Shown: positions 1-64,000 of the stretch, piece by piece
Numbering within the stretch: position 1 is the first letter of the stretch
How the letters are laid out: every line of letters begins with the position of its first letter
DNA from: Spirochaetota bacterium
GTDB taxonomy: Bacteria; Spirochaetota; UBA4802; UBA5550
Length of the DNA stretch: 64,000 nt
Reading direction: 5' to 3'
Assembly (NCBI GenBank): GCA_017999915.1
Contig: JAGNKX010000014.1
Span: 1-64,000, forward strand
The notes under the pieces: generated by a model
The model's input: only the letters and a program-made list of their open reading frames with translations
Told to the model about the DNA's origin: nothing
Database searches by the model: none
Made by a program: the position numbers and the translations under genes

Positions 1-575
1 CCTTCGACGGGGGCGCAACCTTCCCCTTCAGGGGCAAGGGGTACCGGATACCACTCCTCGCGGAGGTGCTGGACGCGTTCCCCGGCGTCAGGTTTTCCAT
101 CGACATCAAGGACCGCGACCTCGGCGCGGCGGAGCGGGTGGCGTCCATGATCGCGGATAAGGGGGCGGCGAAGCGCGTCATCGTCGGCTCCTTTCACGAC
201 CGGACCATGGCCTTCGTGAGAAAGAATTTTCCCGGCCTCATCACCAGCTTTTCGAGGAATGACACGCTGAGATTCATTGCCCTGAGGAAATTGCCGGGCG
301 GTGGGCCGACGCCGCAGGGGGAGGCCATGCTCATTCCCGAGTTCATCGGGGGAGGGCAATACGAGTACCAGGGCAAAGGCGCCACCAGGGGCGTAAGGAT
401 CATCACCCGGGGCCTCATCGAAGACGCGCACCGGCGCGGCATACCGGTTCTGGCGTGGACCATCAACAGGCCCGAAAACATGGAGCGCCTCATCCGGTGG
501 GGCATTGACGGCATCGTCACCGACCGCATTGATATATTGAAAGATGTCCTGGCCGGCCACGTCCCGGGCCGGTGA
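1..575 (+). CDS. Glycerophosphodiester phosphodiesterase, C-terminal part (5' truncated by window)
   Basis: The frame is open from base 3, so the gene begins before the window and the ~190 residues here are its C-terminal part. Family features seen are the strand motif FSIDIKD after a conserved FPGVRF, the KRVIVGSFHD segment, an IPVLAWTINRPENM segment (the usual VxxWTVN strand) and a final GIDGIVTDRID, which is the typical end of the GDPD TIM barrel. GDPDs hydrolyse glycerophosphodiesters to glycerol-3-phosphate plus an alcohol, using a divalent metal. The N-terminal catalytic HxxxxEN region is off-window, so activity cannot be judged. A DUF5329-like gene follows 31 bp downstream on the same strand. 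Confidence 0.85.
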   Translation, partial: FDGGATFPFRGKGYRIPLLAEVLDAFPGVRFSIDIKDRDLGAAERVASMIADKGAAKRVIVGSFHDRTMAFVRKNFPGLITSFSRNDTLRFIALRKLPGGGPTPQGEAMLIPEFIGGGQYEYQGKGATRGVRIITRGLIEDAHRRGIPVLAWTINRPENMERLIRWGIDGIVTDRIDILKDVLAGHVPGR

Positions 576-606
576 TTGCGTATCCGCAGAAAAAAGCGAG
601 GTGATA

Positions 607-984
607 ATGATGGGAAGGAGCATGTCGATAGCAAGGCGCACCATATATCTTCTCCTCATGGCCGCCCTGGTCCCATTGAAGGCCCCGGCCATGACCGAGC
701 AGGAGAAGATTCGGGCCCTCCTCGACAGGGTGGAAGCATCGGGCCTGGTCTTCATACGAAACGGCACCGAGTACTCTTCCCGGGAGGCGCGGAAGCACCT
801 GGAGTTGAAGCTCTCCAAGGCCGGGAGCGCCATCAGGACGGCGGAGCAGTTCATAACCCACATTGCCTCCGGATCGACCTGGTCCGGCGCCCCCTATTAC
901 ATCAAGCTCCGCGACGGCTCCGTCGTGAAATCCGCCGACTGGCTCAGGAAAAACCTCGCCGGCCTGGAGAGGAAGAGGCGTTGA
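607..984 (+). CDS. Secreted DUF5329-like protein
   Basis: A protein of about 125 residues with an N-terminal signal peptide (basic SIARR, then a hydrophobic stretch ending at APA). The mature part carries RNGTEYSS, a segment ending in KHLELKL, TAEQFITHIAS and WSGAPYYIK, the pattern I associate with DUF5329: small periplasmic proteins of unknown function. The start is placed at the double ATG at 607/610 because GAGGTG lies just upstream. An upstream in-frame start at 544 would overlap the preceding gene and spoil the signal peptide. It is probably co-transcribed with the phosphodiesterase gene. No function can be assigned. Confidence 0.72.
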   Translation: MMGRSMSIARRTIYLLLMAALVPLKAPAMTEQEKIRALLDRVEASGLVFIRNGTEYSSREARKHLELKLSKAGSAIRTAEQFITHIASGSTWSGAPYYIKLRDGSVVKSADWLRKNLAGLERKRR

Positions 985-1059
985 AATATTTCATTGACAG
1001 ATTCTGAAAATCCGAGGAGCATTGTTGTCAGTTGATACTTTGAAGCTTCGAGGTGCCCC

Positions 1060-2355
1060 ATGTTCTGGAAAAAAGAGTTGGAAACCATTGACCGGAAATC
1101 GCTTGAGGAGCTTCAGTATAAAAAGCTGTCCGCCGCGCTGAGGAGCGCCGCTTCAACACCCTTCTATAAAAAGGTGTTCACCGAGAACAACGTCGATATC
1201 GACAGGATAACGTCCCTCGATCATCTCAAGGACCTTCCCTTCACCACCAAGGCCGATCTTCGCCTGAGCTATCCCGACGGCATGGTGGCGGTGCCCCGGA
1301 GCGACATTGTCCGTCTTCACGCCTCGTCCGGCACCACGGGTAAGTCGACGGTCATCTTCTACACGGCCAGGGACATCGCGGACTGGGCCGACCTGATCGC
1401 GCGCTCCATGATGGCCACGGGAACCACCCGTGACGACGTGTTCCAGAACATGATGGGATACGGCCTCTTCACCGGCGGCCTGGGGCTGCACTACGGGGCC
1501 GAGCGCCTCGGGTGCATGGTAATCCCGGCGTCGTCCGGGAACAGCCTGAAGCAGATCCAGCTCATGCAGGATTTCCGCACCACGGTGATCCATATCACCC
1601 CGAGCTACGCCCTCCACCTGGGCGACGTGGTGGCGGAGCAGGGGGTGCGCACGCCGGACCTGGGCGTGCGGCGGGCGTACCTGGGAGCCGAGCCCTATTC
1701 CGAGGAAACGCGGAACAAGATACAGGAACAGTGGGGGCTGGCGGCGTACAACTCCTACGGCCTGTCGGAGATGAACGGCCCCGGCGTCGCCTTCGAGTGC
1801 GAGCACCGTGACGGCATGCACCTGTGGGAGGACTTCTACATCATGGAGATCATCGATCCAGATAGCGGCGAGAGGCTGCCGGACGGCGATGCCGGCGAGC
1901 TGGTCATCACCCACATCAACCGGGAGGCGATGCCCATCATCCGCTACCGGACGCGGGACCTCACCCGGATCATACCCGAGCAGTGCCGCTGCGGGAGAAC
2001 GCACCGCCGCATCGAGCGCATCAAGGGCCGCACCGACGACATGCTCATCGTGGGCGGCGTGAACGTTTTTCCGTCGCAGATCGAGTCGGTCCTGATGAAG
2101 ATACCGGAGGTGGGGAACAACTACCAGATCGTCCTGGACCGCCACGAGAACCTCGACCGGCTCCACATCCGGGTCGAGCTCTATTCGAAAATGTTCCAGG
2201 GCGACCTGGGCGGCCTGAACAGGCTCAAGAAAAAGCTCGTGGAGGAGCTGAAGGCGCTCATTACCGTGAATCCGCGCATCGAGCTCCTGGAGCCCGGCTC
2301 GCTGCCGCCCAGCACCGGCAAGGCGGTGCGGGTCATCGACAACAGGAAGATATAG
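1060..2355 (+). CDS. paaK: Phenylacetate-CoA ligase (AMP-forming)
   Basis: 431 residues, the usual PaaK length. The AMP-binding motif SSGTTGKST is at residues 89-97, the acyl-adenylate motif YNSYGLSEMNGPG near 230-242, and YRTRDL near 296. The C-terminal domain has GRTDDMLIVGGVNVFPSQIE and ends with PSTGKAVRV, whose lysine is the expected adenylation lysine. The enzyme activates phenylacetate or a related aryl acid to its CoA thioester with ATP. No paa ring-oxygenation genes are nearby. With the ACT-domain protein just downstream, this is the arrangement common in anaerobes, where PaaK handles arylacetates from amino-acid fermentation. Start ATG 1060 has GAGGTG upstream. Confidence 0.93.
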   Translation: MFWKKELETIDRKSLEELQYKKLSAALRSAASTPFYKKVFTENNVDIDRITSLDHLKDLPFTTKADLRLSYPDGMVAVPRSDIVRLHASSGTTGKSTVIFYTARDIADWADLIARSMMATGTTRDDVFQNMMGYGLFTGGLGLHYGAERLGCMVIPASSGNSLKQIQLMQDFRTTVIHITPSYALHLGDVVAEQGVRTPDLGVRRAYLGAEPYSEETRNKIQEQWGLAAYNSYGLSEMNGPGVAFECEHRDGMHLWEDFYIMEIIDPDSGERLPDGDAGELVITHINREAMPIIRYRTRDLTRIIPEQCRCGRTHRRIERIKGRTDDMLIVGGVNVFPSQIESVLMKIPEVGNNYQIVLDRHENLDRLHIRVELYSKMFQGDLGGLNRLKKKLVEELKALITVNPRIELLEPGSLPPSTGKAVRVIDNRKI

Positions 2356-2356
2356 C

Positions 2357-2401
2357 CCCGATAACATCGGGACGGGCGATACAAGGAAGTATCGCCATTT
2401 T
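2357..2401 (+). terminator. Tandem hairpins and likely intrinsic terminator after paaK
   Basis: Two adjacent perfect inverted repeats follow the paaK stop codon. The first is CCCGAT/ATCGGG with a 3-nt loop at 2357-2371. The second is GGCGATAC/GTATCGCC with a 6-nt loop at 2375-2396, followed by ATTTTT. The second has the form of a rho-independent terminator, although the U-tract is short. Read-through into the ACT gene at 2510 remains possible, which would make this an attenuating element. Confidence 0.6.
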
Positions 2402-2429
2402 TCGAGGCTGAAAGCCGAGAAGAATGTAA

Positions 2430-2456
2430 GGCTTTGCGAATTCAGTTCGCAAAGCC
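2430..2456 (+). repeat. Perfect 11-bp inverted repeat (hairpin) upstream of ACT gene
   Basis: The arms GGCTTTGCGAA and TTCGCAAAGCC pair perfectly around the 5-nt loop TTCAG. It is the third hairpin in a 100-bp run between paaK and the ACT-domain gene and lacks a following T-tract, so it is more likely an mRNA-stabilising or repeat-type palindrome than a terminator. Confidence 0.6.
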
Positions 2457-2509
2457 GACCCTGAAAAACTCCAGGACGGGGTTTTACAGGAATAACTGAG
2501 GAGGATGCC

Positions 2510-2938
2510 ATGCCGCAACAGATTTCAATCTTCGCAGAAAACAAGCCGGGGAAGATCGAGCGCATCTCCGGCATCCTGGGAAAGAACAACATCAACATGC
2601 GGGCCATCACCATTGCCGATTCCGGCGACTACGGCATCATCAAGATTCTCGCTGACCGTCCCGTGGACGGCTGCAAGGCGTTGAAAGACGAGGGGATCGC
2701 TGCGACCCTGAAGGACATCGTGGCGGTCCGGATCGACGACAGCCCCGGCGGCCTTCACAAGGCGTCGGCCGTGCTCGCCAGGAACGACATCAACGTGGAG
2801 GATGCCTACGGCTTCACGATACGCGGAAGCAACGAGGCCGTGTTCGTGTTCCAGGTGAAGGATATCAAAAAGACCGAGAAGGTACTGGAGGAGGCGGGCT
2901 TTTCCCTTCTCCGGGAAAACGAGCTCTATTTTCTCTGA
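2510..2938 (+). CDS. Tandem ACT-domain protein (PaaK partner)
   Basis: 142 residues made of two ACT domains, about 4-66 and 72-140, each with the beta-alpha-beta pattern. The first has ISIFAENKPGKIERI and NNINMRAITIAD; the second has DDSPGGLHKASAVL and NDINVEDAYGF. ACT domains bind small effectors, commonly amino acids, at dimer interfaces. Proteins of this two-ACT type are repeatedly found next to paaK and indolepyruvate ferredoxin oxidoreductase genes in anaerobes, so a role sensing an aromatic amino acid or its acid is likely but inferred. Start ATG 2510 has a strong TGAGGAGG ribosome binding site. Confidence 0.88.
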   Translation: MPQQISIFAENKPGKIERISGILGKNNINMRAITIADSGDYGIIKILADRPVDGCKALKDEGIAATLKDIVAVRIDDSPGGLHKASAVLARNDINVEDAYGFTIRGSNEAVFVFQVKDIKKTEKVLEEAGFSLLRENELYFL

Positions 2939-2956
2939 CAGGTTAATGACAGGGGG

Positions 2957-3493
2957 TTACCTGGTCCGCGAATCGCCGCCGCTTTCACGCTCCTCCCGGA
3001 GCGGTTTTATCACCTTTATCATGGCGCGCGGTATATCAACAATGCCGTCGCCGGTTTTCACACGGTACCGGGCCCCGCGGGATATGATCGTCCCTTCGAT
3101 GATCCTCCCGTTGTACAGGGTGATCTCATCGAGGCACATCCCTTTCCCGCCGCTCTTTTCCCCCTGGCCGGGTTTCACCCCGGTAAGAAGATCCTCGGCG
3201 CCACGCGTCGTCAGCGCGTAATATCCGCCATAGGTGACGGCGGCGAGCGTTACGGCCGTTATGAGGAATTTCGCGATGGGAATGCCGATGCCCAGTTTTT
3301 TGATCCAGAAATAGACGGAGAGGAAAACTCCCTGGAGGGCGCTGAAGGCCCCGACGGTTTTCAGGACGCGCACCAGGTTTTTCTTTTTTGAAGCGAGGAT
3401 CTCATCCTGGATGTCCTCCGGAACCGGCCGGGCGAACTTGTATTTATCCAGAAGCCGTTCCAGTAACAGTGTATCCTGATCGCGCTTGTTCAT
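2957..3493 (-). CDS. Membrane protein encoded with an ECF sigma factor (possible anti-sigma factor)
   Basis: 178 residues. A charged cytoplasmic N-terminus of ~40 residues precedes two hydrophobic segments (about 43-63 and 76-94). A basic C-terminal domain follows, with VDIPRAMIKVI and an NGRIIEGTIISRGARYRV strand pair that looks like a small beta-fold. Its start codon overlaps the stop of the upstream ECF sigma gene by 4 bp (3490-3493), so the two are translationally coupled. That position is where anti-sigma factors usually sit, but the N-terminus has no recognisable zinc-binding HxxxCxxC motif. The anti-sigma role is inference from context. The gene is convergent with the ACT-domain gene. 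Confidence 0.75.
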   Translation of the reverse strand: MNKRDQDTLLLERLLDKYKFARPVPEDIQDEILASKKKNLVRVLKTVGAFSALQGVFLSVYFWIKKLGIGIPIAKFLITAVTLAAVTYGGYYALTTRGAEDLLTGVKPGQGEKSGGKGMCLDEITLYNGRIIEGTIISRGARYRVKTGDGIVDIPRAMIKVIKPLREERESGGDSRTR

Positions 3494-4023
3494 AGCAGGT
3501 CCTCTATTCGTGAAATGCCGCGTTCTTTCAGGTGATCCAGGATCCGCCGGGTTACCTGGCCGTACTTGTACACGGCCTGCCGCGTGGTCAATCCCAGGTG
3601 CCGGGCCGCCTGTTCATAGGTGTAACGGTTTATCGCAATAAGATCGAAGAGAATACGCTCCTTTTCGTCCCTGTAGTTCCCGCTGTCCTCAATGGCGTCA
3701 TGGATGATGATGCGGATGTCCCTGAAGCCGTTTTCGAAGGCGAGATGGACATCATCTTCCATGTCTTGAATATCAACACCCTCCGCATCGGCGCCGCTTC
3801 GCTTCCGGTAATAGTTCGAGATGCAGAATTTCATGGCGCCGATGAGCCATTTTTTCGGCTCCTTCACCTCGTCAAACTTGCGGTAAAAGCTCACGAATAT
3901 CTCGTGACAGATGTCCTCGGCGTCCTCCCTGTTGCCGACGCGATAGTACAGGGCATTCAGGATCATCGGATAATAATCGCTGTAGGATTTCCTGAATTCC
4001 CTTTCTTTTTTTGAGAGCAGCAT
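3490..4023 (-). CDS. ECF-type RNA polymerase sigma factor
   Basis: 177 residues, the size of an extracytoplasmic-function sigma factor. Region 2 (about 8-75) contains YRVGNREDAEDICHEIFVSF and WLIGAMKFCISNYYRK, the core-binding and -10-recognition helices. Region 4 (about 120-170) contains YEQAARHLGLTTRQAVYKY, a helix-turn-helix for the -35 element. No sigma regions 1 or 3 are present. It directs polymerase to a small stress or envelope regulon, unknown here. The next gene overlaps by 4 bp and encodes a membrane protein that may control it. The upstream 340 bp hold a short palindrome at 4066-4086. Confidence 0.93.
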   Translation of the reverse strand: MLLSKKEREFRKSYSDYYPMILNALYYRVGNREDAEDICHEIFVSFYRKFDEVKEPKKWLIGAMKFCISNYYRKRSGADAEGVDIQDMEDDVHLAFENGFRDIRIIIHDAIEDSGNYRDEKERILFDLIAINRYTYEQAARHLGLTTRQAVYKYGQVTRRILDHLKERGISRIEDLL

Positions 4024-4364
4024 TCCCCCTGATGCCCCTATACAGAGTATTGGATTACGAGCGAATTTTACAAAAAAAATGTAAAAGGCTGAATTTTTTC
4101 TTAAAAACCGAGAATGGACATGAAATACAGGCTGAATGTCGTGTTGTCTACAATAAATTTAATCCTGGCACTTGACGAAAAGAGAATATTTTATTATTTT
4201 AGATATTATTAAAATTCTTGGTTATAGGGATCCTGGCCTGGAAAAACGCAAATCAATGAACGCTGCCGGGATCGATCAGAAATCTGGAATTAATAATTTA
4301 CGTACCTGGGCAAAAGTCTTGATTTGCATACGGTATTATTTAACAAAACGAGCGAGGTTAATCA
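4024..4364. other. Intergenic region between divergent ECF sigma and thioredoxin genes
   Basis: AT-rich 340-bp spacer that should carry both promoters. A short inverted repeat, TTTTACA and TGTAAAA around seven A residues, lies at 4066-4086, about 45 bp upstream of the sigma gene start. It could be an operator or a weak terminator. I could not find a convincing consensus promoter. An 84-codon frame inside (4172-4426) overlaps thioredoxin and has no coding character. Confidence 0.4.
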
Positions 4365-4718
4365 ATGGAACAGCTGACAAAAGAGACGTTCAAGGAAAAG
4401 ATATTCGATTACGAGAAGAACACTGACTGGAATTACAAAGGGACCCTTCCGGCGATCATTGATTTTTACGCGGACTGGTGCGGCCCCTGCAAGATGGTGG
4501 CCCCGGTTCTCAGCGAGCTGTCCGGTGAATATGAGGGAAGGATCAACATCTACAAGGTCAATACCGACCAGGAGCCTGAGCTGTCCGGCGCTTTCGGCAT
4601 CCAGAGCATCCCGAGCATCCTGTTCATCCCGATGGGAGAAAGCCCGCGCATGGCGGCGGGAGCTCTTCCGAAACAGGCGTTCCAGGAGATCATCAAGGAT
4701 GTGCTGAAGGTCAATTGA
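4365..4718 (+). CDS. trxA: Thioredoxin
   Basis: 117 residues with the redox motif WCGPC at 38-42 in the FYADWCGPCKM context and the conserved cis-proline at residue 83 (QSIPSILF). This is the canonical thioredoxin fold. It reduces protein disulfides in the cytoplasm with thioredoxin reductase, which is not in this window. There is no signal peptide. Start ATG 4365 is preceded by GCGAGG. It is a single-gene transcript ending at the strong bidirectional terminator at 4767-4794. Confidence 0.95.
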   Translation: MEQLTKETFKEKIFDYEKNTDWNYKGTLPAIIDFYADWCGPCKMVAPVLSELSGEYEGRINIYKVNTDQEPELSGAFGIQSIPSILFIPMGESPRMAAGALPKQAFQEIIKDVLKVN

Positions 4719-4766
4719 CCCGCATGGGACGGCCGGTTTCAGGTCATTTTCATTACCAAGGAACAA

Positions 4767-4794
4767 AAAAGGGGCTCGTGAGACAGCCCCTTTT
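4767..4794. terminator. Bidirectional intrinsic terminator
   Basis: A perfect 10-bp stem (AAAAGGGGCT and AGCCCCTTTT) with an 8-nt loop. The A/T ends give a U-tract on either strand. It serves trxA on the plus strand and could also serve the convergent STAS gene. Confidence 0.88.
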
Positions 4795-4839
4795 ATTATA
4801 GTGCATTATTTAGCAATCTGAAGCAAGGATGAAGAACGG

Positions 4840-4854
4840 GCCGCCGAAGGCGGC
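4840..4854. repeat. Small GC hairpin, copy 1 of a 15-nt element
   Basis: GCCGCCGAAGGCGGC is a perfect 6-bp stem with a 3-nt loop, just beyond the STAS gene stop. An identical 15-mer lies at 6504-6518 inside a longer hairpin. It could assist 3'-end formation of the STAS transcript, but no T-tract follows. Confidence 0.5.
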
Positions 4855-4864
4855 ATCGGCCTGT

Positions 4865-5203
4865 TTATGCGCCGAACTCTTCGTCAAATCTGCTCTTGGT
4901 CATGATGGTGAAGAACTTGTTCAGGGTCATGAGCTCGAAGGTGTGGTAGATATTGGGGCTCAGGTCAAAGAATATCAGCTTGATGTTCATCTCCTTCGTT
5001 TTTCTCAGTATTTTGACCAGCGATGCGATGGCGGTCGAGTCCACGCCGTTAAGGTTCTTGCAATTTATGGCAATCATTCCCGGCTTTTTCGCCAGGATTT
5101 CGGTGAAGACGACCTCCATCTCTTTAATATTGCCCAGGTTCCATTCACCGCTGGCATGGACGATAATATTATTTTTCTTTGCCTCAAAGCTGATATTATC
5201 CAT
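4865..5203 (-). CDS. STAS-domain protein (anti-sigma factor antagonist family)
   Basis: 112 residues forming one STAS domain. The sequence LNGVDSTAIASLVKI carries the conserved Asp55-Ser56 pair. In SpoIIAA/RsbV proteins that serine is phosphorylated by an RsbW/SpoIIAB kinase and dephosphorylated by a PP2C phosphatase. The window encodes two PP2C phosphatases (at about 22.8 and 32.6 kb) but no obvious RsbW-type kinase. It is a single gene convergent with trxA. The exact partner, sigma factor or other, cannot be inferred. Confidence 0.88.
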   Translation of the reverse strand: MDNISFEAKKNNIIVHASGEWNLGNIKEMEVVFTEILAKKPGMIAINCKNLNGVDSTAIASLVKILRKTKEMNIKLIFFDLSPNIYHTFELMTLNKFFTIMTKSRFDEEFGA

Positions 5204-5536
5204 GGTCTAACATTATGCATATAATCGCAAAATGTCAAACAATTATTTCCCAAATTGTCTGCCGGTTGTCGGTAGAATGATGCAAGGCAATGTTGTTATC
5301 CGATTATATTATTCTACAATGACCGGGTGAGCCGCCAATAGGGTCATGTTATGTCCTCGTGTTGCAGTTTCACTATTAATGCGCCGGAAAAAAGAGCCGA
5401 AAGGCCGAGGACTGTCTGAGTCGTCATTTTGTTGTCCGAGTTCCGCAGGCCTGGAGGCTTTTTTCCGGCACATAATAACAGTGGCCAACAACGTGATGCG
5501 GGATAGCCCGACCCTCTCCAATATTAATATATTATT
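5204..5536. other. Intergenic region with a 12-bp inverted repeat enclosing possible RNA structure
   Basis: No convincing gene. A perfect 12-bp inverted repeat (GCCGG, six A, G and its complement) at 5383-5394 and 5458-5469 brackets 63 nt. Smaller possible stems lie inside, including GCC-GAAA-GGC and GACT/AGTC. On the minus strand it precedes the STAS gene and follows the CBM gene, so it could be a structured leader or 3' end. A 70-codon minus frame here has no coding character. Confidence 0.4.
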
Positions 5537-6268
5537 TCACTTGATCTCGATAACCGAGCAGACCTCGCCCGTGTCATCGGAGGCGGATCGCGAGTTGTAC
5601 ATATCGGGCAGCCATTCGCCGTCGACGATGAACTTGTACCGGTACACGCCCCGGAACAGCTTTTTCCTCAGGCGCCAGATGCCATTGCTTCCCCTGCTGA
5701 GAAGATCATCCTCGGGGTTCCAGTTGTTGAAATCGCCGACCAGTGAAACAAAGCCCGCTTCCGGGCGGTAGAGCCTGAATTCCACGGTGTTATTTCCGAT
5801 CTTCCGCCAGGTGACATGCTTTCCCTCGGTTTTCACCGCGGGATCGGCCACGGAGAGATACGAACCCATGCGGTCATCCACCCTGTCGGGATTCAGGGGG
5901 TCCCGTATCAGGATGCCGTCGACAATGTACTTGTAGGTTATTCCCCTGCCGCTTTCGTCCGCAGGGAGAAAATAATACCAGATGCCGCTGTCGCTCCGGG
6001 TCATCGGTACCGGCTTCCATCGGCTGAAGCTGCCCGTTATCTGGACCCCACGGGCCCCCCTGTTCTTGTAGGTGAACAGTGTCCCGAAGGAGTCGAGGGT
6101 GCTCTGTCCCGGCCGCTTTCCCGAATAAATCAAATTCACCTTCTGCGGGCCGTCGGCATGGCTCAGGAATTTCAGCGAGTTATAATATATGGACCTTCCG
6201 GCTCCCTCATCGTTGTTAAAGGCAAGCAGGAGGATCGATGCCAGGACCGCGATGGCTTTATAATTCAT
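5537..6268 (-). CDS. Secreted protein with two glycogen-binding (CBM48/AMPK-type) domains
   Basis: 243 residues from the chosen start. A short hydrophobic N-terminus (AIAVLASILLLAF) suggests a signal peptide or anchor. Two carbohydrate-binding modules follow, about 64-142 and 158-242. Both show the family pattern: ITGSFSRWKPVPM...GITYKYIVDG in the first and LVGDFNNWNPEDD...GVYRYKFIVDG in the second. These modules bind alpha-glucans in AMPK and branching enzymes. No catalytic domain is attached, so this is probably a binding or scaffold protein at the envelope. ATG 6268 is preferred over 6310 because AGAGG lies 9 nt upstream and it places the hydrophobic segment at the N-terminus. Confidence 0.82.
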   Translation of the reverse strand: MNYKAIAVLASILLLAFNNDEGAGRSIYYNSLKFLSHADGPQKVNLIYSGKRPGQSTLDSFGTLFTYKNRGARGVQITGSFSRWKPVPMTRSDSGIWYYFLPADESGRGITYKYIVDGILIRDPLNPDRVDDRMGSYLSVADPAVKTEGKHVTWRKIGNNTVEFRLYRPEAGFVSLVGDFNNWNPEDDLLSRGSNGIWRLRKKLFRGVYRYKFIVDGEWLPDMYNSRSASDDTGEVCSVIEIK

Positions 6269-6495
6269 AGAATGAAACCTCTGAAATCGTGTCGAGATGT
6301 TATCGGGCAACGCGTCTATAGTGGAAATCGACGCATTATCGCCAATACATTAAAATTATTTCCAATTTGTGGAAACCGGCCCCTGAAGGGAGGCTTGTTT
6401 TAATAATAACTGGTTTATTCTTCCGTTAAATTTGTCGATAATCTAATAGATACTGTTTATATTGGAATTGCCGCAAAACTTGATAACCAATGAAA

Positions 6496-6527
6496 TGCGC
6501 CCCGCCGCCGAAGGCGGCGGGGGCGCA
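6496..6527. repeat. Long GC-rich hairpin containing the repeated 15-mer
   Basis: A near-perfect inverted repeat of about 15 bp per arm, TGCGCCCC then GCCGCC, loop GAA, then the complement with one extra G. It contains the same 15-mer found at 4840-4854. It sits in the 440-bp spacer between the divergent CBM gene and the FlcA-like gene, which otherwise holds only the promoter noted at 6639-6666. Confidence 0.6.
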
Positions 6528-6638
6528 CCATATAAATTTTAATCGGTTATGCGGCACGTCTATTATTCATTATTGATTGATGACGGGATCAACAGCTGTT
6601 TTAAAGACGTCACGGGAGCCGCAGCGGGTAAAAATTGA

Positions 6639-6666
6639 TTGATTTTTATCAAGCGGAACATAGTAT
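6639..6666 (+). promoter_or_regulatory. Probable sigma-70 promoter of the FlcA-like gene
   Basis: TTGATT and TAGTAT separated by 16 bp. Transcription would start near 6673, which leaves almost no leader for the ATG at 6683 and supports the ATG at 6713. Confidence 0.5.
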
Positions 6667-6712
6667 CTGATTATGTCTCTACATGGGCCATGTTCATGGT
6701 CGCGGTAAAGGA

Positions 6713-9700
6713 ATGGCTGAAGCGGAAGAAATAACATACACCCCTGAAGAGCTCGCAGAGATCGAGCGCATCGTTACCCTCATCGAACGGAGCGGCCACG
6801 GGATTCGCGGCGAGAAGGAAGCGGAAGCGCCGGCCGCGGCCGAGAAGGAAGAGGCTCCCGCCGTCGAAGAGGAATATCACCCCGCTCCCGATCAATTCGA
6901 GGAGCCGGCCGATCTTTCCCTCCCCTCCGTCGATCTGGATAGCCTCACCGGCGAACCGAAGCGGCCGGAGAAGCCGCGCGTCGAAGAGGAAGCCGCGCCT
7001 ATCGAGGACATTACCGGCTTGATCCATGAGGTCGAGGAAGAGGCGCCTCCGGTCGCCGCGGAGGAATATGCCGCACCCCCGGAAGAGAAGGCGAAGCCCG
7101 GGGGCCTGAGCCCCGTCGATGAGCTGGATTTTCTCACGGCCGAAGAACCGGAGTCGCTGGATCGCCACGAGCGGGCCCCGGCCGATGCCTTTGTCGAGGA
7201 GACGCCCGCGCCGAAGAAAGCCGAATCGCCTGTCTTCGAGGACATTGACCTTGCCGACCTCGGCGCCCCGAAGGACACGGAAGTGAAGGACCTGGGCTTC
7301 CTGGAGGAAACGGGCGAGGCCCCTGCCGGGAAGCCTTCGCCGGGCGTCACCCTTGAAAAAGAACAACCCGGGGAAATCCCCGATCTTTCAGATATATCCT
7401 TCGATGAAGGAAAGGTGGAAATGGCGGAAGCCCGGGAAGCGGACATCCCGGAACTGGATATTCCCGAAGCCGGCTCCGCGAAGGAGGCCCCGTCAGAGGC
7501 CGAGTTTGCCGAGCCCGAACCGACCATGGAAGAGCTTACGGACGATGACCTGGCTTCCATCAAGAGCGTTGAGGAATTGGGCGATGTTCCCCAGGTCAAG
7601 TCCTCGAAGGACATCATAAGCCAGGTTCAGCAAAAGAAAGAAGTACGGGAAGCAATGCCGGACCTGGAAGCGGATATTCCCGAATTGCCCGCCGTCGGGG
7701 AAGACCAATTCGAAGTTGAGATGCTGGAAGAAGAGCCGAAGCCCGCGAAAAAGGAGAAACCCTCCAGGCCCGCAGCGGAATCTCCCGCCGCGGAAAAGGG
7801 CGAAAAGGGCATCGATCTGTCCGATCACGATATCATGCGGCTCAAAAAGGCCATCCTCCTTTTCAACCCGGCCATACGCGAGGCGGTGAAGGATGTCGTG
7901 ATCAACGACCTCCTGCCGACGAAGGACACCCGCCAGCTCATCAACATGATCCTGGGCGGAAGACCCGAAGGCTCCATACAGAAGTACCTCGAGGAAAAGC
8001 TCGATAAGACCATCCCCCTCGTCGAGGAAAAGATCGGTCCGGCCCGCAGGGTCATTACCGCCCGGCCGGAGTACGCGGCCGGGGGGCGTGAGCGGCAGAA
8101 GAAGCTCCTTGCCATCACGGGGATCGCCGGGGCCGCCGCCATAGTCACCTGCGCGCTGGTGGTCCTCGGATACCAGTTCTTATACAAGCCGATGGCGGCC
8201 AAGCGCATGATCAAGCAGGGCGCGGCCTACATCCGCGAGAGCGGCGATTATCTCAAGAAGCCGAAGGATTATGCCAGGGCGGAGAAGCTCTTTCGCGAGG
8301 TTGACGAGGACTATGTCAGGGACTACTCGTTCGGATACACGGAGTATGCCCAGGCATATTTCGATAAAAGGGAATACGCCTTTTCCATTGAAAAGCTGAA
8401 CAAGCTCTATGATATACAGAGGAAGAAAGGCCAGGCCAATGACATCGACCTGCTGAACAAGCTGGGCTATTTCTATTCGAAGGTGCCGAAGGAATACTAC
8501 AATACCATGCGGCTCAATATCAACCGCTGGTATTATCCCGAAAGCGACAAGAAGCGCGAGGAATGGTCCCAGCTTGACGTGGCCATTGAAATGTACCGGC
8601 GCGTCCTCGTCAGGGACAGGAAGAACATCACGGCCCTCTTCGGCATCGGCAACGCCTATTTTTACCAGGGCCAGTACTTCAAGGCCAAGAAATATTACGA
8701 GGATATCGTCGATCTGGAGCCCGATTCCGAGATCGGGTACTCCGGCCTGCTGAACCTCTACATCGATCGGGACGTGTTCGAGAGGGTCATCGATATGCAT
8801 GCCGTGCTGTCCGAGAAGAAAATGATGTCCAATGTCCAGTCGTCCCTCCTGGCGAAGCTGGCGGCGTACTACCTGGACAAGCAGAAGTCGAAGACGTCTA
8901 ACGTGAGGATCGATTACGGGGTCCAGTCGCCCCGCTTCAAGGACAGTGATGACAATATATTCCCGGCGGTCATCGGCGTGCTGAGCGCCCTGAACAAGCG
9001 TGACAGCGATTATCCGCCCCTGCACCTGCAATACGCGAGGCTCAACAAGGCCCAGGACAATTTGAAGCTTATGAAGATCCACCTTGAAAAAGCGATCGAC
9101 CTCTCACGGAAGAATTACGACGCGGACTATTTCGGCGCGCTCCATCTTCTGGGAGAATACTATTACCTGAGCAAGGAGCCGGTGAAGGCCTATGAGACCC
9201 TGAACCGGGCCATCAAGGCAGCGGAGGCCCCCCCTGAATTCACCCGGGAGGACTTCTACAAGGAGACGGAGAGCACGGGCAAGTCCTACGCGCTCCTCGG
9301 AAACATCTTCTACTATTATTTCGACAAGGTCCGGATGCGCTACGGAGACCTCGAAGACGAGTCGATCGACCAGGACGATGAGCGGATGGGGAACTACCAG
9401 ATAGCGCGCGAAAAGTATGAAAAGGCCATCGATGAGGGATACGAGTCGTCCGAGGTGCATTACAACCTGGGCAGGATCTACTACCTGAACAGGCTCTACC
9501 AGAAGGCCCTTGACCAGTGGCTGAACCTCTACGAAGACTTTGCCGAGAACCCGGAGATCATGTTCGCCCTGGGCAACGCCTTCTACCACATGGGCAGCTA
9601 TGACGCGGCCAAGGGCGAATATCTGAAGCTCATATCGGCCTACGAATACGAGCTTGATAAAATGAAGATAGCCCGGCGCGACCTTCCCGGCCACGTGAAG

Positions 9701-9949
9701 CTCGTCCAGTTTCTGTCATCGACCTATAATAACCTGGGCGCCGTGTACCAGGGGAAGAACAACGAGTCGAAGAGCGAGATCAGCTTCTGGAAATCGATCG
9801 ATTACGCCCAGCTCATCAATTCCGACAACGAGTTCGCCCGCGTGAACCTGGCGCGCTCCTTCAGGAAAGAGGGCGGCGCAGGCGAGCCTATCCTGGACGA
9901 ATCGATCCCCTACAGCATGGAATACTACCGGCCGGAAATGCGTAAATAG
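6713..9949 (+). CDS. Large acidic-tail membrane TPR protein, FlcA-like (periplasmic flagellar collar candidate)
   Basis: About 1078 residues. The first ~370 are low-complexity and rich in Glu/Ala/Pro with repeated acidic motifs. A small helical segment follows (SDHDIMRLKKAILLFNPAI and DTRQLINMILGG). A single transmembrane helix (AITGIAGAAAIVTCALVVLG) lies near residue 465-490, then ~580 residues of tetratricopeptide repeats, e.g. ALFGIGNAYFYQGQYFKAKKYY. A cytoplasmic disordered region, one membrane span and periplasmic TPRs match the layout I recall for the spirochaete collar protein FlcA (Borrelia BB0236), required for periplasmic flagellar assembly. The identification rests on architecture and is tentative. 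ATG 6683 is possible but has no Shine-Dalgarno sequence and lies ~10 nt from the predicted transcript start. Confidence 0.72.
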   Translation: MAEAEEITYTPEELAEIERIVTLIERSGHGIRGEKEAEAPAAAEKEEAPAVEEEYHPAPDQFEEPADLSLPSVDLDSLTGEPKRPEKPRVEEEAAPIEDITGLIHEVEEEAPPVAAEEYAAPPEEKAKPGGLSPVDELDFLTAEEPESLDRHERAPADAFVEETPAPKKAESPVFEDIDLADLGAPKDTEVKDLGFLEETGEAPAGKPSPGVTLEKEQPGEIPDLSDISFDEGKVEMAEAREADIPELDIPEAGSAKEAPSEAEFAEPEPTMEELTDDDLASIKSVEELGDVPQVKSSKDIISQVQQKKEVREAMPDLEADIPELPAVGEDQFEVEMLEEEPKPAKKEKPSRPAAESPAAEKGEKGIDLSDHDIMRLKKAILLFNPAIREAVKDVVINDLLPTKDTRQLINMILGGRPEGSIQKYLEEKLDKTIPLVEEKIGPARRVITARPEYAAGGRERQKKLLAITGIAGAAAIVTCALVVLGYQFLYKPMAAKRMIKQGAAYIRESGDYLKKPKDYARAEKLFREVDEDYVRDYSFGYTEYAQAYFDKREYAFSIEKLNKLYDIQRKKGQANDIDLLNKLGYFYSKVPKEYYNTMRLNINRWYYPESDKKREEWSQLDVAIEMYRRVLVRDRKNITALFGIGNAYFYQGQYFKAKKYYEDIVDLEPDSEIGYSGLLNLYIDRDVFERVIDMHAVLSEKKMMSNVQSSLLAKLAAYYLDKQKSKTSNVRIDYGVQSPRFKDSDDNIFPAVIGVLSALNKRDSDYPPLHLQYARLNKAQDNLKLMKIHLEKAIDLSRKNYDADYFGALHLLGEYYYLSKEPVKAYETLNRAIKAAEAPPEFTREDFYKETESTGKSYALLGNIFYYYFDKVRMRYGDLEDESIDQDDERMGNYQIAREKYEKAIDEGYESSEVHYNLGRIYYLNRLYQKALDQWLNLYEDFAENPEIMFALGNAFYHMGSYDAAKGEYLKLISAYEYELDKMKIARRDLPGHVKLVQFLSSTYNNLGAVYQGKNNESKSEISFWKSIDYAQLINSDNEFARVNLARSFRKEGGAGEPILDESIPYSMEYYRPEMRK

Positions 9950-9956
9950 CGAACGT

Positions 9957-10415
9957 CTACTTCTTCCTCTTCGTGGCGTTTTTCAGCAGGGCGTACTCGA
10001 ATCCGTCAATCAGCACATTGAATGAAGCGGCATTGATGTTTTCCGACAGCGAGTGGACCTTCCACAGGTCCGTGCCGTCCGTGAAAATGATCGTCACCTG
10101 GACATCGGTGCTGGTGCCGCGCTTGGCGTCGAGGATGTCGGCGTGGAAATCTATGAGCTTGACCCGGGAGATGTCGGGGAATAGCGGCGTGAGCCCCTTC
10201 TTGAGCACGTTGGCCAGGGCGTCCACGGGGCCGGCGCCGTTTGACGCCTCGTGGATGACCTTGCCCCGCGCCTCGATCTGGACGGTCGCTTCCGGATCGA
10301 TGCCGTTGTCGATCAGGCGGTATCCGCCCAGTATCCTGAAGGGAGGTTTGTATTTTTTCAGGGACCTGATGATGGCCAGCGCTTTTGACGCGTCTTCAAT
10401 GTCGTAATTCAGCAT
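9957..10415 (-). CDS. Stand-alone LeuA regulatory (dimerisation) domain protein
   Basis: 152 residues from ATG 10415, which has AGGAG 8 nt upstream; the longer frame lacks this. The whole protein resembles the C-terminal allosteric domain of 2-isopropylmalate or citramalate synthase. Supporting segments are RLIDNGIDPEATVQIEARG, then NGAGPVDALANVLKKGL, a DFHADILDAKRGTSTDV strand and a final VLIDGFEYALLKN. In LeuA this domain binds leucine for feedback inhibition. Here no catalytic TIM barrel is attached or adjacent. It may regulate a synthase in trans or have been recruited as a sensor. It lies 14 bp after the upstream gene, so it is probably co-transcribed. Confidence 0.82.
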   Translation of the reverse strand: MLNYDIEDASKALAIIRSLKKYKPPFRILGGYRLIDNGIDPEATVQIEARGKVIHEASNGAGPVDALANVLKKGLTPLFPDISRVKLIDFHADILDAKRGTSTDVQVTIIFTDGTDLWKVHSLSENINAASFNVLIDGFEYALLKNATKRKK

Positions 10416-10429
10416 GGCGGCGCTCCTGG

Positions 10430-10918
10430 TTAATGTATGACGGTCCCGGTGCGGGCGGACAGCGTCTCCCGCTTCCCCGATTCGTATGCCAGGGTGATCC
10501 GGTCCCCGGTAAAGCTGTATTCGCACAGGTCCTTTTCCACCCGGCGGTGCCAGATCTTGCTCCCCTTCCGGCAATCGACCCTGATCAGGTAATAATCGTT
10601 CTTCTCATCGGTGAATATGATGAACAGGCCGCTGTCATAGACAATGTGGAAATAGGCCTTCCCGGGAATGAACCACTCGGTCGCCCCGGTTTCCTTGTCG
10701 ATGGCCAGATAGCGGCCCTTGATGTCGTCGGTTTCACAGGCAATATAATACCGTGATGTATCCTCAATCACGGTATCAATGTGGTCTATATCTGATATTT
10801 TTTTTATCCAGAGGTTCCCGCCGCTCTGTGAGTCCCTGCATAGCAGCGTGGACCTGCCGCAATCGTAATGGAGGACGCGGGCTCCTAACTCAAAGTTTTG
10901 AGAATAGGACTGTTCCAT
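10430..10918 (-). CDS. Uncharacterised small beta-propeller-like protein
   Basis: 162 residues, not recognised by name. The sequence alternates beta-rich segments with motifs such as DSQSGGNLWIKKI, IDKETGATEWF and DCRKGSKIWHR, resembling blades of PQQ-type propellers (conserved Gly, Trp at blade ends). Three or four incomplete blades would fit, too few for a closed propeller, so it may oligomerise or be a divergent sandwich. There is no signal peptide. It lies between the cytidylate-kinase-like gene (9 bp upstream) and the LeuA-domain gene (14 bp downstream), so the three form an operon. Confidence 0.75.
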   Translation of the reverse strand: MEQSYSQNFELGARVLHYDCGRSTLLCRDSQSGGNLWIKKISDIDHIDTVIEDTSRYYIACETDDIKGRYLAIDKETGATEWFIPGKAYFHIVYDSGLFIIFTDEKNDYYLIRVDCRKGSKIWHRRVEKDLCEYSFTGDRITLAYESGKRETLSARTGTVIH

Positions 10919-10927
10919 TTAATCGGT

Positions 10928-11641
10928 TCAATGGGAACTTTTTAGCTTCATCCCTTCGATTATGAGCCTCGCGATGTTCTTTTCGTCGGCGTCCGCGAGA
11001 TTGATGACCAGGTCATAGTTGTGGGGATCGGTCACGTTGAATTTCACGTATTCCTTGATGTAGTTCTCGCGGCGCTCGGTGTTTTCGATCACCAGTTTCT
11101 CCGCCTCTTTTTTCGTGACATTTTTGAATTTCATCACGTTCGCGATCTTGTAATCCATGGGGGCGACCATCATGACGTGGTAGCCGCCCGCCATTCCCCG
11201 GGTGATCACGTTCGAGGCACGGCCGACGAGGATCACGTTGCCGTGGCTGGCGAGGATCCTGACGGTCTGGGCCAGCTTCTGGTACACGGCGACCTGGGGC
11301 GGAAGGTCGCTGAATATGCTTTTCAGGATATCGGTGAGGTCCCTCATGGCGTCGTCGGTAAGGGTTTTCACCAGGTTCGATGAGAGCTCCATTTCTTCCA
11401 TGACCCGGTCCAGGACCTGGCGCTCATAGGCGGCCCAGAGCGGTTCCGGGGTCGTGCCGGAATTGTTCAGCAACATGACCGCTTCCTGCGCTATGCTGTA
11501 GCCCGAGCATCCGTATTCACGGTTTATGGTGATGAACTGCCGGAGGTTCTTTTTCTCCGGATGCGAAGTCAGCGAATTCTTCTGCTGCTGCCAGTACTTT
11601 ACCTGGGCGGTTATATATTTATCGAGGGCCGGTGTTTTCAT
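10928..11641 (-). CDS. Cytidylate kinase-like family protein
   Basis: 237 residues. The nucleotide-binding segment ITINREYGCSGYSIAQEA (around 38-54) is the variant P-loop of the cytidylate-kinase-like family. It is followed by VILVGRASNVITRG, a GGYHVMMVAP strand and a late DPHNYDLVINLAD. In this family the substrate is not known; it differs from true Cmk by the N-terminal helix and the REYGS-type loop. It is the first gene of a three-gene minus-strand operon. True cytidylate kinase should be encoded elsewhere. Confidence 0.87.
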   Translation of the reverse strand: MKTPALDKYITAQVKYWQQQKNSLTSHPEKKNLRQFITINREYGCSGYSIAQEAVMLLNNSGTTPEPLWAAYERQVLDRVMEEMELSSNLVKTLTDDAMRDLTDILKSIFSDLPPQVAVYQKLAQTVRILASHGNVILVGRASNVITRGMAGGYHVMMVAPMDYKIANVMKFKNVTKKEAEKLVIENTERRENYIKEYVKFNVTDPHNYDLVINLADADEKNIARLIIEGMKLKSSH

Positions 11642-11933
11642 GTAGCAATCTCCTTGTCGCGGTGAAAATGAATTGGTTACTGTTGTTTATAGAATATCTC
11701 TGCAAGCATCTTCAGTGATACACTCCTGGACATATCATCCGTCGTCGTATGGCAGGTTGCTTTTTTTCAGCAAAGTGCCAATTAAAATATATCGTTTTTT
11801 AAATACTGATTCAAGTTATGGGCTTGTTTGATCCTATTAAAATTTATACACTGGCTCTATGTATGAAATTTATATGGGGGGGTAAAATATCAAGAACTTT
11901 TCGCTGATTTTTAGACAAATAAGAATGGTTTTT
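11642..11933. other. Intergenic spacer
   Basis: 292 bp, AT-rich, between the cytidylate-kinase-like operon and the 3' end of psd. Nothing convincing is seen beyond a G-run near 11874-11883. The operon promoter presumably lies here on the minus strand, but no clear consensus was found. Confidence 0.3.
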
Positions 11934-12785
11934 TCAGAAATGGAGAGTCCCTATCCTGTTGCCCATTCTTATCCTGTCGCCGGCCTTGAAATCATCGAAG
12001 GTGATGGCGCTTTTTTGAAAAAGAAGAATGATCGTCGATCCCAGGTGGAATGCGCCCAGCTCGTCGCCCGCTCGTACCGGGACCTGATCCGCCGGAGCGA
12101 AGAACACTTCCTCTCGTTTGCGAAACGTCCGGTTGGTCTGTGTTTTGCAATAGGACAGGGTTATGCGGCCCACGTTCATGGCGCCGATTTTGCATACTCC
12201 CACGGTGCCGGCCGCCGATTGAACGTATGAGATGATGCGCTCGTTTTTCACGAAAAGATCCGGAAGGCGGTTCACCATCCACTCCTGCACGGTGAAGAGG
12301 GTTCCGGGGAGGTTGTAATAGCCGATGACCGTGCCGTCGACCGGCGCGTGTATCCGGTGGTAGTCGCCCGGCGACAGGTAGAGGGTCATGAACGATCCCC
12401 AGAGAAATTTACGGTAGGTGTCGGAAGGGACCAGATTCTGGAGGGAGTACCCGATGCCCTTTGCCTGGATCACGGTGGTGTCCCTGATGTCGCCGAACTG
12501 GTCGATGCGCGCGTCAACGGGGGACACGGCCCAGTTGCCGGCCTGGTCGATGGGATGAGACCCCTCCTTCATTTTACGGGTGAAGAAATGATCCATGGTC
12601 CTGAACCCATTTTTAGGGACAATGTATTCATCCTTTACGCCGAATTTCGCGCTGTACCACCTGATAAAGGCGTTCATTAGCGACGGGGTGAGGGGTATCC
12701 GGGCGATGTATCCGAAGATGCGGGATAGAAGGCTTTTGGGTAGTATCCTGAAAAAGAACAGGGCCAGGGTTGTGGTGATGGTCAT
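11934..12785 (-). CDS. psd: Phosphatidylserine decarboxylase proenzyme
   Basis: 283 residues from ATG 12785, which has AAGGAG 6 nt upstream. The longer 400-codon frame adds sequence without homology. A hydrophobic N-terminal anchor precedes the PSD domain: AVSPVDARIDQFG, then SPGDYHRIHAPVDG with the catalytic-region histidines, and the LGST site at the end. Ser250 of that motif is the residue cleaved autocatalytically to give the pyruvoyl cofactor and the small alpha subunit. The enzyme makes phosphatidylethanolamine at the inner membrane. The gene appears monocistronic. A TTGACA with a poor -10 (TACCCA) lies upstream. Confidence 0.94.
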   Translation of the reverse strand: MTITTTLALFFFRILPKSLLSRIFGYIARIPLTPSLMNAFIRWYSAKFGVKDEYIVPKNGFRTMDHFFTRKMKEGSHPIDQAGNWAVSPVDARIDQFGDIRDTTVIQAKGIGYSLQNLVPSDTYRKFLWGSFMTLYLSPGDYHRIHAPVDGTVIGYYNLPGTLFTVQEWMVNRLPDLFVKNERIISYVQSAAGTVGVCKIGAMNVGRITLSYCKTQTNRTFRKREEVFFAPADQVPVRAGDELGAFHLGSTIILLFQKSAITFDDFKAGDRIRMGNRIGTLHF

Positions 12786-12998
12786 GACTGCTCCTTGTGG
12801 ATGCGTCCGGTTTTCGGGTAGACTTGATTGTGGGTAACCGGCCTGTAGCGCCGTGTCAAGTATTAAAAGGGAGACGGATATTCTCCCGGAGGGCCGTCCG
12901 AAGAGTTTCCCGGTTATATATAACTTGACATTCATCGGGGAGTGCCTCAGGGTTTGATGGATACCGGGGGAGGCCCAGAGTACACGGAAAACTATTCC

Positions 12999-13418
12999 AT
13001 GGGAACCATCTGCATAATCATGGCAATGTGCCTGCTGGCGGCACCGCCCGTCATTGCGAAAGATTCCTTCGCCCCCTGGGACGCGGACGTGGCAGTGGGG
13101 GATGAGGCCGTGGAGGGCCCGCCCGTCGCCGGCCATGGCCGGTGCGGCGCCGCCGCCGGGCCGGCCGCGGAGCGGGGCGTCTATGACGCCTATACCGGTG
13201 GCGCCGTGCTCCTGATCAGGGCGTTCCAGATCTGGATCTCGCCCCTGGACGGCCCCAGCTGCAGGTTCAGGCCCGTGTGCAGCGCCTACGGCAGGGAGGC
13301 GGTGCGGAGATACGGCGCCTTCCTCGGCGGCATACTGGCCGGGGACAGGATACTGCGCTGCAATATTTTCTCAACACCCGGCGATGACCCTGTCCCTGAC
13401 CTGATGCCGGTGAAATAG
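12999..13418 (+). CDS. yidD: YidD-type membrane protein insertion efficiency factor with signal-like N-terminal extension
   Basis: The C-terminal ~70 residues are YidD: LLIRAFQIWISPLDGPSCRF, then PVCSAYGREAVRRYG and RILRCNIFSTPG with DPVP, all family hallmarks. YidD normally has ~70-85 residues and assists YidC-dependent membrane insertion. Here about 70 extra N-terminal residues begin with a hydrophobic signal-like stretch (ICIIMAMCLLAAPPVIA), which is unusual. Start choice is uncertain: GTG 12942 and ATG 12957 are also in frame and none has a strong Shine-Dalgarno sequence. Two TPR/TM2-like membrane proteins follow in the same operon (2-bp gap to the next gene). Neither oxaA/yidC nor rnpA is here. 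Confidence 0.83.
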   Translation: MGTICIIMAMCLLAAPPVIAKDSFAPWDADVAVGDEAVEGPPVAGHGRCGAAAGPAAERGVYDAYTGGAVLLIRAFQIWISPLDGPSCRFRPVCSAYGREAVRRYGAFLGGILAGDRILRCNIFSTPGDDPVPDLMPVK

Positions 13419-13420
13419 GG

Positions 13421-14362
13421 ATGCCGGTGTTAAACAATGGGCGGCGTCGTCCGGCTATGGTGCATATCGGGATGAAATACCACCTTCTTGCGATTCTTCT
13501 ATTCGTCATATTCCCGGCGCCACGGGGCGCCTCCGCCGCTGAAAGCGACCTTGTCACAAGGCAAAAAATCTTCATCAGGGACCTTTTCGCCCAGAAGAGA
13601 TATTTCGATGTTATAACCGAAACGAGAAGGCTCATGGTCTTCGATCGGGGTGACGGGAATCGCCGGGATTACAACTTTTTCATTAATATTAATTATTTCC
13701 TCGGCGGACAGTACCGCTCCGTGGTGGCTGCCATGGCCTCCCGGTCCGGACCCCGCGACAGCCGGGAGAGCATCCTGTTGTCGCAGGCATACCTGAAGCT
13801 GGGCCTGTGCGGCCCGGCCCTGGAAACGGCGGCGCCGGTCTCCTACGGAGCGGTGGAGGCGCCGCGGCGATACCCCCTGCTGGCGCGGAAGGCCGAAGCC
13901 TATATCCAGTGCGGCCTCTACCGGGAGCTGGTAGAGGAAGTGCGTGCCGCGGAGCGGCATGTGCCTGACGGGGACCGGCTCCGCCTCCTCAGCGAAGAGG
14001 CCGAGGGGTACAGGCGAATACCATTCAAATCGGTCCCTCTGGCCGTGGCCCTTTCTGTGTTTATCCCCGGCGCGGGGCAGATGTACGCGGGCAAGTGGCT
14101 CCAGGGAGCGGTGAGCTTCGTGGGGGTGGCGGCCCTGGCCGGAGGGGCTTTCCTGCTCCACCGCCAGGGGCATAGGAATCTCGCGTACACCTTTATCGCC
14201 TTTTCATCGGTCTTTTATCTCGGCACCATTTACGGCGCCTTTAACGCGGCGCGCTCGGTAAACGAGGACCTTGAGGGCGCCTATAGGGAAAAAGTGAAAA
14301 AGCGGTGCGAGCCGGCCTATGACCCGGTTGAAGAGGTCAGGGACAACAGGGTATTCCGATGA
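13421..14362 (+). CDS. Exported TPR-like protein with C-terminal TM2-like membrane domain (paralogue 1)
   Basis: 313 residues. A signal sequence (YHLLAILLFVIFPAPRGASA) is followed by a soluble helical region with TPR-like spacing. The C-terminal membrane domain (about 205-290) contains SVFIPGAGQMYAGKWLQGA and ends with YGAFNAARSVNEDLE. The PGxGQxYxGxxxxG signature and paired helices recall TM2/DUF5683-type domains. Function is unknown. The start is taken at ATG 13421, 2 bp after yidD, but ATG 13472 (MKYHLL) would give a cleaner signal peptide. The next gene encodes a paralogue with the same layout. Confidence 0.8.
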   Translation: MPVLNNGRRRPAMVHIGMKYHLLAILLFVIFPAPRGASAAESDLVTRQKIFIRDLFAQKRYFDVITETRRLMVFDRGDGNRRDYNFFININYFLGGQYRSVVAAMASRSGPRDSRESILLSQAYLKLGLCGPALETAAPVSYGAVEAPRRYPLLARKAEAYIQCGLYRELVEEVRAAERHVPDGDRLRLLSEEAEGYRRIPFKSVPLAVALSVFIPGAGQMYAGKWLQGAVSFVGVAALAGGAFLLHRQGHRNLAYTFIAFSSVFYLGTIYGAFNAARSVNEDLEGAYREKVKKRCEPAYDPVEEVRDNRVFR

Positions 14363-14393
14363 CGGCGTCACCGGGTTCAACGGGGAGGTCACG

Positions 14394-15251
14394 TTGAGAA
14401 AGATTCTTGTCGCGGCATTCCTGGTCCTGGCCGCGTGGCGCGGCGCCCTGGCCGGGGGAGAGGATGTCATGGCGATGGCCCTCCGCTTCTACTCAGCCGG
14501 CGATTATTACGCCGCCATTACCGAGGCCATGCGCTACCAGTGCCTCTATCCCGGGGGCCCCCTGTCGGGGAAAAGCATGCTCCTCCTGGGAAAGGCCTAT
14601 TATAAAGGGGGGAACTATCGGGCCGCCCTGAACGTCTTCACCTCCATCCACCGTTCCCATGACGGGAAGGATGACGGGGATGAGGCGCTCTACCTGGCGG
14701 GGTTCGTCCATCTCATGAAGGGCTTGCCCGCGGAGGCGGACAGGCTCCGGGACCTGTACCGGGCGGCATACCGGAAGGGCCGTTTCATGGAGGAAACTGA
14801 CCGCGACGCCTGCTTTGCGGCGGTCCTTGAATCGAACGTTCCAGGGTCCCTGCGGGTCATCGCCTCGTACCGGGAGCGGTACCCGCGGGGCAAGTACGGG
14901 GGGGACCTGGACCGGCTGGAAAAAACCATTGCAGAAGAATCGGGAAGGCCGCGGCGGCACCTGTGGCTCGGGGTCCTGGGGTCGGCTTTTTTCCCGGGGT
15001 TCGGTCAATTCTACACCGGGAACTATGCGGTGGGGTTCCTCACCCTGTTCACGAATGCCCTGTGCGCCTTCATGATGTACGACGGGCACCGGCGCCATGA
15101 CACCTGCCAGATGGTCTTTTTCGGCATAGCCGGCGGCATCGTGTACGGATACAACCTCTTTGGCGCCGTGCGTACGGTGAATGAATTCAACGAGAAGCGG
15201 GACAGGGAGCTGTTCCGGCGGGTGCGGCTCGGAATTACCGCGTCATTCTAG
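14394..15251 (+). CDS. Exported TPR-like protein with C-terminal TM2-like membrane domain (paralogue 2)
   Basis: 285 residues from a TTG start at 14394. GGGAGG lies about 6 nt upstream, and the resulting N-terminus is a clean signal peptide (RKILVAAFLVLAAWRGALA). The ATG at 14319 overlaps the preceding gene and would bury the signal. A TPR-like region (MALRFYSAGDYYAAITEAM; LLLGKAYYKGGNYRAAL) is followed by a membrane domain with SAFFPGFGQFYTGNYAVGF and ending YGYNLFGAVRTVNEFNEK, clearly paralogous to the preceding protein. Together with yidD this makes a three-gene operon of unknown role, perhaps in outer-envelope or membrane protein biogenesis. Confidence 0.8.
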   Translation: MRKILVAAFLVLAAWRGALAGGEDVMAMALRFYSAGDYYAAITEAMRYQCLYPGGPLSGKSMLLLGKAYYKGGNYRAALNVFTSIHRSHDGKDDGDEALYLAGFVHLMKGLPAEADRLRDLYRAAYRKGRFMEETDRDACFAAVLESNVPGSLRVIASYRERYPRGKYGGDLDRLEKTIAEESGRPRRHLWLGVLGSAFFPGFGQFYTGNYAVGFLTLFTNALCAFMMYDGHRRHDTCQMVFFGIAGGIVYGYNLFGAVRTVNEFNEKRDRELFRRVRLGITASF

Positions 15252-15312
15252 CCGAATAAATTTTTATTGCCTTACCGGGCAGGCCGCGGTATAATTCCCA
15301 TGGAGGGATGGT

Positions 15313-15960
15313 ATGGATGATTTCCTGGGCGGCGGCAGGGTCGAGGACCTGTACAAGAGCCAGATCTTTAATTTCGACGATTTTTTAAAAAACGACAATC
15401 TCGCGGAAGTGGCGGAGCGCATGACCGAGGGCGCCCTGGACATGGCGGATTTCATGCGCAAGGATATCATCGACCGGTTCCTTGATTTCGTTTTCTTCAA
15501 GGTGCAGACCGGCAATGTCGACCTGCCCAGCCTGGCCTATCCGACCAAGCGGATGCTTGATGGCGTACTAGAGAAAAAGGTTATCGAGCTGATCAACGAG
15601 CACCTGTACCCGGAGATCATTTTCAGGCTCCTCAAGTTCTTCACCCGGAACATCCATGACGCGGACACGAACCTCTACGTAGCCAACCTGATTTATTCGG
15701 AGGACATCATAAGGTCCATCTATGACACCTACAAGCTCTTTAAGAAGGACATCTTCGACGGCGACCGTGACCGGAGGACCCTCAACGTGAAGAGGATGCA
15801 GCAGTATTCGCCCCGATCGGACAACCGGATGTCCTCGCCCCTGGACGCGGCGGCGCGGCTGAAGTACATCCTGGAGTTTTTCCTTGTAAAGTACCCGTCA
15901 TTGCGTATCTATTCCCGTGAAGACCTGCTCATATCGCGGGAGGGCGAGGGCGGCGCTTAG
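15313..15960 (+). CDS. Uncharacterised protein, helical
   Basis: 215 residues, not recognised. It is rich in charged and aromatic residues, mostly helical by composition, with no signal peptide or transmembrane segment. Noticeable stretches are SQIFNFDDFLKNDNL, ADFMRKDIIDRFLDFVFF and a C-terminal LKYILEFFLVKYPSLRIYS. ATG 15313 has GGAGGG closely upstream. The gene is convergent with the following minus-strand gene, whose stop codon overlaps by 3 nt. The clean start site and base composition support a real gene; I assign no function. Confidence 0.72.
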   Translation: MDDFLGGGRVEDLYKSQIFNFDDFLKNDNLAEVAERMTEGALDMADFMRKDIIDRFLDFVFFKVQTGNVDLPSLAYPTKRMLDGVLEKKVIELINEHLYPEIIFRLLKFFTRNIHDADTNLYVANLIYSEDIIRSIYDTYKLFKKDIFDGDRDRRTLNVKRMQQYSPRSDNRMSSPLDAAARLKYILEFFLVKYPSLRIYSREDLLISREGEGGA

Positions 15961-16421
15961 CTCCCCCGGTGGCCGATGATTTTTTCCACGACATCGTCCT
16001 CGCTTCGCTGCACCTCGTTGATGTAGATGTTCTCGAAGCGCTGCGAGTCCTTGAACATCGCTTCGTTGAAGCGCGGGCGGTAGGTTCGTATCAGCCAGTA
16101 CATGATGTCCTGCATGTCCATCATGTTCCCTTCGTCTATGACCGTGAACTTGTAGTAGAGCCGGGTCAGGTCAAGCTCCCTGATGATCTCCGGGTGCCGG
16201 GTCGCGTAGGGGTCCATGAATTTCTTGAATCCCACCCTGCAGCCGTCGCGGTGGCAGCTGTAGAAGATCAGGTGCTCATTGCGGGACTGGTTCCGGTACA
16301 GAAGGCTTATGATGCCGCCCAGCTCCGGCATTTTCCTCATCGCGTCGAAGCGGTCATAGGGATATAGGGGAGACCACGCCAGGGTGAAGTACACGTCCTT
16401 GCCAATCACTGTCTTTTTCAT
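15957..16421 (-). CDS. Uncharacterised protein co-encoded with the LonN-domain protein
   Basis: 154 residues, not recognised. It starts MKKTVIGKDVYFTLAWSPLY, has HLIFYSCHRDGCRVGFKKF with two cysteines, and ends with a charged helical tail. There is no signal peptide. Its start overlaps the stop of the upstream Lon-N-domain gene by 4 bp, so the two are translationally coupled and likely act together. Confidence 0.75.
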   Translation of the reverse strand: MKKTVIGKDVYFTLAWSPLYPYDRFDAMRKMPELGGIISLLYRNQSRNEHLIFYSCHRDGCRVGFKKFMDPYATRHPEIIRELDLTRLYYKFTVIDEGNMMDMQDIMYWLIRTYRPRFNEAMFKDSQRFENIYINEVQRSEDDVVEKIIGHRGS

Positions 16422-17017
16422 ACGGGGCTCTTGTTCCTTTTTTTTGTTAACCTGCGTATCAGGTTCATCAGCTCGACCGTCAGCATCCTGCTCCGATTGA
16501 CGACGTCGGTTTCCCGGTACAGCCGGTAGCGCGCGGGAAAATCCATCACGAAGTAATTCGCGATGAAATCGGTCATCTGGTTCAGGTCGACGATGTAATT
16601 CAGCAGCTTGATCAGCTTGTCCGATTCCTCGACATTGATGAGAAAAACCAGCTCCTGCGCTTTTTTCCGGAGCGTTTCGTTTGTCCCGTCATGGGGATCG
16701 GCCGTCCGGGGAGGCGGCGTCCGGAATTCTGCCGACCGGTAGTTGATGAACCTTGTCACGCTCACCCGGGACAGGCCCTTGAGCGTTATTTTTGTCGATC
16801 CGCCCTCCGGCTCTATCTCCACGACCTCCGACAGCGTCGCAAGCCTCTCTCTGCGCCATGCCATGTCAAGGGTGGAGCGAACGGTGACGGCGAGAATCCG
16901 GTCGCCCGCGCGAATATCTTTCGAGTCCTCGGTCGGCTTTATAAAAACGGCCATCGTGCAATAAGGGAATATGATTTTTCTTTTTAAAAAAAATGTTTTT
17001 AACGTAACCTGTTCCAT
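16418..17017 (-). CDS. Stand-alone Lon substrate-binding (LonN) domain protein
   Basis: 199 residues from ATG 17017. The pattern KIIFPYCTMAVFI, DRILAVTVRS, LSEVVEIEPEGGSTKITLKGLSR (interrupted here by VSVTRF) and the helical part QMTDFIANYFVMD then LYRETDVVNRSRML matches the N-terminal domain of Lon proteases. No AAA+ or protease domain is attached. Such solitary LonN proteins exist in many bacteria with no known role; substrate capture or adaptor function is a guess. The upstream frame to 17113 is excluded because a near-consensus promoter occupies 17085-17113. No clear Shine-Dalgarno sequence precedes 17017. Confidence 0.82.
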   Translation of the reverse strand: MEQVTLKTFFLKRKIIFPYCTMAVFIKPTEDSKDIRAGDRILAVTVRSTLDMAWRRERLATLSEVVEIEPEGGSTKITLKGLSRVSVTRFINYRSAEFRTPPPRTADPHDGTNETLRKKAQELVFLINVEESDKLIKLLNYIVDLNQMTDFIANYFVMDFPARYRLYRETDVVNRSRMLTVELMNLIRRLTKKRNKSPV

Positions 17018-17084
17018 AGCGTTGGTGGAAAGGGCGGAGCCGGATACGACGGTCTTCCCGCTTCCGTCCGCGTTGTTCCGGGGG

Positions 17085-17113
17085 AGTATACAAAAAAAGG
17101 CCCTATTTGTCAA
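17085..17113 (-). promoter_or_regulatory. Near-consensus sigma-70 promoter for the LonN-domain operon
   Basis: On the minus strand, TTGACA (17108-17113) and TATACT (17085-17090) are separated by exactly 17 bp. Transcription would begin near 17078, about 60 nt before the LonN-domain start. This is one of the two best-looking promoters in the window. Confidence 0.82.
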
Positions 17114-17143
17114 CAGGTATATACTCGTGGGCGCCTCCGGTCA

Positions 17144-18502
17144 TTACTGGGATTTTATGCCGCCGACCTTCGCTATGACCCGTATGAAGAAGAAACCGAA
17201 ATTGGTAAGGTTGTCTCCTTCCCTCAGGTAGACGCGCTTGATGATGTAGGCGCAGGCGAATTTTTTCATGTCCATGCTCTTGATGATCTTGAACAGGGTG
17301 CCGAAGCTTTCCTCGAAATAGATGGAGAATACCTGCGTGAGAAACTGATCGATCTGCTCCTGGTTCGGCCCCGAGTAAAATTTTGCAAAGGCCTCTTTCC
17401 GGTCATAGTAGAGAAATTTTTCCGCAAAGGTCTTGACGCCGTAGTCCTGGATCAGGAGATAGTCAACCGCGTGCTGCACCTCGCCGGCGAGCTTTGACAT
17501 GTCGGACCGGAGTTTGTACGACTGGTAGAGCGTGGCGATCTTTTCCTTGACGGTCTCCTCCGGGATGGCGTTCAGATTGGCCCGCTTGGCCGGATCGAAG
17601 ATGCCGGTTATGATCCTGTCGATGATGCCGCCGTACTGCCGGCCGAAGGGCGTCATGAGCATCCGGTCGGTGAACGATTCCGAACGGCTTGCGCGGGGGG
17701 AGAATTCCTGGGCCGTGATCGCTTCGGCCTGGGCCGCCGCCGCGGCGGCTTCCTTGGCCGTCTGCATGCGGCTGTACATGACGGCATGGAGCTGGTCCAG
17801 GGTCGCGCGGACCTTGTTGCCGATCTCACGGATCGAGAGGCGCCTCTCCCTCTTGAGGAGCAGCACTTTTTTCCGCGAGATGTCGTCCTCGTTGAAAAAG
17901 AACTTCATGTATGTCTTGTCGTTCCAGAATTCCTGCCGGCTGAGCAGGGTCGAGTAGGCGTCATGGAGGGAGGCCGCGATGATGCCGTGCTGGGCCTTCG
18001 TCGAAACCGCCAGCTCCATTTCGTTCAGGTCCAGGTATGTCTTGACGTGTCCGCGGAGCTCGTTGAGGGGGATCGCCAGGGTCGAGTTGTTCTTCCCCAT
18101 GTTGACATTGTACTGCTGGACCTGATGGGTGAGCCGGTTTTCGATCACGTTTTTAAGGTTGACGTAGGATGAAATGCTTTCCGGGTTGTCATAGTCTGAA
18201 AAAATAAGGGATATGTACTCTATCTCCAGGTCTTTCGATCCCTTCAGGGCGAGGTTGTAGATGCGGGTGACGGCCTGGATGCTTTCAAGCAGCCTGATGA
18301 CCTTGCCGGTCTGATTGCTGTTGAGGCGGAAGTTGTAGTTGATGATGCCGGAGATCTTGCCCTCGCTGATGATCTCGGCGTAATCGGTCAGCTTGTTGAT
18401 GATCTTGTTAAAAGTGGTAAAATCGATAAATTCCGTTATTTCCTCCAGCAGGCTTTCAGCGCCGCCCTCGGAAATATCTTCACGTTTTTTTTCACCCGCC
18501 AT
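17144..18502 (-). CDS. Uncharacterised 452-residue protein
   Basis: Not recognised. It is highly helical and charged, with an Ala-rich linker (KEAAAAAAQAEAITAQEF) near the middle separating two halves of ~240 and ~190 residues. There is no signal peptide or membrane segment. The N-terminal half contains repeated polar segments such as FNKIINKLTDYAEIISEGK; the C-terminal half has FGRQYGGIIDRIITGIFDP and YLREGDNLTNFGFFFIRVI. The phenotype resembles lineage-restricted spirochaete cytosolic proteins. It is divergent from the hybrid kinase gene and separate from the LonN operon, which has its own promoter. Confidence 0.78.
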   Translation of the reverse strand: MAGEKKREDISEGGAESLLEEITEFIDFTTFNKIINKLTDYAEIISEGKISGIINYNFRLNSNQTGKVIRLLESIQAVTRIYNLALKGSKDLEIEYISLIFSDYDNPESISSYVNLKNVIENRLTHQVQQYNVNMGKNNSTLAIPLNELRGHVKTYLDLNEMELAVSTKAQHGIIAASLHDAYSTLLSRQEFWNDKTYMKFFFNEDDISRKKVLLLKRERRLSIREIGNKVRATLDQLHAVMYSRMQTAKEAAAAAAQAEAITAQEFSPRASRSESFTDRMLMTPFGRQYGGIIDRIITGIFDPAKRANLNAIPEETVKEKIATLYQSYKLRSDMSKLAGEVQHAVDYLLIQDYGVKTFAEKFLYYDRKEAFAKFYSGPNQEQIDQFLTQVFSIYFEESFGTLFKIIKSMDMKKFACAYIIKRVYLREGDNLTNFGFFFIRVIAKVGGIKSQ

Positions 18503-18574
18503 ATCTTACTCCATCTGACATCAAAGTACAGGGATTAATGCGGCATGTAAACAAAAAAATGGGACAATTTGTTA

Positions 18575-18602
18575 TTGACTTTTCATATTTTAATAATATA
18601 AG
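18575..18602 (+). promoter_or_regulatory. Probable sigma-70 promoter of the response regulator-kinase gene
   Basis: TTGACT and TATAAG separated by 16 bp in an AT-rich divergent spacer, about 70 bp before the ATG at 18675. Confidence 0.62.
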
Positions 18603-18674
18603 GGCATATGAAATTAACAGGGAACTATCATTCCTCTGGTTTCGCAATACCCCCTGGTCCCGGAATGTAACTCT

Positions 18675-20726
18675 ATGACCGATCCGAAAAAAATTCTCAT
18701 TGTTGAGGACGACGCCCCATCGGCGCTTCTTCTCTCCCAGATACTGAGGAAATACGGGTACACCGTCTTTGACACCGTCGATTCGGGAGAGAAGGCCATC
18801 CAGACCGCCTACGACCTGAGGCCGGACCTGATCCTCATGGACATCACCCTCAAGGGCGACATCGACGGTATCACCGCCGCCCAGAGGATCCACGAACAAT
18901 GCAGCATTCCAGTCATCTATACGACGGTCAGCACCGACGACAAGACGATCATGCGGGCCCGGGATTCGGTTCCCTACGGGTACATCCTGAAGCCCTATGA
19001 TAAAAACATGATCTATGCCACGATCGAGATGGCGCTCTACAAGATCGACATGGAAAAGCGGCTCTATGAGGCGGAGGAGCGGAACCGCACGATCCTGTCA
19101 TCGCTGCCGGATACGGTCTTTTACGTGACCCGGGAGGGGGAGTATCTCAATGATGTCGAGCGGCAGACGGCGGGGCATCTCTGGACCGCCAAGGTCGCGG
19201 ACAAGGCCCGCTCCGTCATATCCTCCGCGCTGGACAGCCGCCAGATGGCGATATTCGATTATGCCCTGATGCGCCAGGGAATCAAGGTCTATTACGAGGC
19301 GCGGATCATCCCCACCGCGCCGGGCCAGGCGCTGGTCATCGTCAGGGATATGACGTACCAGAAAATGTTGAAGGACAAGCAGGCTTCCTACCAGAAGGAC
19401 CTCGAGGAGCAGGTGGCAAACCGCACCCGCGAGCTCACCGCGGCCAACAAGAGCATGGAGCGGGAAGTGGGGCTCCGGAAGAATATCGAGCAGAGCCTGA
19501 AGATATTCGGACACGCCATCGAGCAGAACCCGAACATGGTGGTCATCATCGACAGGGAAGGGATCGTGGAGTACGTGAACTCGGCCTTCGCGGATATTTC
19601 CGGATACGGCAGGAACGAGGTCGTGGGAAAGAACGTGAATGATCCCGGTAACCCCATCCTGCACGAGAATGACGTGTGGAAAAGGATGACCTGCGATAAA
19701 ACGTGGAAGGGCGAGCTCTACAGCCTCAAAAAGGACGGCGAGCTCTATTACGCGAAGGCAAACGTGTCCCCCATAACGGGCGAGGACGGCCAGTTCACCC
19801 ATTATATCATCACCGCGGAGGACATCACCGAGCTCAAGCGGCAGAAAATGGCCCTGGACCAGGCCAAGCAGATACTGGACAGCAGCACCCAGGAGTTCAT
19901 GAACCGCGAGCTCGACTGGAAGGAATGGAAGGAAAAGATGATGGAGCGGAACATATCCCGCACCGACAAGTCCCTCTTCAAGAATATCCATAACAGCTTC
20001 ACCCAGGGAGCGGGGTTCGGCACCCTGGTGTCCCTCATCGACATGATGACCACCAGCGCCCAGAAGACGGAGAGCGGACACGTCGTGGACAGCCGGATCA
20101 TCGAGATGATCCAGAACAACGTGAACCTCATCAAGGACGCCTTCAAGACCTTCACCAGCATCGACTGGATCATCTCCAATGAGTTTGACCTGAAGGAGAC
20201 ATCCCTTTTCGACCTGTATGAAACCGTGAAGGTGGTCATCAGCAAGGTTGAGGAATACGGCAAATACAACAGCAATCGCATCGTCATCAACGATTTCAAT
20301 TACCGCTACAACGACCTGAGCGTAAACCTGAACAAGGACTATTTCTCCAAGGCCCTCTACGAGATCATCATCAACGCGATGAAGTTCTCCAGGCGCAATT
20401 CCTTCATCACCGTGTTCGTGAACGTCTCTGGGAAGGACGCCGTGGTATCCGTCATCAACGACCCGGAGAAGAGCGAGGAAGGGACCGTCGGCATCCCCAT
20501 GGAGTACGAGAAGGTGGTCTTCGAGCCCTTCTACCGGCTCACCAAGTTCGTCCACGAGCAGTACAACACCCTTGAATTCGGCCTGGGACTCACCCTGGTC
20601 GAGAAGATCGTCACCAAGCACGGCGGCGAGGTGACGGCCCGGAACATCGTCGACCATTCCGACACCCGGCGCGAATCCCAGGTGAAGGTGAACGTATCCA
20701 TCTCCATCCCCCTGGCGGGGAAGTAA
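18675..20726 (+). CDS. Response regulator-PAS-histidine kinase hybrid with atypical kinase domain
   Basis: 683 residues. An N-terminal receiver domain (5-122) has phospho-acceptor Asp56 in LILMDITLK, the acidic pair in IVEDDAPSA and the lysine of ILKPYDK. A divergent PAS-like region, a coiled coil (~235-265) and a clear PAS domain (~277-390, MVVIIDREGIVEYVNSAFADIS) follow. The C-terminal ATPase part has the N-box ALYEIIINAMKFS, an F-box VFEPFYRL and the G2 box FGLGLTLVEKI. The usual H-box (HExRxPL) is absent; the only candidate is KNIHNSF near 440. The G1 region (INDPEKSEEG) is degraded. It may be a kinase of unusual subclass or a phosphorylation-gated protein. No membrane segment. Confidence 0.88.
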   Translation: MTDPKKILIVEDDAPSALLLSQILRKYGYTVFDTVDSGEKAIQTAYDLRPDLILMDITLKGDIDGITAAQRIHEQCSIPVIYTTVSTDDKTIMRARDSVPYGYILKPYDKNMIYATIEMALYKIDMEKRLYEAEERNRTILSSLPDTVFYVTREGEYLNDVERQTAGHLWTAKVADKARSVISSALDSRQMAIFDYALMRQGIKVYYEARIIPTAPGQALVIVRDMTYQKMLKDKQASYQKDLEEQVANRTRELTAANKSMEREVGLRKNIEQSLKIFGHAIEQNPNMVVIIDREGIVEYVNSAFADISGYGRNEVVGKNVNDPGNPILHENDVWKRMTCDKTWKGELYSLKKDGELYYAKANVSPITGEDGQFTHYIITAEDITELKRQKMALDQAKQILDSSTQEFMNRELDWKEWKEKMMERNISRTDKSLFKNIHNSFTQGAGFGTLVSLIDMMTTSAQKTESGHVVDSRIIEMIQNNVNLIKDAFKTFTSIDWIISNEFDLKETSLFDLYETVKVVISKVEEYGKYNSNRIVINDFNYRYNDLSVNLNKDYFSKALYEIIINAMKFSRRNSFITVFVNVSGKDAVVSVINDPEKSEEGTVGIPMEYEKVVFEPFYRLTKFVHEQYNTLEFGLGLTLVEKIVTKHGGEVTARNIVDHSDTRRESQVKVNVSISIPLAGK

Positions 20727-20764
20727 CCCGCCCCCCGATGCCCGGCCCGGCGGACAATTTTTTC

Positions 20765-20792
20765 TTGAATATGCCGCTCCCCTGTGTACAAT
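20765..20792 (+). promoter_or_regulatory. Probable promoter of the ABC transporter operon
   Basis: TTGAAT and TACAAT separated by 16 bp, about 30 bp upstream of the ATPase gene. A CCGCC/GGCGG hairpin followed by six T lies just before it (around 20729-20763) and may end the kinase transcript. Confidence 0.55.
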
Positions 20793-20823
20793 GTCACCCG
20801 CGTGAAATACGGGGGGCGCTTTC

Positions 20824-21495
20824 ATGATCCTTCGCGTAGAAAACATCCGGAAGCAATACCGCATAGCCGGCGTTAAGAAACAGATACTGGACGGCCTCGA
20901 CCTGTCCCTGGAGGGGGGGCGGATATGCTCCATCACCGGCATGTCCGGCTGCGGCAAGACGACCCTCCTCAATGTCATCGCCGGCATCACGCGGCCCGGC
21001 GCCGGCGCTGTCTACATCAACGGCAGGAGGATGATCCACGGCCTGGATATTCTCGCGTCGCGCCGCCGCAACCGCGAGATCGGCTTTGTGTTCCAGACCT
21101 TCAGGCTCCTGAACGACGAGACGGTGCTCTCCAACGTCCTTCTCCCCGCCCGCATCAGGGGGCGCGTCGGCGCCGAGACCCGGGAGGCGGCCGACGAGAT
21201 CCTGGAGCGGCTCAGGATCTACAAGTTCAGGAAGACGAAGGCCGCGGTCCTCTCCGGCGGCCAGAAGCAGCGGGTGGCCATCGCCCGGGCCCTGGTGAAC
21301 AGGCCGAGCCTGATCCTCGCCGACGAGCCCACGGCGAACCTGGACCGGGAAACGGCCCAGGAGATCTTCGACATCCTCCTTGACCTGAAGGAGTCGGGCA
21401 AGGCGATCCTTATCGTGACCCATGACGAATACATGCACCGCCAGTCGGACCGGGTGTGCGTCATGGAGGACGGGACCCTGCGGGGTGCGGTATGA
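20824..21495 (+). CDS. ABC transporter ATP-binding protein (MacB/LolD type)
   Basis: 223 residues, a single ABC ATPase domain. Walker A GMSGCGKTT is at 39-47, the signature LSGGQ near 144, Walker B LILADEP near 164, and the H-loop in IVTHDE. The length, the ARALVNRP-type spacing and an adjacent FtsX-like permease place it in the MacB/LolD family of mechanotransmission transporters. Its ATG stop region overlaps the permease start by 4 bp. It probably powers lipoprotein release or export of an envelope compound; the substrate is unknown. Confidence 0.93.
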   Translation: MILRVENIRKQYRIAGVKKQILDGLDLSLEGGRICSITGMSGCGKTTLLNVIAGITRPGAGAVYINGRRMIHGLDILASRRRNREIGFVFQTFRLLNDETVLSNVLLPARIRGRVGAETREAADEILERLRIYKFRKTKAAVLSGGQKQRVAIARALVNRPSLILADEPTANLDRETAQEIFDILLDLKESGKAILIVTHDEYMHRQSDRVCVMEDGTLRGAV

Positions 21496-22751
21496 TCCAG
21501 CGCCTCTACCTTGTGGTGAAGGAGATCGGGGGGAGCAGGTTCGTGAGCGTAATCGTGCTCCTGTCAGCGGTGCTCTCGGTCTTCGCCGTGGGCCTCTTCC
21601 GCATAGCCGGCGACAGCCTGGCCAACTACATCCACAACCGCTTCGCCTCCTCCATCCCGCCCAACACCATCAGGGTATCCACGCGGCAGCCCCGCACCCT
21701 CTTCCTCTTCGAGGTGGACCGGCCGAAGAACGTCGTCATATCCGACCGGACCCTGCAAAGGGTCCGCGCCATGGAAGGGGTCACCGAGGTCCTGCCGGTG
21801 TCGGCGCTCCGGATCCCGATACAGGCCCGGGTCAACTACCTCGGCTTCAGCTACCGCACCGACATCCTCGCCTTCGGGGTGCCCCGGCAGCTGGTGGGCA
21901 CGGAGCTCGCCGGGGAGCGCTACAAAAAATTATGGAAGGATTCCTCCAAAGAACGGGTGATCCCGGTGCTCCTGCCACGGTCCATTCTGCAATCATACAA
22001 CGACGGCATGGCCGCGGCCAACGGCCTCCCCCGCATATCGGAGCGCGGCGCCATCGGCTTCGGGTTCAAGCTCTACATGGGCAGGTCGAGCTTGAAGACC
22101 CTGGAAGGCTACGATGACATGGACGCGGTCGTGGCCGGGTTCACGGACCAGATCGATTCCTTTGCCCTGATCCTTCCCCTGGGGCTGGTGTCGGGATACA
22201 ACAGGCGCTTCGTAGAGAAGTACCGGAACGATTACCAGTACGCCTACGTGAAGGTGAAGGACCACGCCGCCATGGTCCGGGTGGAGCCGCGCATCAGGGC
22301 CATGGGCCTGGTGGTTGAGGCCGAAAAGGGGGTGTCGCAGCAGATCCTGAAGCTCAAGGAGTCCATCACCCTGATAATCAGGCTCCTCCAGTCGATCATC
22401 GTCATCATCGCGGTCATCGCCATCTCCTTCGCCACCATGATCGCGGTGCTGAACCGGATCGAGTACTACCGGACCCTGCGCCTCATCGGCGCCTCCCGGC
22501 TCTTCCTCACGGCGACGATCCTGTTCAAGTACGCCCTGATCGGCTTTGCCGGCGCCTGGGGAGGGGCCTGGCTCCTCCGGTACGCCTCGGCCCGGGTGAC
22601 CGAGTATTTCCACCTTACCGGGTTCATGGTCTCCCTGGCCATGCCGGAGGAGACCTTCCGGATGATCCTTATAAGCGGCACCCTGATCCCGGTGCTCTCC
22701 GCTGTGCCGGCCCTGGTGAGGCTCTATGCCAAGGGCCTGAGCAGGGACTGA
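21492..22751 (+). CDS. FtsX-like ABC transporter permease
   Basis: 419 residues from ATG 21492, overlapping the ATPase stop by 4 bp. An N-terminal membrane helix (SVIVLLSAVLSVFAVGLFRI) is followed by a ~240-residue extracytoplasmic domain. A C-terminal cluster of three helices then follows: SIIVIIAVIAISFATMIAVL, TILFKYALIGFAGAWGGAWL and MILISGTLIPVLSAVPALV. This four-helix layout is typical of FtsX/MacB/LolC-type permeases. A 36-bp longer frame exists but starts inside the ATPase gene. It forms one transporter with the preceding ATPase; no membrane fusion protein is adjacent. Confidence 0.88.
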   Translation: MIQRLYLVVKEIGGSRFVSVIVLLSAVLSVFAVGLFRIAGDSLANYIHNRFASSIPPNTIRVSTRQPRTLFLFEVDRPKNVVISDRTLQRVRAMEGVTEVLPVSALRIPIQARVNYLGFSYRTDILAFGVPRQLVGTELAGERYKKLWKDSSKERVIPVLLPRSILQSYNDGMAAANGLPRISERGAIGFGFKLYMGRSSLKTLEGYDDMDAVVAGFTDQIDSFALILPLGLVSGYNRRFVEKYRNDYQYAYVKVKDHAAMVRVEPRIRAMGLVVEAEKGVSQQILKLKESITLIIRLLQSIIVIIAVIAISFATMIAVLNRIEYYRTLRLIGASRLFLTATILFKYALIGFAGAWGGAWLLRYASARVTEYFHLTGFMVSLAMPEETFRMILISGTLIPVLSAVPALVRLYAKGLSRD

Positions 22752-22845
22752 TCGATAGCTGTTCCGGCTGCCATGACGACGGCCGGGATTCAGGATAGAG
22801 TTCGATGGGTTCATACACCACGGGGGGGGACTGCGAGGATATGCC

Positions 22846-24795
22846 ATGAAGACCACAATTACATCCATCATTGCGGCCATCCGCGCCAGGGGGGGCCTCA
22901 CCCTCAGGCTGAGCCTGGCCTTCGCCATGAGCGCGGGCCTCATCTTCGGAGCCGCCTTTATCTACAATTATTACATGACCACCGAGCTTGCCATCGATGA
23001 CGAGCGGGAAAAATCAAGGTTCCTGGCCCGCTCCATCGCCAACCGGTTCATGGACGAGACGGAGACCATCAGCGGCTTCATCCGCCACCGGGCGGCGCAG
23101 CTTGAGCAGGGCGCCGTGCCGGATATCGGCCGCTTCGTCAGGGAAAACATGGAGTTCAACAGGGCCATGTACGGCTCGGCCGCGGCCTTTGAGCCGGACT
23201 CTGTCATGGCCGGCCGGCGCTATTACGCGCCCTACTGGTTCCGCAACAACGGCGCCCTGGCGATGAAAATGCTGGGCGGACCATCGTACGATTATTTTTC
23301 CATGGACTGGTACCGTGTCCCCCGGGAGCTGCACAGGCCGGCCTGGAGCGAGCCCTATTACGATACCGGCGGCGGGGAGATTCCCATGGCCACCTATTCG
23401 GCGCCCATCCATCAGGGGAGCGGTGACAGCCGCCGCTTCAGGGGCGTTGTCACGGCCGACCTCTCGCTGCAGTGGCTCCGCGGCTATCTATCCACCGTGC
23501 GACTGTACCGGAGCGGCTACGCATTCATCATCTCGCGCGCGGGCCGCTTCATCTCCCACCCGGACGAGAAGCTTGTTCTTAAGGAGACCATCTTCTCGGT
23601 TGCGGAGCGGCGCCGCGACAATGAGCTGAAGTCCATCGGCACGGCCATGACCGGCGGCCGCTCGGGCTTCAGGGAGATCACGGATTTTCATTCGGGCCGC
23701 AATTCCTATGTGTACTTCACGCCCCTGCTGGATACGGGGTGGTCCCTGGGGATCATGATCCCGTCCGATGAGCTCTTCGAGGGGGAACGGACCCTCGCCA
23801 TGGCCCTCATCGCCATCGGAGTGGGAGGCTTCATCCTGATGACCCTGGTGATCGTCCTCATTGCGCGTACCATCGCCCGGCCTGTTCGCACCCTGGCACT
23901 GGCGACCGAGCGGATAGCCCGGGGAGACCTTGACGAGCCTCTGCCCGCAATTGCCACGGGCGACGAGATCGGACAGCTGGCGGTCTCCTTCGACGGCATG
24001 CGCCTTTCCCTCAAGGAATATATCGCCAACCTGGCGGCGGCCACGGCCACCAGGGAGCGCATCGAGTTCGAGCTGAAGCTTGCCCACCAGATCCAGACCG
24101 ATTTCCTCCCGCTCCCCATAGACCCGGCCCAGCGGAGCCGCTTCGACCTCTACGCAATCATGGAGCCGGCCCGGGAAGTGGGGGGCGACCTCTACGACCA
24201 TGTCCTGGGCGCCGACGGCCGCCTCACCATACTGGTGGGGGACGTGTCCGGCAAGGGGGTGCCGGCCGCCCTCTTCATGGCCGTGACCATCACCCTGTTC
24301 AGGAATGTCATTGCCGATTCGCCCTCTCCGGCGGAGGCGATAAGCAGGCTCAACAGGACCCTCTGCGACAACAACAAGTCGAGGCTCTTCGTCACTGCCT
24401 TCTGCGCGGTCTTCGACCCGGCCACGGGGGAGCTCCGGTACGCCAACGCGGGCCACAACCCGCCGGTCCTCGCCGGCGGGTCCTCGGGCCCGCGCTTCCT
24501 GGACATCCCGGAGTGCCCGGCCATGGGAATCCTGCCGGAGGCTGTTTACGGGGAGATGTCGATTACCCTTGGTCCCGGTGAGGCGCTCCTCGTCTATTCC
24601 GACGGCGTCACCGAGGCGATGACCACAGCGCGGGAGCAGTTCTCGGAGGAGAACCTCCTGGCTACGGCGTCGAGAGCTGATTTTTCAGACGCCGGAGCAG
24701 CCGTGCGCCTGGTCCTGGACGACGTGAGACGCTTCACCGCCGGGGCGCCACAATCCGACGACATCACCATCATGGCCCTGGTACGCCGGGGGTAG
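22846..24795 (+). CDS. Membrane PP2C-type serine phosphatase, RsbU/SpoIIE family, with periplasmic sensor and HAMP
   Basis: 649 residues. A transmembrane helix at ~20-44 is followed by a periplasmic sensor of the Cache type to ~320 (SEPYYDTGGGEIPMATYSAP; FTPLLDTGWSLGIMIP). A second helix (~321-345) and a HAMP domain (TIARPVRTLALATERIARGD) lead to a cytoplasmic PP2C/SpoIIE domain. The latter has metal-binding motifs REVGGDLYDH, VGDVSGKGVPAAL and PQSDDITIMAL. Such proteins dephosphorylate STAS anti-anti-sigma factors in response to an external signal. It follows the ABC transporter by 94 bp and may share a transcript. A STAS protein encoded at 4865 is a candidate substrate, but this is inference. 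Confidence 0.93.
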   Translation: MKTTITSIIAAIRARGGLTLRLSLAFAMSAGLIFGAAFIYNYYMTTELAIDDEREKSRFLARSIANRFMDETETISGFIRHRAAQLEQGAVPDIGRFVRENMEFNRAMYGSAAAFEPDSVMAGRRYYAPYWFRNNGALAMKMLGGPSYDYFSMDWYRVPRELHRPAWSEPYYDTGGGEIPMATYSAPIHQGSGDSRRFRGVVTADLSLQWLRGYLSTVRLYRSGYAFIISRAGRFISHPDEKLVLKETIFSVAERRRDNELKSIGTAMTGGRSGFREITDFHSGRNSYVYFTPLLDTGWSLGIMIPSDELFEGERTLAMALIAIGVGGFILMTLVIVLIARTIARPVRTLALATERIARGDLDEPLPAIATGDEIGQLAVSFDGMRLSLKEYIANLAAATATRERIEFELKLAHQIQTDFLPLPIDPAQRSRFDLYAIMEPAREVGGDLYDHVLGADGRLTILVGDVSGKGVPAALFMAVTITLFRNVIADSPSPAEAISRLNRTLCDNNKSRLFVTAFCAVFDPATGELRYANAGHNPPVLAGGSSGPRFLDIPECPAMGILPEAVYGEMSITLGPGEALLVYSDGVTEAMTTAREQFSEENLLATASRADFSDAGAAVRLVLDDVRRFTAGAPQSDDITIMALVRRG

Positions 24796-25035
24796 ATGGC
24801 AACATCCGGAAAAGGCGATGATGCGTGTCCACGCCTCCGATGATTAATGGCACCTTGCCAAAATTACAGCTGTACATTTGGTAATGCCGCATTTTCCACA
24901 CCTGTAGTTTTGGCGGGCTTTCCCCTGAAAAAATCCCTATATTTTTCCCCGGCAGCAGGATAAGTCGTTTTCCTGCCGGATTAAAGGCCCCTCCGGGAAC
25001 CGGAAATCCGAACATTATGAATCCGGGGAAATACC

Positions 25036-26889
25036 ATGAACCATGTAACGATGCCTGATAACCTTGTGGAGATGATAGAGGGGAGCATTGCCCGGCACAG
25101 CGGAAGGAACTGGGCCGGCACGAAGAACAAAAAGACAAACCGGTACGAATGGATCACCTACGGAGAAGGGGGGCGGCGCATTGACAATGTCCGGGCCGGG
25201 TTGGCCGCCCTGGGAATCGGCCGGGGCGATTCCGTAGGCATCATTGGGAACAACTCCGCTGAATGGGCCATAGCCTATTACTCGACCCTGGGCCTCGGCG
25301 CCTCCTTCGTGCCCATGTACGAGGCGGAGCTCCGGGAGACCTGGAAATATATCATCAACGACAGCGGCGTGAAAGCGCTCTTTGTCGCCAATGGAAAAAT
25401 CCATGACGCGATCATGGAATGGAAGCGGGAAACGCCGCGCCTCCAATCGATCATCATCATCGAAGGAGAAGGAAAGGATAGCCTGGCACGCCTTGAAGAG
25501 ACGGGGAAAGCGAAGCCGGTTAAATCGGTCCATCCCGATCCGGACGAGGTGGCCAGCCTCATTTACACCTCCGGCACCACGGGTGAGCCCAAGGGAGTGC
25601 TCCTCACCCACCGCAACATAATGAGCAATGTCCACGCTATTTCAAAGGCCTTCCCGATGATCGACGAGACAGACCGGTCCCTGTCGATCCTTCCCTGGGC
25701 CCATTCCTATGGGCAGACCATCGAGCTCAACTTTGGCTCCTCCCTGGGAGGCTCCACCGGGTTCGCGGAAAAGGCCTCCACCATAATCGATGATATCCTG
25801 TTGGTGCGGCCCACAATACTGGTGGCTGTGCCCAAGGTGTTCACGACCATATATACCGGGATACAGAGGAAGATAAATCAAAGAGCCTATCCAATACGGG
25901 CCCTCTTCGAAAGGGGACTCTCCGTGGCGCGGAGGAAGCGCCTCGGCGATAAGCGCCGGGGCTTTGTCGACAGGATGATGTTCAAGCTTGCCGATTCCCT
26001 TGTTTTCAAAAAGCTACGGCGCGGTTTCGGGGGGAACCTCAGGTTCTTCATCTCCTCCGGCGCATCATTGTCTTCCGACATTACCGGGTTCTTCTTCGAT
26101 ATAGGTTTGCCCGTGTACGAGGGGTGGGGCATGACGGAGCTCTCGCCGGCGGCGGCGATGAATTCCCCCCTCGGGTACAGGATAGGAAGCGTGGGCAGGG
26201 TCATCGACGGCGTCACGATCGGGATCGACAGGGCAACGACCGGACCGGAGAGCAGGGAAGGGGAGATCATCATCCACGGGCCCAATGTCATGAAGGGTTA
26301 CCACAACAAGGCTAAAGCCACGGCCGAGACCCTTACCGCCGACGGCGGCCTCAGGACCGGCGACATGGGCTACCTGGACGATGACGGCTTTGTGTATATT
26401 ACCGGCAGGATAAAGGAGCAGTTCAAGCTTGAGAACGGCAAGTTTGTCTCCCCGGTGAAGATCGAGGAGGAGATAAAGCTGAACCCTATCATCGACCAGG
26501 TCTTCGTGTACGGGCTGAACATGGCCCATAACGTGTGCCTTATCTATCCCAATACGGAGGAGCTTCTGAAGCTCGCCCGCGGCAACGGCTTCGCCGGAGG
26601 CGCCGACGATGCCATGAAAAGCGACATGGTCAGGGGCCTTATTGTTAAAACTATTGAAGAAGAGCTGGCTGATAAGGTCGGGTCCTACGAGATACCGAGG
26701 AACTGCCTGCTCCTCAGCGAAGGATTCACCCTGGAGAACTGCATGCTGACACAGTCCTTAAAATTGAAAAGAAACGAGATTATTAAGCGATACAAAGAAG
26801 AGATCGATTCGCTCTATACCAGACCGGCTTCATGCCGGGCCAACGAATGGCCGGATATTAAACTTGACTCCGTTCCGGTAAAGGTGTAA
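25036..26889 (+). CDS. fadD: Long-chain acyl-CoA synthetase (AMP-forming)
   Basis: 617 residues, the length of bacterial and eukaryotic-type long-chain acyl-CoA ligases. The ATP-binding motif IYTSGTTGEPKG is followed by the gate segment LPWAHSYGQTIEL, the adenylate motif YEGWGMTELSP and the hinge GDMGYLDDDGFVYITGRIKE. The last part has LENGKFVSPVKIEEEI. It activates fatty acids as CoA thioesters at the inner face of the membrane. A PlsC acyltransferase gene lies ~800 bp downstream. Start ATG 25036 is 15 nt after a GGGGAAA stretch. Confidence 0.92.
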   Translation: MNHVTMPDNLVEMIEGSIARHSGRNWAGTKNKKTNRYEWITYGEGGRRIDNVRAGLAALGIGRGDSVGIIGNNSAEWAIAYYSTLGLGASFVPMYEAELRETWKYIINDSGVKALFVANGKIHDAIMEWKRETPRLQSIIIIEGEGKDSLARLEETGKAKPVKSVHPDPDEVASLIYTSGTTGEPKGVLLTHRNIMSNVHAISKAFPMIDETDRSLSILPWAHSYGQTIELNFGSSLGGSTGFAEKASTIIDDILLVRPTILVAVPKVFTTIYTGIQRKINQRAYPIRALFERGLSVARRKRLGDKRRGFVDRMMFKLADSLVFKKLRRGFGGNLRFFISSGASLSSDITGFFFDIGLPVYEGWGMTELSPAAAMNSPLGYRIGSVGRVIDGVTIGIDRATTGPESREGEIIIHGPNVMKGYHNKAKATAETLTADGGLRTGDMGYLDDDGFVYITGRIKEQFKLENGKFVSPVKIEEEIKLNPIIDQVFVYGLNMAHNVCLIYPNTEELLKLARGNGFAGGADDAMKSDMVRGLIVKTIEEELADKVGSYEIPRNCLLLSEGFTLENCMLTQSLKLKRNEIIKRYKEEIDSLYTRPASCRANEWPDIKLDSVPVKV

Positions 26890-26927
26890 ATTGACCATAA
26901 TTCAGACCAATTTAAAGGGCGGCCACC

Positions 26928-27188
26928 ATGAAGGCGATACCGATAGCGGAAGCAAAGGCCAAATTAAGCCAGATTGTCGACCGGATAGAGAAGTACGAAG
27001 GCGAGATAATGATAACCAGGAACGGCCATGATGTGGCGGTTTTGATGAGCCCCGAGGAATATGAAGGCTTGAAAGAGACTCGGGCCATTAAAAACGACGC
27101 TGAATTTATTAAAGAAATAAAGGGTTCCCTGAAAAAATATAAAAAGGGCGCGTCCCTGTACAGCCTTGAGGACCTTTTCGGAAAATAG
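26928..27188 (+). CDS. Antitoxin of the Phd/YefM (RelB-like) family
   Basis: 86 residues. The N-terminal dimerisation and DNA-binding fold is typical: IPIAEAKAKLSQIVDRI, then EIMITRNGHDVAVLMSPEEYEGL. The charged C-terminus would wrap the toxin. Twelve bases separate it from a RelE-family toxin gene, the usual antitoxin-first order with likely autorepression by the pair. It starts 38 bp after the acyl-CoA synthetase stop and may partly be read from that transcript. Confidence 0.9.
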   Translation: MKAIPIAEAKAKLSQIVDRIEKYEGEIMITRNGHDVAVLMSPEEYEGLKETRAIKNDAEFIKEIKGSLKKYKKGASLYSLEDLFGK

Positions 27189-27200
27189 CCAAAGCCCGGT

Positions 27201-27482
27201 ATGAAGAGATTACGATTAACTGACGATATGAGGCGTTTTATATCGAAACTGCATCCTTATATAAAGAAAAAGATAAAAAACGGCCTTGCAGCTGTTCTGG
27301 AAGACCCGGCAATCGGAAAAAATCTCAAGGAAGACCTGGCCGGCCTTAAGAGTCTCCGCGTGGAGAAATTCCGGATAATTTACAAACCGGAAAAATCCGG
27401 TACCATCTCTGTGATCGCCATCGGCCCGCGCAGAACAATCTACGAAGAAACGCTGAAACTATTGAGGAAAAATCGGGTATAA
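27201..27482 (+). CDS. RelE/ParE-superfamily toxin
   Basis: 93 residues. The family pattern is evident: KKIKNGLAAVLEDPAIGKNL, LKSLRVEKFRIIYKPEK and a final VIAIGPRRTIYEETLKLL. RelE-type toxins cleave mRNA at the ribosome; ParE members inhibit gyrase. The sequence does not settle which, though the conserved RVEKFRIIY strand and the terminal arginines fit RelE. It forms a chromosomal toxin-antitoxin module with the gene 12 bp upstream. Confidence 0.88.
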   Translation: MKRLRLTDDMRRFISKLHPYIKKKIKNGLAAVLEDPAIGKNLKEDLAGLKSLRVEKFRIIYKPEKSGTISVIAIGPRRTIYEETLKLLRKNRV

Positions 27483-27683
27483 CCCCGGCCCGCATGTCAA
27501 AATGAATCCATGACTGCTCTTTTAGCAAGGTTTGATAAAACGGGGGCCTGGTTGTGATCAAGTCTTGCCGGCCGGAAAATATTTTCTTGCAAAAAAATCT
27601 CCCTGGTGCTTAGTGTGAACCTCATGCCGTGTCCCGGCATGGCCAATCCGGCCTATATTCGATGAATACAGGAGAAATCCCGT

Positions 27684-28430
27684 ATGTTTAACCGTATCAT
27701 ATCTATCGCGTTCCTGGCATTCGTGGCGATCACGTCCATACCTTTTTTCTTCGTCTCCCTCACTCTCAGGATAACTACCTATCTCTTTGACAGGCGTCTC
27801 AGGCTCCTCCATCTCTGGACTTGCTTCTGGGCGTCCCTCTACACCTGGATCATGCCCTCCTGGCGCATCAGGACCGAGGGGCGGGAGAAAGTGCGCAAAG
27901 GCGCCACGTACATGATCGTGTCGAACCACCAGTCGCAGCTGGACATCCTGGTGGCCTTCAGGCTCTTTTTCCATTACAAGTGGGTGTCGAAGATCGAGAT
28001 CTTCAAGGTGCCCCTCATCGGGTGGAACATGTCCCTGAACCAGTACGTGAAGCTGAAGCGGGGCGACAAGGAGAGCATCGAGCAGATGATGAGGGACTGT
28101 GAGGCGCGCCTGGCCGAGGGGAGCTCCGTGTTCTTCTTCCCCGAGGGTACCCGCTCGCCCGACGGTAAGATCAAGTCCTTCAAGATGGGGGCGTTCCAGC
28201 TGGCCCACAAGATGAAGCTGCCCATCCTCCCCATCGTGGTCAGCGGCACCAACAAGGCCCTGCCCAAGTACAGCATGAACTTTCACGGCAAGCAGAAAAT
28301 CATCATGAAGGTGTTCGACGAGATTCCCTATGACGCCTTCAAGGACAAGACCGTCGAGGAGACCGCGGCCATGGTGCGGGACTTCATGATCAAGAACCTG
28401 GCGGTCCTGGAGCGCTATACAGAGGGATAA
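27684..28430 (+). CDS. plsC: 1-acyl-sn-glycerol-3-phosphate acyltransferase
   Basis: 248 residues. An N-terminal hydrophobic anchor (IAFLAFVAITSIPFFFVSL) precedes the acyltransferase domain. The catalytic H-X4-D motif is in SNHQSQLD (~80-87), the substrate motif is FFPEGTRS near 152-158, and ILPIVVSGTNKALP is the late proline-containing block. It adds the second acyl chain to lysophosphatidate at the inner membrane. The DUF362 gene begins 5 bp after its stop, so the two are co-transcribed. The acyl-CoA synthetase upstream fits a lipid-synthesis or remodelling neighbourhood. Confidence 0.93.
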   Translation: MFNRIISIAFLAFVAITSIPFFFVSLTLRITTYLFDRRLRLLHLWTCFWASLYTWIMPSWRIRTEGREKVRKGATYMIVSNHQSQLDILVAFRLFFHYKWVSKIEIFKVPLIGWNMSLNQYVKLKRGDKESIEQMMRDCEARLAEGSSVFFFPEGTRSPDGKIKSFKMGAFQLAHKMKLPILPIVVSGTNKALPKYSMNFHGKQKIIMKVFDEIPYDAFKDKTVEETAAMVRDFMIKNLAVLERYTEG

Positions 28431-28435
28431 CCGTT

Positions 28436-29503
28436 ATGAAGGAAAAAGCATTTTTCATTCCATCGGCCGAAACCGCTGACGACAGGGCGATGTGCGCCTC
28501 CCTGGAGAAGCTCATCGCAGCGGAAAACCTTCTCGGCTTCATAGCCGAAAGGGACATGGTGGCGATCAAGACCCATTTCGGCGAGGGGAAAAAGACCGGC
28601 CATGTGCCGCCCCTCTACCTGAAGATGCTGGGCGCCCTCGCCAGGGAGAGGAAGGGGAGCCCTTTTCTCACCGAGACGCAGACCCTCTACAAGGGAAACC
28701 GCACCGACGCGGTGTCCCACCTGAACCACGCCCAGAACCAGGGCTACGGGTATAATCACACCGGGATGCCCATCATCATGGCTGACGGCCTGTACGGCGA
28801 CGAGGAGACGGAGGTGCCGGTCCCGGGCAAGCTTTACTCTTCAGTGAAGATCGCCTCCGCCGTTGTCAAGGCCCCCTCCCTGATAATGGTGTCCCATTTC
28901 ACGGGACACCTGGGAACCGGCTTCGGCTGCGCTCTCAAGAACATGGGCATGGGGTGTTCCAGCAGGAAGGGGAAGATGGTACAGCACTCCACGGCCAGGC
29001 CGCGCATCAAGGCCAAGGCCTGCACGAAATGCGGCCTCTGCGTTCACTGGTGCCCCGTTTCCGCCGTGGCCATGACGGAACAGTGCGCCGTCATCGACAG
29101 CGCCAAATGCATCGGCTGCGGCCAGTGCCTGGCGGTGTGCCGCTTCGACGCCGTGGCCTATAATTGGGGCGCCACTTACGAAGACCTCCAGAAGAAGGTG
29201 GTGGAGCACGCCTGGGGCGTGGCCCGGGGCAAGGAGAACAAGATCCTCTGCGTCAATGTCCTCACCCGCATATCCAAGGATTGCGACTGCATGACCGATT
29301 ATGAACCGATCGTGGCGGACATCGGCATCGTGGTGTCCCGCGACCCCGTCGCCGCCGACGCGGCGTCCCTCGACCTGGTTGAGCGGAAAGCGGGGAAAAA
29401 GCTTTCGGATATGGCCTATGACATACCGTACCGGTTCCAGATCGATTACGCCCGGGAGATCGGTTTCGGCAGCCCCGATTATGAGCTGATAACCGCGGGC
29501 TGA
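28436..29503 (+). CDS. DUF362 domain protein with two [4Fe-4S] clusters
   Basis: 355 residues. The N-terminal DUF362 part has VAIKTHFGEGKKTGHVPP and GTGFGCALKNMGMGC with downstream conserved SSRKGKM. Two ferredoxin motifs follow: CTKCGLCVHWCPVSAV (~196) and CIGCGQCLAVCRFDAV (~224), each the CxxCxxCxxxCP-like binding pattern. A closing block has VSRDPVAADAASLDL. These proteins are annotated as ferredoxin-like electron carriers of unknown partner, usual in anaerobes. The cluster motifs are complete. GAGGGAT precedes the ATG, and the gap to plsC is 5 bp. Confidence 0.9.
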   Translation: MKEKAFFIPSAETADDRAMCASLEKLIAAENLLGFIAERDMVAIKTHFGEGKKTGHVPPLYLKMLGALARERKGSPFLTETQTLYKGNRTDAVSHLNHAQNQGYGYNHTGMPIIMADGLYGDEETEVPVPGKLYSSVKIASAVVKAPSLIMVSHFTGHLGTGFGCALKNMGMGCSSRKGKMVQHSTARPRIKAKACTKCGLCVHWCPVSAVAMTEQCAVIDSAKCIGCGQCLAVCRFDAVAYNWGATYEDLQKKVVEHAWGVARGKENKILCVNVLTRISKDCDCMTDYEPIVADIGIVVSRDPVAADAASLDLVERKAGKKLSDMAYDIPYRFQIDYAREIGFGSPDYELITAG

Positions 29504-29597
29504 TAGGGAAACGAGGCGCGGCGGCGGCCTGGCCGATCTTCCGCGCATGGGTCCCCGGTGAGCAGTGTCCCGGCGCGTATGAACATCCATTAATTTC

Positions 29598-29626
29598 TTG
29601 ACATTATTGGGGCCATGGGAGATTTA
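29598..29626 (+). promoter_or_regulatory. Possible promoter of the TetR-tolC operon
   Basis: A perfect TTGACA at 29598-29603 with a weak -10 (GATTTA) 17 bp downstream. The -10 overlaps the first operator at 29624-29639, which fits autorepression by blocking polymerase. Confidence 0.45.
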
Positions 29627-29660
29627 ACCATACAGTTAAATATTTTAATCACATGGTTAA
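29624..29660 (+). promoter_or_regulatory. Tandem 16-bp palindromic operators, probable TetR-family binding sites
   Basis: Two copies of a palindromic site: TTAACCATACAGTTAA at 29624-29639 and TTAATCACATGGTTAA at 29645-29660. The shared form is TTAAYCAN-AYRGTTAA-like. They are spaced 21 bp centre to centre, two helical turns, which suits two dimers bound on one DNA face. They lie immediately upstream of the TetR gene at 29686. ATG 29653 falls within the second site. Confidence 0.72.
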
Positions 29661-29685
29661 ACCCTGGGACATAGGCCCGCTTGAT

Positions 29686-30456
29686 ATGACGAAAAAAAAG
29701 GAAACGATCCAGCCGAAGCAGAGGATTCTTCGGGCAGCCAAAAAGGAGTTCTCGGAGCAGGGATTCAGCGGCGCCCGCATGTCCGGCATAGCAAGGCGGG
29801 CCTCGGTGAACAAGGCCCTTATCCACTACTATTTCACGGACAAGGAGACCCTGTACATGGAGGTGCTGAGACAGATATTCAGGGGCGACGACTCCCCGGG
29901 ATCCATCCCTGAATACCTTGGCAAATGGGACCTGACCGCATCCCAAAAACTCTATCTTATCATTTATTTTATCGTGAACATCTACCTGAGGGCGATGGAC
30001 CCCGAGGCGATGCGCATCATCTTCTGGGAGCTCGCGGAAGGGAAGCGCTACCTCGAGTCACTGATCATGGAGTACGACATACCCCGCAAGAAGGTTCTCA
30101 CTGCCGTGATGGAAGAAGGCTTTGCCACGGGCGAGTTCGAATCGGACTACCCGACCCTGGCGGCCATGAACATAACGACATTTATTTCTTTTTACGTGAT
30201 AAACAGGGAGTTTTACAAGGGGAAGCCTTTATTCAAGGAGATGTACGGGGACATCGACGAAAAGGACGTGTTCGGCTACGTACTCGAGTACGTGTTCAAG
30301 TCCCTTACGCCGCGGGGAAAGCACTACAAGGTCCCGGACCTGCCCGAGGAGCTGAAAGTCATTCTGGAAGACCTGCTCAAATACCTTATTGAAAAAAAGA
30401 ATGAACGGATCAACGAGGAAGTCTTCCGTCGCATAGAATCTTATCTTAAGAAATGA
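29686..30456 (+). CDS. TetR/AcrR-family transcriptional regulator
   Basis: 256 residues from ATG 29686. The N-terminal helix-turn-helix (RILRAAKKEFSEQGFSGARM then IARRASVNKALIHYYFTDKETLY) is unmistakable. The C-terminal ligand-binding domain is helical and longer than usual. ATG 29653 is in frame but lies within the palindromic operator, so 29686 is preferred; neither has a clear ribosome binding site. The tandem operators suggest autoregulation. The tolC-like gene starts 28 bp downstream and is the likely main target, so the ligand may be an envelope stressor or exported compound. This is inference from gene order. Confidence 0.9.
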   Translation: MTKKKETIQPKQRILRAAKKEFSEQGFSGARMSGIARRASVNKALIHYYFTDKETLYMEVLRQIFRGDDSPGSIPEYLGKWDLTASQKLYLIIYFIVNIYLRAMDPEAMRIIFWELAEGKRYLESLIMEYDIPRKKVLTAVMEEGFATGEFESDYPTLAAMNITTFISFYVINREFYKGKPLFKEMYGDIDEKDVFGYVLEYVFKSLTPRGKHYKVPDLPEELKVILEDLLKYLIEKKNERINEEVFRRIESYLKK

Positions 30457-30484
30457 GCGCATGAAACCGTTTCAGGAGAAGAAG

Positions 30485-32140
30485 ATGAAAAGAGTAGTGA
30501 AACATACGGCGATCATCTGCATGGTGGCTGGCCTGGCCTTTACGGCCGGGGCCCAGGAAGTGAAGGTCAATAAGGATGGCGCCGCTACAAAAGATGAAAT
30601 TCCCGGCGTTGTCATCGACGCCAAGGCCCGGGCGGCCCGGGAGGCGCGGCCGATCAAGGTGGAAATGGCGGAGGAGCCGGCCCTGGTGCTGGGCGCCATG
30701 AAGATAACCCTGAGCCAGGCCATCGTATGGGCCGTGAAGCAGAACTATGACGTGCTGGCCGTGAGCTACGAGGTGGCAATGCTCGATACGCAGTATAACC
30801 AGTTCATGAAGAGGTTCGCGACCTACCTGTCCGCCGAGGGCGGGGTCGCCTATTCGAGGAACGTCCCTTCCCAGAAGACCTTTGCCGGTACTGACGTGAC
30901 CCAGGCCAAGGTGAACGCCACCGTTGCGCATAAGTTCATGTCCGGGACCACGGTGGCCGGCGGCGTGGAATACGAGTATGACGCGATGAACCGCTCCAGT
31001 AGCCTTACCAGCTCCCTTTTTTCCAGCATGTACGGTCCGTCGCACCCGCACAAGCCGGGCATATTCATCTCGGTCCAGCAGGAGCTCCTGAAGAACGCCT
31101 TCGGCATCAACGACCGGATGACCCGGGACATCCTCAAGAACGAATCGAAGAAGCAGAAGGACCGGATCGTCTTCCAGCTCTCCCTTATCATCGTGCAGGT
31201 CATCGGCGAGTATTGGACCACGGTGATGAACAAGGTCTCCCTGGAGAACGCCGAGATGCTGGTCCGGGAGACGAAGAAGGTCCGGGACATGACGGCACGC
31301 AACGCCGCCTACGGCCTTGCCGACGACTATACCCTGGGCATGTACAACTCGATGCTCGCCGGGGCGGAGGCGAAGCTGGCCATGGCGCGGCAGAGATACC
31401 GGGAATCCCTGCGGGCCTTCCTCTCCACCATCAACATGGACGAGAACATTGACGTGACCGGAACCGCGGTCTTCACGAATAAGTACCCGGCCATCAATAT
31501 CGAAGAGGCCCTGAAGACGGCATACCAGAAGCGGGCCGATTACATTAACGCGGTACGGGACCTGGAAAGCGCCAAGGCAGGGCTCAGGATCGCGGAGAAC
31601 AATTCCCTGCCGTCGCTGGTCGCTTCCATCAACGGAAGGCTCACGTCGGAGAACAACAGCTTTTCCGACGCCTTCACGAAGGACCTCGGCCAGTTCAAGT
31701 ATCCCCAGGTGCAGGGAAAGCTCATGCTGACCCATCCCCTGGGCGACAATGACCTCTACATCCAGGAGCGTAACGCGCGCTTCAGGATCAAGCAGGCCCA
31801 GATCCAGCTGGACAAGTATAAGCGCACCGTCAAGGACGACATCCTGAACGCGGCCGACAATATAGAAACCAGCTACCGGCTCTACCAGAAGGCGTCGGAG
31901 GCGCGCAAGCAGTCCGAGATATTCTACCGCGGCATGCTCCGCGACCTCGGCCTCGGCCGGCTTAATTCCGCCGTGGTGAAAAACGCCGTGGACGCCCTGA
32001 TTCAAAGCCGCGAAGGGGAGCTGCAGGCCCTGGTGGGATACAATATCTCGCTCCTGATGTTCGATGTGTCCCGGAACATCCTGTTTGAAAAATACGGCAT
32101 CGACGTCGAGCAGTATATTCCCAAGGACATAAAGAAGTAA
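30485..32140 (+). CDS. TolC-family outer-membrane efflux protein
   Basis: 551 residues from ATG 30485, which has AGGAG 6 nt upstream. A signal peptide (VVKHTAIICMVAGLAFTAGA) is followed by a ~60-residue linker and two halves of long alpha helices, as in TolC/OEP proteins. Recognisable parts are LSQAIVWAVKQNYDVLAVSYE, then YGLADDYTLGMYNSMLAGAEAKL and VKDDILNAADNIETSYRLYQKA. It would form the trimeric outer-membrane duct of a tripartite pump. Neither a membrane fusion protein nor an inner-membrane pump is adjacent, so partners are elsewhere. Control by the upstream TetR regulator is likely. Confidence 0.88.
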   Translation: MKRVVKHTAIICMVAGLAFTAGAQEVKVNKDGAATKDEIPGVVIDAKARAAREARPIKVEMAEEPALVLGAMKITLSQAIVWAVKQNYDVLAVSYEVAMLDTQYNQFMKRFATYLSAEGGVAYSRNVPSQKTFAGTDVTQAKVNATVAHKFMSGTTVAGGVEYEYDAMNRSSSLTSSLFSSMYGPSHPHKPGIFISVQQELLKNAFGINDRMTRDILKNESKKQKDRIVFQLSLIIVQVIGEYWTTVMNKVSLENAEMLVRETKKVRDMTARNAAYGLADDYTLGMYNSMLAGAEAKLAMARQRYRESLRAFLSTINMDENIDVTGTAVFTNKYPAINIEEALKTAYQKRADYINAVRDLESAKAGLRIAENNSLPSLVASINGRLTSENNSFSDAFTKDLGQFKYPQVQGKLMLTHPLGDNDLYIQERNARFRIKQAQIQLDKYKRTVKDDILNAADNIETSYRLYQKASEARKQSEIFYRGMLRDLGLGRLNSAVVKNAVDALIQSREGELQALVGYNISLLMFDVSRNILFEKYGIDVEQYIPKDIKK

Positions 32141-32149
32141 GCTTTCCCC

Positions 32150-32173
32150 GCTGTCCCGGCGCGCCGGGACAGC
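32150..32173. terminator. 24-bp perfect palindrome after tolC, terminator-like hairpin
   Basis: A perfect palindrome: the arms GCTGTCCCGGCG and its complement meet without spacer, 9 bp after the tolC stop. A GCGCCGTCCCCGGCGC hairpin follows at about 32171-32187. No U-tract is present, so it may act as a 3' stabilising hairpin or rho-assisted end. Confidence 0.55.
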
Positions 32174-32203
32174 GCCGTCCCCGGCGCGATCAATAAAAAT
32201 AAT

Positions 32204-32233
32204 TTGACGTGAACGCTCCGGTGGTGATAGTAT
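32204..32233 (+). promoter_or_regulatory. Possible promoter of the small membrane ORF
   Basis: TTGACG and TAGTAT with an 18-bp spacer, about 40 bp before the start of the small ORF at 32272. Confidence 0.4.
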
Positions 32234-32271
32234 TGCCCCCGTAGCATTCAATCCGGCGATGAGATGTCACG

Positions 32272-32568
32272 ATGCCCTATGTTGCCAACTTCGGAGTGCT
32301 CCCGGCCTGGATCATTCTGTGGGACATCATCAACGCCATGTTCCTGAGCCACCATCCTCCCCTCTGCCACATCTACGCCCTTCCCGCGGTCATAGCCCTC
32401 TTCGTGACGCTCCACATAAGGGAAACCATGAAGAAGCGGATAGGGATGGAATTGCTTTACGGCAGGCTCAAAGACCGGATCGTGGACATGGGCCTGCCGC
32501 CGGGGGCGAGAGTTAATTATTTGACTCGATGCCGGATATCTGCTACAGTGACGCAACGGCGCACGTAA
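32272..32568 (+). CDS. Small hydrophobic protein, uncertain
   Basis: 98 residues. The first ~50 are hydrophobic (ILWDIINAMFL; IYALPAVIALFVTLHI), compatible with two membrane helices, followed by a basic tail. I do not recognise it. Support for coding comes from a plausible promoter 40 bp upstream and the membrane-like amino-acid pattern. Against it is a weak ribosome binding site. The next gene's promoter (32521-32549) lies within the last 50 bases, and the C-terminal residues there look non-coding. It may be a short gene or a remnant. Confidence 0.42.
   Translation: MPYVANFGVLPAWIILWDIINAMFLSHHPPLCHIYALPAVIALFVTLHIRETMKKRIGMELLYGRLKDRIVDMGLPPGARVNYLTRCRISATVTQRRT
32521..32549 (+). promoter_or_regulatory. 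Good sigma-70 promoter for the PAS-PP2C gene
   Basis: TTGACT and TACAGT separated by exactly 17 bp, with transcription expected near 32556 and the coding start at 32595. Confidence 0.68.
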
Positions 32569-32594
32569 ATTAATGTGAATATCATCGCATACCC

Positions 32595-34235
32595 ATGAAG
32601 ATCCACAAGAATCTGAAGGGCCTCATACAAAAGCAGTTCGGAGGCATAAAGGATATCCCCGTCGGGCTCCGTGATTTCGTGAAAGCCGTCAATGAAAAGT
32701 ACACCCGCCACAGCGAGATACTGGACCAGTACCGCTCTATGATCGAGTCTATCGAGGAGGGTTACTATGAGGTCGATCTGGACGGGCGATTCATCTTTGT
32801 CAATTCGGCCTTTTGCGCGCTGTTGGGGTATTCCATTGACGAGATCATCGGCAAGAGCTTCAGGGAGCTTGTTCTGCCTGAAATGCACAACAGGATGTTC
32901 ATGCTTTTCCACAAGGTCTTTGCCACGGGCGTTTCAGAGAAGATCGTGCAGGGCAGCTTTGTCCGCAAAGACGGCATCATCCGCCATGCCGAAGGTTCCG
33001 TGGCATTGCGCCTGGACCCGGAGGGGAGAACGATCGGCTTCGGCGGGATCATCCGCGACGTGACCGAGAAGAGGGCCATGGAAGAGGCCCTGCGCCAGAG
33101 CGAACAGAAGTGGCGCGTCCTGTACAACAACATCCCCGGAGGGAGCATCCTCCTCGACGCGGACCGGACCATTTCCGACGTGAACCGCATCACCTGCGGC
33201 ATCACCGGGTACGGCTACGATGAGCTGATCGGGGAGGAGTGCGGCATTATCTGCCCCGAGAACCCGGAGACCTGCACCTGCCCTGTCATCAAGGGGAACC
33301 TGGAAAAGATCGATAACGCGGAGACCATGCTGAAAACCAAGGACGGCAGGCTGATCCCCATAATAAAGAGCGCCCAGCGCATCAGGGGGAACGAGGGCGA
33401 GGCGGTCCTGGTGAACTTTCACGACATATCCCGGATGAAGGAAGTGGAGGAGGCGCTGCGCACCAGCGAGGAAAATTTACGGAAGCGCAACCAGGCGATA
33501 GAGGACGATATCAAGACGGCCCAGCGGATCCAGCGGGCCATCCTCTCCACGACGATCCCTTCCTTCGAATGGATACGGGCCGATTACCGGTACCTTCCCC
33601 TGGAGGCCGTGGGGGGCGATTACTTTTCCTTCATACAGCTCCGCGAGGGCGGCCTGGGGGTCTTCGTCGGCGACGTGTCGAGCCACGGCGTTTCCGCCGC
33701 GCTGCACCTGTCGCTGGTGAAGGCGACCTCGGAGCGCGTGTGCCGGGTTATGGCCCTGAAGCCGGCCGACTTCATCACCACTCTCAACGATGAGCTCTTC
33801 GGCAACATGCCCCTGAGCTTCCTCACCGCCGTCTATGGCGTGTTCACCACGAGCGGCCCGGGAGAGGCCCGCTTCACCTTCAGCTCGGCCGGTCATCCCC
33901 ACCCGATCGTGGTCCGCGCCGGCGGCGGCGCCGGGTACCTGAACTGCAAGGGGACCATCATCGGCATGTTCGAGGAGCTGGAATTCCATGAAAAAAGCGT
34001 TTCCCTCGCAAAGGGAGACAGAATTTTCCTTTACACCGACGGCATTCCTGAGACCGTGAACGAGAACAAGGAGAGCGTCAGCTACGACCGGCTGCCGGAG
34101 CTGGTTCTTTCCTGCAACGCCGGGACTCTGGAGGCGACCCTCGATAACATCATCGGGGAGATCAACCGTTTCAGGGGGAAGGTTGATCTGAATGACGATA
34201 TAGTTCTGCTGGGATTCGAGTATCTCGGCACGTGA
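32595..34235 (+). CDS. PAS-PAS-PP2C serine phosphatase (RsbU-like, cytoplasmic)
   Basis: 546 residues without membrane segments. Two PAS domains (about 44-160 and 165-285) are visible from RFIFVNSAFCALLGYSIDEI and from TISDVNRITCGITGYGYDEL. The latter has a cysteine-rich insert (CGIICPENPETCTCP), which might bind a metal or sense redox. A short coiled coil leads to the PP2C/SpoIIE domain with EAVGGDYFSF, VGDVSSHGVSAAL and DLNDDIVLLGF. It is a second partner-switching phosphatase in this window, sensing a cytoplasmic signal, whereas the one at 22846 senses outside. The FecR lipoprotein gene starts close behind, so the two may be co-transcribed. Confidence 0.92.
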   Translation: MKIHKNLKGLIQKQFGGIKDIPVGLRDFVKAVNEKYTRHSEILDQYRSMIESIEEGYYEVDLDGRFIFVNSAFCALLGYSIDEIIGKSFRELVLPEMHNRMFMLFHKVFATGVSEKIVQGSFVRKDGIIRHAEGSVALRLDPEGRTIGFGGIIRDVTEKRAMEEALRQSEQKWRVLYNNIPGGSILLDADRTISDVNRITCGITGYGYDELIGEECGIICPENPETCTCPVIKGNLEKIDNAETMLKTKDGRLIPIIKSAQRIRGNEGEAVLVNFHDISRMKEVEEALRTSEENLRKRNQAIEDDIKTAQRIQRAILSTTIPSFEWIRADYRYLPLEAVGGDYFSFIQLREGGLGVFVGDVSSHGVSAALHLSLVKATSERVCRVMALKPADFITTLNDELFGNMPLSFLTAVYGVFTTSGPGEARFTFSSAGHPHPIVVRAGGGAGYLNCKGTIIGMFEELEFHEKSVSLAKGDRIFLYTDGIPETVNENKESVSYDRLPELVLSCNAGTLEATLDNIIGEINRFRGKVDLNDDIVLLGFEYLGT

Positions 34236-34279
34236 AACGCGGCCGGCGTGACGCGCCGGGCCTGAAATTTTGGAGGACC

Positions 34280-35407
34280 ATGATGAGACAATGCGCCTGT
34301 GCGATGATTATGATGGCGGCGGTGCTTTTCGGGAGCTGCGCAAAGGACGCCGAGCCCCTGAGGGGCGTCGTCGATTTTATCGCCGGGGACGTGGCGCTTC
34401 TCTCCGGCGAACGGAGCGCCCCGGCGCGGGCGGGAGACGTCCTGACCGAGGGCATGAAGCTCCGGACGGCGGCGAATTCCTATGCGCGGATAAGCATAGG
34501 CGGCGACACACTCCAGATATACGAAAAGACCCTGATAGATTTTACGGCTCTTACGCGCCTTGTGAAGCAAGAGCGCACCACCATGGAGATGACCGTGGAA
34601 AAAGGGACCGTTCTGTGCAGGGTCTTCCTGAAGGTCAACAAGGGCGATTCGTTCCGCGTGTCGTCGTCGACGATGGTCGCAGCGGTCCGGGGCACCGAGT
34701 TCCTGTACGGAGTTGAGAACGGCCGGGGCGTGGTGGCCTGTTCCCGGGGATCCGTAACGGTCCGCCGCGCCGGAAGCGACGGGGAGATCGTCATCGGGGA
34801 AAACCAGATGGTCACCATCGATAGCGGTGAAAAGATGGCTACGGAGCCGATCCCCCGCGGCTATGCCTACAGGGACTTTTCTTTCGGGAAAAATTCGTAC
34901 GAGAAAGGGGAGGCCGCTCCCGGCAAGGACACTGCGATGCGGACCGGATCGAGGCGGGACCGGGCGCCCCGGGGGGCGGACAGCGCGGATGCAGCCGTGA
35001 AACAGGATAAAACCGCGTCCGAAGCGTCCGAAAAGAAAGGCGCGGCGGATGCCATGAAAAAGGAAGGAGCCGCGAAGAAAAAAGCCGCCGGTACCGACGC
35101 GGACAAGACCCCGCCACGAAAACAGGGGGATGCCGCCGCCAATGCAAAGAAAAACCCGGCCGGCTCAAAAGAGGGGAAGAGCGCCGCGGACACGACAAGG
35201 CCTGACGGAGCCAAAAAGGACGCAGGGAAATCCGGGACAGCTGTCGACAAAAAACAGGAGAGCGGCGTTAAGGATTCGGGGAAGACCGATGCCGCCGAAT
35301 CGGAATCCGGTGCGAATAAAAAGACGACGCGGACCGTGACCGGGAAGGAACGGCGGCCGGGCAGCTTCCTGGAAAAGCCCCGGGTGGATGAGCCGGAGGC
35401 GAAATGA
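34280..35407 (+). CDS. FecR-domain lipoprotein with long Lys/Ala-rich tail
   Basis: 375 residues from ATG 34280 (GGAGG 4 nt upstream). The signal ends in a lipobox-like LFGSC, so the protein is likely lipidated. A FecR domain follows (about 20-150: IAGDVALLSGERSAP; TVEKGTVLCRVF; VRGTEFLYGVENGRG), a beta-rich extracytoplasmic fold. From residue ~220 a low-complexity tail is rich in Lys, Ala, Asp and Ser with many KKDAGK/KKGAAD-like segments, giving a strongly basic, disordered C-terminus that may bind anionic polymers. The in-frame GTG at 34232 overlaps the phosphatase stop but lacks a signal sequence. No TonB receptor or sigma factor is adjacent. Confidence 0.82.
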   Translation: MMRQCACAMIMMAAVLFGSCAKDAEPLRGVVDFIAGDVALLSGERSAPARAGDVLTEGMKLRTAANSYARISIGGDTLQIYEKTLIDFTALTRLVKQERTTMEMTVEKGTVLCRVFLKVNKGDSFRVSSSTMVAAVRGTEFLYGVENGRGVVACSRGSVTVRRAGSDGEIVIGENQMVTIDSGEKMATEPIPRGYAYRDFSFGKNSYEKGEAAPGKDTAMRTGSRRDRAPRGADSADAAVKQDKTASEASEKKGAADAMKKEGAAKKKAAGTDADKTPPRKQGDAAANAKKNPAGSKEGKSAADTTRPDGAKKDAGKSGTAVDKKQESGVKDSGKTDAAESESGANKKTTRTVTGKERRPGSFLEKPRVDEPEAK

Positions 35408-35479
35408 GAAAGGTCCGGTTATAACCGCACGGGCTGTCGCGCCGGGACCGTCACGGCGGTAAAGTCCGGCGAGAAGGGC

Positions 35480-37183
35480 TCACCGGCCGATTTCACGGAG
35501 CCTTGTATCGCAGTTTTTTTCTCCCAGGGAGGAACCCACCCTGGTGTACAGGGGCCGGGCTTTCTGATACCGGTCCCGGGCCGCGGCCGTATTTCGAGAA
35601 TAAAAGCTCACATCACCCAGGCTGTATATACAGTTCGCTTCGCCGAGGAGGGAGCCTGAGGAGCGATAGAGTTCCAGGGCCTCCTCGTAGCGCTTCCCCG
35701 CCTGTTCATAGGACGGCTTTTTAAAGAATATATCTCCCTTCATGAAAACGCAGTTGGCCTCGCCCAGCGTCGATTTGCCCTTCCGGTAGAGGCCGAGGGC
35801 CTCGTCGAAGCGGCTCCCGGCGTCGCGGTAGCGCTTCTTGTTCATGAACAGCTCGCCGATGCGGTAAATGCAGTTGGCTTCGCCGATGACGGAGCCGCCG
35901 GCCCTGTACCGGCGGGCCGCCTCGCGATAGAGCCGCTCGGCCCGATCAAAGCTCCGGTTGTTGGCGTTGATGGAGCCAAGCCGGTAGAGGGCGTCGGCGT
36001 CCTTTTTCCCCGAAGACGGAATGGCGGGAGTATTGATGGCCGCGTCGGAAAGCTTCTCCGATGACCGCCTGTTTTTTTTCGCCGCCGCCAGCTCCGCGAG
36101 GCGCAGAATGCACTCGGTCTTTTCAGGATAGGGATCGCTTCTCTCGTAGAGGTCCAGGGCATGGAGGTAGTCTTTTTCCGCTCCGTCGAGATCGCCCCGC
36201 GCGAGGGAAAGGTCGCCCAGCCTCATCAGGCAAAAGGCCTCACCCTGGACCGATCGCACGGTCCGGTACAGCTCGAGGGCCCTGAGATATTCCTCCCGGG
36301 CCGCGGTAAAATCCTTGGCCGCAAAGGCGATCTCTCCGAGCATCTTGCGGCAGTTGGCCGTTCCCAGGGGGGAGCCGGCCTTCATGTACAGGGCCATGGC
36401 CTTCCCGTACTTAGCGCGGGCCTCGCCGGCTGCGCCGGCGCTGAAGGATACGTCCCCGAGGCGCTTCAGGCAGTTGGCTTCGCCCAAAATCGACCGGAGC
36501 CGCGTGTAGATGGGAAGGGCCTGGGAATAGAGTTTTTCCGCCTTGCCGTAGTCGGGCACCTGGAGCGAAAGATCGCCGAAGCGCTTGGTGCAGTTGGCCT
36601 CGCCGAAGGACGATCCCGCCTCTCGGTAGAGCCTGAGGGCCTCCTGGAACCTCAGGTCCGCGGCGCGGTAATCGAACCTGCGGAAAGCGGCGTCGCCGAG
36701 GCGATTGACGCAGCGCGCCTCCCCATCCTTATCCTTTCCTCCTTTAAAAATATTCCGAGCGTCGGTGAAAGCCTTTTCAGCGTCGCGGCCGCGGTACCGG
36801 TAATCGAGGAGGATGTCCCCCCTGGCATATAGGGCCGCGGCGATGACATGTTTCAGGTTTTTTTTACGGGCCATTTCCTCAATGACGCGGGTCATGCGAA
36901 GCCCCGTATCATCGATGTAGTTGCTCTCGAGGGTCGCGGCGTGGGTCGCCGCTGATTGGAGCCACCGCTCTGTTATGATCTCCCTGTTGGCGTCAGCCAG
37001 CTTAAGGCGCCGTTCCGGCTTTTTCTCCAGTGCGATTTTTCTCAGCAGCGCGGTGTCCCGCGGTCCCCAGGGCCGGGCCTCGCCGCCGAAGCTTTCCATC
37101 CAGCAGGCGCATATCATCATTATAGCAAGAATGGCCCCATGCTTCAAGAATGCGGCATTTCTGCCTGGATTTGTCTTTCCCAT
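35480..37183 (-). CDS. Exported TPR protein built from 40-residue repeats with a conserved cysteine
   Basis: 567 residues. A hydrophobic signal (AILAIMMICACWM) is followed by a helical region and then ten TPR-like repeats of exactly 40 residues between about 163 and 560. Most begin GEANC, then xxRLGD and end LYRxxGS. The cysteine of GEANC is present in most repeats and replaced or lost in the KDADA repeat. This GEANC subclass of TPR is widespread and mediates protein binding. The signal places it at or beyond the inner membrane. It is a single gene; the neighbouring hairpin at 37305-37331 is on the other strand. Confidence 0.87.
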   Translation of the reverse strand: MGKTNPGRNAAFLKHGAILAIMMICACWMESFGGEARPWGPRDTALLRKIALEKKPERRLKLADANREIITERWLQSAATHAATLESNYIDDTGLRMTRVIEEMARKKNLKHVIAAALYARGDILLDYRYRGRDAEKAFTDARNIFKGGKDKDGEARCVNRLGDAAFRRFDYRAADLRFQEALRLYREAGSSFGEANCTKRFGDLSLQVPDYGKAEKLYSQALPIYTRLRSILGEANCLKRLGDVSFSAGAAGEARAKYGKAMALYMKAGSPLGTANCRKMLGEIAFAAKDFTAAREEYLRALELYRTVRSVQGEAFCLMRLGDLSLARGDLDGAEKDYLHALDLYERSDPYPEKTECILRLAELAAAKKNRRSSEKLSDAAINTPAIPSSGKKDADALYRLGSINANNRSFDRAERLYREAARRYRAGGSVIGEANCIYRIGELFMNKKRYRDAGSRFDEALGLYRKGKSTLGEANCVFMKGDIFFKKPSYEQAGKRYEEALELYRSSGSLLGEANCIYSLGDVSFYSRNTAAARDRYQKARPLYTRVGSSLGEKNCDTRLREIGR

Positions 37184-37304
37184 GGCAAGGCTCCTAGCGT
37201 AAATCGCTGAATTTCGTTAACTGTTATTCGATGTAGACGGTTGATGCCATTTTGTCGAGGCATTTTTATGACAGAGAGCGCGCAAAAGATTATACGACAT
37301 AATG

Positions 37305-37331
37305 CCCCATAGCTTGCTGTGGGGTGTTTTT
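37305..37331 (+). terminator. Terminator-like hairpin
   Basis: CCCCATA and TGTGGGG pair around a 6-nt loop, followed by GTTTTT on the plus strand. No plus-strand gene ends here, so its target transcript is unclear. It may be a remnant of a lost gene or the end of an unrecognised RNA. Confidence 0.45.
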
Positions 37332-37500
37332 AGAGAGTGAGCGCTTGCATTAGAATTTGAAGAAAACTCTGTCATAATGATGTTTTTTTTGATAAGAGGT
37401 CCTTTTAAATGCGTCTTTTTGGGAAATTTCAGCAAAAAAAGTTGAAAATCCCCTTCCTTTATAGTAATTTAATGTATTATGTCTCATTAAGATGGATGCC

Positions 37501-37518
37501 GCGCCCCTTCAGGGGCGC
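37501..37518 (+). promoter_or_regulatory. Hairpin just upstream of a ribosome binding site
   Basis: GCGCCCC and GGGGCGC pair perfectly around TTCA. The stem ends only 4 nt before the strong AAAGGAGGT Shine-Dalgarno sequence of the gene at 37538, so it could influence translation. Confidence 0.5.
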
Positions 37519-37537
37519 CTGCAAAGGAGGTCCATGG

Positions 37538-37753
37538 ATGAAGCTTGAAGATTGCAAGAATTGCAGGTACCATTATAATTCACAGCTTGACGGCATTCTC
37601 TGCGAATACAGCGGCAGTATTGATTACCGGGTCATTACCGTTGATAAAAAGGAAAGGCCCCTTGTGGTCATGTGCCCCCTTGATATGCCCCTTCCAAAAA
37701 ATGAATCTTCCATTGTCGCGGACAAGATGAAATTCCTGGTGAACATATCATAG
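37538..37753 (+). CDS. Small four-cysteine protein (putative zinc-binding)
   Basis: 71 residues, not recognised. It starts MKLEDCKNCRYHY and has cysteines at 6, 9 and 22 and a fourth in VVMCPLDMPLP near 47, so a CxxC...C...C zinc knuckle is possible. No signal peptide. Coding is well supported: an AAAGGAGGT ribosome binding site sits 6 nt before the ATG, and a GC hairpin precedes it. The in-frame upstream extension to 37409 lacks these features. A single gene; function unknown. Confidence 0.72.
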   Translation: MKLEDCKNCRYHYNSQLDGILCEYSGSIDYRVITVDKKERPLVVMCPLDMPLPKNESSIVADKMKFLVNIS

Positions 37754-37952
37754 GGGAGCCTTGCTATACAGCCGGTCGCCCCTTTTCTTCGTGACTCATC
37801 ACCTCATGGCAGAGAAACAGCGCCCATTTCATGGAGCCCATCCCTCGCGGGGCGGCTATTGTCGCGTTCCCTGAAGGGAGAATTGTTTTTTTCTTGATTT
37901 ACTGGGCTCCTGTACTAGAAGAAGATCACTCCAGGTGAAAGGCGGGTGCACT

Positions 37953-38450
37953 ATGAAATATATTGCGAGTGTTTGTATCGGGTTGATGGCGCTGTCCGGC
38001 TGCGGGAGACTGGTGAAGGTTCCCGAAAAGGAACGGATGGTGCGGCAGGTGATCGACGTCAAGCTCCCGAAGAGCGAGATTTACGACCGGGCCCTGGAGT
38101 GGTGCGCGAAAAAGCTCGTCAATGTCAATGATGATATAGTCGTGAAGGACAAGGAAAAGGGCAAGATCATCGCGAAGGGGACGGGCAAGTATTCGGAATA
38201 CTTCGACTTCCTGGTGGACAGGCAGTTCAGCTATAATTTGACAATCGAGGCCCGGGAGAACCGCTACCGCGTGACCTTCGACAACTTTATCGTGTATTAT
38301 GACGAGCGGCAGATTCGGTCAAGCCCGATGGAGTACAAGTTCGAGATTGACAAGATTCGAAAGAAGCTGGACAGCCTCACCGCCAGCCTCCGCGAGCATG
38401 TGTCCCGGGGCGTTGCTGAAAAAGAAGAGAAAAAGGAAGAGGAATGGTAG
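37953..38450 (+). CDS. Lipoprotein with DUF4468-like (TBP-like fold) domain
   Basis: 165 residues from ATG 37953. The signal IASVCIGLMALSGC ends in a good lipobox. The mature part has DVKLPKSEIYDRALEWCAKK and VVKDKEKGKIIAKGTGKYS, then YRVTFDNFIVYYDE, a pattern I associate with DUF4468: small secreted proteins of unknown function with a TATA-box-binding-like fold. The C-terminus is lysine/glutamate rich. GTG 37935 is an alternative start. No operon partners are evident. Confidence 0.8.
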   Translation: MKYIASVCIGLMALSGCGRLVKVPEKERMVRQVIDVKLPKSEIYDRALEWCAKKLVNVNDDIVVKDKEKGKIIAKGTGKYSEYFDFLVDRQFSYNLTIEARENRYRVTFDNFIVYYDERQIRSSPMEYKFEIDKIRKKLDSLTASLREHVSRGVAEKEEKKEEEW

Positions 38451-38471
38451 GACGGCGGCGCGGCCGCGGTT

Positions 38472-39062
38472 TTAAAGCGATAACACTTCCGGCATGTACG
38501 TCTCCACGAACTTCTGGTCCTCCATGCCGGTGAGATCGCGGTGCTTCTCGGAACCCATCTGTATGAGCTCGGCCCCGCACTGGCACGTAAAATTGTTATC
38601 CCTGGCGTGGATGTGGCAGAAATATTTTTTCTCGCTGTTGGGATATTTGAAATAATCCTTGAGACTGTCGTTGGTGAGGTCCCGCTTCCTGGCCTCTATG
38701 ATGTCCCTGGTAAGGATGATCGATTCCATGTTCCCTTTTTTGCATGTCACCAAGCGGGAATACTCTTCGCGGTTGTCCGCCGCCAGGAGCGTGTGCATGT
38801 CCTCCTCGCATACTTTCCTCTGGCATTCGTCTTTGGTGTAGTACTTGCGGATGATCAGGGCCCCGTACCGTCCGCCAAGGTATTTCCCGTACACGAAGAT
38901 CCTCTGCTTTATCGACTCAAAACAGAGATAGATCGCGTCATCGGCATTGCCCGAAACCTGCGACGTGAGGTAGTCAATTTCCTTGCCGCAGGCGGTGCAA
39001 CGTACCGCACCCTGGGTTTCCAGCAGTTCTCTGTCCCTGGTGCAGGCGTGGGTGTCGTTCAT
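38472..39062 (-). CDS. Uncharacterised protein with two cysteine knuckles
   Basis: 196 residues, not recognised. An N-terminal RCTACGKEIDYL and a C-terminal YFCHIHARDNNFTCQCGAEL provide CxxC and CxHxH...CxC patterns that could bind zinc. The middle is a mixed alpha/beta region. No signal peptide. GGGAG lies 8 nt before the ATG. It is next to, but not overlapping, the SixA operon on the same strand, and the gap of ~100 bp suggests a separate transcript. Confidence 0.75.
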   Translation of the reverse strand: MNDTHACTRDRELLETQGAVRCTACGKEIDYLTSQVSGNADDAIYLCFESIKQRIFVYGKYLGGRYGALIIRKYYTKDECQRKVCEEDMHTLLAADNREEYSRLVTCKKGNMESIILTRDIIEARKRDLTNDSLKDYFKYPNSEKKYFCHIHARDNNFTCQCGAELIQMGSEKHRDLTGMEDQKFVETYMPEVLSL

Positions 39063-39162
39063 CGTGATACTCCCTCAGGCATATTTGGGGCGGGAAAGAT
39101 TAACCTGTCGTATTTAAACCGTCCGTTCGGTATATGTCAACAATAATTCTAAAATGGCGGTA

Positions 39163-39624
39163 TTAACCGATGCGTGGCATCAGTGCCCAGATGATCACCC
39201 ATGAGCCGTTTTCCTGGTCCCTGTCAAGGCACACAATGCCGCCGTTCTGGAATTTGAACACCGGCCGCAGGGATGATCCGGTGACAAGGTGCGCCGCCAG
39301 CTTTTCCATGAAGGGAAGGTGTCCCACCACCATGGCGTTGTCCGCGGCGTTGAGTTTCCCGGCAAAGGACGCCACATCGTCGTTGGGTTCAATTCCCGGA
39401 ATGGCGGTTACGGCGATATCGGCGCCGAGTCGGGCGGCAAAGATCTCGGCGGTCTCGCGGGCGCGCTTTTTACCGCTGTGCAGTATCGAGCGGACCGCGA
39501 CCCGGTAGCCCTTGGCGACATCGGCGATACGCTCCACTTCGGCCCGGCCTTCGGCGGTGAGACCCCGTTCCGGGTCGACATCGGCCGGGGCGGCCTTGCC
39601 ATGCTGTACCAAGAAGAGCGCCAT
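39163..39624 (-). CDS. sixA: SixA-type phosphohistidine phosphatase
   Basis: 153 residues of the histidine phosphatase superfamily. The catalytic motif is LVQHGKA at the N-terminus (QHG instead of the usual RHG, frequent in SixA). The second conserved parts are SGKKRARETAEIFA and VVGHLPFMEKL. SixA removes phosphate from histidine on phosphorelay proteins. A GGAGG ribosome binding site precedes the ATG. It is the last gene of a minus-strand trio with an unknown protein and a papain-like amidase. No HPt protein is adjacent. Confidence 0.88.
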   Translation of the reverse strand: MALFLVQHGKAAPADVDPERGLTAEGRAEVERIADVAKGYRVAVRSILHSGKKRARETAEIFAARLGADIAVTAIPGIEPNDDVASFAGKLNAADNAMVVGHLPFMEKLAAHLVTGSSLRPVFKFQNGGIVCLDRDQENGSWVIIWALMPRIG

Positions 39625-39633
39625 GGATGCCTC

Positions 39634-39957
39634 CTATAATTCAATCTTCACTATATGGCTGGAAGCGTCTCCACCCATGTGGATGTCGATATTTTTCATC
39701 AGGGCCTGCTCCAGCTCATATTCGAACCTGGTGGTCCATTTATCCAGATCCTTTCCCTGGAGGTATTCCTTTGGAAAGATCAGCTCCACGGAAAAATTCG
39801 TCAGGGAGAGGGTGAATTTTTTTTCCTGCGTCGCCTCTCCTCCCATAATTATATCGATCTTTTCGGTCGATTTGTCGTGAAACTTCATGTCGATGGTTTC
39901 AAGGCCCAGCGTCTTCGACAGCACGCCGATTATTTTCATGTAATCTATTCCGGGCAT
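39634..39957 (-). CDS. Uncharacterised small protein between SixA and a papain-like amidase
   Basis: 107 residues, not recognised. A beta-rich sequence with a repeated aspartate/histidine-containing IDIIMGGEAT and IDIHMGGDAS, suggesting two similar halves. There is no signal peptide. Its start overlaps the stop of the upstream papain-like gene in a TAATG junction, so translation is coupled; GGAGGG lies just upstream. Confidence 0.75.
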   Translation of the reverse strand: MPGIDYMKIIGVLSKTLGLETIDMKFHDKSTEKIDIIMGGEATQEKKFTLSLTNFSVELIFPKEYLQGKDLDKWTTRFEYELEQALMKNIDIHMGGDASSHIVKIEL

Positions 39958-40595
39958 TATTTCCCTCCGACGGGGCGCCTTTTGTTGAATGCAAAAACCG
40001 ATTTATTATAATCCTTCCGGTTTATCCGCAGCATCCGGTCGAATTGGAGGTACCGGATCTTTAGGTAGTCGGCTTTGAATTCTCCGGTGCTTTCCATGAG
40101 GATTTTCAGGAGGGCCCCGGGGCTCGTGGTTTCGGGGTCGCGCCGTTTCATGGAAGGATACGCGCCGAGCTTCAGGAGCCGCAACACCGCCTCCGAGCAG
40201 GTGAGCTTCCACGGGCTCTGGTTCAGGTTCAGGGTGAAGCGGTTCCGGGACCATGACAGGACCAGGCTCTTCAGCCCTATGATGAAGGCGCTCCGGTAAT
40301 CGAACTTGGTGCCAAGCCATTTGGAGAGCTGCTGGAGGGCGCCTTCGAGGGGCGGGCCGACGGGGCGGAACTCCGCCACCAGGGTGTTGTGGCGTATCCA
40401 CCGGTCCCAGGGCCTGAGCTCGAAGCCCCATGATTCGGCCTGCATCACCATCCGCATCTTCAGTGAGGAGTCGTCGAAGGCGATGAAGGCGTGGCTGCAG
40501 GATGAGCCCGTGGCCCAGCGAATGATCCGTGACGACAGGAGCCTGGTCGTGGAAAACCCGATGGTTATGTTACAATTAATTTTTTGCTGTGCCAT
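39957..40595 (-). CDS. Permuted papain-like amidase (YiiX/NlpC-P60 type)
   Basis: 212 residues from ATG 40595. The extension to 40694 adds an unconvincing hydrophobic leader. The motif SSCSHAFIAFD has the histidine and WKLTCSEAVLRLL the cysteine, in the order typical of permuted papain-like enzymes such as YiiX. The family hydrolyses peptide or amide bonds, often in cell-wall or lipid-linked substrates, but the substrate here is unknown. It lacks an evident signal peptide. It is the first gene of a coupled three-gene operon ending in sixA. Confidence 0.8.
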   Translation of the reverse strand: MAQQKINCNITIGFSTTRLLSSRIIRWATGSSCSHAFIAFDDSSLKMRMVMQAESWGFELRPWDRWIRHNTLVAEFRPVGPPLEGALQQLSKWLGTKFDYRSAFIIGLKSLVLSWSRNRFTLNLNQSPWKLTCSEAVLRLLKLGAYPSMKRRDPETTSPGALLKILMESTGEFKADYLKIRYLQFDRMLRINRKDYNKSVFAFNKRRPVGGK

Positions 40596-40762
40596 GATTT
40601 CAGGATCACCGCAACGGGCTATCGCTTCCGGCAAGTGTACGGGATTTCCGCCGGGGATTGCAAGTAAAATAATTATTATCACCCGCTGTAACATTCCTTC
40701 CCGGCGGGTAACAATAACAAGTAATCAACGTTGTTGCGGACCATGTTGTCGGAAATCATGGT

Positions 40763-40804
40763 TCTCGCCGCATGCCAGGTTGGCGAGAGAGCGCGATAAC
40801 GCGC
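40763..40804. repeat. Two small hairpins upstream of the HtrA gene
   Basis: TCTCGCC/GGCGAGA at 40763-40788 and GCGCG/CGCGC around ATAA at 40791-40804. They lie 35-75 bp before the ATG and may mark a regulated promoter or leader of htrA. No consensus -35/-10 could be assigned. Confidence 0.35.
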
Positions 40805-40838
40805 AATACAACAGTACATCATAACGCGGAGGATATAT

Positions 40839-41978
40839 ATGCGTAACAAAAAAATCTTCATGGCGGCCATTCCCGCGCTGTCCATGGCGCTGCTCCTGTC
40901 GCTCTTCTGCATGGGCCGCGGCGGGAAGCTCTTCGGCGCGCCCGGGGAATCCCCCCTGAAAAGCGGGAACACCGTGGCGGACGCGGTAAAGGTGCAGGAC
41001 GCCTTTCGGAAAATATTCGAGATAAACAAGCACCGGGTGGTCTACATCAGCACCGAGCAGACAGTGAAAATGCCGCAGAATCCCTTCATGAACGATCCCT
41101 TTTTCAGGGAGTTCTTCGGGGCACCCCGCTCCGCCCAGCCGCGCACGCAGAAACGCACCGGCCTGGGAACCGGATTCGTGCTTTCCGAGGACGGCTATAT
41201 ATGCACCAACTTCCACGTGGTTAACGGCGTTGACAGGGTCAAGGTGAAGGTTGACTCCATCGTCTATGACGCCACCGTGGTGGGGTCCGACGAGCGGACC
41301 GACCTGGCCCTGCTGAAGATCAGCCCGAAGGAAAAGCTGGACGCGGTGTACCTGGGCGATTCCAGCTCAGTGAAGGTGGGAGACTGGGCCATCGCCATCG
41401 GGAACCCCTTCGGCCTGGACAGGACCTTCACGGTGGGGGTGGTGAGCGCCGTGGGACGCCGTGACCTCGACCTGATGGGCGATTCCCAGACCCATATCCA
41501 GACGGATGCGTCCATCAACCCGGGCAACAGCGGCGGGCCGCTCCTCAACGTGTACGGCGAGGTGATCGGCATCAACCGGATGATCTATTCGCAGACCGGG
41601 GGCAACATCGGCATCGGCTTCGCTATACCCATCAACACCGCCAAGGCGGTGCTGGAGCAGCTCAAGACCCACAAGAAGATCAAGCGCGGCTACATCGGCG
41701 TGCAGATCGTTCCCCTCACGGAAGAGTATGCGAAGGAGCTGGGGCTTCCGAACAACGAAGGCGCCCTGGTGGGGCAGGTGGTGGGAGGCGGACCGGCGGA
41801 CAAGGGCGGCCTGCAGGTGGGCGACGTGATCCTGAAGGCGGGGGATTCCGCGGTCAAGGATTTCGGCGACCTGGTCGGAACCGTGGAGAAGACGTCCATC
41901 GGGAAGACCATCCAGTTAGCGGTGTGGCGGAACAAGGCGAAGATAAATCTTTTCGTGACTGTTGGCGAGAGGCCGTAA
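40839..41978 (+). CDS. HtrA/DegP-family serine protease
   Basis: 379 residues. An N-terminal hydrophobic anchor or signal (AIPALSMALLLSLFCMG) is followed by a trypsin-like domain. The triad is His126 (CTNFHVVNG), Asp155 (ERTDLALL) and Ser231 (NPGNSGGP). A single PDZ domain follows (~280-375: GYIGVQIVPL; GGLQVGDVILKAGDSAV). One PDZ suggests DegS or a DegQ-like reduced form. It acts in the periplasm in protein quality control or signalling. GGAGG precedes the ATG. The HtpX gene starts 52 bp downstream, so they may be co-transcribed. Confidence 0.94.
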   Translation: MRNKKIFMAAIPALSMALLLSLFCMGRGGKLFGAPGESPLKSGNTVADAVKVQDAFRKIFEINKHRVVYISTEQTVKMPQNPFMNDPFFREFFGAPRSAQPRTQKRTGLGTGFVLSEDGYICTNFHVVNGVDRVKVKVDSIVYDATVVGSDERTDLALLKISPKEKLDAVYLGDSSSVKVGDWAIAIGNPFGLDRTFTVGVVSAVGRRDLDLMGDSQTHIQTDASINPGNSGGPLLNVYGEVIGINRMIYSQTGGNIGIGFAIPINTAKAVLEQLKTHKKIKRGYIGVQIVPLTEEYAKELGLPNNEGALVGQVVGGGPADKGGLQVGDVILKAGDSAVKDFGDLVGTVEKTSIGKTIQLAVWRNKAKINLFVTVGERP

Positions 41979-42030
41979 AGGCCGTATATTGGTATTATGC
42001 CGGGCGAATGGAAGTGAAGGAGTCGGGGCA

Positions 42031-43017
42031 ATGGCGTCGGGGCGATTGTTTATACGAAAGCTGATCAATGTTCTTCAGTCCCTCCTGATACTGGGTATGA
42101 TGGTGGCCATTTTTGCCGTCATCGGCCTCATGGTGGCGGGGAAGCTGGGGCTCCTGGTGGCCATACTGGCTGGCGCCATGATATTTCTCATGAGCCCCCG
42201 CCTTTCCCCCGCCATGGTGCTCCGGTCCTATAACGCCCGGCAGCTCCTCCCGGAGGAGGTGCCGGGCCTGTATCATGTCCTGGGTATCCTCTCGGAGCGG
42301 GCGGGCCTGAATTCCGTTCCCACCGTATATTATGTGCCGAGCAGCATCATGAACGCCTTCACCGTGGGACGCCGGGACCGGGCCGCCATCGTGGTCACGG
42401 ACGGCCTCCTGCGAAGCATGACCAGGGAGGAAATGACCGGCATCCTGGCCCACGAGGTGAGCCATGTGGAGCACAATGACCTCTGGGTCATGGGACTGGC
42501 AGACGCCATCAGCCGCTTCACCAATATTTTTTCCACCGTGGGCTTTATCATGGTGGCCCTCTATTTTCCCCTGATATTGCTCGGGGGAGCGGAAATACCT
42601 TTCTGGGCCATCGGGATCCTGGTTCTGGCTCCCTATGCGACGGTGCTTCTCCAGCTTGCCCTGTCCCGGACCAGGGAATATGACGCTGACCTGAACGCGG
42701 TTAAGCTGACCGGGGACCCCCGGGGCCTTGCTGTCGCCCTGGAAAAGCTGGAGCACTACCCCATGAGGATCCGGGACCTTATTTTCATGCCCGGCAGAAG
42801 GGTCCCGGGACCGTCGGTCCTACGGACCCATCCCCATACAAGAAAAAGAATTGTTAAATTGATGGAATTGGCGGGAAAAAACAATAACCATGGGGCCAGG
42901 GCGGATTTTGGGAATGCCATAGGTTTTTCCAATGGGGGGGCAGAGCAGATATTACCCGGTCATTATTCCACAGTAACCAGGAAACCCCGCTGGCGGTTAG
43001 GTGGGACCTGGCATTAA
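42031..43017 (+). CDS. htpX: HtpX-type M48 zinc metalloprotease
   Basis: 328 residues from ATG 42031 (GAAGGAGT upstream). Two N-terminal membrane helices precede the zinc motif HEVSH at 141-145. A third ligand glutamate is in SRTREYDAD near 214, and two further helices lie between. It degrades misfolded inner-membrane proteins. The last ~50 residues (ELAGKNNNHGAR onward) extend beyond usual HtpX and look unstructured. It stands in a run of proteostasis genes: htrA, htpX, hsp20, dnaK. Confidence 0.93.
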   Translation: MASGRLFIRKLINVLQSLLILGMMVAIFAVIGLMVAGKLGLLVAILAGAMIFLMSPRLSPAMVLRSYNARQLLPEEVPGLYHVLGILSERAGLNSVPTVYYVPSSIMNAFTVGRRDRAAIVVTDGLLRSMTREEMTGILAHEVSHVEHNDLWVMGLADAISRFTNIFSTVGFIMVALYFPLILLGGAEIPFWAIGILVLAPYATVLLQLALSRTREYDADLNAVKLTGDPRGLAVALEKLEHYPMRIRDLIFMPGRRVPGPSVLRTHPHTRKRIVKLMELAGKNNNHGARADFGNAIGFSNGGAEQILPGHYSTVTRKPRWRLGGTWH

Positions 43018-43044
43018 AAAAATCAAAAAAAATTATCCAGAATA

Positions 43045-43073
43045 TTGACGATTGGCTCTGTCCTATGTATATT
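43045..43073 (+). promoter_or_regulatory. Heat-shock promoter, sigma-70 type
   Basis: TTGACG and TATATT separated by 17 bp. Transcription would start near 43080, just ahead of the CIRCE element. This is the expected arrangement for HrcA-controlled genes. Confidence 0.8.
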
Positions 43074-43087
43074 TACTATGAAATTTG

Positions 43088-43114
43088 TTAGCACTCAATA
43101 AAGATGAGTGCTAA
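43088..43114 (+). promoter_or_regulatory. CIRCE operator (HrcA binding site)
   Basis: TTAGCACTC, nine bases, GAGTGCTAA: a perfect 9+9 match to the CIRCE consensus at 43088-43114. HrcA repressor binds it and releases it on heat shock. It lies between the promoter and the Hsp20 gene, in the 5' untranslated region. hrcA itself is outside the window. Confidence 0.97.
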
Positions 43115-43140
43115 CAAAATGAGATAAAAGGAGGCAAACT

Positions 43141-43575
43141 ATGAAATGGGGATTGGCTAGATTAAGCGATGCGGATATCGCCCTTTCAACGGTTTTTGAT
43201 GATTTTTTCAGAATGGTACCGGTTGACTTGGTGGGAGGAGAAGTATTTCCGAAGCTTGATGTCCATGAAGACGACAAGGCGGTCCATGTAAAGGCTGAGA
43301 TTCCCGGTCTGGATGAAAAGGACCTTGATGTTACCTTGAAGGAAAACACCCTGACGATTTCAGGCGAGAAAAAAGAAGAGAAGAAGGAAGAGGACAAGAA
43401 TCGGAATTACCACTACTGCGAAAGGTCCTTCGGTTCCTTCTCGCGGACCATAGTCCTGCCCGAAGGCATCAAGGCCGACGGGGTAAAGGCGAATTACAGG
43501 AACGGCATCCTTGATATCGAACTCCCCAAGGGAGAAGCTGCACAGCCGAAAAAGATCAATGTGGAAGTGCATTGA
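43141..43575 (+). CDS. Hsp20/alpha-crystallin small heat-shock protein
   Basis: 144 residues. The alpha-crystallin domain spans about 35-130, with DVHEDDKAVHVKAEIPGLDEKDLDV, a GEKKEEKKEE loop, the YHYCERSFGSFSRTIVLPEGI segment and the conserved end YRNGILDIELPK. These ATP-independent chaperones hold unfolded proteins. AAAAGGAGG precedes the ATG. It is controlled by the CIRCE operator and promoter at 43045-43114. A hairpin at 43582-43616 follows the stop, then dnaK; transcription may partly continue into dnaK. Confidence 0.96.
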   Translation: MKWGLARLSDADIALSTVFDDFFRMVPVDLVGGEVFPKLDVHEDDKAVHVKAEIPGLDEKDLDVTLKENTLTISGEKKEEKKEEDKNRNYHYCERSFGSFSRTIVLPEGIKADGVKANYRNGILDIELPKGEAAQPKKINVEVH

Positions 43576-43581
43576 TGAGGC

Positions 43582-43616
43582 CGGGGGGCTTTCGGGGGCA
43601 GTTTGAAGGCCCCCCG
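43582..43616 (+). terminator. Hairpin after hsp20
   Basis: A near-perfect ~10-bp stem (CGGGGGGC-TT and its complement with one mismatch), 6 bp after the hsp20 stop. No strong U-tract follows, so it may partially terminate and tune dnaK levels. Confidence 0.5.
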
Positions 43617-43651
43617 TGAAATACGTGTACAGGATTAAAAAGCAATGGGAA

Positions 43652-43683
43652 GAGGCCCGGCCCCAGGAAAGAGGCCGGGCCTC
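43652..43683 (+). repeat. Perfect 11-bp hairpin between hsp20 and dnaK
   Basis: GAGGCCCGGCC and GGCCGGGCCTC around a 10-nt loop, ending about 26 bp before the dnaK ATG and 10 bp before its ribosome binding site. With the preceding hairpin it could adjust the Hsp20:DnaK ratio by processing or attenuation. Confidence 0.6.
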
Positions 43684-43708
43684 CTGCTAGGAAAAAAGGA
43701 GGAAGCAT

Positions 43709-45661
43709 ATGAGCAAAATAATAGGAATAGATTTGGGAACCACCAACTCGTGCGTGGCCGTCATGTCCGGCGGCGACCCGGTGGTCATCCAGAACAGCGA
43801 GGGACAGCGCACCACGCCCTCCATCGTAGCGTTCAATGAAAAGGGTGAGCGCCTGGTGGGCCAGGTGGCCAAGAACCAGATCATCACCAACCCGGCCAAC
43901 ACGGTCCGGTCGATCAAGCGGTTCATGGGCCGCCGCTTCAACGAGCTGAAGGACGAGATTGCGATGGTACCCTACCGGGTGGTCGATGACCGGGGCACCG
44001 TCAAGGTCGGCACAGAAGCCGGCAATTTCACGCCCCAGGAGATATCGGCGCGCGTTTTGCAGAAGATGAAGCAGACCGCGGAGGATTACCTCGGCGAAAA
44101 GGTGACGAAGGCGGTCATTACCGTGCCGGCGTACTTCAACGACGAGCAGCGCCAGGCCACCAAGGATGCGGGACGCATCGCCGGCCTCGAGGTGGAGCGG
44201 ATCATAAACGAGCCCACCGCGGCCGCACTGGCCTACGGCATTGACAAGAAGGGAAAGAAGAACGAGAAGGTCGCCGTCTACGACCTGGGCGGCGGCACCT
44301 TTGACATATCCATCCTGGAGCTGGGGGACGGCGTTTTCGAGGTGAAGTCCACCAACGGGAACACCCACCTGGGGGGCGACGATTTCGACCAGCGCGTCAT
44401 CCAGTGGCTGATCCAGGAGTTCAGGAACCAGTCCGGCATCGATGTATCCGGCGACACCATGGCGCTCCAGCGCCTCAAGGAAGCGGCCGAGAAGGCGAAG
44501 ATCGAGCTGTCGAGCAAATCCCAGACCGAGATCAACGTGCCGTTCCTCACGGCCGACAAGAGCGGCCCGAGGCACATGATCCTCACCCTGACCAGGGCGA
44601 AGCTCGAGCAGTTGATCGGCGACCTGATCGAGTCGACCAGGCAGCCCTGCGTGCAGGCCCTCGAGGACGCGGGCCTAACCGCCGGCGACATCGACGAGGT
44701 GCTCCTGGTGGGCGGCTCCACCCGGATACCGGCGGTGCAGGATCTGGTGAAGAAGATCTTCGGCCGCGAGCCGAACCGGAGCGTGAATCCTGACGAGGTC
44801 GTGGCGGTCGGCGCGGCGATCCAGGGAGGCGTCCTGGCCGGAGACGTCCATGACGTTCTCCTCCTTGACGTGACCCCGCTTTCCCTGGGGATCGAGACCC
44901 TGGGCGGCGTCATGACCAGGCTGATCGAGCGGAACACCACGATCCCGACGAGGAAGAGCCAGGTCTTCACCACGGCCGAGGACAGCCAGCCGGCGGTATC
45001 GGTCCACGTGCTTCAGGGCGAGCGGGAGCTGGCGGCCCACAACAGGACCCTGGGAAGGTTCGAGCTCGTGGGCATAGCCCCGGCGCCGCGCGGCGTACCC
45101 AAGATCGAGGTCGAGTTCGACATCGACGCCAACGGTATCGTCCACGTGTCCGCCAAGGACCTGGGGACCGGGAAGGAGCAGCGGATACGCATCGAGTCCT
45201 CCGGCGGCCTCAGCGACGCGGAGATTAAGAACATGGTTAAGGAAGCCGAATCCCACTCCGAGGAAGACCGTAAGGTCAAGGACCTCATCGACGCCCGGAA
45301 CGAAGCGGATTCCGCTGTCTACGCGGCTGAGAAAATGCTGAAGGAAAACGGCGACAAGATCCAGCCGGACGAGCGCAGTAAGATTGAAGGCGAGATCGCC
45401 TCGGTCAAGAGAGCCATGGAGGGAGATGACGTTTCAGCGATACGGTCGGCAAAGGCCGGCCTTGAGCAGGCCGCGGCGGGGTTTGGCAGCAGGCTCTACC
45501 AGAATGCCGGCGGCCCGCAGCCCGGGGCACAGGAGCCTTATGGCGGCAGCCAGGAAGCGCGGCCTGACCATGGACCGGCGGACCGGCAGCAACACGGCAA
45601 CGGCGAAAAAGTCTACGACGCTGAATACGAGGTCGTGGACGACGAACGGAAAGCCGGATAA
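43709..45661 (+). CDS. dnaK: Molecular chaperone DnaK (Hsp70)
   Basis: 650 residues with [14 protein letters not shown] at the N-terminus, the ATPase signatures [14 protein letters not shown] and [14 protein letters not shown], and a full substrate-binding domain. The C-terminus has a Gly/Gln/His-rich linker ([15 protein letters not shown]) and an acidic end. It refolds proteins with ATP. GAGGAAG-type AAAGGAGG precedes the ATG. grpE, dnaJ and hrcA are not adjacent, so dnaK is linked with hsp20 here. No CIRCE copy lies directly before it; it likely depends on the promoter upstream of hsp20 or on one not recognised. Confidence 0.98.
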
Positions 45662-45694
45662 CATATAGGAGACCTTTGGTAGAAGCGGGTCCTT

Positions 45695-45742
45695 TGAAGG
45701 CGGGATCGCATGACCCCGCCTTCATGGGGGCCCGTTTTTTTT
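45695..45742 (+). terminator. Strong intrinsic terminator after dnaK
   Basis: TGAAGGCGGG and CCCGCCTTCA form a 10-bp stem with a 10-nt loop. A run of eight or nine T follows at 45734-45742. An outer GGGTCC/GGGCCC pairing extends it. Confidence 0.9.
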
Positions 45743-45849
45743 GGGGATATCCCAATTGAACATAATCGCTTTTTTGTTTGACTTAATATTTCATTGTGCT
45801 ATGATGGAGCATTTGCGAGATAAGGCCATGATATCCATAGGGGGGCCGA

Positions 45850-46296
45850 GTGCTCATAGTTTTTCTTTTAACGATTCTGTGCTTATCCATTGCTTTACAT
45901 CTGTATTACTTGATCAGGTATGTGAGGATCCGTACCGAGTCTTTGCTGCGCAAATACATCAATACCGCGGTCGTCAACCTGGTCACCGCCGGTATCTGCA
46001 TCATCATTGCCATATTCTATCCTGAGCAGATCCGGAAAATCAGGGGGCCCCTCCTCATGTGGCTCATCTCCGGCGTCCTGATGATCCTGGCCTTCCTGCT
46101 GCAGGTTTCGATCTTAATCCGGATCTACAACAGGGCCAAGCTGCCTGAACACTACCATTATAATTTCTTCGGGAAAAAAGTGCTGCACTCGTCGGTGGCC
46201 AGGCCGATGGAGGTGGCCCTCTTCTTCGCTTCCATTCCGATGTTTCTCGCCGCCGGCGCCTATTTCGTGGCGCGGTTCATCAGGTTTTTCATCTAG
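45850..46296 (+). CDS. Small four-helix membrane protein, uncharacterised
   Basis: 148 residues, not recognised. Four hydrophobic segments: LIVFLLTILCLSIALHLYYL at the start, AVVNLVTAGICIIIAIFYP, LMWLISGVLMILAFLLQVSI and MEVALFFASIPMFLAAGAYFVA near the end. The start is a GTG at 45850 just after a GGGGGCC sequence. No neighbours on the same transcript are certain; the MutY-like gene follows 87 bp later. Real by its membrane pattern and reading-frame quality; function unknown. Confidence 0.68.
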   Translation: MLIVFLLTILCLSIALHLYYLIRYVRIRTESLLRKYINTAVVNLVTAGICIIIAIFYPEQIRKIRGPLLMWLISGVLMILAFLLQVSILIRIYNRAKLPEHYHYNFFGKKVLHSSVARPMEVALFFASIPMFLAAGAYFVARFIRFFI

Positions 46297-46383
46297 CGGT
46301 TTCCTGAAAAAATCCATCAGCGAAAGAATCATCGGCATCAAAAAAATATTGATCGCCCGGGATCGTCATTATAGTGTGCCGCC

Positions 46384-47286
46384 ATGTATGGCGATGAAAC
46401 CTATGATGATGCGTCGATAGTCCGCGAGTTCCGTGAGACCTATGGCCCGGGGAAGGGGCGAAAAGTGGCGGCGAAGCCCGATGGGGCCATGATCAGGAAA
46501 TTCCGCTCCGTCATTTACGGCTATTACCGGAAGCACCGTCGCGATTTTCCCTGGCGCCGCACCGATGATCCGTACCATATCCTGGTCTCCGAGATCATGC
46601 TCCAACAGACGCAGGTGGCGCGCGTGTCTGAGAAGTTCGTGGAGTTCGTCGGGTCATTCCCCACGGTGGAGGCCCTGGCCGCGGCGCCCCTCGCACGGGT
46701 CCTGGCGGCGTGGCAGGGGATGGGCTACAACCGCAGGGCCCGGTATCTCCACGAGCTGGCGTCGGCGATGGTGTCCGGGCACGGCGGTGCCGTTCCGGAC
46801 GATCCTGCGGCCCTGGCGAAGCTTCCCGGCATCGGCAGGGCCACGGCGGCCTCCATCTGCGCCTTTGCCTTCAACAGGCCGACGGTCTTCATAGAAACGA
46901 ATATCCGCGCCGTGTTCATTCATTTTTTCTTTCACGGAAAGAGGAAGGTGAGCGACGGCGATATCCTTCCCCTGGCTGAAGCGGCCCTGGACCGGAAGGA
47001 TCCCCATCACTGGTATTCGGCCCTGATGGATTACGGCGCCATGCTCAAGCGACGGCATCCCAACCCGTCCCGGAAGAGCGCCCACCATCAGAGGCAGAAA
47101 CCCTTCGAGGGATCCCGGCGCCAGCTCCGGGGAATGGTGCTCCGCGCTCTCCTGGAGCATCCCGGGATCACGGCCGGAAGGCTGTCGGCCATCATGGGGC
47201 GCCCGGAAGATGAAGTGGCGGACGTCGTGGACGGCCTTGTCAAGGAAAAGCTCGTTTCAGTGAAGGGAAGGGCGCTCTACCTGTAG
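46384..47286 (+). CDS. MutY-like A/G-specific adenine glycosylase without iron-sulphur cluster
   Basis: 300 residues. The helix-hairpin-helix GPD fold is clear: ILVSEIMLQQTQVARV (with Glu70), the hairpin LPGIGRATAAS, and FIETNIRAVF. MutY removes adenine mispaired with 8-oxoguanine. Two departures from E. coli MutY are visible: the usual catalytic Asp is Glu171, and the four cluster cysteines are absent; the region reads LKRRHPNPSRKSAHH. Such clusterless homologues are known as a distinct branch. The C-terminal ~70 residues form a winged-helix-like end (AGRLSAIMGRPEDEVADVVD) instead of the NUDIX-like domain. Activity on 8-oxoG:A remains unproven here. Confidence 0.86.
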   Translation: MYGDETYDDASIVREFRETYGPGKGRKVAAKPDGAMIRKFRSVIYGYYRKHRRDFPWRRTDDPYHILVSEIMLQQTQVARVSEKFVEFVGSFPTVEALAAAPLARVLAAWQGMGYNRRARYLHELASAMVSGHGGAVPDDPAALAKLPGIGRATAASICAFAFNRPTVFIETNIRAVFIHFFFHGKRKVSDGDILPLAEAALDRKDPHHWYSALMDYGAMLKRRHPNPSRKSAHHQRQKPFEGSRRQLRGMVLRALLEHPGITAGRLSAIMGRPEDEVADVVDGLVKEKLVSVKGRALYL

Positions 47287-47334
47287 CTGCAGGTGATGCC
47301 GACGGCGGGTTTCTGGTGTCGCGGGGCGGGCGGA

Positions 47335-47697
47335 TCACTTCCCTTCGTCGAGGGTCACCCGCGTGCCGGACCAGCTTCCGCCGTCGGAATCGGAATCATT
47401 CATGCCCCAGGCGCCGTCGATGGAGTTCCCGTCGTCGGAAAGGATGAAGTAGCCTTTGCCATGCTCGCCGTTGGGCTGGGACCAGGTGAAGTCCAGCCTG
47501 TTCCCGGTCACGGCGCCGTCGATGATCCCCTTGAACTGCCCGGTATAATGGCCCATCACCTGCGATCCTTTCTGGGTCATCCTCATGGGGCCCCAGTTGG
47601 TGTTCCAGGCGCCGGTGAAGTTCAGGGTTTTTGACTGGCCCGCAGCGGCGCCAATGACGAGGGCCCAGGCGCAGAGAAGGGCGACGATTTTTTTCAT
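47335..47697 (-). CDS. Secreted small beta-rich protein
   Basis: 120 residues from ATG 47697, which has AAGGAG 9 nt upstream. The signal peptide (KIVALLCAWALVIGAAAGQ) is followed by a ~100-residue domain with regularly spaced glycines and tryptophans (FTGAWNTNWGPMRMTQKG; TGNRLDFTWSQPNGEHG; SIDGAWGMND). These repeat like short beta-hairpins, as in small lipocalin- or avidin-like secreted proteins. The C-terminus is Asp/Ser/Gly rich. It is not recognised by name. A single gene on the minus strand, next to the P-loop kinase-like gene. Confidence 0.78.
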   Translation of the reverse strand: MKKIVALLCAWALVIGAAAGQSKTLNFTGAWNTNWGPMRMTQKGSQVMGHYTGQFKGIIDGAVTGNRLDFTWSQPNGEHGKGYFILSDDGNSIDGAWGMNDSDSDGGSWSGTRVTLDEGK

Positions 47698-47757
47698 AGC
47701 ATCCACTCCTTGATGAATATGCGACGGCCCGAAGCGATAGAGCTGCGCGACCGTTCT

Positions 47758-48261
47758 TTACTTAAACGTCACGACCATCACTTCGTTGAAACCCTCGGAT
47801 TTTTCCGGGAGCTCGATCCTGCTATTGAGCTTGTAGATGACCTCCTGCGGCACTGCAAGGGCGGACTTGCTGTTGCGATCCAGGCACTGTTCCAGGGTCC
47901 TGTTAAGAAATACGGCGCCGATGGTTTTTTTGGTCTGTCGCGCCAGGTCCAGGATGGCCTGGCGGGACCGCCTGGTGATAAAGGTATTGATGAGGAGGAT
48001 CTTCTTTTTCTGGTGGGCCAGGTGCTCTACGATCTTCCGCTCAATATGCTTGACCAGGGCGTCGTTTTCCTCGGAAAACCGGTCGGGGGTCCACTGCTCC
48101 CCGAAATTGGTCATTTCATAGACGTTTCTGCGGATCTCGGAGCGGCTTATGCGGCTCCGGCCCATGCCCTGGAAATACTTTTGCGCGAACTCCATCTTTC
48201 CCGAACCGTAGAGGCCGCATAACAAAACTATATCGAGATTTTCCATTTTAGAAATATCCAT
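47758..48261 (-). CDS. P-loop kinase-like protein (polynucleotide-kinase-like fold)
   Basis: 167 residues from ATG 48261 (AAGGAG upstream). A Walker A motif LCGLYGSGKMEFAQKYF at the N-terminus and RSEIRRNVYEMTNFG, then LLINTFITRRSRQAIL and VFLNRTLEQCLDRN, resemble the AAA/P-loop kinases of the polynucleotide-kinase group. The substrate is unknown. The 69-base longer frame is excluded because a near-consensus promoter lies at 48280-48308. Single gene; no obvious partner. Confidence 0.82.
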   Translation of the reverse strand: MDISKMENLDIVLLCGLYGSGKMEFAQKYFQGMGRSRISRSEIRRNVYEMTNFGEQWTPDRFSEENDALVKHIERKIVEHLAHQKKKILLINTFITRRSRQAILDLARQTKKTIGAVFLNRTLEQCLDRNSKSALAVPQEVIYKLNSRIELPEKSEGFNEVMVVTFK

Positions 48262-48279
48262 GGCTGACTCCTTTTTTAT

Positions 48280-48308
48280 AGTATAGGATAAGGAGTTGCC
48301 GTTGTCAA
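48280..48308 (-). promoter_or_regulatory. Near-consensus sigma-70 promoter of the P-loop kinase-like gene
   Basis: On the minus strand, TTGACA (48303-48308) and TATACT (48280-48285) separated by exactly 17 bp, about 12 bp before the transcript start that leads into the AAGGAG ribosome binding site and ATG 48261. Confidence 0.84.
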
Positions 48309-48405
48309 TAAAAAACAGGGGGAGCCACAATGATTGCTCATTATGGATTTCAAAACCGGCGGGAATAACAGCCTCTGCTCAATGGCGGAACATGGCAGTT
48401 TATGA

Positions 48406-48433
48406 TTGACTAATTTTTCGGGCCCCCTATCAT
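48406..48433 (+). promoter_or_regulatory. Probable promoter of the transmembrane AraC regulator gene
   Basis: TTGACT and TATCAT separated by 16 bp. The -35 lies at the start of the longest reading frame, which supports the later ATG at 48490 as the true start. Confidence 0.5.
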
Positions 48434-48489
48434 TCAGCTTCAATAAAGGCTCAATCCGGCGCAGGGTCGCCGGCACCGTGTTTTACATT

Positions 48490-50175
48490 ATGAACAGAAA
48501 TGCACCACGCTATTTTATCGTCGCGGCACTGCTGATGGGCGCCGCGCTTATGCTCGGCGGCGCCTGTCGGCCCGGGCCGGATCGCTCCGACCCGGATACC
48601 GTCCGCCCGGGGCAGCGGCTTTCGGTCGAGGGGCCATGGAGGATCAGCCTCGGCGACACCATGGCCTTTGCGGCCCCTGAATACAACGATTCTTCATGGG
48701 ACACGGTGCGCCTGCCGGGAAGCATGATGCGCTACGCCCTGGATAGGACCGGTTCCATTGAAGGGACCCTCTGGCTCAGGAAGACCATCGCCATAGACGC
48801 GAAGACCCCCCGGGATGACATGGGCCTGGTCCTCGGCAGGATCGGCAACGCCGACGAGGCCTATTTCAACGGGGAAAAGATCGGCTCCACGGGGAGGTTC
48901 CCGCCCCGGGAGCTTTCGATGTGGAACCACCCTCGCTTTTATACGGTGCCGAAATCCGCCATCCGCTTCGGCGCGGCCAATGTCATCGCGGTGAGGATCC
49001 GCTATTATCTGTTCAGCGAGGTCCTGGGCCTCCTGGCCCTCGACGGCATGGAAGAGTTCCAGGCCGGGCGGAATTACGGGAATTTTTTCCTGGTCACCAT
49101 GAATTACATCATCATCGCCGCGGGTGTGCCCATATTCCTGGTCTTCTTTTTCTTTTTTATCAGGCGGCGGTCGTCGGAGGAATACCTCTACTACTGCCTC
49201 CAACTCCTGTGCGGCCTCGTCGTTATCCTGGAGCTGTGCAATTACTGGAACACCTACGGAACCGTGCTGCTGCGCTTTAAGATGCTCGGCATCGGGTGGG
49301 CGGCCCTCAACGTGGTGCATCCGATCTTCCTGCACCGCATTTACGATATGCGAAGGAAGAAAATAGAAAGGGCGCTCTGGCTCTACCTGGCCGTCGTGCT
49401 GGCCATGGCGGCCCTGTTTACGGACGCCGGCACCCTGCGAAGCAACGGCATCCTCATGATCTCCGTGACCGTCGGCATCGGTTTTTACAATTTTTCGTGC
49501 CATGTCTCCGCGCTTTACAAGAAGAGCCCCTACGCGAAGCTCTTCGGTTTTTTCGGGAGCGCCGTGGTCATCACCGCCATTCATGACGGGTTCATTTACC
49601 TCTTCAAGTTCACCGGCTATGAGGCTCACTGCGGCTTCCTCTTCCAGTACATGCTCTTCCCCTACGGAGCGGCGCTGCTGTACACCGGCACGACCCTGGT
49701 GCTGGTGTCGCGGCAGATAGGCCTGATGGATGAAATAGAGGACCTGAACACAAGCCTGGAGAGCTTTCTCATCGAGAAGGCCCTGCTCAATGACCGGCTG
49801 TCGCAAACGGAGGCCCAGAAGAAAACGCCCTCCCTGAGCATCACGTCGCGGACCGAGGAGAAGATAAAGAAGGTGAAGGAGTACATCGAGGATAATTACA
49901 CCTCGGACCTGTCGCGGGAGGGCCTGGCCGCGTCGGTGGAGGTCCATCCGGACAACCTGGGCAAGCTCTTCAAGACTTACACGAACCAGAAGCTGGGCGA
50001 TTACATTTATGAGCTGCGCGTCAGGGATGCCGCGAAAAAGCTCGTTGAAACCGATGATAATATCATCGACATCGCCTTTTCGGTCGGCTTTGAGAGCCTG
50101 CGCACCTTCAACAGGATATTCCCCAAGTTCATGGGCGCCACGCCCGAGAAATACCGCAGGCAGCACAGGCAGTGA
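48490..50175 (+). CDS. Membrane-bound AraC-family regulator with 7TM and extracellular jelly-roll domain
   Basis: 561 residues. A signal or lipoprotein-like start (IVAALLMGAALMLGGAC) precedes an exported beta-sandwich domain (about 60-185: DSSWDTVRLPG; GTLWLRKTI; DEAYFNGEKIGSTGRFPP), like the galactose-binding or 7TMR-DISM sensor fold. Seven transmembrane segments follow between about 200 and 420. A short coiled region leads to an AraC-type DNA-binding domain at the C-terminus (DLSREGLAASVEVHPDNLGKL; IAFSVGFESLRTFNRIFPKFMG). It senses an external ligand and would act as a one-component transcription factor at the membrane. The target genes are unknown. ATG 48490 has no clear ribosome binding site. 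Confidence 0.85.
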   Translation: MNRNAPRYFIVAALLMGAALMLGGACRPGPDRSDPDTVRPGQRLSVEGPWRISLGDTMAFAAPEYNDSSWDTVRLPGSMMRYALDRTGSIEGTLWLRKTIAIDAKTPRDDMGLVLGRIGNADEAYFNGEKIGSTGRFPPRELSMWNHPRFYTVPKSAIRFGAANVIAVRIRYYLFSEVLGLLALDGMEEFQAGRNYGNFFLVTMNYIIIAAGVPIFLVFFFFFIRRRSSEEYLYYCLQLLCGLVVILELCNYWNTYGTVLLRFKMLGIGWAALNVVHPIFLHRIYDMRRKKIERALWLYLAVVLAMAALFTDAGTLRSNGILMISVTVGIGFYNFSCHVSALYKKSPYAKLFGFFGSAVVITAIHDGFIYLFKFTGYEAHCGFLFQYMLFPYGAALLYTGTTLVLVSRQIGLMDEIEDLNTSLESFLIEKALLNDRLSQTEAQKKTPSLSITSRTEEKIKKVKEYIEDNYTSDLSREGLAASVEVHPDNLGKLFKTYTNQKLGDYIYELRVRDAAKKLVETDDNIIDIAFSVGFESLRTFNRIFPKFMGATPEKYRRQHRQ

Positions 50176-50182
50176 CCGGCCC

Positions 50183-50737
50183 TCATCCGTGTTTCTTCTT
50201 CATCTCGATGATCCTGTCACGCACCTCGCCGGTGGGCCGGCCCATGTAGATCCAGCTCAGGGTCAGGCAGTTGAAGACGTACAGGACGCCGATGGAGGTA
50301 GGTTTGCTCGAAGGGATGTCCGGTGAATTGGCAATGGCGATCTGCAGCCCCGCCATGATCTGCTTGTTGGCAATGAGCTTCGTCGGTTCAACGCCGAAGG
50401 AGACGCTATCAACGTATTTCCACGGTATCGTAAAGAGGGTGTAGCGGAAACCGGTGCCGAAGGAGATCCCGTCTGTGGAGACACGGAACATCACCGGCGG
50501 TTTCGCAAGGTAGAGGAGCATCTGCGCCACAATGGCGCCGCCGCAGCCGACGGCAAATAGCAAAAAGGCGTAGAAGATCAGCTTCTTTTCCGGGTCAATG
50601 GAGAAATAGGGAAAGATGACATGGAACAATCCCAGGTCAAGGCCGACCACCAGGAAAAGCAAGCCTATGAGGAACAGGAGGAAGAGGGGTATGCGCGAGA
50701 GGGGAACATCATACTGCTCTGACGTGTTTGCTTCCAT
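50183..50737 (-). CDS. Two-helix membrane protein with soluble C-terminal domain
   Basis: 184 residues. Two transmembrane segments (LFLLFLIGLLFLVVGLDLGLF; FYAFLLFAVGCGGAIVAQML) are followed by a ~110-residue domain. This contains VMFRVSTDGISFGTGFRYTLFTIPWKYVDSV, the strand pattern of bacterial PH-like membrane proteins, and ends with a charged tail. AAGGAG precedes the ATG. It is convergent with the AraC-type gene, 7 bp from its stop. Function unknown. Confidence 0.78.
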   Translation of the reverse strand: MEANTSEQYDVPLSRIPLFLLFLIGLLFLVVGLDLGLFHVIFPYFSIDPEKKLIFYAFLLFAVGCGGAIVAQMLLYLAKPPVMFRVSTDGISFGTGFRYTLFTIPWKYVDSVSFGVEPTKLIANKQIMAGLQIAIANSPDIPSSKPTSIGVLYVFNCLTLSWIYMGRPTGEVRDRIIEMKKKHG

Positions 50738-50794
50738 GGGACACTCCTTGCTTGGATATCAGGTTCATCGAGCGGGGAAGCCCGCGGCGCCGCA

Positions 50795-50980
50795 TCATTC
50801 GATTATGTCATAGACCAGATCGAAATTGATTAGACAGGCCAGTACGGCCTTGAAGGGCATTCCGCTGGTGACCTTGATCATATGATCGTTTGTTACGTCC
50901 CGGTATTGCCAGGATCCGTCCTTGACGTCGATGGAACCTGAATATTCCATCGTATCAACATGATACATTCGTATTTCCAT
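50795..50980 (-). CDS. Small uncharacterised protein
   Basis: 61 residues from ATG 50980, with GGGGGATGG in the ribosome-binding position; ATG 50989 is possible. The start of the longer frame at 51106 has arginine-rich, low-quality sequence. It has YHVDTMEYSGSIDVKDGSW and ends KAVLACLINFDLVYDIIE. Not recognised. It sits upstream of the membrane gene (58 bp gap) and may be in the same transcript. Coding is moderately supported. Confidence 0.48.
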   Translation of the reverse strand: MEIRMYHVDTMEYSGSIDVKDGSWQYRDVTNDHMIKVTSGMPFKAVLACLINFDLVYDIIE

Positions 50981-51408
50981 ATGGGCCATCCCCCGTCTGA
51001 GTTCATGCCGGGCCGCAGCGTCGCCCCTGTATCTGCCGGGAGCGGGATCAAGGGGAGTCCGGTCCGGCCCCATGGTTTCCCGGGAGGGAACCCGGAAACC
51101 GCTCATCCATTTTCAAACAGAGCCGTAGTGCGTCAATTAAAATATAGGCCTGTTATGCCCCATAATTCATCAGAGAGATCCATTTTTTTGTATACAAATC
51201 AGGGATTTGTAATTAATGGTATTTTACTTGACGCTACCAGTTTATAGTAATAATTTACTTTATCATTAGTTTCTGAGCCAGAGAGTCATAATCCAATAAA
51301 AAGGCCTTCCGGGCCATCCAGTGATAAAAATCTGCCGGGGACTAATTATTTTATTGCCGGAAGTCGAAATTATAATAACCGCAAAATATATTATGCAAGG
51401 TTCTTGGA
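50981..51408. other. Divergent spacer with possible promoter
   Basis: About 430 bp, AT-rich in its second half. A possible plus-strand promoter is TTGACG at 51228-51233 and TAATTT at 51251-51256 (17-bp spacer), leading toward the amidohydrolase gene. Nothing else definite. Confidence 0.35.
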
Positions 51409-52635
51409 ATGAATAAGTGGGCAATTACTGGCGGTACGATAGTTACTCCTGATAAGACCATTAAAAAAGGCTCCATTGTCATCAACAACGGCAAGTTTGC
51501 CTCGGTTTCAACCGGCGGCAGCGCATCCATAACCCTGGACGCCTCCAAATGCGTCATCGTTCCGGGACTCATCAATGCCCACGACCACCTGCTGGGGACC
51601 TACTATCCTAAAATCGGCAACGGACCCTATATCAACTGGCTCCCCTGGGACAACGACCTTAAAAGCTCCCCGGTCTACGAGGAGCGGTGCCAGATCGAGA
51701 ATCGCGACCTCTATCTCCTCGGCGCGTACCGGAACCTTGTTTCCGGCGTGACCCTGGTGTCCGACCACATGCCCCATTTCGTGGGAGACCAGTTCTACGA
51801 CCTGCTGCCCACGCGGGCCGTCAAGAAATTCGCCCTTTCCCACTCGGTGGCTTCCTTCGCCCTCGCGTGGGGCGAAGGCATCGGCATCGAATACAAGAAG
51901 GCGGAAAAGGAGAATATTCCCTATGTGACGCACATCGCCGAGGGTTTTGACGATGAAACGAAGCAGGACCTGTCGGTCATCAACCGCCTGGGCGGCCTCG
52001 GGGAGCACTCGGTGTTCATCCACTGCATCGCCTTTTCCGACGCTGACCTTGACCTGGTCAAGGAGCGGGGCGCCTCCTGCGTCTGGTGCGGCGACTCCAA
52101 CATGTTCATGTACAACAAGACAATGGACGCGAGGAAGTTCCTCAAGAAGGGGATCAACCTCTGCATCGGCACCGACTCCTCCGCCACGGGGGGCGAGACA
52201 CTGCTCTATGAAATGAAATACGACAAGATGATATATCAGCGCTTTTATGACGAGGAGCTGCCCGACGAGACCATCCTCAAGATGGTCACGGTCAACCCCG
52301 CCAGGGCCTTCCACCGGAAGGACCTGGGGCGCATCGAGGAGGGCTATACCGCGGACCTGTGCCTCTTCAGGGACCGGGGGGGCTCGCCGGCCGGATCGGT
52401 GGTCCATAGCCACCTGCGCGACGTCATGCTGGTCGTTATCGACGGCACGCCCGTGTACGGCGACGCCGATCACGCCGGTGTCTTCGACAGCCTGGGAGTC
52501 AAATACCAGAGGGTCGTGCTGGACGGCGTTGATAAAATCATCACCGGCGATCCCGTCGGGCTGCTGCGGAGAATAAGCAGGGCCGTGGGATTCAGAAAGG
52601 AATTTCCGTTCCTGCCGATCGAATTTGATCTATAG
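51409..52635 (+). CDS. Amidohydrolase (ATZ/TRZ/SAH-deaminase-like)
   Basis: 408 residues. The amidohydrolase metal site is complete: the HxH-type NAHDHLL near 57-62, a later His in VTHIAEG, another in FIHCIAF and the catalytic Asp in IGTDSSATGG. The family hydrolyses C-N bonds of heterocycles or amines. No dedicated pathway neighbours are present, so the substrate is unknown; it could be a deaminase of nucleoside-like or guanidine-like compounds. It lacks a signal peptide. The cyclic-nucleotide-binding genes follow 20 bp later. Confidence 0.9.
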   Translation: MNKWAITGGTIVTPDKTIKKGSIVINNGKFASVSTGGSASITLDASKCVIVPGLINAHDHLLGTYYPKIGNGPYINWLPWDNDLKSSPVYEERCQIENRDLYLLGAYRNLVSGVTLVSDHMPHFVGDQFYDLLPTRAVKKFALSHSVASFALAWGEGIGIEYKKAEKENIPYVTHIAEGFDDETKQDLSVINRLGGLGEHSVFIHCIAFSDADLDLVKERGASCVWCGDSNMFMYNKTMDARKFLKKGINLCIGTDSSATGGETLLYEMKYDKMIYQRFYDEELPDETILKMVTVNPARAFHRKDLGRIEEGYTADLCLFRDRGGSPAGSVVHSHLRDVMLVVIDGTPVYGDADHAGVFDSLGVKYQRVVLDGVDKIITGDPVGLLRRISRAVGFRKEFPFLPIEFDL

Positions 52636-52655
52636 TACGTTTACGGGGGTCTCGC

Positions 52656-53885
52656 ATGTCTAACGGCGCCGGAGGGCCATCGGGAATCATAACACGGGCT
52701 TACAAGTCTGGCTCGATCATATATTTCGAGGGAGACAAGAGCGAATATATCTACATACTGAAGTCCGGCAAGGTGTTCCTCACGACGATCAAGCTTGATA
52801 CCGGCGAGGAATACAAGGAGGAGGTCCGCCAGGGAGAGTTCTTCGGCGTCAAATCGGCGCTGGGCAAGTATCCCCGGGAGGACACGGCCCAGACCATGGG
52901 GAACACCACGGTGCTGGTCCTGACGCCGGCCGATTTCGAGCGCCTCGTCCTGAAAAACGCCAGCGTGGTGAAAAAGATGCTCAGGGTGTTCAGCAACCAG
53001 CTCCGGCGCATCGTCAAGATGGAGCGTTCTGTCCTGGGCGAGACCGAGATGGTTAACCCCGACGCGGAGCTCTTCAAGATAGGCGAATATTATTACAAGG
53101 CCGGCAGCGTCAAGCACGCCCAGTACGCGTACAAGCGGTACATGGAATACTATCCCGACGGAGAAAAGGCGGCCCTGGCCATGAAGCGGATCAGGGGCAT
53201 CGACGCCGGCGAGCCGGCGCCGGCCGATATCGGCGGCCATGACATGGGACCGGCGCCCGCTGCTCCGAAACCGCCGCCGGCGGCCGGCGGCGCGGATGAT
53301 TTCTCCTTCGACGAGCCTGACAAGTCGAAGGACATGGTCGATTTCGACGACGCGGGCCACGACGAGGAAGCGCCGGCGAAGGGATCACCGGGGGGCGGCA
53401 CGGCGCTTTCCGACGAAATGGACGATTTTTTCTCGGATACCAAGTCGGCGGGCCTTGACGATCTCGGCCTTGATGATGCGGCGTCGAGCAATTCGCCCCG
53501 CGACCTGAACGATGCCGCGGACGCCTCCTTTGGAAAGGGAAACTTCACAACGGCCCTGGATCTGTACCAGAAAATCATCAGCCTGAACAGAACGGCAAGC
53601 CCCGATGAGAAGAAAATTTTCGAAAAGGCCCATTTCGATGCCGGTCGATGCTACATGGAAATGGGGAAGCCGAAGGAGGCGCTGGACCTCATGTCGAAGA
53701 TACTGCGGAATTTCACCGGGTCGCCGTACCTGAAGCCGGCCATATTCCACATCGGCATGATCTTCGAATCGGTGAACCAGAAGGATAAGGCGATAGCCTA
53801 TTACAACAAGGTGCTGAACATGTCGCCGAAGGACAAGCTCAACAGCGACGCGCTGACCAAGATAAAGGAATTGCAGGGGAAGTAG
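52656..53885 (+). CDS. Cyclic nucleotide-binding domain protein with disordered linker and TPRs
   Basis: 409 residues. An N-terminal cNMP-binding domain (about 12-125: SIIYFEGDKSEYIYILKSGKV; RQGEFFGVKSAL). A TPR-like pair (~140-180) follows, then a ~100-residue Asp/Ala/Gly/Pro-rich linker. A C-terminal TPR-like region (~285-405: NDAADASFGKGNFTTALDLYQK; HFDAGRCYMEMGKPKEALDL) ends the protein. There is no DNA-binding domain, so it is a cyclic-nucleotide or related signal-responsive adaptor rather than a Crp regulator. The next gene encodes a second cNMP-binding protein 4 bp downstream, indicating a joint role. Confidence 0.88.
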   Translation: MSNGAGGPSGIITRAYKSGSIIYFEGDKSEYIYILKSGKVFLTTIKLDTGEEYKEEVRQGEFFGVKSALGKYPREDTAQTMGNTTVLVLTPADFERLVLKNASVVKKMLRVFSNQLRRIVKMERSVLGETEMVNPDAELFKIGEYYYKAGSVKHAQYAYKRYMEYYPDGEKAALAMKRIRGIDAGEPAPADIGGHDMGPAPAAPKPPPAAGGADDFSFDEPDKSKDMVDFDDAGHDEEAPAKGSPGGGTALSDEMDDFFSDTKSAGLDDLGLDDAASSNSPRDLNDAADASFGKGNFTTALDLYQKIISLNRTASPDEKKIFEKAHFDAGRCYMEMGKPKEALDLMSKILRNFTGSPYLKPAIFHIGMIFESVNQKDKAIAYYNKVLNMSPKDKLNSDALTKIKELQGK

Positions 53886-53889
53886 CGAT

Positions 53890-54540
53890 ATGGCGATGGC
53901 TCTGGACGAACGATTTTTCGAGAAATTCGGCGTCGAGTACGCTCCGAACGAGATCATATTCTGCGAATGGGAGCCTGGCAACGAGTTCTATTTCATCCAG
54001 TCCGGCAATGTCCGCATCGTGAAGTTCATCCAGAACCGGGAAAAGAACCTGAGCGTGCTCACCGACGGCGATGTCTTCGGCGAGATGGCGATCCTCGAGG
54101 AGCAGCCCCGGTCCGCGACGGCGATCGCCATAGACCATGTGAAGCTCCTCAAGTTCCACCGCGACAATTTCGACACCCTGATGGCGGGGAACCCCCAGCT
54201 GGCGTTCAAGCTCCTCGTGATTTTCTCCAAGAGGATCTACGACGCGAAGCGGCGACTCATGATCCTGCTGCTGGAGGAGCCGCAGCTCAAGATCATGGAC
54301 GTTCTGGTGATGCTCGCCGAGCAGGACCCGCACCTGGACCTGCAGAACGAGATCACCCTGCAGGTGACGGCGCAGGACGTGGCGCGGTGGGCCGGCCTTA
54401 CCGAGGACGACGCGCAAAAAGAATTGACACATTTAAGCCGCACTGACAAGATTGAATTGTTCGGTGACAAGATCGTTGTTCGGAAGATCAGGGAATTCCA
54501 GCGGCTTGTTGCTTCGCGACGCAAGAGCATGTACCAGTAA
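53890..54540 (+). CDS. Crp/Fnr-family regulator with cyclic nucleotide-binding domain
   Basis: 216 residues. The cNMP-binding domain (about 15-130) has YAPNEIIFCEWEPGNEFYFIQSGNVRIV, DGDVFGEMAILEEQPRSATAIA and a dimerisation helix. The C-terminal domain has VTAQDVARWAGLTEDDAQKELTHLSRTD, a winged helix as in Crp. It likely binds DNA in response to cAMP or another ligand. The ligand-contact arginine in EEQPRSATA is present. It lies 4 bp after the cNMP-TPR gene and is probably co-transcribed. Confidence 0.9.
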   Translation: MAMALDERFFEKFGVEYAPNEIIFCEWEPGNEFYFIQSGNVRIVKFIQNREKNLSVLTDGDVFGEMAILEEQPRSATAIAIDHVKLLKFHRDNFDTLMAGNPQLAFKLLVIFSKRIYDAKRRLMILLLEEPQLKIMDVLVMLAEQDPHLDLQNEITLQVTAQDVARWAGLTEDDAQKELTHLSRTDKIELFGDKIVVRKIREFQRLVASRRKSMYQ

Positions 54541-54599
54541 AGCCCCAACGTTTCGTTACCGATCCATACGAGTTTATGCCAAACTAGCACATCAACAGT

Positions 54600-54673
54600 G
54601 CTCCCGTAGCTCAGGAGGATAGAGCAGTGGTTTCCTAAACCATGTGCCGGAGGTTCGAGTCCTCCCGGGAGCG
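54600..54673 (+). tRNA. tRNA-Arg (anticodon CCT)
   Basis: 74 nt. The acceptor stem GCTCCCG/CGGGAGC, a D-arm TAGCTCAGG...GAGC, the anticodon stem GTGGT/ACCAT with loop TTCCTAA (anticodon CCT), and the T-arm GGAGGTTCGAGTCCTCC all fold. The discriminator is G and CCA is not encoded. It reads AGG arginine codons. It lies 50 bp before prfA. Confidence 0.96.
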
Positions 54674-54724
54674 CACAATATACACGAGCGGTCGACACCG
54701 CCGTTTTTTTTCTGTGAGAGACAC

Positions 54725-55795
54725 ATGGATGACAAGTTGAACAGCATAGCCGGACGGTTCCGCGAGCTGGAGCTGGAGATGAGCAAGCCCGAGGTCATTG
54801 CGGACCAGGGCAGGTTCAAGGCCCTGACGCGCGAGCGCTCCCAGCTGGCCCCGATCGTCAACGCCTACGAGGATTACAAGAAGTTCAAGCAGGAACTCGC
54901 CGAATCGGAATCACTACTGTCCCAGGAGAAGGACCCCGATATGAAGGATATGCTTCAGGCGGAGGTCGCCGACCTGAAGGGGAAGATCGAGGAGCTGGAC
55001 CAGAAGCTCCTGGTCATGCTCCTGCCGAAGGATCCCAATTCCGGCAAGGACGTCATCATGGAAATACGGGCGGGCACCGGCGGCGAGGAGGCGGCCCTTT
55101 TCGCCGCGGACCTCTTCCGCATGTACAGCCGCTACGCGGACATCAAGGGCTGGAAGATCGAATACCTGAGCGTGAGCGACACCGGACTGGGGGGATACAA
55201 GGAGATCATCTTCTCCGTCAGGAGCCCGGAGGCCTATGACCACCTGAAATTCGAATCGGGGGGGCACCGGGTCCAGCGCGTTCCCACCACCGAGGCGGGC
55301 GGCAGGATCCACACGTCCGCCGTGACCGTGGCGGTCATGGCCGAGGCGGAGGAGGATGAGATCGACATTAGCCCGGACGACCTGCGCATCGACGTGTACC
55401 GCTCGTCGGGGCACGGCGGCCAGTCCGTGAACACGACCGATTCCGCGGTCCGCATTACTCACCTGCCGACGGGAATGGTCGTGACCTGCCAGGACGAAAA
55501 GTCGCAGCTCAAGAACAAGACCAAGGCCCTCCGGGTCCTCCGCGCGCGGCTCCTTGAAAAGGCCAACCATGAGCGTGCTGAGCGCGAAGCTGCCCTGCGC
55601 AAGTCCCAGGTCGGTTCGGGGGACCGCAGCGAGCGGATCCGCACCTACAACTATCCCCAGTCGAGGCTGACCGATCACCGCATCGGCCTTACCCTCTATT
55701 CCCTGGAAAAGATCCTTGAGGGGGAGCTGGCCCCTGTAATCGAAGCCCTCAGAAAAAATGAAATAGAACAAGAGCTGAAAAAGGTCAATTTATAG
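54725..55795 (+). CDS. prfA: Peptide chain release factor 1
   Basis: 356 residues, normal for RF1. The GGQ motif is at about 231-233 in SSGHGGQSVNTTDSA, and the codon-recognition PxT loop is VPTTEAGGRIHT. It recognises UAA and UAG stops in the ribosomal A site. The frame is open back to 54644, but that ATG lies within the tRNA, so ATG 54725 (MDDKLNS) is the start; GAGAG precedes it. The prmC gene, which methylates its GGQ glutamine, follows 15 bp later, the usual pairing. Confidence 0.97.
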   Translation: MDDKLNSIAGRFRELELEMSKPEVIADQGRFKALTRERSQLAPIVNAYEDYKKFKQELAESESLLSQEKDPDMKDMLQAEVADLKGKIEELDQKLLVMLLPKDPNSGKDVIMEIRAGTGGEEAALFAADLFRMYSRYADIKGWKIEYLSVSDTGLGGYKEIIFSVRSPEAYDHLKFESGGHRVQRVPTTEAGGRIHTSAVTVAVMAEAEEDEIDISPDDLRIDVYRSSGHGGQSVNTTDSAVRITHLPTGMVVTCQDEKSQLKNKTKALRVLRARLLEKANHERAEREAALRKSQVGSGDRSERIRTYNYPQSRLTDHRIGLTLYSLEKILEGELAPVIEALRKNEIEQELKKVNL

Positions 55796-55810
55796 CTGCG
55801 AGGTGGAGCC

Positions 55811-56644
55811 GTGCGCGTATCCGAGATGGTTGCGGCTGTCGCGGGACAGCTGAAGGAGGCCGGAATTCCCAGCCCCGTGCTGGACGCCGAGCTCCTGGTG
55901 GCCAGCATTCTCGGCACGGACCGGTACCGTCTCCGCGTCGGCGATGACCGCGAGCTGGAACGCGCCGAGGAGGCCAGGATCGGCCGCCTCGCGCGCCGGA
56001 GGCTCCTGTTCGAGCCGATGGCGTACATCCTGGGGGCCAAGGAATTCTATTCCCTGGAGTTTGCCGTGAACCGGGACGTCCTGATACCGCGGCCCGAAAC
56101 GGAGCTCCTCGTGGACATGGTGATCTACTATGCCAACCGCAATGCGGCGGTCGTTGATATAGGCACCGGCTCCGGCGCCATCGCGGTGGCGGTGAAGCAC
56201 AGCCGGGCGGACCTGACAGTGCACGCCACCGACCTGTCCGAAAAGGCCCTGGCCGTGGCTCGCAGGAACGCCGCGCGCATCCTCGGGAAAAACAGGATCG
56301 TCTTTCACCGGGGGGACCTCTTCGAGCCGCTGAAGGGCATGAGCTTCCAGGTGATAGCGGTGAACCCGCCCTATGTCGACCGGGCCGTCGCCGGCGCGCT
56401 GCAGAAAGACCTTTCCTTCGAGCCGGAGGCGGCGCTCTTTTCCGGCAGCGGCGGCAGGGAAACCGTCGGGCGCGTCATCAGCCAGTCGGGGGGCTTTCTC
56501 GACGATGACGGGGTCCTCATCATGGAGATCGGAGATGACATGAAGGAGTTCGTTAAAACAACCGGCACGGACAACGGCTACGCCGTATCCGTACTGAATG
56601 ACTACTCCGGCCTTCCCCGGGTAGCGGTAATGAAAAAGCAATGA
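55811..56644 (+). CDS. prmC: Release factor glutamine methyltransferase PrmC
   Basis: 277 residues with a GTG start and GAGGTGGAG upstream. The N-terminal helical domain (SEMVAAVAGQLKEAGI) recognises release factors. The SAM-dependent methyltransferase domain has VVDIGTGSGAIAVAV and the catalytic NPPYVDR motif near 185. It modifies the GGQ glutamine of RF1 and RF2. Adjacent to prfA. The last residues are basic. Confidence 0.96.
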   Translation: MRVSEMVAAVAGQLKEAGIPSPVLDAELLVASILGTDRYRLRVGDDRELERAEEARIGRLARRRLLFEPMAYILGAKEFYSLEFAVNRDVLIPRPETELLVDMVIYYANRNAAVVDIGTGSGAIAVAVKHSRADLTVHATDLSEKALAVARRNAARILGKNRIVFHRGDLFEPLKGMSFQVIAVNPPYVDRAVAGALQKDLSFEPEAALFSGSGGRETVGRVISQSGGFLDDDGVLIMEIGDDMKEFVKTTGTDNGYAVSVLNDYSGLPRVAVMKKQ

Positions 56645-56666
56645 CCAAGGAACACGGCGGGAGAGT

Positions 56667-58019
56667 ATGGCTGCCACACCGATCCTGACAAACCAGATCA
56701 AGAAAGTCACGACTTTCATCTACATACTGATCCTTCTCTATGTCGTCAATGTGATCTTCGTGCTCAAGTTCAAGTGGGACGTCATTCCCATCATCGTGAA
56801 CGTGTACCTCTACGTGTTCTCTTTCTATCTCATCTTCAACTTTTCCATGATCGATATCGCCCCGCTGAAGGACGAGTACAAAAATATGTACCGGCGCTTC
56901 GGCATCCTGATACTGTTCGCCAAAACAAGGGTGTTCCCCTTCGTCATCGTGTACTCGACCACGGTGATATACACGCTCATCAATTACCTCGACAAGGACA
57001 ATTGGCCGTGGAACCCGATCCTGGAGCTGATGGACGGACGGTTCATCAACACGGTGTTCTATTCGCTCATACTCCTCCTTATCCTGAAGTTCAACCGGCG
57101 GCCGAAGATAACGCTCTTTCTTTTCATCGGCGGCGCGGCGATCTACTTCCTGATCTACCAGCTGGTCTTCTATTTCACCCCCAGCGGGGCGGTGATGTCC
57201 GCGCTCAAGATATTCCAGATAACCATCGGCCTGATTCTGGTCATTTACGAATTTATCACCGATAAAATCGTCGTCGATACGGCGAAGATCCGCAAGGCGA
57301 TCGTAACGGGCGTCCTCATGGGCCTGCTCTTCTATGCCTCGATCGTGGCGACCCTTACCGTGATGTACAGGTTCGCCTCCTTCGCTTCATATCCCCAGGC
57401 CCGGTCCGCCCAGATCCTGATGCGGCTCGGGTATTCCTTTCCGCTGGACAATTTCAAGTCCATCGTGACCGAGACCTCGAACCCGTTCTATTTGTACGAC
57501 TATATCTATTATTCACGGGCTTATCGTCGACCGGTATTGATCACGCCCACGGAATGGGAAAACTTCATGCTGTCCGGATCGATGGAAGTGTCCAACATCA
57601 TCGCCTTCTACATCAAGTACCTGGGTATCTCCATTCCGTACCAGCAGATGATCTCCTACGCCGAGCGCCGCTCCGTCGATTCCGGCGAGGCCCTTGTCAA
57701 CTCCGCTTTTTACACGCAGTACGCGTCGCAGTACTGCGCGGACAATATCGCGGACATGGTAGAGCGCTACGGCAAGGGGAACCGCTATTTCAAGATCTGG
57801 ACCATACGGGTCGCCGCGGAATCGAAGAGCCTCTCCGCGATTCCGTTCCTGGTGTCGATCCTCACGGACATCAATCCCGTTTTTTCACAGGAGGCGTACC
57901 TGTCCCTTACCAAGGTGACGGGCAATGACCCGGCGAAGGATCTGGACGACCGCGTCAACAGCCCGCGGGTCATCGCCGCTTTCATGCAGTTTTATCGGGA
58001 CTCGCGCAAAGCCCGCTGA
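56667..58019 (+). CDS. Uncharacterised polytopic membrane protein
   Basis: 450 residues, not recognised. The first half has about seven hydrophobic segments (e.g. FIYILILLYVVNVIFVL; VNVYLYVFSFYLIFNF; ALKIFQITIGLILVIYEF; GVLMGLLFYASIVATLTVM). The last ~200 residues are soluble with helical, HEAT-like spacing (IRVAAESKSLSAIPFLVSIL; EAYLSLTKVTGNDPAKDLDD). It follows prmC by 23 bp and probably shares its transcript. Its 3' end overlaps the convergent nth gene by 38 bp. Function unknown. Confidence 0.78.
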   Translation: MAATPILTNQIKKVTTFIYILILLYVVNVIFVLKFKWDVIPIIVNVYLYVFSFYLIFNFSMIDIAPLKDEYKNMYRRFGILILFAKTRVFPFVIVYSTTVIYTLINYLDKDNWPWNPILELMDGRFINTVFYSLILLLILKFNRRPKITLFLFIGGAAIYFLIYQLVFYFTPSGAVMSALKIFQITIGLILVIYEFITDKIVVDTAKIRKAIVTGVLMGLLFYASIVATLTVMYRFASFASYPQARSAQILMRLGYSFPLDNFKSIVTETSNPFYLYDYIYYSRAYRRPVLITPTEWENFMLSGSMEVSNIIAFYIKYLGISIPYQQMISYAERRSVDSGEALVNSAFYTQYASQYCADNIADMVERYGKGNRYFKIWTIRVAAESKSLSAIPFLVSILTDINPVFSQEAYLSLTKVTGNDPAKDLDDRVNSPRVIAAFMQFYRDSRKAR

Positions 58020-58614
58020 CGGGGCACGCTCCGCAGAGGGGCTTCCGCGCCCTGCAGGTGGCCCTGCCGTGGCGGATAAGAAGGAGATGGGCGTGGGTCC
58101 AGAGCCGCTCCGGGATGAGGTCCGTGAGGGCCTGCTCCACCACGCGGGGATCGCGGGAGTCTGCGTAGGCGAGGCGGTTGGCGATCCGGATGATGTGGGT
58201 GTCCACAGCCAGGGCCTGTACGCCGAAGCCGATGGAGAGGATGACGTTGGCCGATTTCCTGCCTATGCCCGGAAGCGTGACCAGCTCCTCCCGTGTGCCG
58301 GGGAGCCTCCCGTTGAAATTTTCGATCACTCCCTGCGCCATGTCGACGATGTTCTTCGCCTTGTTCCGGTAGAACCCGGTGCTTCGCACGATCCTGCGCA
58401 CGTCCGAAAGGCGGGCCCGGGCGAGGCTTGCAAAGTCCGGGTAGGCTTTGAAAAGCTCTCCCGTGACGGCGTTGACCTGTCTGTCCGTGGTCTGGGCCGA
58501 GAGGATCACGGCCACGGTGAGCTGGTACAGGTTGCCGTATTTCAGGTCCGGCTTCACGTCGGGGTAATGCTTTATAAGAGCCTTGAGGATTTTGTCTGAT
58601 AATTGTTTTGTCAT
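57982..58614 (-). CDS. nth: Endonuclease III (DNA glycosylase/AP lyase)
   Basis: 210 residues from ATG 58614. Catalytic Lys120 (LPGIGRKSANV) and Asp138 (LAVDTHI) are present. The [4Fe-4S] cluster cysteines 187, 194, 197 and 203 have the CX6CX2CX5C spacing. It excises oxidised pyrimidines and cleaves the abasic site. The ribosome binding site GAGGTG is close, and a 44-bp perfect palindrome ends just before it. The 3' end overlaps the convergent membrane gene by 38 bp. It follows rdgB and probably shares its transcript. Confidence 0.96.
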   Translation of the reverse strand: MTKQLSDKILKALIKHYPDVKPDLKYGNLYQLTVAVILSAQTTDRQVNAVTGELFKAYPDFASLARARLSDVRRIVRSTGFYRNKAKNIVDMAQGVIENFNGRLPGTREELVTLPGIGRKSANVILSIGFGVQALAVDTHIIRIANRLAYADSRDPRVVEQALTDLIPERLWTHAHLLLIRHGRATCRARKPLCGACPVSGLCASPDKTA

Positions 58615-58625
58615 TTTCACCTCGC

Positions 58626-58669
58626 CCGCTCCGATAGGCGCGCAAGCGCTTGCGCGCCTATCGGAGCGG
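58626..58669. repeat. 44-bp uninterrupted perfect palindrome upstream of nth
   Basis: Both halves of 58626-58669 are exact reverse complements: each arm contains CCGCTCCGATAGGCGCGC followed by AAG at the centre. In the rdgB-nth transcript it forms a very stable hairpin that ends about 4 nt before the GAGGTG ribosome binding site of nth. In DNA it could extrude a cruciform. It may be a repeat-type element, a translational regulator or an mRNA-processing site. Confidence 0.9.
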
Positions 58670-58684
58670 ATTCGCCATCGATAA

Positions 58685-58704
58685 CGGCGGGTTTAAACCC
58701 GCCG
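58685..58704. repeat. 20-bp perfect palindrome spanning the rdgB stop codon
   Basis: CGGCGGGTTTAAACCCGCCG is a perfect palindrome. The minus-strand rdgB stop TAA is within the TTTAAA centre. It may end or protect the rdgB transcript. Confidence 0.85.
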
Positions 58705-59313
58705 CTTCAACAACTCACTCATCGCCTCAAGCGCCCTGGCCCGGTGGCTGATTTTATTTTTCTCCTCCAGGGGCAGTTCCGCCATGGTTTTGCCCCTGTC
58801 GGGCAGAAAAAAGATCGGGTCATAGCCGAAGCCATGGGTTCCCTTCATGGCTTCGGTAATCGCGCCCTCGCAGGTCCCTTCGGCGGAAAAGCTCCTGCCG
58901 TCGGGGAACACTACGGCGATGACGCAGACGAAACGGGCCGTGCGTTTCCCGGCCGGAATGCCCTTCATTTCCTCAAGTATTATATGATTCTTGGCCCTGT
59001 CATCGGTCTCTGCTCCGCCATACCGGGCGGAGAGCACACCGGGCCGTCCGCCCAGGGCGTCAACAACGAGGCCGGAATCATCGGCCATAGCGGGAAGACC
59101 GGTATAAGCGGTGATGGACGTCGCCTTTTTTGAGGCGTTTTCAAGGAAGGTTACACCGTCCTCGATCACCTCCGGAGGATCGGGGAATTCGCTCAGGGGG
59201 ACCAGTTCTAATCCTTCGATTTCGGAGAATTTATCCTGGATCTCCCGTATTTTATTCTTATTGCCCGTGGCAATGACCAGTTTGAGCCGGCCCTGTTTTA
59301 TAATATCTGTCAT
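58693..59313 (-). CDS. rdgB: dITP/XTP pyrophosphatase (RdgB/HAM1)
   Basis: 206 residues. The N-terminal KLVIATGNKNKIREI motif, the substrate loop MADDSGLVVDALGGRPGV, and FGYDPIFFLPDRGKTMAEL with the late SHRARAL are the family hallmarks. It hydrolyses non-canonical purine nucleoside triphosphates (ITP, XTP) and prevents their incorporation. nth lies ~80 bp downstream on the same strand, giving a small DNA-protection operon of pool sanitation plus repair. Confidence 0.96.
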   Translation of the reverse strand: MTDIIKQGRLKLVIATGNKNKIREIQDKFSEIEGLELVPLSEFPDPPEVIEDGVTFLENASKKATSITAYTGLPAMADDSGLVVDALGGRPGVLSARYGGAETDDRAKNHIILEEMKGIPAGKRTARFVCVIAVVFPDGRSFSAEGTCEGAITEAMKGTHGFGYDPIFFLPDRGKTMAELPLEEKNKISHRARALEAMSELLKRRV

Positions 59314-59472
59314 AGGTGCACATTCCTGTCGGTTTTCTTGTGCCGGTGAAACCCTGTTCCGGTATCGGCGCTTTGCGTTTGTAATTTTTTACAATCCTCA
59401 AAAAAAACAGATTGAAATACCCGCCGAATTTTATCAAATATTATTTAACAGACCGGTATCGCACAGGATGGC

Positions 59473-61518
59473 ATGAGACTCTATTTTATCAAATTCATTA
59501 TCCTCGTCATTTCCGACAGCGCCGTCATAGGTGCCCTGTTTTTCCTCTATACCCGGTATCATATCATCCATAGTAAAATGGTCTACATCCTCGCCGGATG
59601 CATCATATTGATGCTCGTTGTCAGGGCATTCCTCTTTTTCATGGGTAACTGGGTCTATTACCGCAAGGCGATCAATAACATCAAGGAGATCGTCTCGGAT
59701 TTCAAGAAGGGAAAGTTCGCCCAGACGTACCGGGAGGTCAAGATCGTAAGCGATCTTGATGACATACAGCGGGAGCTCGTGACAGCCGGAAGGCACCTGG
59801 ACAGCATCATGACGGCCCAAAAGAAGGAGATTGATAATTTCATCGAGCTGTACAACAGCATCATCTTCTCGATAAGCTCCTATTTCATAGTTCTGGATGA
59901 CGATGACCGGGTCCTCTTCGCCAACGAGGGCTTCTACAAGAAATTCCAGTTCCAGAGCGATGAAGTGTACAGCAAGAAGATCGAGGACATCTTCTATTTC
60001 GTCAATGCGCGGCTCAAGGGGGGCATCACCCAGGTGAGGCAGACCGGAAAGACCGTCGTGCTGGAAAAGACCCACCTTCTCACCCTGAACAAGATTTCCA
60101 TCATAGCCGACATCAAGATATCCAACATCGTCGTCAAGGACGCGAGCCAGATCATTATCATTATCGACGACGTTACCAAGAAGCTCAGGAACGATTACCA
60201 GATATCCCTCATGAGCCAGATATCCGAATCGATCCAGAAGGACGATGAAATCGATCGGGTCCTCTTCACGATCCTGACCGGCGTCACCTCGGGGACCGGC
60301 CTTGGCTTCAACCGCGCCATGCTCTACCTCGTCGAGGACGGCGTGCTGGTGGGGAAGATGGCGGTGGGCCCCGATTCCTTTGAAGAGGCGATCGAGATCT
60401 GGACCGCGGCATCGACGGCCTCGAACGAGAAAACTTTCGTCGAGACCAAGAGCGCCGAGATGAAAGCGGGCATCAACCTGCTGACCCGGGTCCTGGCGGT
60501 GCGCTATCCCGTAAAGGCGGCCAATGTCTTCACCATTGCCCTGAACGGTAGGCGGAGCGTCCATGTCGCCGATTCGTGGAACGATGAGCGGGTGGGAGAG
60601 GATATCCGGACACTGATGGACGTCAAGGAGTTCATCGTCACGCCCCTGGTGGTCGTGAACAAGGGCATCGGCATCATCGTCGCCGACAACAAGTTCAACA
60701 ACGCGCCGATCATGAAGGAGAATATAGAGCTTCTATCCATATTCGCTTCCCAGGCCGCCATGTCCATCGAGAGCTATTCGAACCTTGACACGGCGCGCAG
60801 CGAGATGCAGAAGCTTTCAGAACGTCAGGAGGCCATCGTGGAATCGGAGAAGCTCGCGGCGGTGGGAAGGATCGCCGCGCACATGGCCCACGAGATACGG
60901 AATCCCCTGGTTACCATGGGCGGGTACGCCCGGCGGATCATACAGATGCCCAAGGAAAAATCGAAGACCGCCAAAAAGATCGACACCTCCGCGGAGATAA
61001 TCCTCAAGGAATGCGAGCGGCTCGAAAAGACCCTCTCCAACGTGATGGACTTCTCCCGGCCGGCGAAGTTCATCCGGGAATTCAACAACATCAATGAGAT
61101 CATACGCGACACGGTCAATCTCCTCAAAAACCTGTTCCAGGAGAAAAAGGTCGAGATTTATCTGGAGCTTGCGGAGGAGATCCCCCTGGTGAAATCGGAC
61201 TTCAACCAGATGAAGCAGGTCATGCTGAACCTCCTCCAGAATTCCCTTGACGCGACTCCGACCGGCGGCAGGATCACCGTCAGCTCGGCCAGCGACGGGG
61301 CTGTCATCGACATCACTATCAGCGATAACGGATCGGGTATCAGCGATGAGGATCCCAATATCGTTTTTGAGCCGTTTTTTTCTACAAAGGTCACCGGCGT
61401 GGGTCTTGGCCTGGCCATCGTGAAAAAAATCATCAAAGACCACAACGGCAGTATCCGCGCGAAAAACAGGGAAGAGGGTGGAGCTGAATTCACCATACGG
61501 CTTCCGGTACCGGGCTGA
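59473..61518 (+). CDS. Membrane sensor histidine kinase with PAS and GAF domains
   Basis: 681 residues. Two N-terminal helices (FIILVISDSAVIGALFFLYT; MVYILAGCIILMLVVRAFLFF) with almost no periplasmic loop suggest sensing in or near the membrane. A linker (~60-130), a PAS region (~135-250), a GAF-like domain (~270-440: GIIVADNKFNNAPI), then the HisKA domain with MAHEIRNPL (His473) and the ATPase with N-box MLNLLQNSLDA, G1 DNGSGI, F-box FEPFFSTK and G2 GVGLGLAIV. All catalytic boxes are intact. The response regulator 125 bp downstream is the evident partner. AGGATGG precedes the ATG. Confidence 0.94.
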   Translation: MRLYFIKFIILVISDSAVIGALFFLYTRYHIIHSKMVYILAGCIILMLVVRAFLFFMGNWVYYRKAINNIKEIVSDFKKGKFAQTYREVKIVSDLDDIQRELVTAGRHLDSIMTAQKKEIDNFIELYNSIIFSISSYFIVLDDDDRVLFANEGFYKKFQFQSDEVYSKKIEDIFYFVNARLKGGITQVRQTGKTVVLEKTHLLTLNKISIIADIKISNIVVKDASQIIIIIDDVTKKLRNDYQISLMSQISESIQKDDEIDRVLFTILTGVTSGTGLGFNRAMLYLVEDGVLVGKMAVGPDSFEEAIEIWTAASTASNEKTFVETKSAEMKAGINLLTRVLAVRYPVKAANVFTIALNGRRSVHVADSWNDERVGEDIRTLMDVKEFIVTPLVVVNKGIGIIVADNKFNNAPIMKENIELLSIFASQAAMSIESYSNLDTARSEMQKLSERQEAIVESEKLAAVGRIAAHMAHEIRNPLVTMGGYARRIIQMPKEKSKTAKKIDTSAEIILKECERLEKTLSNVMDFSRPAKFIREFNNINEIIRDTVNLLKNLFQEKKVEIYLELAEEIPLVKSDFNQMKQVMLNLLQNSLDATPTGGRITVSSASDGAVIDITISDNGSGISDEDPNIVFEPFFSTKVTGVGLGLAIVKKIIKDHNGSIRAKNREEGGAEFTIRLPVPG

Positions 61519-61643
61519 TGCGCGGGGATCGCGATTCCCGCGGACGAATCAGGACCGGGCCATGAAAAATTAATTGATTGAAAAAAAGCGCCGGTGAGTG
61601 TACATTATTATTAGCACAAGGATGATACAGCGTGGAGGGGACT

Positions 61644-62003
61644 ATGGCAAAATTGTTAATAGTCGAGGACGAAAAGCACCAGCGCGAACTGTATGCGATG
61701 GAGTTTGAGGATGAAGGCTATGAGGTGGACCAGGCCTCCAACGGAAAAGAGGCCGTCGACATGGTGAAGAACAACAAGTATGACCTGGTCATCATGGATA
61801 TCCGGATGCCTGAAATGGACGGCATCGAGGCCCTTGGGAAAATTCTCTCCCGGGACAAGAAAATCCCGATCATCATCTATACCGCCTATTCCAATTATAA
61901 GAGCAATTTCATGACCTGGACCGCCGACGCCTATGTGACGAAATCCTCGAACCTGGACGAGATCAAGGACAAGGTGGGCGAAATCCTGGCCTCCCGGGCA
62001 TAA
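61644..62003 (+). CDS. Single-domain response regulator (CheY-like)
   Basis: 119 residues from ATG 61644 (GGAGGGG upstream). A lone receiver domain with the acidic pair in IVEDEKH, phospho-acceptor Asp52 (IMDIRMPEMDG), Thr80 and Lys100 (YVTKSS). There is no output domain, so it acts by protein interaction or as a phosphorelay intermediate. It is the likely target of the kinase encoded just upstream. An intrinsic terminator follows at 62035-62062. Confidence 0.95.
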   Translation: MAKLLIVEDEKHQRELYAMEFEDEGYEVDQASNGKEAVDMVKNNKYDLVIMDIRMPEMDGIEALGKILSRDKKIPIIIYTAYSNYKSNFMTWTADAYVTKSSNLDEIKDKVGEILASRA

Positions 62004-62034
62004 TACCCCGGAATCAGGCAATTTTTAAGCAAAA

Positions 62035-62062
62035 AAAAAGGATGCTCGATAGCATCCTTTTT
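62035..62062. terminator. Bidirectional intrinsic terminator
   Basis: AAAAAGGATGCT and AGCATCCTTTTT form a 12-bp perfect stem around a CGAT loop. It ends the response regulator transcript on the plus strand and the small lipoprotein transcript on the minus strand. Confidence 0.93.
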
Positions 62063-62081
62063 GTTTCTGGTTTGAAAAAAA

Positions 62082-62264
62082 TTACTTCTTGGCTTCTTCT
62101 TTCTTTTCTTCTTTTTTCTCTTCGCCAGCAGGTGCAGCTTCTTCAGCTTTTTGTTCTTCGACTGCGGGCTCTTCGGGTTTGTCAGCTTTTTTGCAAGCAA
62201 CAAAGCCAGCGCTGAAAGCGAGAGCAAAGATAGATACGAAGATCAAAGTAAAAATTCTTTTCAT
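62082..62264 (-). CDS. Tiny lipoprotein with Lys/Glu-rich tail
   Basis: 60 residues. The signal (RIFTLIFVSIFALAFSAGFVAC) ends with a lipobox-like FVAC, then a 36-residue tail almost entirely of Lys, Glu, Ala and Pro. AAGGAG lies 9 nt upstream and a perfect -10 (TATAAT, 62309-62314, minus strand) precedes it. Small abundant lipoproteins of this kind are common in spirochaetes. It would be a surface or periplasmic spacer protein; no defined function. Confidence 0.83.
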   Translation of the reverse strand: MKRIFTLIFVSIFALAFSAGFVACKKADKPEEPAVEEQKAEEAAPAGEEKKEEKKEEAKK

Positions 62265-62487
62265 ACTATGTACTCCTTCTGTTTGTGTAATAAATTTTGT
62301 GCATCATGATTATAATGCCTTTAAAAAATCAATAAAAAAATAAAAAAACTTCAAATTAATATTTACCATGTAAAATAATTTGAAATTCTTTTATCAATTT
62401 TGACTTTGTCATATAAAACAAAAAAAGTATATAGCGTCAATATATTTTATTAATTTTTTTATATTTTTTTCAATGACCCTCGGGCGA
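62265..62487. other. AT-rich intergenic region with the lipoprotein promoter
   Basis: Very AT-rich 220 bp between the lipoprotein gene start and the 3' end of the DegT-type gene, both on the minus strand. On that strand TATAAT (62309-62314) is a perfect -10 with a poor -35 (TTTATT at a 17-bp spacer). Nothing else is seen. Confidence 0.5.
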
Positions 62488-63573
62488 TTAAATAAAGCCC
62501 GCGATATTTTTCGAAATTTTTTCAACGTCCTTTCTGCTCAATGTCGGATACAGGGGCAGGGAAAAAAGCTTTTTCGAGAGGCGTTCGCTGTTGGGATACT
62601 CTGGTCCCTGGTAGCCTGCAAGCCTGTGGAGGGGACAGGCTATGGGCCTGTGCACTTCAATGCGGCTTTTCCTCCAATAGGTCTCGATTTTATCATTGGA
62701 CAGGTTGAATAATACGGGAAAGGCCTGGTATGCGAATTTTTCATTAAACTGGAACGGTGTTTTATGGGGGGTTATGCGGATCGATTCGTGGTAAATTCTG
62801 GCTATTTCACGCCTCCGGTGGAGGAGATCGGGGAGCTTTGCCAGCTGGGAAATCCCCATGGCGCCCTGAAAATCGGTCATGGAATAATCAAAATGCAGGT
62901 GCTCCTCGCCATTGCCGCGGAAATCTCTCATTACGGAATAATTCTTGGAATTGTTGGTGAAAACCATCCCGCCGTTTCCGGTCGTGATTATGCCGGCCGG
63001 ATCAAAGGATGCCACGGTAAAGGCGCTGTTCCTTCCGGCAGGTATCTCGTCGATCTCGGTGCCTATGGCATGGGAAATGTCTTCGATGACGGGGATTGAA
63101 AGATCTTCCAGGCCCCGAACCTGGAAATGGAAGCCAAAGAGGTGCCCGGTCACTATGGCCCTTGTCTTATCTGTTATTCTGCCCTTTATGTCATCCAGTG
63201 AAGGGAAAATTGAGTCATTTTCAATATCCACCAGGACCGCTTTCCCTCCCGTCATGGACAGGGCGCTCAGGGGAGCCTGCGAAAAGAAGGATGGCATGAT
63301 GATCTCGTCGGAACCGCCGATCTCAAGGGACTTGAAAACAAGATGGTAGGCCGCCGTGAGGGAACTGGTCGCCACCGCGTATTTGAGGCCTATCATTTTC
63401 GCCAGGGAGGATTCGAAAGTTTTGACCGATTCGCCCGCCACCAGGTCGTCGTTGATGAGACAGTCCAGGACCGCCTCGAGCTCTTTCCGGGTAATGGTGG
63501 GTTTGCTGGATACGATCTTCATACCCCTGCCTTTTACGTGTGTTTCCGGTATAATAACTGATGGATTGTTCAT
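62488..63573 (-). CDS. DegT/DnrJ/EryC1/StrS-family aminotransferase homologue lacking the PLP lysine
   Basis: 361 residues from ATG 63573 (the TTG at 63594 and ATG 63522 are alternatives). The family fold is clear: an N-terminal substrate region, the phosphate-site segment in ATSSLTAAYHL, Asp165 in VIEDISHAIG (pyridine-nitrogen contact), and the late region RDFRGNGEEHLHFDYSMTDFQ. At the Schiff-base lysine the sequence is SFDPAGIITTGNGG: Gly194 replaces the Lys expected in SFxPxKxxTTGEGG. The codon is GGC, so a single miscall cannot explain it. The protein therefore cannot form the internal aldimine. It may be non-enzymatic, regulatory or use a different chemistry. Confidence 0.82.
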   Translation of the reverse strand: MNNPSVIIPETHVKGRGMKIVSSKPTITRKELEAVLDCLINDDLVAGESVKTFESSLAKMIGLKYAVATSSLTAAYHLVFKSLEIGGSDEIIMPSFFSQAPLSALSMTGGKAVLVDIENDSIFPSLDDIKGRITDKTRAIVTGHLFGFHFQVRGLEDLSIPVIEDISHAIGTEIDEIPAGRNSAFTVASFDPAGIITTGNGGMVFTNNSKNYSVMRDFRGNGEEHLHFDYSMTDFQGAMGISQLAKLPDLLHRRREIARIYHESIRITPHKTPFQFNEKFAYQAFPVLFNLSNDKIETYWRKSRIEVHRPIACPLHRLAGYQGPEYPNSERLSKKLFSLPLYPTLSRKDVEKISKNIAGFI

Positions 63574-63934
63574 GGGATATTCTTTTTTCTCCAATAACTA
63601 AATTTATCCAATATGGTCAAGAATGTTTTATGTCTCATTTAAAAAAATCCCTGCGGGGCTTGCAAGGGGCTCCGCCCCTTGACCTCACAGAAAAAATATT
63701 ACATTTGAATCTATTGACAGGGAGCTGTCCTGCTCGTCCGCCTCGTATAACATCCTGTTGACTCGGCGGAAACGGCGACATCCATGTCGCCTTCTCGCAG
63801 GACAGCTCCCTGTCAATCATGACTTTGATAAAAATAGTTTATTTTGAACATGGAATTTTCTTATAAAGCTTATTTTTTTTATGTCCGATAAATAATAGAG
63901 AATATTATATAGTGCGGCAGGTTGGAGGTAAACC
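63574..63934. other. Intergenic region containing a hairpin repeat and a three-way-junction element
   Basis: About 360 bp. A GGGGC/GCCCC hairpin (AAGGGGCTCCGCCCCTT, 63664-63680) lies ahead of the inverted-repeat element at 63713-63817. The rest is AT-rich and probably carries the promoter for the exported protein at 63935. A 61-codon frame across the repeat (63635-63820) has no coding character. Confidence 0.55.
63713..63817. repeat. 105-nt inverted-repeat element with predicted three-way junction
   Basis: A perfect 21-bp inverted repeat at 63713-63733 and 63797-63817 (ends ATTGACAGGGAGCTGTCC then TGC) closes a 63-nt interior. Inside are two more stems: TCCGCC/GGCGGA (63737-63770) and GGCGACAT/ATGTCGCC with a 2-nt loop (63774-63791). 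The three stems would form a three-way junction on either strand. It could be a small mobile element (MITE), a structured RNA or a repeat. No flanking target duplication was seen. Confidence 0.7.
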
Positions 63935-64000
63935 ATGAGATCAATAGCGAGAAATTGCGCCTTCGGAGCGGTGGGGATTCTGGCGCTCTTTTTATACGGG
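63935..64000 (+). CDS. Start of an exported protein (truncated by window end)
   Basis: Only the first 22 residues are visible: MRSIARNCAFGAVGILALFL then YG. A positive N-terminus and a hydrophobic stretch suggest a signal peptide. GGAGG lies 7 nt before the ATG. The rest is beyond the window. Function unknown. Confidence 0.72.
   Translation, partial: MRSIARNCAFGAVGILALFLYG

Follow-up and report, generated by a model that had tools for sequence, protein, structure and literature searches.

The 64,000-nucleotide window analyzed here, positions 1 to 64,000 of contig JAGNKX010000014.1 from a Spirochaetota genome, carries three consecutive same-strand genes that encode an extended YidD (YidDx) and two paralogous proteins (P2 and P3), each combining a TPR-like region with a membrane hairpin (Table 1). 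We propose, with a probability of about 0.5, that these proteins form a complex which assists the Sec translocon from the periplasmic face of the inner membrane. This reading rests on the conserved three-gene order, natural gene fusions, secDF neighborhoods, a separate branch of the YidD tree and the presence of a second, standard YidD in the same genome.

Table 1 Features of the YidDx operon and its flanks, in window coordinates.
Feature	Positions	Strand	Basis
Phosphatidylserine decarboxylase (PSD), divergent neighbor	11934..12806	-	PF02666, 186 bits
YidDx (extended YidD, 139 aa)	12999..13418	+	PF01809 and TIGR00278 matches
Signal-like N-terminus of YidDx	12999..13058	+	likely cleavage after residue 20; signal rule passed by 31/34 orthologues
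YidD domain of YidDx, with SPxDGPxC..xPxCS and RCN motifs	13206..13394	+	profile match, motifs
P2 (signal-like start, TPR-like region, membrane hairpin)	13421..14362	+	reading frame, alignment
PGxGQxYxG hairpin domain of P2	14027..14305	+	alignment; match to C-terminal domain of fusions, E 1.2e-23
P3 (P2 paralogue, TTG start)	14394..15251	+	reading frame, hhalign; open frame from 14319
TPR superhelix of P3 (residues 20-186)	14451..14951	+	AF2 model; YfiO 36.5 bits, cut-off 25
PGxGQxYxG hairpin of P3 (residues 186-260)	14949..15173	+	AF2 model; match to C-terminal domain of fusions, E 1.5e-14
Conserved Phe-ending C-terminal tail of P3	15216..15248	+	28-sequence comparison
P4, conserved gene 3' of P3	15313..15960	+	kept in 31/36 loci

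The operon is flanked by the minus-strand PSD gene and by P4, and the P2 frame begins 2 bp past the end of YidDx. The first-pass annotation had described a YidD with a signal-like extension at position 12999, followed by two exported TPR/hairpin paralogues; the YidD, its extension and the frames, all on the plus strand, are present as described, and the paralogy of P2 and P3 is borne out by full-length homology, whereas their export is a prediction from signal-like N-termini. P4 and an opposite-strand pair, encoding a 154 aa protein and a LON-substrate-domain protein (together 15313-17113), adjoin the operon in the majority of the order's genomes; Pfam searches with P4 and with the 154 aa protein returned nothing above a family cut-off. 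Upstream, several relatives keep a TPR-rich protein of 1088 aa whose N-terminal part contains a long acidic stretch (6683-9949). Scanning for promoters and terminators showed no clear surplus relative to shuffled sequences.

YidDx scores well above the thresholds of both YidD models (76.8 bits for PF01809, cut-off 27; 73.7 bits for TIGR00278, cut-off 40), and its residues C88, C94 and C121 are invariant across the 33 sequences aligned. An FxPW motif, in which P26 and W27 are conserved at 90% or more, lies just behind the signal-like segment. The gene was read from the ATG at 12999, with a longer alternative GTG start at 12942; a mis-annotated start is ruled out by the conservation of the extension, the signal-like segment and the FxPW motif, together with the standard YidD elsewhere in the genome. 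N-termini were assessed with a crude rule, as opposed to a trained predictor, requiring a hydrophobic core of mean hydropathy of at least 2.2 and a -3,-1 cleavage site. Besides the YidDx orthologues counted in Table 1, 30/35 P2 sequences (a count that takes in a few paralogues labeled P2 by best score) and 27/27 P3 sequences passed; among neighboring genes the figures were 0/25 for P4, 0/11 for a cytidylate-kinase-like gene, 3/22 for the LON-domain protein and 8/13 for PSD, a membrane-associated enzyme. From the sequence features of its N-terminus we infer that YidDx is exported. The predicted structure of YidDx says little (pLDDT 74, pTM 0.53); a sequence search of the PDB gave no hits, and a Foldseek fold search gave no relative (best E 6.3). 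Searching plasmids with YidDx returned 66 records, all of them short-domain YidDs and none reaching 80% query coverage; several of the matches listed were annotated yidD, some beside rnpA.

Canonical YidD (PF01809/TIGR00278), the membrane protein insertion efficiency factor, shares with YidDx the domain, the three Cys and the RCN and DPVP motifs, to which YidDx adds the signal-like extension, the FxPW motif and an SPQDGPNC signature. The source genome encodes a standard YidD as well (C1:482148-482345), in the order rnpA-yidD-yidC-jag followed by an mnmE/trmE-like gene (rnpA, yidC and jag identified by Pfam, mnmE by reading); the YidDx gene itself does not lie between rnpA and yidC. The concern raised at the outset, that this might be the only yidD of the genome with a misplaced start, is thereby answered: YidDx is neither the sole copy nor mis-started. 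Among 143 distinct YidD loci, a count that left out those with an unmatched Cys pattern such as L152, L158 and L162, 50 had rnpA/yidC neighbors only, 57 had a TPR-hairpin partner only, 15 were fused and 13 had neither, while 8 were left unclassified because a contig end was less than 400 bases away. The two kinds of neighbor occurred together in none of the 143. Partnered YidDs carry a median of 80 residues ahead of the first Cys, against 33 in canonical ones, and in a tree of 124 YidD domains a single branch (support 96/97) parts the extended and fused proteins from the canonical; the extended/fused side comprises 67 rows, five of them unclassified, and the inner order of the tree, derived from 74 columns, is unreliable. 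The first-pass suggestion of an envelope biogenesis module distinct from the rnpA-yidD-yidC cluster therefore stands as to distinctness; the biogenesis role is a prediction, narrowed toward Sec export by the secDF neighborhoods described below. Because all 33 extended YidD proteins exceed the TIGR00278 equivalog cut-off, NCBI equivalog annotation cannot separate them from canonical YidD. Degenerate YidDs with the RCNP motif replaced (e.g. FYREN) were seen at L071, L073 and L158-L160, some keeping a TPR-hairpin partner, and a weak, stop-containing YidD-like stretch at L079 was excluded from the counts.

P2 and P3 are full-length homologs of each other (hhalign E 4e-27 over 273 columns), both having a signal-like N-terminus, TPR-like repeats and the PGxGQxYxG hairpin (PGAGQMYAG and PGFGQFYTG, respectively). 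P2 probably starts at ATG 13457 or 13472, more likely than at 13421, and P3 probably at the TTG given in Table 1 within its longer open frame. An AF2 model of P3 built from 28 sequences (pLDDT 91.8 over the whole protein) predicts a TPR superhelix, then a helix that the PGFG motif interrupts, and finally a pair of long helices. The TPR part aligns structurally with YbgF/CpoB (2xev, Z 16.3), BamD (Z 15.3) and YfgM (8zht_B, Z 15.0), but since nearly all fold matches fall in this part and tie with many unrelated TPR proteins, the fold alone names no function, whether YfgM-like or BamD-like. By sequence, P3 exceeds the Pfam YfiO cut-off, and 27/28 orthologues match YfiO at E≤0.1. We nevertheless reject the classification of P3 as a BamD: no Cys lies near the end of the signal-like segment of P3 in the window sequence, as in a lipobox, the protein reaches 33 bits against the TIGR03302 (BamD) cut-off of 81.4, and a stronger YfiO-like match is found elsewhere in the same genome. 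The sequence match to YfgM (PF09976) is negligible, involving 1/28 P3 orthologues at E 0.048, and a PF09976-type protein is present elsewhere in the source genome.

The hairpin had initially been labeled TM2-like. We find a weak resemblance to TM2 (PF05154) for P3, with 17/28 orthologues at E≤0.1 and the window protein not listed among them, and to DUF5683 (PF18935) for P2 (16.4 bits, cut-off 26.7), the window proteins reaching the cut-off of neither family. Positive charges flank the hairpin on either side and hence do not fix its topology. The last residue of P3 is Phe in 28/28 sequences and positions -5, -7 and -9 are hydrophobic in all 28; partner proteins of spirochaete family f22 have strongly alternating tails with a terminal Phe or Tyr. 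Such a Phe-ending tail resembles the beta-signal of outer-membrane beta-barrel proteins. In the P3 model, however, the tail is a helix of dropping confidence (68 in the last block), and beta alternation exceeded helical periodicity in only 15/28 tails, compared with 46/168 control windows.

Within the order, sampled as 46 genomes including the source genome, an extended YidD is encoded in 36. The ten genomes without it are G002, G010, G012, G015, G021, G026, G030, G031, G038 and G043, and in G015, G030 and G038 the YidD search gave no match at all. P2 is the next gene in 35 of the 36 loci and a distinct P3 is present in 33, a figure that leaves out L043 and L049, where the P3 probe matched the P2 gene. 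The exceptions are L045, an extended YidD without partners, L049, with P2 and no P3, and L043, which ends at a contig end. Conservation of the gene order in relatives, the lack of which would have refuted the first-pass reading, extends through the order and into Neomarinimicrobiota. Selection on the three genes is purifying, with dN/dS of 0.14-0.40 for YidDx, 0.15-0.22 for P2 and 0.20-0.27 for P3 in the 10 of 12 comparisons that gave a finite dS. PSD lies divergently upstream in 18/36 loci.

Scanning a collection of 84,980 species with the YidDx alignment yielded 34 loci, 31 assigned to spirochaetes (one of them, L102, titled only 'uncultured bacterium') and 3 to Candidatus Neomarinimicrobiota; the scan patterns favor this order and miss divergent members, as the fusions demonstrate. 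All three Neomarinimicrobiota loci (L115-L117) have an extended YidD followed by two TPR-hairpin genes. A sample of 80 genomes from that phylum, from which 36 YidD loci were retrieved, chosen mostly for long frames, added five separate three-gene operons (L130-L134; HMM E down to 7e-26) and a more divergent one (L150). In 22 of the 80 genomes YidD is fused to a hairpin, in the layout signal-like start, YidD, PGxGRxYAG hairpin. Profile comparison matches the C-terminal domain of these fusions to the hairpins of both P2 and P3 (E values in Table 1), against E of at least 0.38 for all eleven shuffled or unrelated controls; the hairpin of the fusions is that of P2 and P3. Other spirochaete families, f22 and f27, encode an extended YidD with one or two TPR-hairpin partners (L167, L168, L170, L171, L173 and L174). 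A short conserved protein ending GKTMTEIExxEGLRK is encoded upstream of YidDx in Neomarinimicrobiota L115, L116 and L130-L134, and a Pfam search of two copies gave no match.

The connection to Sec comes from a third TPR-hairpin paralogue in the source genome (C25:33156-34034, L201:5157-6035; E 7.3e-25), which sits in the order yajC-(218 aa)-secD-secF-[TPR-hairpin]-ribD-ribE (ribE named by reading). A TPR-hairpin gene lies directly 3' of secF in 6/41 SecF loci. These comprise every one of the six loci that come from this order; the remaining 35 have no such gene there, although in L215 a TPR protein of weak similarity is encoded two genes further along. Outside this 41-locus set, two genomes from two other spirochaete families carry secD-secF-YidDx-TPR-hairpin (G056) and secD-secF-YidDx (G047). 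In L115 of Neomarinimicrobiota the operon is followed by a short reading frame and then ribD, ribE and more riboflavin genes (named by reading); because L115 shares these right-hand neighbors with the secF-linked paralogue, an ancestral secDF-YidDx-TPR-hairpin-rib locus is suggested. Several observations count against a Sec accessory: the secF-linked paralogue has no YidD beside it, the window operon adjoins PSD and not sec genes, G145, G150, G167 and G172 have a bare secDF locus with the extended or partnered YidD elsewhere, and the extended YidD is dispensable, being absent from each of the four f3 genomes sampled. The bare secDF loci also speak against the ancestral locus.

In the mechanism we propose, exported YidDx would lie on or in the outer leaflet of the inner membrane through an amphipathic helix, with P2 and P3 anchored beside it by their PGxGQxYxG hairpins, a contact that the natural YidD-hairpin fusions suggest. 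The TPR arms of P2 and P3, held in the periplasm, might catch chains leaving SecYEG/SecDF and aid their folding, insertion or hand-over, in the manner of YfgM-PpiD in E. coli. Complex formation, Sec binding, activity and the step accelerated are what we infer here. Cross-linking places YidD of E. coli on the list of Sec contacts (PMC8082313), YfgM-PpiD is described as a SecYEG ancillary that promotes translocation in E. coli (PMC9643414, PMC8082313), and SecDF and YidC are described as contacting BAM (PMC7695460). The proposal could be extended to a coupler between the two membranes, in which exported YidD and the hairpin anchors occupy the exit of Sec and the BamD-like TPR arm and the invariant Phe-ending, beta-signal-like tail of P3 dock on BAM or mimic a client; we regard this extension as distinctly unlikely, and if true it would constitute a dedicated Sec-to-BAM bridge for outer-membrane proteins, absent from model organisms.

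Several other explanations have to be weighed against a Sec accessory complex. The operon could act downstream of Sec in the assembly of outer-membrane proteins or lipoproteins, P3 being a BamD-like receptor for the signals of outer-membrane proteins that YidDx and P2 anchor at the inner membrane. The YfiO matches of P3 and its orthologues fit this scheme, as do the terminal Phe present in every sequence and the hydrophobic positions -5, -7 and -9, and also the location of a YidD/TPR-hairpin pair 3' of a LolA-like gene in family f5 (L065, L067 and L069), a third and divergent such pair. The LolA-like match in L069 (PF17131) is however 17.5 bits against a cut-off of 30, the features that separate P3 from BamD apply equally here, and the secDF neighborhood favors the inner membrane, leaving this scheme unlikely. 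Somewhat more improbable, in our estimate, is that YidDx is a diverged YidD duplicate with an uncleaved N-terminal anchor that works on the cytoplasmic side as a helper of YidC in membrane-protein insertion, P2 and P3 being substrates or scaffolds. All 33 members exceeding the YidD equivalog cut-off and the retention of all three Cys agree with such a duplicate, whereas type-I-like cleavage sites follow the hydrophobic core, extended YidDs have their own signature and tree branch, and a partnered YidD never adjoins yidC in the 143 loci.

A role in phospholipid homeostasis, for example the placement of PE near membrane-protein assembly, would account for the divergent PSD found in half of the loci of the order. 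We consider it very improbable: PSD is on the opposite strand, at a spacing that runs from overlap to about 4.4 kb, and is not among the nearest neighbors of the Neomarinimicrobiota or f22 operons read. As for chance adjacency or a functionless, decaying duplication, with which absence from f3 and from further genomes in the order would be compatible, the order kept in two phyla, purifying selection and the fusions rule it out for practical purposes.

If the operon encodes a Sec accessory complex, one of its closest known analogues is YfgM-PpiD, YfgM being an inner-membrane-anchored periplasmic TPR protein with which the TPR part of P3 aligns. YfgM has an N-terminal anchor and PpiD as partner, whereas P2 and P3 have a signal-like start, a C-terminal hairpin and a YidD partner. 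P3 likewise shares its TPR domain with BamD/YfiO and CpoB/YbgF, and differs from them in having a C-terminal membrane hairpin and no lipobox. The PGxGQxYxG hairpin recalls DUF5683 and TM2 proteins, but here it forms part of a TPR protein or of YidD; and unlike canonical YidD, the extended form occurs without rnpA/yidC neighbors, with TPR-hairpin partners or a fused hairpin domain. A search of the open-access literature, with most subscription papers outside its scope, found no exported YidD module, no exported or second YidD and no function for DUF5683. The operon joins known domains in a conserved arrangement for which we found no description, and its connection to Sec is likely.

YidD is very widespread, and its mechanism is largely open. 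Here a YidD has apparently been moved across the membrane, with fixed partners and even as a fusion, which offers handles on its partner, its leaflet and its Sec membership. The NCBI equivalog model does not distinguish this apparently exported type. The TPR-hairpin proteins, in this order also neighbors of secDF, would form a Sec-linked family for which no dedicated curated entry exists.
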